Of a stretch of DNA of 37,206 bases, positions 1 through 37,206 are shown in pieces. Positions within the stretch are counted from its first letter, which is position 1. Each line of letters starts with the position of its first letter. The notes beneath the pieces are model-generated. The model had not been told where the DNA came from. It saw nothing but the letters and a program-made list of their open reading frames with translations, and made no database searches. This DNA comes from Hyphomicrobiales bacterium (GTDB taxonomy: Bacteria > Pseudomonadota > Alphaproteobacteria > Rhizobiales > OSC116): assembly GCA_016744975.1 (NCBI GenBank), contig JADGDI010000015.1, positions 1-37,206 of the forward strand, read 5' to 3'. A program made the translations under genes and the position numbers.

Positions 1-51
1 GCATAGAAATTAAAAAGGATTTTTATGTGGAGAATGAACAAGTAAAATAGA

Positions 52-129
52 ATGTCTGAAAAACCAACATTATATTTTTCAAGAGATATCGAATGGCGAG
101 AATGGTTGCACATCAATTATAATAATTAA
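52..129 (+). pseudogene. Truncated remnant resembling the N-terminus of a YdeI/OmpD-associated family protein
   Basis: Translation MSEKPTLYFSRDIEWREWLHINYNN* ; the PTLYF...EWREWL pattern resembles the start of YdeI-family proteins, but a stop follows after 25 codons. Recognised from memory, not searched. Confidence 0.4.
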
Positions 130-176
130 AATATGGGCCAAACAATCTTCCGCTCAACCCATGAAATATAATATAT

Positions 177-1109
177 TTAGTTGAATAAATCCGAAACAGA
201 TTCTTCAGCCGCTGTTCGTTTAATGGCTTCGCCAAACAGTTCAGCAATAGTAATCACTCTAATATTTTGAGCTGTCAATACCGCCTCATTAGCACCGATA
301 GAATCAGTAATAACCAAATTTTTCAAATTGCTATTTACAATTCGAGATACGGCACCACCAGACAAAACACCATGCGTAATGTAAGCGGTAACTGATTTTG
401 CGCCTGCAGCTAACATCGCATCTGCTGCATTACACAATGTGCCGCCACTATCAACAATATCATCAACCATAATACAATCATAACCAGAGACATCACCAAT
501 AATGTTCATCACTTCAGAAACACCAGCTTTTTCACGGCGTTTATCAACAATTGCCAAAGGCGCATTGATCCTTTTTGCTAATGATCTAGCGCGAACCACA
601 CCACCAACATCAGGTGATACAACCATGACTTTTTCATTGTCAAACTGCTCTAAAATATCCCGCACCATAACAGGTGCGGCTTGTAAATTGTCTGTTGGAA
701 TATCAAAAAAACCTTGGATCTGACCAGCATGCAAATCCATCGTCAATACCCTATCAACACCTGCCCGAGTGATCAAATTGGCAACCAATTTTGCACTAAT
801 TGGTGCCCGTGGTGCAGGCTTTCTGTCTTGCCTTGCATAACCAAAATACGGCATTACAGCTGTGATACGCCGTGCAGAAGCGCGGCGCAATGCGTCGGTA
901 ATGATCAGCAATTCCATTAAATTATCATTGGTTGGGTAAGAGGTGGATTGCACGATGTAAACATCGTCGCCTCGAACATTTTCTTTAATCTCTACATATA
1001 TTTCTTTGTCAGCAAAGGTTCTAACAATGCTATCTGTCAGCTCAAGGCCTAAATATTTTGCTATTTTTTCTGTAAGGGGAAGATTCGAATTACCAGCAAC
1101 CAGTTTCAT
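177..1109 (-). CDS. prs: Ribose-phosphate pyrophosphokinase
   Basis: Full-length 310 aa; [31 protein letters not shown] and PRPP loop [14 protein letters not shown]. Confidence 0.97.
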
Positions 1110-1289
1110 GGCGATAGACTCTCTTTAGTGCTGATAATAAATAGTCTTGGCACTATCTAAATCAGACAGGTGGGATAACGACAACAAGTATGTTTTCATA
1201 CTTGCCCGCTTTCTACCAGTGAAGCTGAGTCAATTCAACTAGTTTACGATGATTCCAAAAACAAAACAAAAATCTGTTCAAAACCTGGA

Positions 1290-1541
1290 TTATTTGTCAG
1301 TTTTTTTCTCAAGTGCTTCTATCCGCGCAACCAATTGCTCATTTTCAATGGCCATTTTTGAAACCAATTGCTTTAGGGCATCAAAATCCTCGCGGCGTAC
1401 AAGTTCCATATCGTTAATCCACTTTTCACCTTGGTTTTTGGCCATTTCCTTAGCTTCGTCGTAAACTCCTTCAGCTGCACTTACCGCGCTGGTGGTGAAT
1501 TTCGCAAAATCATCAAATAACTTATTATTGGTTTGGGTCAT
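1290..1541 (-). CDS. Accessory factor UbiK family / BMFP-domain small coiled-coil protein
   Basis: 83 aa; MTQTNNKLFDDFAKFTTSAVSAAEGVYDEAKEMAKNQGEKWINDMELVRREDFDALKQLVSKMAIENEQLVARIEALE matches the alphaproteobacterial BMFP pattern. Confidence 0.8.
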   Translation of the reverse strand: MTQTNNKLFDDFAKFTTSAVSAAEGVYDEAKEMAKNQGEKWINDMELVRREDFDALKQLVSKMAIENEQLVARIEALEKKTDK

Positions 1542-1611
1542 ATCATTATTCCTTAATATTTTTCAATCTCTATACACATTTAAGATCAGAGTTGATGAAT
1601 TACAATTATTA

Positions 1612-2250
1612 TTATCTATATGGACAAGTTTTAATAAAATATGGGCAAAGCTGGTTAAATTCTTCTAACCATGCGACCAAAACAGTATGATCATCACGCC
1701 ACTGGCCTATGTTTTGGCCAAGCTTAGTGCCATTTTTTACATCTGCATTTATACGAATATCCAAATATTCCAATAATACTGCCAAGCTGATATTTACAAT
1801 GTTCAGCTTTTGTAATGAAGGCAAGTTTTCTACAAACCAGCACAAACCTTTGTTCAATTTAGCCATTTGCATATCTACAATCTCTTGACAAAATTTTTCT
1901 GCGGGTCGAAGCCGACTCTCATATACGACCAATACAGCCGCATCAGTAATACCTGCAACCAACTTAGCTTCAGTCAACTTCAAATATTTATCAGCCCCGC
2001 TTGGTAATATTTTTTCACTACTACCAATTTCATCCAAATATTCTATTATCACTTCACTGTCATAAATTGCACCACCTTTAGCCAATAATAAAGTTGGTAT
2101 TTTACCCAATGGGTTTTCTAATTCCAAAGGGTCATTCACGTCATGCGTCTTAGCGTTTTGAATATCCACCAAGCCACAAAGACCATGATGTTCAATTACA
2201 ACGTCAACCTTTCTGCAAAAAGGAGAAGGTGTATTATGTAGTAAAGTCAT
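1612..2250 (-). CDS. Glutathione S-transferase family protein
   Basis: N-terminal thioredoxin-like fold MTLLHNTPSPFCRKVDVVIEHHGL with PLGKIPTLLL and SEVIIEYLDE. The ORF-track start (2289) adds 13 residues before the canonical GST start. Confidence 0.85.
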   Translation of the reverse strand: MTLLHNTPSPFCRKVDVVIEHHGLCGLVDIQNAKTHDVNDPLELENPLGKIPTLLLAKGGAIYDSEVIIEYLDEIGSSEKILPSGADKYLKLTEAKLVAGITDAAVLVVYESRLRPAEKFCQEIVDMQMAKLNKGLCWFVENLPSLQKLNIVNISLAVLLEYLDIRINADVKNGTKLGQNIGQWRDDHTVLVAWLEEFNQLCPYFIKTCPYR

Positions 2251-2348
2251 TCGTTTCAGCATATCATTTATCTTCCTTAGAATAGGCACCCATTGACAAA
2301 TTAAAATTAAACATTAGCTAATATACATCAACCATAAGTGAGGTAAAT

Positions 2349-3203
2349 ATGTCAAACTTTAAAATTCCAGAAATCAATATATCACGCCATACTGCTCAAG
2401 CGGGCATGGATGACGACATTGACTTTGAAATTAAAGGCCAAGAAATGCAATTTGTAGAAATTGAACTTGACCCTGGTGAAAGTGCGATAGCAGAAGCTGG
2501 CGCTATGATGATGAAAAATTCAAACATCACAATGGATAGCGTGTTTGGCGATGGCTCAAACAATGAGCAACAAGGTGGTTTTTTTGACAAAATGCTCGGC
2601 GCGGGCAAACGTTTAATCACTGGTGAAAGCCTTTTTACCACCGTATTCACCCACCAAGGTCATGGCAAAGCCAAAGTCTCTTTTGCGGCACCTTATGCAG
2701 GGCATATCATCCCTGTTAAGTTGGATCAAATCGGTGGTAAAATCATCTGCCAAAAAGATGCATTTTTATGCGCGGCAAAAGGAGTTTCCATCGGCATTCA
2801 CTTTCAGAAAAAAATAATGACGGGCTTATTTGGTGGCGAAGGTTTTATCATGCAAAGCCTTGAAGGCGATGGTTGGGCATTCATTCATGCTGGTGGTACA
2901 TTGGTTGAACGCGAATTAGCGCCCGGTGAAATATTGCATGTCGATACGGGCTGCTTAGCGGCAATGGAGCCAACGGTAGACATGGATGTCGAACGCGCAG
3001 GCAATATTAAATCCATGATATTCGGCGGAGAAGGCGTATTTTTTGCAAGGCTCCAAGGCCCAGGAAAAGTGTGGATCCAATCATTGCCATTCTCGCGCTT
3101 AGCTGGCCGCATGTTTGCTAATGTACCACAATCAGGCGGTTCACAAGGTGAAGGTTCAATATTGGGCGGTGTAGGTCGCTTGTTAGATGGCGATAATTTT
3201 TAA
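2349..3203 (+). CDS. TIGR00266 / AIM24 family protein
   Basis: MQFVEIELDPGESAIAEAGAMMMK ... GLFGGEGFIMQSLEGDGWAFIHAGGTLVERELAPGEILHVDTGCLAAM is characteristic of the family. Confidence 0.92.
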   Translation: MSNFKIPEINISRHTAQAGMDDDIDFEIKGQEMQFVEIELDPGESAIAEAGAMMMKNSNITMDSVFGDGSNNEQQGGFFDKMLGAGKRLITGESLFTTVFTHQGHGKAKVSFAAPYAGHIIPVKLDQIGGKIICQKDAFLCAAKGVSIGIHFQKKIMTGLFGGEGFIMQSLEGDGWAFIHAGGTLVERELAPGEILHVDTGCLAAMEPTVDMDVERAGNIKSMIFGGEGVFFARLQGPGKVWIQSLPFSRLAGRMFANVPQSGGSQGEGSILGGVGRLLDGDNF

Positions 3204-3226
3204 TATTTTTCAAAAATTTCACATCC

Positions 3227-3267
3227 AAAGCCCAATCTATTCAACTAGCTTGGGCTTTTATTTTTTT
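3227..3267 (+). terminator. Rho-independent terminator downstream of the AIM24-family gene
   Basis: Stem AAAGCCCAA (3227-3235) / TTGGGCTTT (3250-3258) followed by a T-rich run (TATTTTTTTC). Confidence 0.75.
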
Positions 3268-3326
3268 CGCTTTAAACAACAATAAGACCAGCAATCCAGT
3301 CCCCATTGTTTACAAACCTTCATCAA

Positions 3327-4133
3327 TTAATCTAAAATCATAATTACCGACAATTGCCGACCTTCATTTTCTTGTTGATTATGAGTAGCGCGGCGATGGG
3401 AGTAAAGTATATCTTTATTAATATAAGTATCTATCTGAATATTATTAATATTTTCGACACCAACATTGTCTAAAATTTTGGCGGCAAGGCCAGGTAAGTT
3501 AAACATATAATGTTCAGGCCGTTCAGCTTTGCTAAAATAGGCTGAATATTCATAGCTTTGGCGGGTGAATTTCAAAACAATCTCTTTACCCACCTCATAG
3601 CTTTCACCAGCAATCGCAGGGCCAACCGATGCCACAATTTCATTCAGATTAGCACCCATCGACACCATTTTCTTTACGGTTGCCTGAATAATCCCCGCAT
3701 AAATACTCGGCCACCCAGCATGCACCGCCGCCACCATATCGCCATCGCCAGAACTCAGTAAAATCGGCACACAATCGGCGGTTCTAACACCCAATGCCAA
3801 ACCTTTTTGTTGGGTGATAATCGCGTCCGCCACTGGTTCAGGTATCATCAACCCGCCTTTTGCCACATGTATATCTTTTTCATGCACCTGCTTTACCGTA
3901 AATAAACGACTGCGACTAATGCCAAGACTTTGGCAAATAATATTCATATTGGCTTCAATATCCGTGGGGTCATCCAACGAAGTTTCGGGCAAACCCGTAT
4001 TTAAAGATGAAAACTCACCCCGTGAAACACCACCCAAACGAGTCGTGAAACAATGCTTAATTTGAGGTATATTGGTGAGATTTTGAGCCAAAAAGCACGG
4101 TAATTTGCCCATATTTTGCAGTTTTTTGTGCAT
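3327..4133 (-). CDS. pgeF: Polyphenol oxidase / peptidoglycan editing factor family (YfiH, DUF152)
   Basis: IKHCFTTRLGGVSRGEFSSLNTG, RTADCVPILL, VAAVHAGWPSIYAGI, VGPAIAGESYEVG. The track start is 4163; the ATG at 4133 has a better Shine-Dalgarno (AAGGG, 6-nt gap), and the ATG at 4112 is also possible. Confidence 0.9.
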   Translation of the reverse strand: MHKKLQNMGKLPCFLAQNLTNIPQIKHCFTTRLGGVSRGEFSSLNTGLPETSLDDPTDIEANMNIICQSLGISRSRLFTVKQVHEKDIHVAKGGLMIPEPVADAIITQQKGLALGVRTADCVPILLSSGDGDMVAAVHAGWPSIYAGIIQATVKKMVSMGANLNEIVASVGPAIAGESYEVGKEIVLKFTRQSYEYSAYFSKAERPEHYMFNLPGLAAKILDNVGVENINNIQIDTYINKDILYSHRRATHNQQENEGRQLSVIMILD

Positions 4134-4221
4134 TTTCGACCCTTTTTTAGCTATTTTTGTCATTTTTTAGCAGTCTTTTGTCGCTTTTTGGCTGTTTTTT
4201 ACCAAAAGTCTGTGCTTTTTT
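4114..4221. other. Helically phased A/T-tract array (predicted intrinsically curved DNA)
   Basis: T-runs on + strand at 4114-4117, 4122-4127, 4133-4136, 4143-4148, 4154-4158, 4163-4168, 4176-4179, 4185-4189, 4195-4200, 4216-4221; centre spacing averages ~10.3 bp per turn. Confidence 0.65.
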
Positions 4222-4222
4222 A

Positions 4223-5362
4223 CTATTCTAGCCCAAATCCAACGGGTGTAAACTCACAATTATGCAAACATAAAACCTTAAATAAGTTTCCCATCTCATC
4301 TTCGCCTATCAATCGGTTAAGGGCTTGGGCAATTTGCATTTCCTGCTCAGGGTTTTTAGAAATAAGCATTTGCGCCCGCAAGCCAATTGCCAAATCACCC
4401 AAAAACTCCGCTTGGCTTACAACAGTACTCGCCATAATATTTTGCGCATTCGCTGCTTCTTTTAGGCTGGTAAAATTGACATGTGCGGTGATATCTTGTT
4501 TGCCTAAATTTTTAAATATTTTAGCATATTTATGGGCTTTAACCGCTTGCAAGCTATCACCAAAACCATGCCCATCATGGCCATAATCAATGATTAAGGC
4601 CACACCGCCATTACGTTTCAAAACCTCGATTATCTTGCCTAAATAAAACAAACTAGCAGGGCTTTGTTCAAATATCGCGCCATCAACCGCGCGGTCTTTT
4701 AATATATTTGGCAACGCAACTTTTGCCGCTTGCATCGATAATGTTGGGCCAATTTTACCATCTTTAACCCCAACCATACGCTCATACCAAGCGCCGTCCA
4801 AAAACTCATATTGACTGATTGGTAAAGCATCAAAAAACTCGTTGGCAACAAATAGACAAGGCGATGAATTAATTGATGTTTTTAACCCATCAAGATTTTC
4901 GTGCCAAGTAATTTGACCCTCAAAGCTCGCTAATTTTTCTCGCTGCATCTGAACCAGTTTTGGACTCAGCTCGACCATATGAATGTTAAGTTTATATTTA
5001 CTCTTAAATTTAGCCATTGAGCGTAAAATATCAGCCATCAAAGTACCGCGCCCAGGGCCAAGTTCGATGATATTATAATCATCAGATGCAGGCATTTTAT
5101 CAATCGCATCGACCAGCCACAGGCCAATAATCTCACCAAACATTTGGCTAATTTCAGGCGCAGTGGTGAAATCCCCATCTTTGCCAAACACTTCAGATTT
5201 TATATAATAACCTTCGCTTGGGTGGGATAAGCATATCTGCATAAAGTCCGATATGCCAATCATGCCTTTTTCCGCGATATAGTTTTTTAAAATATTTTCT
5301 ATCACTAGGCTATACTTCTTCTGATAAGGTATCAGCTTGAGGTTTTGGTTTATAATTTTCAA
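4223..5362 (-). CDS. Class I SAM-dependent methyltransferase, MidA/NDUFAF7 family (DUF185)
   Basis: GDFTTAPEISQMFGEIIGLWL, IIELGPGRGTLMADILR, ALIIDYGHDGHGFGDSLQAVKAHKY. A GTG at 5305, just after the lgt stop, is a plausible alternative start that removes a 53-nt overlap. Confidence 0.92.
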   Translation of the reverse strand: MKIINQNLKLIPYQKKYSLVIENILKNYIAEKGMIGISDFMQICLSHPSEGYYIKSEVFGKDGDFTTAPEISQMFGEIIGLWLVDAIDKMPASDDYNIIELGPGRGTLMADILRSMAKFKSKYKLNIHMVELSPKLVQMQREKLASFEGQITWHENLDGLKTSINSSPCLFVANEFFDALPISQYEFLDGAWYERMVGVKDGKIGPTLSMQAAKVALPNILKDRAVDGAIFEQSPASLFYLGKIIEVLKRNGGVALIIDYGHDGHGFGDSLQAVKAHKYAKIFKNLGKQDITAHVNFTSLKEAANAQNIMASTVVSQAEFLGDLAIGLRAQMLISKNPEQEMQIAQALNRLIGEDEMGNLFKVLCLHNCEFTPVGFGLE

Positions 5363-6185
5363 CCTTTTTCTGAGCTGATTTTGAAGTAATAATCAACCAA
5401 GTACCAAGCAATAAAACTGGTAAAGATAAAATCATACCTTGCGTAATAAAACCAAGATAATAGCCAATCTGCGGATCTGGAACTCGATAAAACTCAACAA
5501 ATATACGGCTTGCACCATATATTAAACCAAACACCCCAGCCGTTAGACCAGGTCTTTTCAGGCTTTTAAAGTGCCAAACCATAATGAATAAAATAATGAA
5601 TGCAACCACACCTTCAAGCAGGCCTTCATATAATTGGCTCGGATGGCGCGGTACACCGCCGCCATTAGGAAAACGCACTGCCCAAGCCACATTGGTAACA
5701 TGTCCCCATAACTCATCATTAATAAAATTTGCAATCCGGCCAAGTAATATACCAATTGGTAATGCGGCCATTGAAACATCAAATAGATGACGATAATAAA
5801 CCTTTTTATATCGAGCAAAAATCATAACCACCAATGCCGAGAAAAATATACCGCCGTGAATGGACATGCCGCCATCCCAAATCTTGAATATATCCATTGG
5901 GCTTTCTAGATATTTTTCTAAATTATAAAATAGCACATAACCCATACGACCACCTGAAAACACACCAAAAATAAAGGTGTAAAATGCCATGTCGTCAATC
6001 AAATCAGAGTTCAAATTATAATGTTTCTGCCACAATTGTTTTTTACCAACCAGTATCTTCATATAAAAAATACTCAATAGCAAACCTACTAAATATGCCA
6101 TACCATACCATTTAACCGATACTGGCCCTAAAGCAAAAATTACGGGGTCAATTTGCGGGAAGGCAAAGCCAATTTCATTTTCCAT
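5310..6185 (-). CDS. lgt: Prolipoprotein diacylglyceryl transferase
   Basis: VKWYGMAYLVGLL, GGRMGYVLFYN, WDGGMSIHGG, GRIANFINDELWG, PRHPSQLYE, EFYRVPD. Confidence 0.97.
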   Translation of the reverse strand: MENEIGFAFPQIDPVIFALGPVSVKWYGMAYLVGLLLSIFYMKILVGKKQLWQKHYNLNSDLIDDMAFYTFIFGVFSGGRMGYVLFYNLEKYLESPMDIFKIWDGGMSIHGGIFFSALVVMIFARYKKVYYRHLFDVSMAALPIGILLGRIANFINDELWGHVTNVAWAVRFPNGGGVPRHPSQLYEGLLEGVVAFIILFIMVWHFKSLKRPGLTAGVFGLIYGASRIFVEFYRVPDPQIGYYLGFITQGMILSLPVLLLGTWLIITSKSAQKKVENYKPKPQADTLSEEV

Positions 6186-6280
6186 AAAACACTCTAATAA
6201 ATTTAATTTCCGACAGCTTATCCTATCTAATCTAAAATCAAAATATAATTCTCATCATCCAAGCAGAATCCTACACAATA

Positions 6281-6308
6281 AAAAAGCCTACATTAAAAAA
6301 TGTAGGCT
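6281..6308 (-). terminator. Rho-independent terminator of the pseudoazurin gene
   Basis: Stem AGCCTACATT (6285-6294) / AATGTAGGCT (6299-6308), loop AAAA; reads into a T-run on the minus strand. Confidence 0.8.
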
Positions 6309-6337
6309 CAAAACAATATATGTAATTTTAGTAGCAA

Positions 6338-6799
6338 TTACATTGCATCCACTTCTTCATATATTCTTTTATATACTTTTTTAGCATTACCTTTTTGTTT
6401 AAGAGCTTTTACGGCTTCATAATTGACTTTATAATCGCCTACTAAAATTAAACCAACCATGCCCATGCCACGGTGTGGGGTGCAAAAGTAACTATATGTA
6501 CCTTCTACATCAAAAGTAATTTCTGCATCTTTACCAATTTTGGTCTTCCAATTTTCAGCCCCTTCAGGAATGCCTTTTTTATCAGACTGACTATTATGGC
6601 CTTTACTTTTTGAAACAAACTTCACAGTATCGCCCAGCTCAATTTTAAGAACTTTCGGATAAAATGTATTGCGCTCTTTTTTGTTATCTGGGTTTTTGTT
6701 ATACATAAAAACTTCGTGTGTTTTTGCCCAAGCTGCACTCATACCAGCCGCCGATGAAATTGCTACAATCGCAACTGCGATAATTGAATTACGTAACAT
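6338..6799 (-). CDS. Pseudoazurin (type I blue copper protein)
   Basis: Signal peptide MLRNSIIAVAIVAISSAAGMSAAWA; KSKGHNSQ and copper loop YSYFCTPHRGMGMVGLILVGD. Confidence 0.93.
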   Translation of the reverse strand: MLRNSIIAVAIVAISSAAGMSAAWAKTHEVFMYNKNPDNKKERNTFYPKVLKIELGDTVKFVSKSKGHNSQSDKKGIPEGAENWKTKIGKDAEITFDVEGTYSYFCTPHRGMGMVGLILVGDYKVNYEAVKALKQKGNAKKVYKRIYEEVDAM

Positions 6800-7004
6800 A
6801 TGTGCTCTCCATTAAAATTTAATTTCTTTTAGGCTTCATATTTGTTTGATGCAAGTCATTATTAGTTATTATTCTTTATATATATTAGATAGTTAACTTG
6901 CTTTTTGTACATTATTGACGCAGTTTAAAGCAATTTGGAAATGTGGAAAACTATGCCATAGCTTTTAATTCAAAAAATAGTCACTATATAAAACCATATA
7001 GCCT

Positions 7005-7317
7005 AAGGAGCAATAAAATGAATGACCCGCATGTCGCACAAAAAATAATGACTTATGATGCCGCAAAAAAAGATATGGTTTTGGCCTATATCATCTGGTT
7101 TTTCTTGGGTACTTTTGGTGTGCATCGCTTATATATCGGCAAAACCATATCAGGTATATTAATGGCAATATTCCACATCTGCGCCTGGGCATTGACCATA
7201 GTATTTGTGGGTTTCATCGGGCTTGCAATCATTGGCGTAATTTGGCTTATCGATGCATTATTTTTGGCAGGCTGGGTCGAAGATTACAACCTTCAACTTG
7301 CCAATCAAATTGGGTAG
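7005..7317 (+). CDS. TM2 domain-containing membrane protein (CDS probably starts at ATG 7018)
   Basis: FLGTFGVHRLYIGKTISGILMAIFH ... VIWLIDALFLAGWVEDYN. AAGGAG Shine-Dalgarno at 7005-7010 points to the ATG at 7018 rather than 6943. Confidence 0.88.
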
Positions 7318-7471
7318 AACCCTAATATTTTGCCGTAATGCAAATATATTACGAAGAATTAATCCCCATTAATCCAGAACAATCGTTAAACTATATGAAA
7401 ATCAGTCAAAAAGGGTTACCCTCATTCCAATAGAGTGTGATTCTAGCTGCTAAATTGAGTAATAGTTTAAT

Positions 7472-7891
7472 ATGAATGATAAAGATAACAGTCGTAAAGG
7501 CCAAATCATTGGTTTTGGTGGGGTGTTTTTTAAAGCCAACCGCCCAAGTGACTTAGCCCAATGGTATAAAAACATCCTTGGCGTACCTGTTACTGATGGC
7601 GGCGTTGCATTGTTCAAACGCTCTGATAATCAAGACTTCGCTGAAAATGATGTAACCCTTTGGGCGCCATTTGAGCAAGATAATAATTATTTTGCGCCGT
7701 CAAATTCAAGTTTTTTAGTAAATTATCTGGTCGATGACCTTAATATGCTTTTGGACCGTTTAAAAAATCATGGTATTTTGCCTGTTCAACCGATTGAAAT
7801 TACCAAAGATGGAAAATTTGCATGGATTATGGATCCTGAAGGCAATAAAGTAGAATTATGGCAGCCCTTAAGACCTGAAGATCAAGCTTAA
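7472..7891 (+). CDS. VOC family protein (glyoxalase/bleomycin-resistance-like)
   Basis: GFGGVFFKANRPSDLAQWYKNILGVPV ... FAWIMDPEGNKVELWQP. Confidence 0.9.
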   Translation: MNDKDNSRKGQIIGFGGVFFKANRPSDLAQWYKNILGVPVTDGGVALFKRSDNQDFAENDVTLWAPFEQDNNYFAPSNSSFLVNYLVDDLNMLLDRLKNHGILPVQPIEITKDGKFAWIMDPEGNKVELWQPLRPEDQA

Positions 7892-7949
7892 TTCTGTTTT
7901 ATATCAATCTAATTTATTGTATTTAGACCATCAAGCTTTTTCATCAAGA

Positions 7950-8483
7950 CTATTCACCTTCAAATGCACAAATTGCACTTGCCTTAACACCAATTTCAGC
8001 CAGTTTACTCCCGCCGCCCAGCTCTGGTAGATCAACGATAAAGCCTGCATGTTCAACTGTTGCGCCCAACCGACGGATCAGCTTAACTGCCGCAATTGCC
8101 GTGCCACCTGTCGCTAACAAATCATCCAGTAATAGTATTTTTTGTCCTTTGGCCACTGCGTCAACGTGAATCTCAACAATTGCAGAGCCATATTCTAATT
8201 GATATTCTTCAGAAATGACATTGGCTGGCAATTTGCCTTTTTTACGAATGGCAACAAAGCCTTTGCCCATTTCTATTGCAAGCGCACCACCAATAATAAA
8301 ACCGCGCGCATCAATACCAGCAATTAAGTCAAATTCTTCGTTCTTATACAGTTCGGCAAGTTGTTTGATCACCTGCTTCATGCCTTCAGCATCTGCAAAT
8401 AATGTGGTTACATCCCTAAACATGATACCTGCATGAGGGTAATCAGGAATAGTCCGAATAAGCGGCTGAATGTTAAAGCTCAT
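7950..8483 (-). CDS. apt: Adenine phosphoribosyltransferase
   Basis: IRTIPDYPHAGIMFRDVTTL, IDARGFIIGGALA, ILLLDDLLATGGTAIAA. Confidence 0.97.
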   Translation of the reverse strand: MSFNIQPLIRTIPDYPHAGIMFRDVTTLFADAEGMKQVIKQLAELYKNEEFDLIAGIDARGFIIGGALAIEMGKGFVAIRKKGKLPANVISEEYQLEYGSAIVEIHVDAVAKGQKILLLDDLLATGGTAIAAVKLIRRLGATVEHAGFIVDLPELGGGSKLAEIGVKASAICAFEGE

Positions 8484-8486
8484 GGT

Positions 8487-9362
8487 TTATCCTTTTAAAA
8501 CACGCCCTGCAACGGCGTCTAATTTCGCTAATAATTGAGGTTCTCTGGACTCTGGTTTCGTCATTAAGGCATATTCTAATGCCCTGTCAGAACCAATAGA
8601 GCAAGTTGGATGTTGGCGCGGAAAAGTTTCTAATAACTTCAACACCAGTTTTGATGCATTTTGGTTATTCTGCGCTAAGACTGCTAGAATTTTAGGGATA
8701 TCAACTTCGCCATGCTCAGGGTGCCAACAATCATAATCTGTTACCATTGCAACTGATGCATAGCAAATTTCGGCCTCTCGGGCTAATTTTGCTTCTGGCA
8801 TATTGGTCATGCCAACCACGTCACACCCCCAACTACGGTATAACTCACTTTCGGCCAAGCTACCAAATTGTGGGCCTTCCATTGCCAAATATGTGCCATT
8901 AAGGTGGCTATTAACACCTATTGATTGGCAGCTATCATAAACCCTTTTCTTAAGATCAGGACTTATGGGATAGGCAAGAGAAACATGGGCGACAAGCCCT
9001 TTACCAAAAAAACTTTTTTCTCGATTTACAGTGCGGTCAATATATTGATCAAGCACTACAAAGTCACCAGGAGCGAATTCTAATTTTAATGAACCTACTG
9101 CACTGAGTGATATCAAGTCAGTCACACCACAGCGTTTTAATATATCGATGTTCGCACGGTAATTAATGTCAGTTGGGCTAATGTCGTGACCACGGCCATG
9201 GCGCGGTAAAAACACTAATTTGAGACCATTAAACTCAGCAATCATCACTTCATCTGAGGGCTCGCCCCAAGGCGATTCTACTTTAACCCATTGCTTTTCA
9301 GTAATTTCAGGCAAGTCATAAATGCCGCTTCCACCAATGAAACCTAAAACTGTTTTTGTCAT
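8487..9362 (-). CDS. mtnP: S-methyl-5'-thioadenosine phosphorylase
   Basis: GFIGGSGIYDLP, LPRHGRGHDISPTDINYRANI, TYLAMEGPQFGSLAESELYRSWGCDVVGMTNMPEAKLAREAEICYA. Confidence 0.96.
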   Translation of the reverse strand: MTKTVLGFIGGSGIYDLPEITEKQWVKVESPWGEPSDEVMIAEFNGLKLVFLPRHGRGHDISPTDINYRANIDILKRCGVTDLISLSAVGSLKLEFAPGDFVVLDQYIDRTVNREKSFFGKGLVAHVSLAYPISPDLKKRVYDSCQSIGVNSHLNGTYLAMEGPQFGSLAESELYRSWGCDVVGMTNMPEAKLAREAEICYASVAMVTDYDCWHPEHGEVDIPKILAVLAQNNQNASKLVLKLLETFPRQHPTCSIGSDRALEYALMTKPESREPQLLAKLDAVAGRVLKG

Positions 9363-9421
9363 CTAAGCACCCTCAATTTAGTATGTTCACCTTATATGCG
9401 ATTCGTATGATTTGGCATAAA

Positions 9422-9446
9422 AAAAGAGGCTAAAATAGCCTCTTTT
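9422..9446 (-). terminator. Rho-independent terminator of the petABC operon
   Basis: Perfect stem AAAAGAGGCTA (9422-9432) / TAGCCTCTTTT (9436-9446), T-run on minus strand; lies just downstream of petC. Confidence 0.8.
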
Positions 9447-9507
9447 AATAAATTTGTCGTGAAGATAAGGGTTAACTCCGTAGAAATATTTTCTCTATCA
9501 AAGTAAT

Positions 9508-10434
9508 TTAATGTCTTACATTTTCCCATATCCGACGTTTCACAGCATACATCAGCCCCGCAAGGATAATAAGGAAAAGTAGAACCCTAATGCCAATACT
9601 CTTTCGAATTTCCATTTTAGGTTCAGCTGCCCACATTAAGAATGTAGATACATCCTCAGCTTGTTGGGCCAAAGTTGCCTTGGTACCATCGCTATATTCA
9701 ACACTATCATCATCAAGCGGCATGGCCATTGCCAATTTATAGCCAGGGAAGAAATTGTTAAAATTGCTATCGCCTAATTCAAAATGCGACTCAGTATAGT
9801 CAGGGTCAGCTTTTAAACCTTCTTCATTTTTATGGTCATAATATTTGGTAATATACTCGGGTACTTCATCTTCATAACCAACCAATAAATTATATATATA
9901 GTTTGGCCCACCGCTTAAACCATCCCGGCCCATAAACATATCTTTAAAGCTAAAATGCCCGCGAGATTTTGCAATGAGCGACAAATCAGGTGGCAATGCC
10001 CCGCCATTAGAGGCTTTCGCAGCATTGTCATTGGCAAATGGTGAAGGCAATGCATCTTTAGGCTTGCGCGAACGCATAAACATTTCGCCCTCAGCATCTG
10101 GGCCATCTTCAATTTCATATTCAGCGGCTAACACTTTAACTTGTGCTTTGCTAAATTCAGGGCCGCCCGCCTCACTCAAGTTACGAAATTTGACCAATTC
10201 CATCGCATGGCAGCTCGCGCATACTTCTTTATAGACTTGATACCCACGTTGCAATTGTGCACGGTCAAACGTACCAAACACACCAGCCCAAGACCAGTCA
10301 ACATGTTTAAACTCAGGACCACCAGAAATGGCACCACCAGCAGCAAAAGCGGGTGTAGCAAATGAGGATGCAAGCGCTAAAACCAGAGCCGATTTTTTTG
10401 CCAAAGAAGTTATATTTTTAGTTAGATTATGCAT
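9508..10434 (-). CDS. petC: Cytochrome c1 of the bc1 complex
   Basis: Heme motif CASCH in GYQVYKEVCASCHAMELVKFRNL; C-terminal TM anchor. The ATG at 10434 (MHNLTKNITSLAKKSALVLALASSFATPAFA) gives a clean signal peptide and avoids overlap with petB. Confidence 0.95.
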   Translation of the reverse strand: MHNLTKNITSLAKKSALVLALASSFATPAFAAGGAISGGPEFKHVDWSWAGVFGTFDRAQLQRGYQVYKEVCASCHAMELVKFRNLSEAGGPEFSKAQVKVLAAEYEIEDGPDAEGEMFMRSRKPKDALPSPFANDNAAKASNGGALPPDLSLIAKSRGHFSFKDMFMGRDGLSGGPNYIYNLLVGYEDEVPEYITKYYDHKNEEGLKADPDYTESHFELGDSNFNNFFPGYKLAMAMPLDDDSVEYSDGTKATLAQQAEDVSTFLMWAAEPKMEIRKSIGIRVLLFLIILAGLMYAVKRRIWENVRH

Positions 10435-10444
10435 TATAACCCCC

Positions 10445-11740
10445 TTAAGCTTTAGATTCATTTGCAGCCATTTCCTCAGCTTCTGCTTTAGCGCCTTCGA
10501 CGCCTAGCACAGCTTCAGAAATACTATTGGGCAACGGTTTGGTTTTCTCAATCAACCCCAAAACAGGCAAAATAACCACAAAGAAACCAAAATAATAGAT
10601 GGTACCGATACGAGAAATCAGTAGATTGGTAACACCATGAATGCCTAAGAAGTCATCGGTTGTACTAACCTGACCTAGATAGCCTAATAGCAAACCGTTG
10701 AATAAGAATACCCAAAAGAAAATACGGTATGCAGGGCGGAATTTTGCGCTACGCACTTTAGATGTATCCAACCAAGGCACCACAAACATAATAAGGATGG
10801 CACCAAACATACCTGCAACACCCAGTGCTTTATCGGGAATGGCACGCACGATGGCATAGAAAGGTAGATAATACCATTCAGGCACAATATGAGGCGGTGT
10901 TACCAAAGAGTTTGCGCGAATATAATTGTCAGGATGACCCATAAAGTTGGGATTGAAAAATACAAAATAGAATAATACGATCGCAAACAACACGATGGCA
11001 TATAGATCCTTCATGGTGAAATAAGGGTGGAAGCGCATGGTGTCTTGCTTGGTTTTAGGCTCAATGCCCAATGGGTTGTTTGAACCTGGAACATGCAATG
11101 CCCAAATGTGCAAGATAACCACACCTAAAATAACGAACGGCAATAAATAATGCAGTGAGAAGAAACGGTTTAAGGTTGGGTTATCGACCGCAAAACCACC
11201 CCAGAGCAATGTTCTGATGTCATCGCCAATAAATGGTACAACCTCGAAAAAGTTGGTAATAACCGTAGCGCCCCAGAAGCTCATTTGCCCCCAAGGTAGC
11301 ACATAGCCCATAAAACCAGTTGCCATCATTAATAGATATATAAGCATGCCAAGCAGCCATAAAACTTCACGCGGGGCTTTATATGAGCCATAATACATGC
11401 CACGCAAAATATGGATATACACTGCAACAAAGAACATAGATGCGCCATTTGCATGGGTATAGCGTAATAACCAGCCCCAATTCACATCGCGCATAATATG
11501 TTCAACACTGCTAAATGCCATATCGGCATGTGGTGTGTAATGCATCGCCAAAACAATTCCAGTGACAATTTGAACAATCAGCATAAACATTGCAATACCG
11601 CCAAACACCCACCAATAATTTAAATTTCTTGGGTTAGGCATAGAAACTGCCGCACCATGCATAAGACTAATAATTGGCAAACGCTCTTCGAGCCACTTAC
11701 CAGCATTGCTTTTAGGCACATAAGTAGAATGTCCACTCAT
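10445..11740 (-). CDS. petB: Cytochrome b of the bc1 complex
   Basis: [59 protein letters not shown]. Confidence 0.98.
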
Positions 11741-11750
11741 AATTTTCTCC

Positions 11751-12278
11751 CTAACCTATTTTAATGACTGTATCTGAAATAAATGTATATTTCGGGATTT
11801 CAAGATTTTTTGGTGCAGGTCCGCTACGAATTCGGCCAGCGGTATCATAAGTTGAGTTATGACAAGGGCAGAACCAACCATTATATTTGCCAGCTTCACC
11901 AAGTGGGATACAACCTAAATGAGTACATACGCCGACCATAACCAACCATTCGGGCTTTTCAGCACGGGCTGCATCTTCTTCTGGATCAACAAGATCTTCT
12001 AGTGGCGTTTCAACCGAAAGTTTGATCTCAGCGGCTGTTCTATGACGAACAAACACAGGTTTACCACGCCAATTAACTGTAATGGACTCGCCCTCACCAA
12101 CGGAGGAAATGTCAACTTCAATTGAAGCCAATGCCTTAACCGATGCGTCGGGGTTCATTTGGTCAATTAGCGGCCATGCGCCAACACCAACTCCTAAGGC
12201 ACCAAATGCACCAGTCGCAATGTATAAAAAGTCGCGACGACCTGGCTCTTCCACTTTGCTTGTATCCGCCAATATCAT
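11751..12278 (-). CDS. petA: Ubiquinol-cytochrome c reductase Rieske iron-sulfur subunit
   Basis: Tat-like [21 protein letters not shown] ... CPCHNSTYD Rieske ligands. Confidence 0.98.
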
Positions 12279-12555
12279 ATTCCTTCAACTTACGGCTCTA
12301 ATCACCGAGCCTTCAATCATTGCTCGAATTAAAATCAATCCAAACTATATCCAATTGTACTTTTGCCATTGAAATCTGTCTATGTCTAGAGTCAATCTAA
12401 ACTTTCCCCTAAGAAGCATGGTTTGTTACAGTATTTTGCCTTATATTATACTATAATTTCTAATGACTTAACCGTTTCACCCCATATATTACAAAAAATT
12501 CGCTTAAAAATTCTAAAATTCAATTGTATCTTAACAAGACTAGGTTTAACAAGAT

Positions 12556-13047
12556 GTGAATTCATTTTCTAATTTGAGCTTATATATGCATATTGCGCTT
12601 TACATGCCCGACATACCCCAAAATACAGGCACCATCATGCGGATGGCCGCTTGTATGGATATAAAATTACACATCATCGAGCCAACAGGCTTTAGAATGG
12701 ATGCAAAAGGCTTAAAACGCTCGGGTATGGACTATCTTGCTAAAACAGTGCTTCAGCGTCATAAAAGCTTTAATGCTTTTAATGAGTGGCGTAATGAGCA
12801 ACAACTAAGGTTAGTCTTACTAACCACCAAAGCAAGCAAACCCTATTGCGACTGTGAGTTTGAAAAAAATGACATTTTTCTATTTGGTCGCGAATCAGTT
12901 GGTGTGCCTCAAGAAGTGCATGAACTTGCTGATAAGCGCATTATAGTGCCGATGAAAAAAGACACCAGATCACTCAATTTAGCCATGACAACGGCTTTTG
13001 TTATGGGCGAGTATATGCGCCAGATGGATGCATTTCCGACCACATAA
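12556..13047 (+). CDS. trmL: tRNA (cytidine(34)-2'-O)-methyltransferase (SPOUT family)
   Basis: [66 protein letters not shown]. True start may be ATG 12586. Confidence 0.93.
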
Positions 13048-13067
13048 CTCCACCACTCAACCTAATA

Positions 13068-13964
13068 ATGAGTAAATTAGACATGCATAAAACCTTAAAC
13101 GAAAAAAAATCCATAAGCTATAACTGGTTTAAAAATTTACAACAGCAAATAATCTCTGCTTTTGAGGCCGTTGAACAGGACTATGTTGGTCAAGGTGATG
13201 ATTTACCAATTGGCAAATTTGTTCAAACACCATGGAAACGGCAGCAAGATGGCATAAAAGATGCGGGCGGCGGCACGATGGCATTAATGAGCGGCCGAGT
13301 ATTTGAAAAAGTTGGCGTGCATGTCTCTTGTGTTAACGGCAGATTCCCTGAAGATTTTGCCAAACAGATTGATGGCACAGAAAATGACCCAAGTTTTTGG
13401 GCGGCTGGCATTTCATTAATTGCCCATATGCATAACCCAAATGTGCCTGCAGTACATATGAATACCAGATTTGTTGTTACATCAAAATCTTGGTTTGGTG
13501 GCGGGGGAGACCTTACGCCTGTGCTTGAGGCAAGACGCAACCAAAATGATGCCGATAGTATTGATTTTCATGCAGCGATGCAAGCAGCTTGCAAAGGCCA
13601 TGAGATTGCCGATTATGCCAAATATAAAAAATGGTGCGATGATTATTTTTATCTGCCACATCGCAGCGAACCACGTGGCATTGGTGGTATTTTTTATGAC
13701 CGTTTAAACAGTGGCGATTTTGATGCTGATTTTGATTTCACTCAAGATGTTGGCAAGTATTTTTTAAACATTTACCCTAAAATTGTAAGGCGTAATATGC
13801 AAACACCTTGGAGCGATGAGCAACGCCAAGAGCAGTTGGTACAACGCGGCCGATATGTTGAATTTAACTTGTTATATGATAGAGGTACAATATTTGGCCT
13901 TAAAACGGGCGGCAATATAGACTCTATTCTTTCATCCATGCCACCAGTGGTTAAATGGCCATGA
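13068..13964 (+). CDS. hemF: Oxygen-dependent coproporphyrinogen-III oxidase
   Basis: [91 protein letters not shown]. Confidence 0.97.
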
Positions 13965-13966
13965 TG

Positions 13967-15169
13967 CTAGCTTGTTGTGAATGATAACGCTAGCAGCTCA
14001 TTTTTATTTGGCTTGAAGTCATGTTCAAGCCAATGCTGCTCCAGCCGTTTAAGCTCCGCCCCTAAAGCGCGCCCTGCTTGCATGCCTTTTGCCAACAAAT
14101 CAGCGCCTTTAACCGGTAGCTTGGGTATTATAAAAGCATCTATAAAATGCAGTTTTAATGCCAATTCAATTAAATCATAATTGGCATTTGCCGCATCGTA
14201 AAAAACTTTTACGCAAATAGCTGCTTTGCCTTGCTTATAAATTTGGACAGCCAATTGCTGCTCAGTCAACCTCAATAGTTTGGGTAAATTCTCAATCCAA
14301 CTCAAAACTTTATTTTCTACTTTTGATAGTTTGAGTTTTTTACTGAGTAATTTGTGATCCACATTTGGCAAAGACAGTGCCATTAAAATTAGCCATTTTT
14401 GATCAAAATCAGCCTTGTATTTATCAAAATATACCAGCTTATTCAATTGGGCATCCATCATAAATAACTGTTTAAATATCCCGACTTCATTCATTAACAT
14501 TAATGCATGTAACAAATGCTCGCCTTTATAAATGCGTTTAAATTCAGCCAACAAACGTTCAGCAGATAATTGATTTAGCCCAGCAACCATTGCTGGTATT
14601 TGCTGATAATCACCGTCATTTATATTCAGCCCAAACCTAGAAATGAACCGAAAATAACGCAAAATACGCAAATAATCTTCTTCAATTCGCTTGCTCGCAT
14701 TACCGATAAACTTAATATTTTTTGCTATTGCATCGGCGATACCACCGCCCAGTTCATCAATAATTTCACCATTCATTGTCATATATAAAGCATTAAACGT
14801 AAAGTCACGGCGCGCCGCATCCTGTTTAAAATCAGTACTATAAATGACTTTGGCGTGGCGGCCATCACTGTCAATATCTTGTCGTAAGCTGGTGACTTCA
14901 AATGCTTGGCCACCCAGCATCAAAGTCAAAGTTCCATATTGAATGCCTGTTTCAATATAACGAATATTATTTTTTTGCGCCAATGCTATCAGCGCATCGG
15001 GTGTGTGGGTTGAGCAAAAATCTATGTCACCAATTGTAACATTTAACAGATGATCACGCACCGCACCGCCAACAATACGCCCCTCGCCGCCATTTTGGGC
15101 AAGTAACTTAAATATTTGCTGAATATTATCAGCATAAAGCCAGTTTAAATTTGAGGATTTTAACGTCAT
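13967..15169 (-). CDS. CCA tRNA nucleotidyltransferase / poly(A) polymerase family
   Basis: GRIVGGAVRDHLLNVTIGDIDFCSTHTPD, DAARRDFTFNALYM, EDYLRILRYFRFISRFG. Confidence 0.95.
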   Translation of the reverse strand: MTLKSSNLNWLYADNIQQIFKLLAQNGGEGRIVGGAVRDHLLNVTIGDIDFCSTHTPDALIALAQKNNIRYIETGIQYGTLTLMLGGQAFEVTSLRQDIDSDGRHAKVIYSTDFKQDAARRDFTFNALYMTMNGEIIDELGGGIADAIAKNIKFIGNASKRIEEDYLRILRYFRFISRFGLNINDGDYQQIPAMVAGLNQLSAERLLAEFKRIYKGEHLLHALMLMNEVGIFKQLFMMDAQLNKLVYFDKYKADFDQKWLILMALSLPNVDHKLLSKKLKLSKVENKVLSWIENLPKLLRLTEQQLAVQIYKQGKAAICVKVFYDAANANYDLIELALKLHFIDAFIIPKLPVKGADLLAKGMQAGRALGAELKRLEQHWLEHDFKPNKNELLALSFTTS

Positions 15170-15417
15170 TCAATATGTGCCGAACCATCATCAATGGTCG
15201 CGGGAACATATTTTCCAGTTACATTAGAATCATCTAAACTCGAGAGATAAAACGCCCCAACTGTCGCCCCAAACAAACCAACTGCAATCAATATCGTTAG
15301 CGCCTGCTTATTTAGCGCTTCAATTGCACGCTTTTTATGGAATACACGCACATAAACCAAAAACAAAACCATTGGCGCAAAAAACAATAACAATTCTAAT
15401 AATACAAATCGACCCAT
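15166..15417 (-). CDS. DUF6111-like small membrane protein
   Basis: 83 aa, two TM segments, 4-nt ATGA overlap with the downstream CCA transferase; matches the alphaproteobacterial gene usually in this position. Confidence 0.65.
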   Translation of the reverse strand: MGRFVLLELLLFFAPMVLFLVYVRVFHKKRAIEALNKQALTILIAVGLFGATVGAFYLSSLDDSNVTGKYVPATIDDGSAHIE

Positions 15418-15444
15418 AAAATTTCTTTCTATCTATCTATGTCA

Positions 15445-15498
15445 AATATACAAACCAAGCCTAATATACAAACCAAGCCTAATATACAATCAAACCCT
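15445..15498. repeat. Short tandem repeat, 18-bp unit AATATACAAACCAAGCCT x2 plus one degenerate copy
   Basis: 15445-15462 and 15463-15480 identical; 15481-15498 AATATACAATCAAACCCT degenerate. Confidence 0.9.
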
Positions 15499-15512
15499 AA
15501 CTGAGACCTGCC

Positions 15513-16145
15513 TTATATATGCAATTTATCACGAAAATTCTTGAGCATATCAGCCGTTGCCCCCCAAATGAAATAATCATTATATTCCAAAGCATAAAAT
15601 TTGTGAATATTACCATTCCAATTTTTACTATATATCTTAAAATTGCCCTCTGACATCAAAAAATCAAGAGGCAAATCAAATATTTCATCAACTTCATTTG
15701 GGTCACCAATTAATTCAAAGCCTTGACTAACCTTTGCAACCACTGGGCAAATGTTAAATCCTGAGCCAATTTGGTAAATATCCAAATAGCCTAAAATATC
15801 AATATATTGCGACTCGAGACCAATCTCCTCATACGCCTCACGCATTGCTGCTGTTTTGGCATCCGCATCATCTTGCTCCATTTTCCCACCAGGAAACGCA
15901 ATTTGCCCAGCATGTTTTTTCATATGCAATGGACGGCGGGTCAAAATAACGCTCGGTTCAGGTTTATCTACAATAGCAATTAAGACCGCGGCTTGGCGAT
16001 AAGCGGCAGCATTAAAGCGCCAAGATGCCTTATCCAAATTTGGGTATTTATTGCCATCAATGATCAAGGCAGTTTCATCTACAAAAAAATCTTCAGGCAC
16101 ATCTTGATGAATTTTCTGCTTTATGCTGTTGAGTAATTTTTGCAT
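15513..16145 (-). CDS. CoA pyrophosphatase / NUDIX hydrolase
   Basis: Nudix box GGKMEQDDADAKTAAMREAYEEIGL; upstream LTRRPLHMKKHAGQIAFPGG is typical of the CoA pyrophosphatase subgroup. Confidence 0.93.
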   Translation of the reverse strand: MQKLLNSIKQKIHQDVPEDFFVDETALIIDGNKYPNLDKASWRFNAAAYRQAAVLIAIVDKPEPSVILTRRPLHMKKHAGQIAFPGGKMEQDDADAKTAAMREAYEEIGLESQYIDILGYLDIYQIGSGFNICPVVAKVSQGFELIGDPNEVDEIFDLPLDFLMSEGNFKIYSKNWNGNIHKFYALEYNDYFIWGATADMLKNFRDKLHI

Positions 16146-16691
16146 TTAAGGCTCAACCTTAAACTCAACACCACCACTAATCAGTAGATATTGTTCGCCT
16201 TTTTTGATCAAATACTCAACTAATTCAATGGTTAGGGATCGCGTTAATTTTGCTTCCAAACCAAAACGCACCATAATATAGGCCATAAATTGATCATTTC
16301 TAGTATCAAACCGAATGCCATGTTCAGCACCCAACATTAATTGACCCGCAAGATTGGTTTGTATCGCGATATTTTGTGAAGTGCCGCTGCCTTGCACCAG
16401 CATATCAGTCGCTAAAAAAGCCGCATCTTCAACTTTAATTTTTATTTTTTCAACTGGCGTTACCAAATAAGTTGCGCCATCAGCCTCACTATCACGCCAT
16501 AAAACACTCGCAAATAATTTTACCAGTTTTTGCCGCTTTATCGGACTGCCCATATAATACCAGTCACCATTTGCTTTGATTTCTATATCCAATTCGCCAC
16601 AATATTGTGGCGACCATTGATCAACAGGCGCATGGCCAGTTTGCGCCTGATCGCCCAGTTTTTGTGCCAATTGGCTAAGAATATCACTCAT
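16146..16691 (-). CDS. DUF1285 domain-containing protein
   Basis: CGELDIEIKANGDWYYMGSPIKRQKLVKLFASVLWRD ... YLVTPVEKIKIKVEDAAF is characteristic of DUF1285. Confidence 0.9.
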   Translation of the reverse strand: MSDILSQLAQKLGDQAQTGHAPVDQWSPQYCGELDIEIKANGDWYYMGSPIKRQKLVKLFASVLWRDSEADGATYLVTPVEKIKIKVEDAAFLATDMLVQGSGTSQNIAIQTNLAGQLMLGAEHGIRFDTRNDQFMAYIMVRFGLEAKLTRSLTIELVEYLIKKGEQYLLISGGVEFKVEP

Positions 16692-16730
16692 AAATCACCT
16701 AATTAAACCCCACTTTAACCTAGCATGTTT

Positions 16731-17312
16731 CTAAAGGTTTTGGTTTATTTTTAACGGAAGTTGTTTACTCTTTAGCAATATATTAATAAAGTTTGGCTCA
16801 AAATCTTTATATAATATTCTGTTAAAATCAACTGGTTGCGGATAATCAACCATACCTTGCGGCACCATTTTAAACCCACTTTTTACATAATAATCCAAAT
16901 CCCCAATTAAAATTACAAAATTCCAGCCGTTTGATTTTGCAATATTTTCAGCCGCAACTAATCCGCTTTCAATCAGCTCTCGACCAATGCCCATACCTTG
17001 GCATTTCGGTTCAACCGCTAAAGGGCCGAGTAATAAGCCTTTTTTATCTCCAATTTGAAGCTGCCAAAATTCTATTGAAGCTAGAATATCAACTTCAGTT
17101 TTATCGGTTTTTTGAACTGCAACTTTACACAACTGGTCTACCTTCAGACAAGTTTCACGTAATTTATAGCTCGATTTTTTGAACCGATCGGCACCAAAAG
17201 CACGGTCAAGTAAAGCGTCTATTTTAGGTTTAAATTGCAGAGATTGTTGGATGATTAAAAAATCACCTTGATTCTGATCTGTGCCAGACTCAGACGGAGG
17301 AAGTAGATTCAT
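16731..17312 (-). CDS. GNAT family N-acetyltransferase
   Basis: LLGPLAVEPKCQGMGIGRELIESGL (acetyl-CoA motif), FVILIGDLDYYVKSGFK. Confidence 0.9.
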   Translation of the reverse strand: MNLLPPSESGTDQNQGDFLIIQQSLQFKPKIDALLDRAFGADRFKKSSYKLRETCLKVDQLCKVAVQKTDKTEVDILASIEFWQLQIGDKKGLLLGPLAVEPKCQGMGIGRELIESGLVAAENIAKSNGWNFVILIGDLDYYVKSGFKMVPQGMVDYPQPVDFNRILYKDFEPNFINILLKSKQLPLKINQNL

Positions 17313-17629
17313 ATTTTTGACTCAAAATTCTAGTTTAAGATGGTATTACATATTAAATTTTAAATTTTCGTCGCAAAAACATAGACATTCCTTCTGTTGA
17401 GTGTGAATTAGCATATTAATTATTCTGCCACAAGTTATTATTGAAAATAGCAATTAGACTAAAATTATACAAATGTGGAAAACTTACAAAGTTTTCGCGA
17501 TAAACTTACAACTGCACACAATAATGCCATTCATCAACACTATTATGTAAAAAATGATACTAATTCTTTGTTTCCCAATTATACTTGGCTTAATGAGTAA
17601 TAAAATCAAACAACCGACGAAACTACCAA

Positions 17630-18586
17630 ATGCATCACCTTAGGCTTGCCCATTTTTCTGACATTCATATGCCTCCAATGCCTAAGCCAACCTTCATTGA
17701 ATTGACAGGAATTCGTATTTTAGGGTTAACCTCTTGGCAACTTAGTCGAAAAAAAATTCACCGACTTAAAGTGTTTCGTGCGTTTGAAAAAGACATAAAA
17801 TGTCAAGAAATTGACCATTATGCCTTTTCTGGCGATTTGGTTAATATTGCATCCAAAGCCGAAATTAAACGCGGCACCGCCTGGCTTAAAAGCTTTGCCC
17901 CTGCAGATAAAATGTCATTTGTTCCTGGCAATCATGATGCCTATACCGAAGATGCCATCGCAAATATACTAAATCAATGGCATGATTATATGAGCCCCTG
18001 CGCCCAAGGTTTGGATATTTTGCAGCAATTGGGAATAAAGTTAGACACTCAAGTACCCCATGGCCCCTTCCCTTATGTTCGGATATTTGGCCGTGTTGCT
18101 TTGGTTGGTTTATCATCTGCCATTGCATCCCCACCATTTTTGGCAACTGGCGAGATGGGTGAAAAACAATTGAAAAATTTGGAGAAATTACTCAGCCACC
18201 TCAAAAAGGAAGGTTATTTTCGAATCAGTATGATTCATCACCCGCCTTTACCACGTTTAACCCCGCAACCAAGAGCGCTGAATGATGTTGCCGATTTACA
18301 TAAAATATTGACAAATACAGGTTCTGAGTTGATCATTTATGGCCATAATCACCGCAATAAAATTACCAATATTACCAATAAATATGGCCCGTCTTTATGC
18401 ATTGGTGTTGCTTCAGCTTCTGCTATAGCAACCAGCCATAAACCTGCTGCAAGTTATAACCAAATTCTTATTGACCAAACTAAAAAAGGCTGGCAAGTAA
18501 ACTTACTTAAACGTGAATATATTACTGAAAAAAACCAATTTGAAGAAACAGAAGTAACCCCATTAGGATTTTGGCATCTTAGCTAA
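17630..18586 (+). CDS. Calcineurin-like metallophosphoesterase
   Basis: HFSDIHMPP, FSGDLVNIA, VPGNHDAYT, MIHHPPL, IYGHNHRN: full set of metal-binding motifs. Confidence 0.93.
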   Translation: MHHLRLAHFSDIHMPPMPKPTFIELTGIRILGLTSWQLSRKKIHRLKVFRAFEKDIKCQEIDHYAFSGDLVNIASKAEIKRGTAWLKSFAPADKMSFVPGNHDAYTEDAIANILNQWHDYMSPCAQGLDILQQLGIKLDTQVPHGPFPYVRIFGRVALVGLSSAIASPPFLATGEMGEKQLKNLEKLLSHLKKEGYFRISMIHHPPLPRLTPQPRALNDVADLHKILTNTGSELIIYGHNHRNKITNITNKYGPSLCIGVASASAIATSHKPAASYNQILIDQTKKGWQVNLLKREYITEKNQFEETEVTPLGFWHLS

Positions 18587-18635
18587 TAGCGCCATACGCA
18601 ATAACGCTATACTAATAACACCATACCCAGAATTA

Positions 18636-20852
18636 CTACTTTCGCCGTTTTGATTTAAAACTTCGACTACCTGACTTGCCGGCTGTTGAGCGCCCAGCTT
18701 TATTGGCATTTTCAGCTTTATTATAGTTAAATTGCCGCGCAAGTGGGTCATCCATAACCATCAATTCATTCTGCTCAAGTCGCCTCACTTCATCACGAAT
18801 TTTTGCAGCTTGTTCAAAGTCTAAATTATCAGCTGCCTCAAGCATTTGCTTGCGCAACACTTCTAGATGTGTTTGTAAGTTTTTGCCAACCATATGCTCG
18901 GGAGCCAATTCGCCCATATCAGCGGTTACATGGTCACCTTCAGACATCCCTTCAATAATTTCACCAATATTCTTTTTGATCGAAGTTGGCGTAATATTGT
19001 GTAATTTATTATGAGCTTTTTGCTTTTCACGGCGGCGGTCCGTTTCAGCCATCGCCCGCTCCATACTGCCGGTAATTTTATCGGCATATAAAATTACCCG
19101 CCCTTCTACATGGCGGGCAGCGCGGCCAATGGTCTGTACCAAACTTGTCTCACTGCGTAAAAAACCTTCCTTATCAGCATCTAATATCGCCACCAATGCA
19201 ACCTCTGGAATATCCAGTCCTTCGCGCAATAAATTGATGCCAATTAGTACGTCAAACACGCCAAGTCTTAAGTCGCGGATAATCTCAATACGCTCCAATG
19301 TGTCAATATCACTATGTAAATAACGAACCTTAATGCCTTGATCATGCATATATTCTGTCAAATCTTCAGCCATACGTTTGGTTAAGGTAGTCACTAGAAC
19401 CCGCTGCTCTTTTGCAACAATTTTATGACATTCAGCCATTAAATCATCAACCTGACTAGCAACTGGTCGCAACTCTATTTCGGGATCAATCAGGCCAGTT
19501 GGTCTAATAACTTGCTCAGAAAACACCCCGCCTGTTCGCTCCATTTCCCATTTTCCAGGAGTTGCTGAAACAAACACGCTTTGGGTGCGCATAATGTCCC
19601 ATTCTTCAAATTTCAAAGGTCGGTTATCCAAACAACTTGGCAGTCTAAACCCGTGTTCTTTAAGGGTGGTTTTGCGCGAAAAGTCACCTTTATACATCGC
19701 ACCAATTTGCGGCACAGTCACATGGCTTTCATCTACAAAAATCAAGCAATTATCTGGAATATATTCAAACAATGTTGGCGGCGGCGCACCTGCGGGACGG
19801 CCTGATAAATGTCGAGAATAATTTTCAATACCGCTGCAAAACCCCTGTGCTTCTAGCATTTCAATATCAAAGCTAACCCGTTGTTCTAACCTTTGTGCCT
19901 CAAGCAGTTTATTATTATGCTTCATGTCGGCCAATGCAACTTGCAACTCTTGCTTTATACCCTCAATCGCGCGCACTAAATGCGGGCGAGGTGTCACATA
20001 ATGTGAATTGGCATAAATACGCTCTGAGGTTAAATTTTGTAACTTTTTGCCGGTTAACGGATCAAACTCAGCAATCGATTCAAGCTCATCACCAAAAAAG
20101 GAAAATCGCCATGCTGCATCTTCATAATGTGCAGGCCATATTTCTATCACATCACCGCGCACCCTAAATGTGCCTCGGGTAAATGCCATATCATTGCGGC
20201 TATATTGCAAATCCACCAAACTGGCTATAATTTTGCGAATGTCGTAGTCATCACCAACTTTTAAGTCCATGATCATCGCGCTATAACCTTCAACACTACC
20301 AAGGCCGTAGATACATGAGACAGAAGCCACAATGATCACATCGTCACGCTCTAACAGGTTACGCGTTGCAGCATGGCGCATACGGTCAATTTGCTCATTA
20401 ACACTGGCATCTTTTTCAATGAATGTATCGGTTCGCGGTACATAAGCTTCAGGCTGATAATAATCATAGTATGAAACAAAATAAGAGACTGCATTATCAG
20501 GGAAAAAACGTTTAAACTCGCTATATAGTTGCGCAGCCAAGGTTTTATTATGGGCTAAAATCAATGCCGGGCGGTTGGTTTTAGCAATGATTTGCGCCAT
20601 CGTAAATGTCTTACCGCTGCCAGTTACGCCCAATAAAACTTGATCTTTTTCTTTATTATCAATGCCTTCAACAAGTTCAGCAATTGCAGTTGGCTGATCA
20701 CCTGCTGGTTCAAAATCAGTATGTAGATTAAACTTTATACCACCCTTAACTTTATTTTCAACGGGCAATTTTGGTCGTTTCAGCATATCAATATGTGCAA
20801 TATCAAGTATTTTTGTCATTTTTAAAATTCCACCAAATGAATTAAGCAACAT
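18636..20852 (-). CDS. uvrB: Excinuclease ABC subunit UvrB
   Basis: [68 protein letters not shown]-terminal UVR motif. Real start may be ATG 20819 or later. Confidence 0.97.
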
Positions 20853-21027
20853 ATAATAACAATTTACGGTGACAATGCCAGTAAAATGTTCTCTTTTTGT
20901 ACTATTAGCCTAATTAATAATTGCGTTTTATCAGTTAAGCTTGGCACCTTTTACCAAAAATCAAATATCCCATTGGTTCTTAATATAAAATAAACCATAT
21001 TAATAAACAATAATCCTGTGGTAATCA

Positions 21028-23127
21028 TTGCATGAGATTAAAATGACTAAAATTTTTACAGTATTAAAATCTATACCTTCTAAAATTTCAAACAAAGCTG
21101 CAGTTTTGAGTGATGAGTTTAATCACAAAATGCAGTTTATTAGACGCATTCCTATTAAACATCGGATGACTAGCATGGCATTGTTTAGCGTCCTTGGTAT
21201 TGCTTTGGGCACATATGCCGTTCAATTGAGCAATGAGCTACTGTCTGAAAAAATGGGCGAACTTTCTAAAGCTAGACAAACAGAAACTTTACTAACCAAA
21301 ATTGATATTAAAGTTCTTGAAATGAAAGATTTGCAACAACAGTTTCGCCTTACATTTATAGACGATCATTTGCGCGCCTTTCGTGAAACGCGCCGAGAAG
21401 TATCCAGTTTGAACAAACAATTATTAGAACTGGTCGACGACCCAATTTTAAACAAAAATATTGCTGATATTGAAGATAATTTACAACAATATTTGATAAA
21501 GCTGGACGAAAGCACAGATATTATTAAAGAAATTGGCACTTCTGCCTATGATGGTTTTAAAGGTGACATGCGCTCTGCTGCCTCAAAAATCGAAAGAGCG
21601 ATTGGTAAATTCATAAAAAAACAAAAAAATGATTTAGCAAATAGCGCAATTATGAAGCAAGTATATTTAGAGCTTTTACAATTAAAGCGCCAAGAAAAAA
21701 ACTATCTAATGTATGGTGGGGATAAATATTTAACCAAACATGCCAAACAATTCAAAGCTTTTATTGACCAGTTTTCAAAAATAGAAACCACGAGTAAAAA
21801 CACCAAAGCAATTGATAAATATGCCAAGATTTACATTGAAAAATTCAATATCATTGTAACGACCAGTGTAAAAATGAACCTCGTAAGCAATCAAATGCAA
21901 GAGCGCGTTCAGGCAATCACTCAGATTACCAGCAAGGCTAGCAAAGTCGCTCAAGAAAAAAGCCAGCGTAACTATGCCTCTTATATTGCGACAGAACAGC
22001 GTTGGTATTCAATGATATTAATTGGCGCGGCAACCATCATCGCTTTTACATTGCTGATGTCATATATTATTGCCACAAGCATCTTAAAACCATTACGCAA
22101 GCTTAAGCGCCAAACTGTCGCTATAGCATCAGGAAAATTAGATACAGATATCGATTATCCTGATAAGTGGGACAATATAGCACAAATGGCCGAAGCAATG
22201 CTTGGCTTCAAACAAAATGCCATTATACGTATTGAATTAGAGGAAAAGCAAATTAAAGCTCAGCAAACCAGCTCAAACCGCGCTGAGAAAATAGAAAAAA
22301 CCATAGAGAGCTTTGAGAAAAAAGCCTTTGATGCCCTCAATACAGTTCGAGATGCCGCAAGCCAACTCAGTCACTCATCAGACTCCCTATCATCACTTTC
22401 TGGTAGCGTTTATGAACAATCCGACAGTGCGGGTGTTGCGGTTAAAGATGTTGCATCTAATATTTCTATTGTGGCTACTTCTACTGAAGAGCTGGTCGCA
22501 TCCATCAATGAGATATCTCAACAATCTAACAATTCGATTGAAGTTGCTGAACAAGCGACCGATGAAATGAAAAAGACTCTAAAGACCATGGATAATATGT
22601 CCCATGCATCTAATGAAATCGATAAAGTCATCAAATTAATTCAAGACATTGCTGAACAAACCAACTTATTGGCATTAAACGCAACCATAGAGTCTGCCCG
22701 CGCAGGCGAGGCAGGGCGAGGCTTTGCTGTGGTTGCTGGTGAAGTTAAAGCACTTGCTCAGCAAACTGCTAAAGCTACCGAAGAAATTGGTCAAAAAATC
22801 AACCAAATTCAAGATCATTCAAACCATGCAATGCATAGCATTAATAATGTCAATAAGGTGATATTAAATATGCAAGGCATCACTGAAATTGTTGCAACCG
22901 CAGTCACCGAACAAGAATCCATTGTACAAGAAGTATCACAAATCGTTAACATGACTTCAAAACAGTCTGACGATACCGCCACTATAATGGAAGATATCAA
23001 ACAATCTATGGGCGATTCAAAAGATGCTGCTGTGGATGTAAATTCATTGTCACATAATCTAACCGAACAAGCCCAAACGCTTGAGGGTGAAATTGGAGAA
23101 TTCCTTGGTGATGTTCGCCAAGCATAA
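21028..23127 (+). CDS. Methyl-accepting chemotaxis protein
   Basis: N-terminal TM, long helical sensor, second TM, HAMP, signalling hairpin [48 protein letters not shown]. Likely start ATG 21043. Confidence 0.95.
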
Positions 23128-23158
23128 AAAAATAAAGCCCATATAAAAATATGGGCTT
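23127..23158 (-). terminator. Rho-independent terminator for the BON-LysM gene (possibly bidirectional)
   Basis: Stem AAGCCCATAT (23135-23144) / ATATGGGCTT (23149-23158), loop AAAA; T-run on minus strand, between convergent genes. Confidence 0.75.
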
Positions 23159-23193
23159 CAATCACTCAAGGTTAAAATTCTATCGCAAATCTT

Positions 23194-23631
23194 TTAAGAA
23201 GGAATGCGCAAAACTTGGCCAGGATAAATTTTATCTGGGTGGCTTAACATTGGTCGGTTGGCTTCAAAAATCTCATTATATTTTGAGCCATTACCTAATG
23301 TTGCTGATGAAATTGCCCATAAAGTATCGCCTTTTTTAACCGTATAAAACTCTGATTCTGAAACATCGTCAGTTGTTGTAATCTGTTCATCTACAGTTGC
23401 CACACCCGTTACATTACCCAGTGCTAAGACAATCTTTTCTTTTTCTTCTTGGCTCACACCTTCGCCACCAATTACAGAGACTTTATCACCATCAACAGCG
23501 ATGCTCATACCAGCCATATTAAGGCCATGTTTTGCAACTTCGGCATTTAATTCTTCAACAGCTGGTGCTTCTTCGGCGCTACCAATACCAAGTGCTGCCC
23601 CTACAGATTTCACAAAACTAAACATACCCAT
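23194..23631 (-). CDS. BON domain + LysM peptidoglycan-binding protein
   Basis: BON-like segment VDGDKVSVIGGEGVSQEEKEKIVLALGNVTGVATVDEQI and LysM YTVKKGDTLWAISSATLGNGSKYNEIFEANRPMLSHPDKIYPGQVLRIP. Confidence 0.93.
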   Translation of the reverse strand: MGMFSFVKSVGAALGIGSAEEAPAVEELNAEVAKHGLNMAGMSIAVDGDKVSVIGGEGVSQEEKEKIVLALGNVTGVATVDEQITTTDDVSESEFYTVKKGDTLWAISSATLGNGSKYNEIFEANRPMLSHPDKIYPGQVLRIPS

Positions 23632-23691
23632 TTTACTCTCCTTCTATTTTTTTAAAGAATCACCACATTTAATTAATAACCCAAAAAACTG

Positions 23692-25203
23692 TCATAAAGT
23701 TTTTAATTCTACATAATCTTGAATTTTTTTCTTAACATCTTCATCAACATGCAACCCAAGCCTTGTTCTACGCCATAAATAATCATCAGCAGATCGAACC
23801 CATTCAAATTGAATGGCATAATCTAGTTCATTAGAAAAAATATTATATCCAAAATTAATGCCCAATTGTTCATGCTCTGTTGCGCCCGCTAATATTACCT
23901 CTGCCTTGCTGCCATAATGGGTCGCCAGGCGAACTATTAAACCTTTATGCAGCCAGCCATATTTTTCTTCTAATTTTTTAATGAATTTTTTAATATCACC
24001 TTTTTGGTTAATATCGCCGCCGTGCAAAATTGCATTTTTGGTCCAGCTCGTTTTCATATGCAATAAAAACGGTCTCAATTCTTCACAAACTGCCTCACTT
24101 AAATGCCTAAAGGTAGTAATTTTGCCGCCGTAAATGCTAAGTAGCGGCGGGTTATTTTCATCATCATTTGCATGATGTAAATCAAGAACATATTCACGAG
24201 TAACTGAAGCGGCCTTTTTAGCCTTATCATCAAACAAGGAGCGAACCCCTGCGAAGCTCCAAATAATATCACTTGGTTTAATCGATCTTTTAAAATATTG
24301 ATTTGAAATTTCGCAAAGATATTCTATTTCTTCATCGGAAATTTTCACCAAATTAGGATCGCCTTTAAATACTTTATCGGTGGTGCCAATCATGGTGAAG
24401 TCTTGCTCATATGGTATCGCAAAAACAATTCGGTCATCCTCATTCTGGAACAGATAACAATGATCACCGTCATAAATCTTTGGCACAATAATATGACTTC
24501 CTGTAACCAGACGCGTACCGCCATCCACGGCCATATCCAAACGATGGTTATTGACCACATCCACCCATGGCCCAGCGGCATTAACCAATGTTTTTGCCTG
24601 TAACTCTTGGCGCTGACCATCTTCATCTTCAATGATAATCTGCCATAGTTTATTGTCTATTTTTGCCGAAATAAATTTGGTATGTAGCCCTATAATTGCC
24701 CCGCTATCACGTGCATCTTGCAAATTCGCTAGAACCAATCGACTATCATGAACACGGCAATCACTATAAGCAAACCCAGCTTTATATTGGGGTTTAAGGC
24801 TGTTCCCATAAGCTTCTTTAGTCAAGTTAACACTTCTGCTTGATTTTAGCTTTTGATGCCAATTTAAACTGTCATAAATATAAAGGCCAATTCTAATCAA
24901 CCATTTAGGCCGCAAATGTTTGGCATGTGGCAATATAAAACGTGCTGGCCAAATAATATGTGGTGCACTTTTCAGTAATAGCTCTCTTTCAATAAGTGCT
25001 TTACGTACCAAAGAAAATTTATAATATTCTAAATATCGCAAACCGCCATGTATTAACTTACTGCTTGCTGATGAGGTTGCAGAGGCCAAGTCGCCCTGCT
25101 CCACTAACATAACAGAAAGGCCGCGCCCTGCTGCATCACGCGCTACACCTGCACCATTAATACCACCACCAATGATAAAAACATCCAAAACTTCACGAAC
25201 CAT
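23692..25203 (-). CDS. glpD: Glycerol-3-phosphate dehydrogenase (FAD-dependent)
   Basis: DVFIIGGGINGAGVARDAAGRGLSVMLVEQGDLASATSSASSKLIHGGLRYLEYYKFSLVRKALIERE. Confidence 0.96.
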   Translation of the reverse strand: MVREVLDVFIIGGGINGAGVARDAAGRGLSVMLVEQGDLASATSSASSKLIHGGLRYLEYYKFSLVRKALIERELLLKSAPHIIWPARFILPHAKHLRPKWLIRIGLYIYDSLNWHQKLKSSRSVNLTKEAYGNSLKPQYKAGFAYSDCRVHDSRLVLANLQDARDSGAIIGLHTKFISAKIDNKLWQIIIEDEDGQRQELQAKTLVNAAGPWVDVVNNHRLDMAVDGGTRLVTGSHIIVPKIYDGDHCYLFQNEDDRIVFAIPYEQDFTMIGTTDKVFKGDPNLVKISDEEIEYLCEISNQYFKRSIKPSDIIWSFAGVRSLFDDKAKKAASVTREYVLDLHHANDDENNPPLLSIYGGKITTFRHLSEAVCEELRPFLLHMKTSWTKNAILHGGDINQKGDIKKFIKKLEEKYGWLHKGLIVRLATHYGSKAEVILAGATEHEQLGINFGYNIFSNELDYAIQFEWVRSADDYLWRRTRLGLHVDEDVKKKIQDYVELKTL

Positions 25204-25509
25204 CGACTAAAAACCTTAACTAATATTGATTGTCTGAATTTAGCCGACTTTTTGATCTATTGCTAGAGTCAGACCAGTAAAATAACAAAAAATATCTATG
25301 ATACCAAGGAAATTTTTCACCATTTTCAGCTTAATTTGATGTGTTTTTGGTAAGCTCGTTTAAAAATATATGTATAAATGGAATCTTCCACCAATAAACT
25401 CAAACCTTATTCATCAACCAAATTCAGCACGCTATCATTAGTGCAATAATGATAGAAAATACAAACCAACCCCTTATAGTTAAAGCCAAACAACATGTGG
25501 GAGCATGCA

Positions 25510-26646
25510 ATGGCGCAAAAAGTCGCACCAAGCAAAAACAAACAAACAAATATTGATTTTTGGGCAGAAGATCAAATCAATCTTAAAAAATCACCGCCCA
25601 CCATTGAATATACAGCACGATATCACGATAAAGCTGATGAGTTTACATATCTTGCTTTGAACGAAAACCCCAATGGCCCCAGCGAGGCAATTAAGCATGA
25701 TATATCACGCGCTGTTGAAACCATAAACCGTTACCCCGACAACCATCATACTCAATTAAGCCATAGCGTTGCCAAGCAAACCAAAGTTAACCCGCATGAG
25801 CAAGTTTGGGGCGCTGGCGCCTCCGACCTCATTCAGCGTGTGGTGACCAGCAACCACCGCGAAGGTCTAAATATAATTTCCCCCGCACCAACATTTTGGG
25901 GCTATGAGCGGGTTTATAACATCATAAATGCCGACGTTAGCCGCATTATGCTGCGCGATGATGGCCATACCGATGTGGATGCCATGCTCGCTGCCATAAA
26001 ACCCAATACCGGTGTGATGACATTTAGCACGCCCGCCAACCCAAGTGGCCTTGCTGTGCCTGAGGCTGATATCATTCAGTTCGCCTCTAAAACACCTGAT
26101 CATATCTTACTTTTGGTCGATGAAGTATATGTTGAATATGCTACTTTTGATGGCCAAGCAGATATGGTCGCTTTATTGCGCAAACACCGCCCCAATGGCA
26201 AATGGTTAATCCTGCGTAGTTTCTCTAAGGCCTATGCAATGGCGGGCGCGCGCATTGGCTATGGCCTTGCATCCGACCAAGCATTAGCCGCACGCTTAGA
26301 GAATGATGCTATAAATTTCACGGTATCCAGCTTAGCGTTTGCAGCGGCAATGTCTGCCTTTAATGACACACAGCGACTAACCAAAATACTGGCCGAAAAT
26401 AAAGTTCAACGTAAAAAGTTTGAACAGAATCTAACCGACTTAGGCCTGAATTATTTACAATCCAGCGCCAATTTTATTTCAATCAAAATGCCCCATGAAG
26501 CCAGCCATTATATCGAAAAGCTATTTGATAGCAAAATCGTTTGCGCAGGGTGGAATGATATAAATTTCCCCAATTACATGCGAGTAGCATTGACCAATGA
26601 TGAAGAGCGAATAAAGTTCATCTCTGCCTTAAAGCCATTATTGTAA
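25510..26646 (+). CDS. Histidinol-phosphate-aminotransferase-like PLP enzyme
   Basis: LNENPNGPSEAIK, WGAGASDLIQRV, PANPSGLAV, LLVDEVYVEY, PLP-lysine motif SFSKAYAMAGARIGY. GGGAG Shine-Dalgarno (25499-25503) supports ATG 25510 over 25495. Confidence 0.88.
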   Translation: MAQKVAPSKNKQTNIDFWAEDQINLKKSPPTIEYTARYHDKADEFTYLALNENPNGPSEAIKHDISRAVETINRYPDNHHTQLSHSVAKQTKVNPHEQVWGAGASDLIQRVVTSNHREGLNIISPAPTFWGYERVYNIINADVSRIMLRDDGHTDVDAMLAAIKPNTGVMTFSTPANPSGLAVPEADIIQFASKTPDHILLLVDEVYVEYATFDGQADMVALLRKHRPNGKWLILRSFSKAYAMAGARIGYGLASDQALAARLENDAINFTVSSLAFAAAMSAFNDTQRLTKILAENKVQRKKFEQNLTDLGLNYLQSSANFISIKMPHEASHYIEKLFDSKIVCAGWNDINFPNYMRVALTNDEERIKFISALKPLL

Positions 26647-26687
26647 ACAGGCTTCAGATCCGAGTAAATCAGAGCAATTTGCATTAT

Positions 26688-28517
26688 TTACTCGGTTAAA
26701 AACCCGCCAGATTGGCGTTTCCAAAGGTTGGCATAAATACCGCTGCCTTTCGCCAGTTCATCATGGCTGCCATCTTCGACAATTTTTCCTTTATCTAAAA
26801 CGATGAGGCGATCTAGGGCTGAAATGGTTGACAATCTATGGGCTATGGCAATTACTGTTTTGCCTTCCATCAACTCTAATAAATTATCCTGAATGGCAAA
26901 TTCTACTTCACTATCAAGGGCGGAGGTTGCTTCGTCCAACACCAATATTGGTGCATCTTTAAGGAACACCCGCGCAATCGCAATGCGTTGGCGCTGCCCA
27001 CCTGAAAGTTTAACCCCACGCTCACCAACAAATGCCTCATAGCCTACACGACCTTTGCTATCGACCAAATCAAGAATAAATTCATGCGCATTAGCGCGTT
27101 TAGCGGCATTGATGATCTGCTCTTGCGTCGCCCCTTCAATACCATAGGCGATATTTTCAGACACGGTACGATGGAATAAGCTGGTATCTTGGGTTACCAC
27201 GCCAATGCTACGGCGCAAACTGTCTTGCTGCAATTTTGATATATCTTGACCATCGATGGTGATTTTACCACCCTCAATATCATAGAGCCGTAACAGCAAA
27301 TTGATAAATGTCGATTTGCCAGCCCCAGAGCGCCCAACCAAACCGATCTTCTCACCATATTTAATATCCATCGACAAGTTTTCCATAATGCCGCCTTGCT
27401 TACCATAGTTAAATGTCACATCATCAAAGCGAATATGGCCTTTATTAATGTCTGCTTGCTTGGCGTCATCAACATCACTCACCTCACGAGGCTGAGATAA
27501 TGTGCCAATACCATCTTGCACAGTGCCGATATTCTCAAATAACTGTGAGACTTCCCACATAATCCATTGCGAAAGCCCATTTAGGCGCAATACTAAGCTC
27601 ATGCCCGTGGCGACAATACCAAGGCTGATCAGATCATCCAACCATAGGTTAATCGCGATCAGCGATGTTGCAAATATTTGCGCACCATTAATCACATAAA
27701 GCAGCGTATGAAACACCGTTACTTTTCGCATTTGATCATGTACGGTTTGCAAAAAACCAGACATGCCTTCTTTTGCATAATCGGCCTCCATGTTGGAATG
27801 CGAGAATAATTTTACCGTCCCAACATTTGAATAGCTATCAACAATACGCCCCGTCATTAATGATCGAGTGTCAGCTTGCCTTTTGGATATTTTTTGCAAG
27901 CGCGGGATAAAATATACCAACAAGCCAATATATGCTGCCAACCATAGCAACATCGGCAACATTAAACGGTAATCTGCACTGCCTAAAATAACCACTATGC
28001 CTATAAAATAAACGCTTATGAAAACCATCACTTCAAGCAAAGTCATCATCACCTCACGCACAGCAAGCGAGGTTTGCATTACCTTTGCGCCAATACGGCC
28101 AGCAAATTCATTGTTAAAAAAATTTAGGCTTTGTTTGAGCAAATAACGGTGTGCCTGCCAACGGATAATCATCGGATAATTACCCAAAAGCGACTGATGC
28201 ATTATGCTACTGTGCAAGAAAATAAGTAGTGGCAATATAATCGCAACCAAGCCACCCATTAACATTAGTAGATTAGCATTATCTTGCCAAAAAGTAGGTT
28301 TATTGGACGCAGCCAGCCAGTCTACAATATCGCCCATAAAGGCAAATAAATTCACTTCGATGATGGAAATAATTACCGTTAAAACCGTCATCACCATTAA
28401 AACTGGCCAAACACCTTTGGTATAATGCACGCAAAATGCAATCAACCCCTTTGGTGGCTCTGTTGGCTCTTCAATTGGAAACGGTTTAACCAAGCCCTCA
28501 AAAAATTTAAATATCAT
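26688..28517 (-). CDS. ABC transporter, fused permease and ATP-binding protein
   Basis: Six-TM N-terminal half; Walker A GLVGRSGAGKSTFINLLLRL, signature LSGGQRQRIAIAR, Walker B ILVLDEATSALD. Confidence 0.95.
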   Translation of the reverse strand: MIFKFFEGLVKPFPIEEPTEPPKGLIAFCVHYTKGVWPVLMVMTVLTVIISIIEVNLFAFMGDIVDWLAASNKPTFWQDNANLLMLMGGLVAIILPLLIFLHSSIMHQSLLGNYPMIIRWQAHRYLLKQSLNFFNNEFAGRIGAKVMQTSLAVREVMMTLLEVMVFISVYFIGIVVILGSADYRLMLPMLLWLAAYIGLLVYFIPRLQKISKRQADTRSLMTGRIVDSYSNVGTVKLFSHSNMEADYAKEGMSGFLQTVHDQMRKVTVFHTLLYVINGAQIFATSLIAINLWLDDLISLGIVATGMSLVLRLNGLSQWIMWEVSQLFENIGTVQDGIGTLSQPREVSDVDDAKQADINKGHIRFDDVTFNYGKQGGIMENLSMDIKYGEKIGLVGRSGAGKSTFINLLLRLYDIEGGKITIDGQDISKLQQDSLRRSIGVVTQDTSLFHRTVSENIAYGIEGATQEQIINAAKRANAHEFILDLVDSKGRVGYEAFVGERGVKLSGGQRQRIAIARVFLKDAPILVLDEATSALDSEVEFAIQDNLLELMEGKTVIAIAHRLSTISALDRLIVLDKGKIVEDGSHDELAKGSGIYANLWKRQSGGFLTE

Positions 28518-28670
28518 AACAATTGCCCTAGTAAATTTACAAAAAAATGTAAGATCACAGGATTAAAGCTAAATAGAAATGAACGCAAGTAATATCGAAT
28601 CAAATAATTTTATGCTATTATTCAAACAATTGATAAGTTAATTCTGTCATTATTCTGCTACAATTTAACG

Positions 28671-29147
28671 ATGAGCAATATGAAAGCAACAACATCCGTA
28701 GCTACAACATCCGTAGCTACAACATCCGATGCGGCAATTATACTCAAAATTGTAAGAGCATCCATAACACAATTATGCGTGCTTGATCACAGCAACGATA
28801 AAGCCAAGCTTGACGAATGGTTAAACAATAAAACTTTAGAAAATATTCTAAAATGGATTGAAGATGAAAAGTTATATTTTATTAAGGCAGAATTAAATGG
28901 CCAAATAGTCGCGATGGGTTGCGCCAATTTGCAAGGTCGTATTTTAATGAATTATGTATCGCCAAAGCATCAATATTTAGGCGCAAGCAAAGCCATTATG
29001 CAAGATTTAGAGCGATTTTTATTAACTTCTGGCATAACCAAAGCAACCTTAGAATCCAGTAAAACCGCTCTAAAATTCTACCAAGCCTGCAATTGGCAAA
29101 TTAAAAATGGTGAAGATGATACAATTCAAATGTTTAAAATATTATAA
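28671..29147 (+). CDS. GNAT family N-acetyltransferase with N-terminal TTSVA repeats
   Basis: IVRASITQLCVLDHSNDKAKLDEWLNNKT ... YLGASKAIMQDLERFLLTSG ... KFYQACNW. Confidence 0.85.
   Translation: MSNMKATTSVATTSVATTSDAAIILKIVRASITQLCVLDHSNDKAKLDEWLNNKTLENILKWIEDEKLYFIKAELNGQIVAMGCANLQGRILMNYVSPKHQYLGASKAIMQDLERFLLTSGITKATLESSKTALKFYQACNWQIKNGEDDTIQMFKIL
28686..28730 (+). repeat. 15-bp in-frame minisatellite, 3 copies (GCTACAACATCCGTA type)
   Basis: 28686-28700 gcaacaacatccgta, 28701-28715 gctacaacatccgta, 28716-28730 gctacaacatccgat; encodes ATTSV ATTSV ATTSD. Confidence 0.92.
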
Positions 29148-29248
29148 TCGGCATAAATAACCAATAAATTTGCGTTTATATTAAACTTTAAATCAACCCT
29201 TACACCATTTTAGTATGTTCGCATAAATATATTCACATGGAAATTTGA

Positions 29249-30520
29249 TTAAAATGAATATGCGATTCCAAGCGCAAGACTTTGCCAGAACCATAGCAGT
29301 ATGGCTGTACCAAGCATCATCAGTGCAAACGGCCACGCGCCTTTTACCACCTCTTCTAACCGCGCCTTACCCACCGCTTGAATAATGAATAAATTTAAGC
29401 CAACAGGTGGGGTAATTAATGCCGTTTCAATAAGCACCACAAAGAAAATACCAAACCAAATAGGGTCAATACCCATCATAGTCAAAGCAGGAAATAAAAC
29501 AGGTACCATGATAAGCAGCATGGAAAGTGATTCTAAAAAGAACCCGATTAATAATAAGACACCGCCGACGGCTAGCATGAATATGGTCGGATCAGATATA
29601 TTGGTGGTCAGCAATTCAGAGATATTTTGTGGAATTCGGTAAAGTGTAATTGCATATGAGAAGACTTTTGCACCCGCAATGATAAGAAAAATCATAGTGG
29701 TTGTTTTCATTGCTTCATATACCGCATCTTTTAATTTATGCCATGTCATTCTACCCATTGCAAAGGTAATGATGATTGAAAGAACAAAGCCAACACCCGC
29801 ACTTTCAGAAGGGGTTGCAATGCCCATATAAATGGACCCAATAATACACACAGCCAGACCCACAGTTGGTATTGCCATCAGCGTGGTTTTGCGTCTCGTA
29901 CCCCAACTTGCCTTTTCAATATGATCTTGCTTGCCTTTAATGCGCGCATAAAAAATAGAATAGATAATAAAGACAGTGGCTAAAAATAAACCAGGGCCAA
30001 TGCCAGCTAAAAACAAAGTTGGAATTGAAGTTTCTGTAATAATACCATAAATGATTAATGGAATAGAAGGCGGGATTAATATCCCCAATGTCCCCCCAGC
30101 AGCTAACAAACCCAATACGAATGGGCGGTCATAACCACGTTTGGTCATTTCTGGAATTGCGACAGTGCCTATGGTTGCAGCTGTAGCCACAGAAGAGCCA
30201 GAAACAGCAGAAAACATACCGCAAGACAAAATGGTCGCCACACCAAGGCCACCTGGCCAATGGCCAACCCAACTTTGAACCGCAGCAAATAAATCCTTAC
30301 CGACATTGCCTTTTAACAAAACATTGGACATGAGCAAAAACATTGGAACAGCCAATAATTCAAAACTATCCATTGTGCCGTAAAGACGTTGTGGTACAGC
30401 ATTTAGCGGCAATGGGAAAACCCATAATAAGAACACACCAAGTGCGCCCATAGCAAAAGCAACTGGCACCCGCATTAATAGTAAAAAAAGCAGTGCAGAA
30501 ATAATAATTAGTGAGGCCAT
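29249..30520 (-). CDS. dctM: TRAP transporter large permease subunit
   Basis: 423 aa, multi-TM; MRVPVAFAMGALGVFLL, SGSSVATAATIGTVAIPEMTKRGYDRPFVLGLLAAGGTLGILIPPSIPLIIYG. Confidence 0.96.
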   Translation of the reverse strand: MASLIIISALLFLLLMRVPVAFAMGALGVFLLWVFPLPLNAVPQRLYGTMDSFELLAVPMFLLMSNVLLKGNVGKDLFAAVQSWVGHWPGGLGVATILSCGMFSAVSGSSVATAATIGTVAIPEMTKRGYDRPFVLGLLAAGGTLGILIPPSIPLIIYGIITETSIPTLFLAGIGPGLFLATVFIIYSIFYARIKGKQDHIEKASWGTRRKTTLMAIPTVGLAVCIIGSIYMGIATPSESAGVGFVLSIIITFAMGRMTWHKLKDAVYEAMKTTTMIFLIIAGAKVFSYAITLYRIPQNISELLTTNISDPTIFMLAVGGVLLLIGFFLESLSMLLIMVPVLFPALTMMGIDPIWFGIFFVVLIETALITPPVGLNLFIIQAVGKARLEEVVKGAWPFALMMLGTAILLWFWQSLALGIAYSF

Positions 30521-31053
30521 TAATGCGCTCCTTCCAAGATGTCATTGTCAACAATCCCAATGGTCCAAACTTTTATAATTTCAACAAATGCTTGCAGCAT
30601 TAACAAGCCAAAACCTATCCAGATTGAGGCATGAGTTAACCATTTTGGAGTGCCTAAATAACTGTCTGTGGTGTGGCCTTTTAAGGTGGCTTTGAGCCAT
30701 AGCTCATAACCATACCACGTAGCAACAGCACAGAATATGATGATTATCAATAGAGAAAAAGTTTCGACATATTTTCTTAAAATCGACTTTGTATCGCGAA
30801 ATGTAATATCAATTACAATCATTTGCCGATGTTTAAGCGCGAAAGCCCCACCAAGATATGTCGCCCATATTTGCATTATACGTGCTGATTCATCAACCCA
30901 AATAGTTGGAGAGTTAAACATATAACGCATAAAAACTTCATATGTAATGAATAATCCAATAGTAAAAAATACCCAAGCAGCAAATTTACCCATATATTCT
31001 GAAATTTGATCAATAAAACTTATCATATAAATGCACCTAATGCCCCTTATCAA
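30520..31053 (-). CDS. dctQ: TRAP transporter small permease subunit
   Basis: Four TM segments; EVFMRYMFNSPTIWVDESARIMQIWATYLGGAFALKHRQMIVID. Overlaps dctM by 1 nt (TAATG). Confidence 0.95.
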   Translation of the reverse strand: MIRGIRCIYMISFIDQISEYMGKFAAWVFFTIGLFITYEVFMRYMFNSPTIWVDESARIMQIWATYLGGAFALKHRQMIVIDITFRDTKSILRKYVETFSLLIIIIFCAVATWYGYELWLKATLKGHTTDSYLGTPKWLTHASIWIGFGLLMLQAFVEIIKVWTIGIVDNDILEGAH

Positions 31054-31071
31054 TCGTTATGATAAAGGGCA
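31041..31071 (-). promoter_or_regulatory. Intercistronic stem-loop between dctP and dctQ
   Basis: TGCCCCTTATCA (31041-31052) pairs with TGATAAAGGGCA (31060-31071), one mismatch; no strong U-tract. Confidence 0.65.
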
Positions 31072-31092
31072 GCTTTAGAGTTGGTTGTTAAT

Positions 31093-32085
31093 CTACTTAG
31101 AGCTATTTGCAGCTTCGATTGCTTTAACAGCAACATCACCACGTTCTGCAGCGAATTTTTCTACAACCGATTTGGTCGCGTCTACCCAAAGTGCACGCTC
31201 ATCAGCGGTTAAGCTTACCACATTAATTTTGCTAGACATTTCTTCAATCATTGCGGCCTCACCTTGATAAACTTGATCCCGCAATTGTTTTTCTACAGTA
31301 GCAGCAGCGTCAGTAATGATTTTTTGGTTTTCAGCAGATAGTGAGTTAAAGAAATCATTATTTATAACAGCCACAAATTCAATAGCACTGTCATAACTTA
31401 AAGTTACATTGTCCATCACTTCATAAAGCTTTCGGCTTTTAACACCAGAAGCGCCTGTCATGCCAACATCAACAGCGCCTTGTTGATATGCTAAAAATTG
31501 TTTAGAACCTGACATTAATGTTGGCGCACCACCTAATGCTTGAACAGTCCATCCAAGTACTTTACCATATGTTCTAACTTTTTTACCGTTCAGATCGGCC
31601 GGAGTGCGAATAGGCTCGCCCTTATTCAGATAAACATTACGGCCATAAGCTTGCCACCAAAGCACCTTAGCACCAGTTTCTTTTACAACCGCAGCATCCA
31701 AAATTTCGCGCATTTCTGAGCCATTGGCAGCAGAGGCACGCAAATGAGCTTCATCTTTGAAGAAAAACGGTAAGTTAACAATTTCTACGGCAGGTACAGC
31801 ACCAGCAAAACGACCTAGGAAAGCCGAGCCAGCTTCAATAGCACCAGAACCGACTGCTTCAGGTACTTGTTTATCTTTGTATAATTGTGCTGATGGAAAT
31901 AGTTCTAATTTTAAATCGCCACCAGATTCAGCTTCAATGATCTTTTTAAATGCTAACCAGTTTTGACCAAGCGAATGCTTTTCTGGCAACTGTAATGTTA
32001 CCCGAATTGTTGTTTCAGCCTGAGCAACAATGCTCGTGCTTAGCAATAGAGCGCCTACAAGCGCGCCTTTTAATAGTTTGTTCAT
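31093..32085 (-). CDS. dctP: TRAP transporter substrate-binding protein
   Basis: Signal peptide ...STSIVAQAE; FPSAQLYKDKQVPEAVGSGAIEAG, PADLNGKKVRTYGKVLGWTVQALGGAPTLMSGSKQFLAYQQGAVDVGMTG. Confidence 0.95.
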   Translation of the reverse strand: MNKLLKGALVGALLLSTSIVAQAETTIRVTLQLPEKHSLGQNWLAFKKIIEAESGGDLKLELFPSAQLYKDKQVPEAVGSGAIEAGSAFLGRFAGAVPAVEIVNLPFFFKDEAHLRASAANGSEMREILDAAVVKETGAKVLWWQAYGRNVYLNKGEPIRTPADLNGKKVRTYGKVLGWTVQALGGAPTLMSGSKQFLAYQQGAVDVGMTGASGVKSRKLYEVMDNVTLSYDSAIEFVAVINNDFFNSLSAENQKIITDAAATVEKQLRDQVYQGEAAMIEEMSSKINVVSLTADERALWVDATKSVVEKFAAERGDVAVKAIEAANSSK

Positions 32086-32126
32086 TACTTTTCCCTCTTT
32101 TTTACTCTAATATTAATGTTGACTCA

Positions 32127-33059
32127 TTAATTAAGTTTTGGCAACCCTGCCTTTGCCAGCGCCCCAAACAAAGGCTCATCTGGCATTTCTTGTTTCAAAA
32201 TCTTACGAACTTGAATCAATTTTTCTAAATTTACTCCAGTGTTAAATCCGCTATTATCACAGAGGAACACTAAATCTTCCATTACAATGTTACCTGTTGC
32301 ATTTGGTGCAGCTGGGCAGCCTCCCAAACCGCCAATAGATGCATCGAGCAATCGAACACCTTGGCCCAACGCGGCCGTAGCATTGGCGATTCCCATACCG
32401 CGAGTATCGTGTAAATGAACCCCAAAAGGTTTATTATCAGCAAGCTTATACATTTCTCTAGACAAAAATTCAACTTGCCTTGGCGCAGCATAACCAACAG
32501 TATCGGCAATGGAAACCAAGTCCGCACCCAAGCTATAACAATACTCAGCCAACGAAAGAACAGCAGATGGGTTAACATGACCAGAGATTGAACAGCCAAA
32601 ACTCATTGCGATACCAACACCGATATGAGTAGGTATTTTTTGTTGATCGCGTAGACTACATATCTCTTTAATTTCTTGTAACGTCGCAGCTTGACTACGA
32701 TTCAGGTTGGCTAAATTATGTGCTTCACTAGCAGAAACCACACAATGTATTTCTGAAACACCCGATTTTAGCCCATCTAAACTACCATGTTTATTGGGAG
32801 ATAAACCCGTACTAAAAGCATTTTCCAAATTGCTAATTTTGGTAATTAAATCATCCATATCAGCAAACATCGGATACCGCTCTTTGGGTAAAAATGTGCC
32901 AATTTCAAAATGACGAATTCCGGCATTATATTCTTGCGATATCCAATTTAACTTACCTTGTGTTGATGGATATTTTTTTACCATTTGCAAGCCATCACGA
33001 AGCCCAACTTCTCGTAACGAAACTTGGTTTGGTGGGTAGACTATACTAATATCAGTCAT
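32127..33059 (-). CDS. Hydroxymethylglutaryl-CoA lyase-like (HMGL/DRE-TIM metallolyase)
   Basis: REVGLRDGLQ, HFEIGTF, GVHLHDTRGMGIAN, LDASIGGLGGCPAAPNATGNIVMEDLVFL: catalytic Arg/Asp, HxH metal site and Cys loop preserved. Confidence 0.9.
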   Translation of the reverse strand: MTDISIVYPPNQVSLREVGLRDGLQMVKKYPSTQGKLNWISQEYNAGIRHFEIGTFLPKERYPMFADMDDLITKISNLENAFSTGLSPNKHGSLDGLKSGVSEIHCVVSASEAHNLANLNRSQAATLQEIKEICSLRDQQKIPTHIGVGIAMSFGCSISGHVNPSAVLSLAEYCYSLGADLVSIADTVGYAAPRQVEFLSREMYKLADNKPFGVHLHDTRGMGIANATAALGQGVRLLDASIGGLGGCPAAPNATGNIVMEDLVFLCDNSGFNTGVNLEKLIQVRKILKQEMPDEPLFGALAKAGLPKLN

Positions 33060-34206
33060 TTACGCCTCCTGACACCATTTTTAGTTCATCCATAACTTCT
33101 CGTGTATGAGCACCTAAATTAGGAACATTTAGAGTTTCAACAAACCCCGCTCCGTCAAATTCAATCGGTAAGGTTGGACTTCTAAATGGCTGACCATCGA
33201 CATTTAGTGAAGTTACCAAACCGCCCTCACGCAATACATGCGGATCGTCAAACATATCTTCGGGTCGATTAATACACGAGAATGGAATGTTTAATTTATC
33301 CAGTGCAATTACCAAATCAGCCAAACTATGTTGTTTTATTTTTGATGATACAATCGGCACTGTCCAATGCCGTGCGCTAATACGGCTTGTGGCTTCTTGC
33401 AAACGTGGATCATCTATAAACTCTTGCAAATCATACTTCTTACAAAAATCTCGCCAATGGCCGCTTGTTACCACAGCTATGAAAATTTGTTTATTGTCAC
33501 TGGTTTTAAAAATATCATAAATTGGCCATGTATGTTCACGTTGGGACATAGGCACAGAAGGCTTGCCTGTTAATTCAAACTGTACCATATGTTGTGCAAC
33601 CAAAAACAAGCAATTCTCAAACAATCCGATCCGCACTTCTTTACCTTTTGCCGTCTCTTTTCGTTCAATTATGGCAGCCAATATCCCAATAACCCCAAAC
33701 ATGCCGCCCATTATATCATTAGCAGATGAACCAACACGCTTCGGCTCATCTTGTGTGCCAGTCATCACAGCCAAACCACTCATCATTTGGACAACTTCAT
33801 CCAACGCTGGGCGGTGCTCATAGGGGCCAGACAAAAAACCTTTATGGCCAGCAATAATTAATTTAGGAAATTTTTCTCGAAGCATCGCTCTATTTATACC
33901 TTGCTTCTCAAGTTGTCCATCGCGAAAGTTTTCAATAAAAACATCCGCTGTTTCAAGTAGTTTTAAAAAGGTTTCAAGGCCTTCCTGCCCATTCATGTCA
34001 ATTACAACGGATCGTTTACCTCGGTTAAATAGTGGAAAAAACGAAGTGCCCATGCCTTTTAAGTCTCTGGTTTTATCACCTTTTAATGGTTCCACTTTTA
34101 TTACATCTGCGCCAAGTTGAGCTAAAATCATACCACAAGCTGGCCCCATAACCATATGACTCATTTCAATCACGCGGATGTTTTTAAGTGGAAGATGGTC
34201 TGTCAT
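33052..34206 (-). CDS. CoA-transferase family III (CaiB/BaiF-type)
   Basis: IRVIEMSHMVMGPACGMILAQLGADVIKVEPLKGDKTRDL, NRGKRSVVIDM, VFIENFRDG, GFLSGPYEHRPALDEVVQMMSGLAVMTG (catalytic Asp position). Confidence 0.95.
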   Translation of the reverse strand: MTDHLPLKNIRVIEMSHMVMGPACGMILAQLGADVIKVEPLKGDKTRDLKGMGTSFFPLFNRGKRSVVIDMNGQEGLETFLKLLETADVFIENFRDGQLEKQGINRAMLREKFPKLIIAGHKGFLSGPYEHRPALDEVVQMMSGLAVMTGTQDEPKRVGSSANDIMGGMFGVIGILAAIIERKETAKGKEVRIGLFENCLFLVAQHMVQFELTGKPSVPMSQREHTWPIYDIFKTSDNKQIFIAVVTSGHWRDFCKKYDLQEFIDDPRLQEATSRISARHWTVPIVSSKIKQHSLADLVIALDKLNIPFSCINRPEDMFDDPHVLREGGLVTSLNVDGQPFRSPTLPIEFDGAGFVETLNVPNLGAHTREVMDELKMVSGGVND

Positions 34207-34293
34207 TAATACTTACCTAATAATATATAATCTGTTAATCGCTATGCTATCACCTATTTATTATTCTTTAAAATATAATGTTTTGATAGTATC

Positions 34294-34310
34294 GTTCTAT
34301 ATGCTAGAAC
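34294..34310. promoter_or_regulatory. Candidate LysR operator (inverted repeat GTTCTA-N5-TAGAAC)
   Basis: GTTCTATATGCTAGAAC ends 6 nt before the LysR ATG, inside the 110-bp divergent intergenic region; contains T-N11-A. Confidence 0.5.
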
Positions 34311-34316
34311 ATAATT

Positions 34317-35234
34317 ATGGATATTAAACAACTTACTTATTTTATTTCGGTTTACGAGCATACCAACTTATCCCATGCCGCTAGCCACTTGTCAGTTGCA
34401 CAAAGTGCGGTCAGTCATCATATTAGTAATTTAGAAGCCGAATTTGGAACATCGCTATTTATGCGCAAACCCAGAGGGATGGAACCAACCGCAGCGGGCT
34501 TAAAATTATACAATCATGCCTGTCATATCGTAGCATCTGTAAAAGCTGCAGAAAATGATATGTTAAGTGAAGCGCAAGAAATTACAGGCGAAATTGTTAT
34601 TGGCCTGCCTTTTTCAGTTATGAAAGGCATTGGGGTAAAATTAATGAAAGGCGTATTAACCCGTTACCCAAAAATACGACTTTCAATTGTAGAGGGCTTA
34701 TCTGGCAACATCCAATCAAATTTATTATCCTCAGAAGTTGATTTGGCATTATTCTACAACCCCCATAAAGACAGAAATATTACCATGGAGCATGTGCTTG
34801 AAGAAGAGGTTTTCTGCATCGGCACAAAATCTACAATTTCTGACACAGATCTACCCATTACATTTAATGACCTTATCAAACTTCCATTGTTAATGCTAAG
34901 AGAAGGTGGTGCCTCACGCGCATTAATTAATAAACCGGGGCTTTTAGCAAAGCTGGATTCTAACGCATTATTACAGCTCAACTCAATTACTGGAATAACC
35001 GACGCGATGCTAGAGGGCTTTGGCTGCACAATAGCACCAAAACTATTTGTACAAGAATATTTACACGACGGCAGGCTACATGCACGGCCCATCATTAACC
35101 CATATATTACAAGACATCTATATATGGGCTGTCTACGAAGCTATTCCTCCAGCATATTACTTGAAGCCATTAAAAGTCTGATACTAGAACTCATTAAAAC
35201 AGAAATTAGCGCAAGTCGCTGGATTATAAAATAA
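34317..35234 (+). CDS. LysR family transcriptional regulator
   Basis: MDIKQLTYFISVYEHTNLSHAASHLSVAQSAVSHHISNLEAEFGTSLFMRKPRGMEPTAAG winged helix-turn-helix. Confidence 0.96.
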   Translation: MDIKQLTYFISVYEHTNLSHAASHLSVAQSAVSHHISNLEAEFGTSLFMRKPRGMEPTAAGLKLYNHACHIVASVKAAENDMLSEAQEITGEIVIGLPFSVMKGIGVKLMKGVLTRYPKIRLSIVEGLSGNIQSNLLSSEVDLALFYNPHKDRNITMEHVLEEEVFCIGTKSTISDTDLPITFNDLIKLPLLMLREGGASRALINKPGLLAKLDSNALLQLNSITGITDAMLEGFGCTIAPKLFVQEYLHDGRLHARPIINPYITRHLYMGCLRSYSSSILLEAIKSLILELIKTEISASRWIIK

Positions 35235-35347
35235 CGCGGCACGACTCAAACTTTAATGAAATAGCCATTAGCGTTATATCTTAACCTTTTAATATTAGTG
35301 TATTTTCTCAAGATTATGCCTTTTAATTAAAAACGTGAGGAAGAATA

Positions 35348-35923
35348 ATGAAATCATCAAAACCAATCATCGCACTCGACATGCCGACATCAGAAGAACC
35401 ATTAAATAACAACCAAAAACGCTACCTAGAAATATGTGACGAAAAGCTTGGCTTTGTACCAAATGTCTTACAAGCATATGCTTGGAATTCAAGCAAATTT
35501 GATGGCTTTACAAATATGTATAATGACCTGATGCTTGCCCCATCGGGCTTAACAAAACTAGAAAGAGAAATGATTGCCGTTGTGGTTTCAAGTGCTAACG
35601 GCTGCTATTATTGCCTAGCAGCTCATGGTGCAGCAGTAAGGGAGCTATCAGAAGACCCAAAACTTGGCGAGCAAATGTTAATGAATTATCGCACAGCTAA
35701 ACTCACCTTAAAACAACGTGCAGCATTAGACTTTGCGTATAAGCTGACTTTAAACCCAAATGAAATAGATGAACCTGACCGTCAAAAGCTAAGAGATGCG
35801 GGCTGGGTTGACCGCGAGATTTGGGATATTGCAGCGGTTGCTTCTTTCTTCAACATGTCAAACAGGATGAGTGGTGCAATTGACAATCGCCCCAATGACG
35901 AATATCATTCAATGGCTCGATAA
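35348..35923 (+). CDS. Peroxidase-related enzyme, AhpD-like / carboxymuconolactone decarboxylase family
   Basis: REMIAVVVSSANGCYYCLAAHGAAVRELSEDP: CxxC...H motif; FAYKLTLNPNEIDEPDRQKLRDAGWVDREIWDIAAVASFFNMSNRM. Confidence 0.92.
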   Translation: MKSSKPIIALDMPTSEEPLNNNQKRYLEICDEKLGFVPNVLQAYAWNSSKFDGFTNMYNDLMLAPSGLTKLEREMIAVVVSSANGCYYCLAAHGAAVRELSEDPKLGEQMLMNYRTAKLTLKQRAALDFAYKLTLNPNEIDEPDRQKLRDAGWVDREIWDIAAVASFFNMSNRMSGAIDNRPNDEYHSMAR

Positions 35924-36200
35924 ATTCCAGTTTTTAAAAACTGAAAAATGCTGGCACAACTCACAAAACCTAATTCAAACAACCTTAAACCGTTATATTA
36001 TAACCGTTTGTTTTAGGTGTGCTGACTGCCAATAAACCTATGAAATAAAAGAAACACATATTTTAGTGTATACCTCCATTATTATCGGCTCAAATATGAG
36101 TTTATATTCAATTAAATTAGAGAGATAGTTTATTCTAAATATTTTTTTAATATATGAGCATTACATTGAGAATTATAGGGGGCTTATTTAGGAGTTGCGA

Positions 36201-37206
36201 ATGCATAAATTCTTGATTAAAATTCTCTTAGTCACTCAGTTTTTATTTTTAGGGTATATTAGTGCTCAAGCGGCAAGTTGGCAGGTTAGGAAGGTCAGCG
36301 GCCAAGTCATATTTGTAAAAAAAGGATATGCGGAAAAGTGGCTAGAGGTAAATGATCAGTTTGCACCAGGGGATCGCATTGAAACCTTAGCGTCAGGTTC
36401 TGCTTCGCTATCGCGTTACGGCGAGGCAATGATTATCTCATCCAACAGTATACTCATGTTACCAGAAGAGGGTAATGACGGTTATATCACCACCATTTTT
36501 CAGACTTTAGGCACTGCGTTATTTTCAGTCAAAAAGAAACAAACTAAACATTTTGAAGTAAGAACGCCCTATGCGGCGGCTTTGGTAAAAGGCACTACCT
36601 TTGCAGTTAACGTAAATCAAAGTAACTCCCAATTGCAGGTATTCGAGGGTGCCATCGAGCTTAGTGGCAAAAAGCGGAGTAAAAAAGTTATCGTTGCTGC
36701 AGGTAGGAAATCCGTCACCCCACATAATGTAGCAGCCAAAGTCATTGTAAAAAAAGTTGCCAATACCTCACGAATTAACCCCCATTTAGGTGATAATGTT
36801 AAAAAACTGGCAGAAACATATATTAATAAAATTGCAATTGGAAAAAGCAACAAAAATCAGTTTACAAATAACATCATTAGACCGTTTAAAACACCGGGTA
36901 AGTCGATAAATAAAAAGAAAGTATTTAAAGGCAAGATCAGTAAAGCTTTGGTTGAAAAAATACGAATAGTTAAAAAACCAAAGCCTACAAGAAAAACACC
37001 TAAACCGATCAGAGCAAACAGCATTGAACAGTCAAATAGCAAAGCTGCAACAAATGACAATCAAGCAAAAAATGGATATGTTCCTAAAGCCGCTAAGCAC
37101 AAGCCAGAGAAAAATGGATATGCACCTAAAGCCGCTAAGCACAAGTCTGCGAAAAATGGATATGCACCTAAAGCCGCTAAGCACAAGTCTGCGAAAAGTA
37201 GATATG
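36201..37206 (+). CDS. Secreted FecR-domain protein with Lys-rich C-terminal tandem repeats (partial, runs off window)
   Basis: Open frame from ATG 36201 (GGAG at 36191-36194) to window end. Signal peptide MHKFLIKILLVTQFLFLGYISAQA; FecR core ASWQVRKVSGQVIFVKKGYAEKWLEVNDQFAPGDRIETLASGSASLSRYGEAMIIS...FEVRTPYAAALVKGTTFAV. Absent from the ORF track because it has no stop in the window. Confidence 0.88.
   Translation, partial: MHKFLIKILLVTQFLFLGYISAQAASWQVRKVSGQVIFVKKGYAEKWLEVNDQFAPGDRIETLASGSASLSRYGEAMIISSNSILMLPEEGNDGYITTIFQTLGTALFSVKKKQTKHFEVRTPYAAALVKGTTFAVNVNQSNSQLQVFEGAIELSGKKRSKKVIVAAGRKSVTPHNVAAKVIVKKVANTSRINPHLGDNVKKLAETYINKIAIGKSNKNQFTNNIIRPFKTPGKSINKKKVFKGKISKALVEKIRIVKKPKPTRKTPKPIRANSIEQSNSKAATNDNQAKNGYVPKAAKHKPEKNGYAPKAAKHKSAKNGYAPKAAKHKSAKSRY
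37068..37206 (+). repeat. 42-bp coding tandem repeat (14 aa: KNGYAPKAAKHKSA), three full copies plus a partial fourth
   Basis: Units 37068-37109, 37110-37151, 37152-37193, partial 37194-37206; units 2 and 3 identical in all 42 bp. Confidence 0.95.

Follow-up and report, generated by a model that had tools for sequence, protein, structure and literature searches.

Among the described systems closest to the locus reported here is the itaconate operon ict-ich-ccl of Pseudomonas aeruginosa with its IctPQM TRAP transporter (PA0878-PA0886), whose substrate is a branched C5 diacid and in which, as in our locus, a TRAP is tied to a CoA-transferase and a CoA-ester lyase giving acetyl-CoA (PMC12599236, PMC9875883, PMC12290011). 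IctPQM is a recruited transporter, and in a fold comparison the DctP receptor of our locus was ~24% identical to PA0884. Unlike an itaconate degradation cluster, our operon contains neither a hydratase nor a Ccl-type lyase, its lyase being HMGL-like. Itaconate and mesaconate, two ligands suggested by a first-pass annotation of this DNA, were therefore set aside, as both would need a hydratase. A second related system is found in Burkholderia phymatum and Cupriavidus taiwanensis: a CaiB-HMGL operon, induced by Mimosa root exudate, that the authors assigned to mevalonate/isoprenoid catabolism; like our locus, it pairs a CaiB/BaiF CoA-transferase with a hydroxymethylglutaryl-CoA lyase, a likeness at the family level, but no TRAP is mentioned for it (PMC5789663).

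HMG-CoA lyase, an enzyme of leucine and ketone-body metabolism, belongs to the same family as our lyase and has the same catalytic residues, whereas ours falls under the NCBIfam cut-off and constitutes a separate, operon-linked subfamily. Finally, plasmid pCSC3H3 of Thalassospira marina carries a TRAP of the same clade as ours (hereafter type B; the TRAP of the nearest CaiB-HMGL cassettes is referred to as type A) beside a petal-death-protein-like C-C lyase; this enzyme, a member of the isocitrate-lyase/PEP-mutase family, would by its family chemistry need no CoA activation, unlike the reaction proposed here. Literature searches returned nothing on the exact TRAP-linked arrangement, and no tested substrate for CaiB/HMGL pairs annotated as 'hydroxymethylglutaryl-CoA lyase'.

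A conserved six-gene cassette

The window, i.e., the whole stretch of 37,206 nucleotides that was analysed, contains six tightly packed genes in the order LysR // CaiB-type CoA-transferase - HMGL-family lyase - dctP - dctQ - dctM, LysR being divergent from the other five. ORF coordinates and Pfam and NCBIfam matches bore out the gene positions, families and overlaps of the first-pass annotation, and the features of the locus are as follows:

29249-30520, minus strand: DctM, large TRAP permease, type B (TIGR00786, 385.6 bits, above cut-off)
30520-31053, minus strand: DctQ, small TRAP permease, type B (Pfam DctQ)
31093-32085, minus strand: DctP, solute receptor, TRAP type B (Pfam DctP)
32127-33059, minus strand: HMGL-like TIM-barrel lyase (Pfam HMGL-like)
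33052-34206, minus strand: CaiB/Frc family III CoA-transferase (Pfam CoA_transf_3, E 1.4e-100)
34270-34285, minus strand: second conserved element, CAAAACATTATATTTT, adjoining the candidate operator (sequence, alignment of 10 loci)
34293-34309, minus strand: conserved candidate operator, TTCTA-N6-AGAACG, a LysR-box-like inverted repeat
34317-35234, plus strand: LysR-type regulator, divergent from the operon (Pfam HTH_1 and LysR_substrate)

The region originally noted (29249-34316) ends just short of LysR. CaiB and HMGL overlap by 8 nt and DctQ and DctM by 1 nt, as had been annotated, and gaps of 41 and 110 nt separate HMGL from DctP and LysR from CaiB, respectively. The small gap described between dctP and dctQ, however, grows to 66 nt if DctQ begins at ATG 31026, a likelier start than the TTG at 31053 with which its ORF opens. 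The codon usage and G+C of all six genes resemble those of the remainder of the window, and sequence comparison found the catalytic motifs of the enzymes intact.

Of 80 named relatives, 21 (among them Paracoccus, Cohaesibacter, Sneathiella and Rhodobium) have all six genes in this order, and CaiB lies directly upstream of HMGL in at least 73 of the 80 named loci. The cassette is also carried by Sulfitobacter-type plasmids, some with transposases nearby. Since it recurs in over 20 further genomes, this gene order is not due to chance. The first-pass annotation had proposed a neighbourhood search, holding that its view of the locus would fall if the TRAP and CoA genes did not co-occur elsewhere, and they do. 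Its idea of a single unit for import, CoA activation and C-C cleavage is strengthened by the conserved six-gene block, the shared operator and the plasmid cassettes, while its substrate proposal stands only in part. More broadly, CaiB/HMGL pairs are common in the sampled proteobacteria, most of all in Bradyrhizobium, where the pair can occur without an adjoining TRAP.

In the LysR-CaiB gap, the operator-like motif aligned in 10 loci and was also present in the loci of Paracoccus, Chelativorans and Marivita. The adjoining element, conserved in the same comparison, is a probable promoter or activation site. Terminator and promoter scans gave results no better than those obtained with shuffled sequences.

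CoA-transferase and lyase

CaiB harbors a CoA_transf_3 domain with the catalytic-Asp motif of family III CoA-transferases. Its candidate nucleophile is Asp136, within a GPYxxRxALDE motif found in 73/73 orthologues; we take this residue to be the equivalent of Asp169 of FRC. CaiB scored under every NCBIfam equivalog cut-off (best 229.7 bits vs a cut-off of 750), including those for the CoA-transferases of assigned function (oxalate, carnitine, mesaconate, glutarate).

The lyase represents a divergent HMGL subfamily. All of the Arg-Asp, Glu, HxH and Cys motifs of HMG-CoA lyase are present in it, and in a comparison with solved lyases R21, D22, E52, H215, H217, C248 and N257 were invariant, with subfamily-specific changes near the conserved motifs (GCPYEG to GCSISG). 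Against NF004283, the NCBIfam model of HMG-CoA lyase, it scored 223.4 bits vs a cut-off of 246, a cut-off cleared by the distant HMGLs of L198 and L211 (315-321 bits). In the HMGL tree, it was placed within the clade of the type-A cassettes (support 96-98). No second HMG-CoA lyase was seen in the source genome.

The operon slot holds a TRAP of another clade

DctP, DctQ and DctM adjoin one another and each matches its Pfam family, as befits a TRAP transporter, and DctP harbors an N-terminal signal region and an Arg171, within a KVRTYGK motif, that is invariant in A2 and A3. The conservation of the cassette does not extend to this transporter: LysR is 53-63% identical to the LysR of the nearest cassettes and the two enzymes are 60-70% identical to their nearest counterparts, but DctP is only 25-33% identical to the DctP of these orthologous cassettes, and DctQ 22-35% identical to type-A DctQ. 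The closest matches lie elsewhere, with DctP being 75-76% identical to L196 and DctM 77% identical to G860, and DctM was placed in the type-B clade with a branch support of 100. In an AU test, grouping with type A was rejected for DctM (p 0.026), though not for DctP (p 0.36). Given the DctP identities and the type-B placement, orthology to type-A DctPQM was not found; by its sequence, the window TRAP is a non-orthologous replacement from another lineage in the same operon slot, an exchange that the first-pass annotation had not foreseen. It follows that DctP results from the source genome and from its relatives would not be interchangeable. An AlphaFold2 model of DctP (pLDDT 85.6) had only TRAP receptors as its best PDB matches, and PDB sequence and fold searches returned generic TRAP receptors at ~18-27% identity, from which a ligand cannot be transferred.

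We then turn to what lies beside such transporters. In a class-wide sample of type-B TRAPs, a petal-death/dimethylmalate-lyase-like enzyme stands beside dctPQM in 12 of 21 loci, as it does beside the window-like receptors of L222 and L223. In the order of G920, each of the six type-B TRAPs found is accompanied by CaiB-HMGL, and in two cases by a petal-death-like lyase as well. The neighbours of the nearest type-B receptors are mostly uninformative (L161, L196, L221 and L224-L227). The petal-death-like lyase was assigned by similarity only.

Type-A cassettes offer a different clue. 4-hydroxyphenylpyruvate dioxygenase (HPPD) is encoded near 6 of 27 of them, compared to 0 of ~92 comparison loci, and indolepyruvate oxidoreductase (IOR) near two. 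The HPPD-linked cassettes all belong to a single HMGL clade (support 99), which is not the window's own, and so the linkage may reflect one evolutionary event. The source genome encodes HPPD on another contig than the cassette; the 43% of this genome that was read yielded no further homogentisate genes, which does not imply their absence. It also encodes a 3-oxoacid CoA-transferase and a thiolase, and thus the usability of acetoacetate fails to separate the hypotheses.

Discussion

The cassette probably serves to take up a single branched hydroxy-acid, attach CoA to it and split it. Our best explanation, to which we assign a probability of about 0.48, is that it is a substrate-inducible catabolic cassette for a hydroxy-dicarboxylate, most likely a 2-substituted malate. 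As to regulation, reaction order and substrate class, we infer the following: LysR would bind the conserved operator and switch on the single operon, DctPQM would import the hydroxy-dicarboxylate, the CaiB-type transferase would move CoA onto the imported acid, and the HMGL-family lyase would split the CoA ester by retro-Claisen cleavage, so that a likely substrate, HOOC-C(OH)(R)-CH2-COOH, would yield acetyl-CoA and the 2-oxo acid R-CO-COOH. The replacement transporter would presumably serve the same substrate as type A. A 2-substituted malate is favoured because type-B TRAPs often stand beside a petal-death/dimethylmalate-lyase-like enzyme and, in one clade, HPPD beside type-A cassettes.

An aromatic 2-substituted malate of the eucomate type is an attractive candidate. 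In its specific form, which we regard as rather unlikely, the cassette would degrade 2-(arylmethyl)malates, e.g., 2-(4-hydroxybenzyl)malate (eucomate) or 2-benzylmalate, with the lyase releasing acetyl-CoA and 4-hydroxyphenylpyruvate (or phenylpyruvate) to feed the HPPD/homogentisate pathway.

It is unlikely that the substrate is 3-hydroxy-3-methylglutarate, activated upon import to HMG-CoA and cleaved to acetoacetate and acetyl-CoA, as the first-pass annotation had suggested. The lyase is in the right family with its catalytic residues kept, HMG-CoA lyases are its best matches among solved structures, CaiB has a succinate-hydroxymethylglutarate CoA-transferase structure among its own relatives, and the genome could handle acetoacetate with its 3-oxoacid CoA-transferase and thiolase. 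However, the lyase scores below the curated cut-off and carries the GCSISG change, and the arylpyruvate enzymes HPPD and IOR near type-A cassettes are left unexplained. Furthermore, the substrates of the lyase family that accompanies type-B TRAPs are 2-hydroxy acids, and 3-hydroxy-3-methylglutarate is not one of these.

Citramalate, a small C5 acid that would be cleaved to pyruvate and acetyl-CoA, is the small-R case of the 2-substituted malates, and we consider it an improbable choice as the specific substrate. It too leaves HPPD and IOR unexplained, and Ccl, the known citramalyl-CoA lyase, belongs to the CitE type, a different family from our lyase. Citramalate synthases, on the other hand, are found among the HMGL relatives. 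In the Pseudomonas itaconate system, moreover, a transferase and a lyase suffice for (S)-citramalate (PMC9875883). The earlier proposal of citramalate or a related branched hydroxy-diacid stays within the class that we favour.

The TRAP and the CoA enzymes could also act on separate substrates, an unrelated TRAP of type B having landed downstream of CaiB-HMGL once the original had been lost and being merely co-transcribed. This would fit a TRAP that is orthologous to no other cassette's TRAP in the clade, and the sparse neighbourhoods of the nearest type-B TRAPs, but we find it quite unlikely, as the transporter occupies the identical position, tightly spaced, and six genomes of a different order have type-B TRAPs alongside other CaiB-HMGL pairs. 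In addition, the Bradyrhizobium pair can exist without an adjacent TRAP, so that retention of one suggests its use. Lastly, a chimeric HMGL-dctP junction joining two genomes in this multi-contig assembly is very improbable. In its favour, no second genome was found with CaiB-HMGL of this clade and a type-B TRAP, and same-genus genomes are without the cassette. Against it, order and spacing are those of an intact operon, hardly the outcome expected of a random join, and the two sides of the junction have similar codon usage and G+C.

Returning to the 2-substituted malates, the conservation of CaiB-HMGL, its carriage on plasmids and the link of one clade to arylpyruvate enzymes make the substrate class testable, and the label 'hydroxymethylglutaryl-CoA lyase' given to CaiB/HMGL pairs may be wrong. 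If the arylmethyl-malate version is true, it would constitute an unassigned catabolic route, retained by this genome even as its TRAP was replaced by one of a 2-alkylmalate uptake lineage. The window is also a clear-cut example of an otherwise conserved operon that contains a non-orthologous transporter, and allows a test of whether two unrelated TRAP receptors converge on the same ligand.

A conserved six-gene cassette

Gene calls and family profile searches bore out the positions and families that the first-pass annotation had given to all genes of the cassette:

29249-30520, minus strand, TRAP transporter protein DctM
30520-31053, minus strand, TRAP transporter protein DctQ
31093-32085, minus strand, TRAP receptor DctP
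32127-33059, minus strand, HMGL-family lyase
33052-34206, minus strand, CaiB-type CoA-transferase
34317-35234, plus strand, LysR regulator

CaiB and HMGL, both with intact catalytic motifs, overlap by 8 nt and DctQ and DctM by 1 nt, HMGL and DctP are spaced by 41 nt, and LysR diverges from the operon 110 nt away; ATG 31026 is a more likely DctQ start than TTG 31053. Codon usage and G+C of all six genes resemble those of the window's housekeeping genes. The cassette was absent from all five other genomes of the genus examined, and is thus accessory in the genus. Elsewhere, the window encodes an ATTSV repeat at the start of a GNAT-family gene (28671-28722), overlapping a 12-pair inverted repeat, and a FecR-domain protein (36195-37205) that is truncated at the window boundary and has near-identical PKAAKHK(P/S)(E/A)KNGYA repeats at its end. 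On contig C141 of the same genome (2.77 Mb, 191 contigs), the second 3-oxoacid CoA-transferase subunit is divided over two frames (7933-8497), probably by an assembly frameshift.

An HMGL-alignment scan yielded 80 named loci, at least 73 of them with a CaiB gene carrying its motif and 21 with the full order LysR // CaiB-HMGL-DctP-DctQ-DctM, among them Paracoccus, Cohaesibacter, Sneathiella, Rhodobium, Chelativorans, Pseudaminobacter, Oceanibacterium, Actibacterium, Marivita, Pseudooceanicola and the betaproteobacterium Paenalcaligenes. The Bradyrhizobium loci, which like Rhodobium belong to the window genome's order, hold the CaiB-HMGL pair, mostly with LysR, without an adjoining TRAP; beside LysR, 39 of their ORFs match an aromatic-acid-type MFS transporter. 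Compact six-gene blocks are found on plasmids of Sulfitobacter, Pseudosulfitobacter, Paracoccus and Rhizobium sullae, with transposases nearby in the first two. The window's LysR-CaiB gap contains TTCTA-N6-AGAACG and then CAAAACATTATATTTT, a region that was aligned across nine related loci and can be recognised in Paracoccus, Chelativorans, Marivita, Pseudaminobacter and Pseudooceanicola. LysR // CaiB-HMGL-DctPQM is a real unit. A gamma-carbonic-anhydrase-family (CaiE/PaaY-like) gene, which may be an accessory part, repeatedly adjoins the CaiB-HMGL-TRAP cassette (loci L062, L063, L069, L089, L230 and L234).

A probable exchange of the transporter

CaiB, HMGL and LysR of the window share 60-70% identity with their counterparts at L052 and L053 (the latter in Cohaesibacter), whereas its TRAP proteins reach only 25-33% (DctP), 22-35% (DctQ) and 38-43% (DctM) against 22 related cassettes; the DctP of L053 itself shares 72-83% identity with those of its seven nearest neighbours. 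The HMGL tree places the window within the clade of cassettes with the type-A TRAP (supports 96 and 98), while the DctM and DctP trees place it within a separate type-B clade (branch support 100). An AU test of the window's placement among type-A proteins gave a rejection for DctM (p 0.026) and none for DctP (p 0.36); this formal result is mixed, unlike the identities and the tree placement. No second genome was found to combine the window's enzyme clade with a type-B TRAP, as would fit an assembly chimera, but the normal operon spacing and codon usage of the cassette make such a chimera unlikely. On the simplest reading of these sequences, the TRAP genes were replaced within the same operon slot. 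Pairings are also reshuffled on an Azospirillum lipoferum 4B plasmid (L234, 1881-8773), where a type-A TRAP (DctM 63% identical to that of L053) is arranged as LysR-DctPQM-HMGL-CaiB and the HMGL does not belong to the window's clade.

In a class-wide sample, an isocitrate-lyase/PEP-mutase-family enzyme adjoins dctPQM in 12 of 21 type-B loci. Among proteins of solved structure this enzyme is closest to the petal death protein and next to methylisocitrate lyases, 2,3-dimethylmalate lyase being a further relative, and it scores under the NCBIfam methylisocitrate-lyase cut-off. The petal death protein cleaves 2-alkylmalates, and 2-hydroxy acids are the substrates of this lyase family; 2-substituted malates match that pattern, 3-hydroxy-3-methylglutarate (HMG) does not. 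The distinctive segments of the window's DctP (QA[FY]GRN[VI]YL, VRTYGK..GWTV and [YF]DSAIEF) are common to receptors at L222 and L223, where a petal-death-like lyase is present too. In the order of genome G920, all six type-B TRAPs found stand with a distant CaiB-HMGL pair, as LysR-CaiB-HMGL-DctPQM (four) or DctPQM-lyase-CaiB-HMGL (two). Type-B TRAPs have thus become associated with CaiB-HMGL on more than one occasion, and with a C-C lyase of unrelated type as well. At L211 (10919-14009) and L212 (2939-6044), a petal-death-like lyase, CaiB and HMGL share one operon behind a type-B TRAP; these two unrelated C-C lyases may serve one substrate or two stereoisomers.

Candidate substrates

In Paracoccus sp. 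AK26 the cassette is flanked by hmgA-fahA-maiA and hppD. 4-Hydroxyphenylpyruvate dioxygenase (HPPD) is encoded near 6 of 27 type-A cassettes (three Paracoccus, Chelativorans, Actibacterium and Marivita), in several arrangements, vs none of about 92 comparison loci (Fisher p about 8e-5, relatedness ignored). Since the six belong to a single HMGL clade, the linkage probably had one origin and survived rearrangement. Indolepyruvate ferredoxin oxidoreductase, an arylpyruvate enzyme, adjoins the cassette in Paroceanicella and Paracoccus versutus. If HOOC-C(OH)(R)-CH2-COOH were cleaved as its C4-CoA ester in the HMGL manner, the products would be acetyl-CoA and R-CO-COOH; were R 4-hydroxybenzyl, the product would be 4-hydroxyphenylpyruvate, the substrate of HPPD. 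From these neighbours, which are those of the sister clade rather than the window's own, from the predicted 2-oxo acid product and from an HPPD gene on another contig of the window's genome, we infer that eucomate (2-(4-hydroxybenzyl)malate) or benzylmalate may be the substrate. Like the transporter replacement, this arylpyruvate link goes beyond the first-pass annotation.

Among characterised systems, the closest counterpart is the itaconate operon of P. aeruginosa, which includes the TRAP transporter IctPQM and in which transferase and lyase alone are enough for (S)-citramalate (PMC12599236, PMC9875883); unlike it, the window's cassette has no hydratase and its lyase is of the HMGL family. 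In beta-rhizobia, a CaiB-HMGL operon comparable in gene families is induced by Mimosa root exudate and was assigned by its authors to mevalonate/isoprenoid catabolism (PMC5789663). With 223.4 bits against a curated cut-off of 246, the window's HMGL does not qualify as an orthodox HMG-CoA lyase, although distant HMGLs, those at L198 and L211, clear this threshold.

The cassette had been interpreted as a single route with HMG as lead substrate. The conserved order, the shared motif in the LysR-CaiB gap and the plasmid blocks uphold the first part, and the cassette is likely one import, CoA-activation and cleavage unit; with its lyase under the cut-off and the type-B lyase family fitting 2-hydroxy acids, HMG is a less likely substrate, and 2-substituted malates are the best candidate class.
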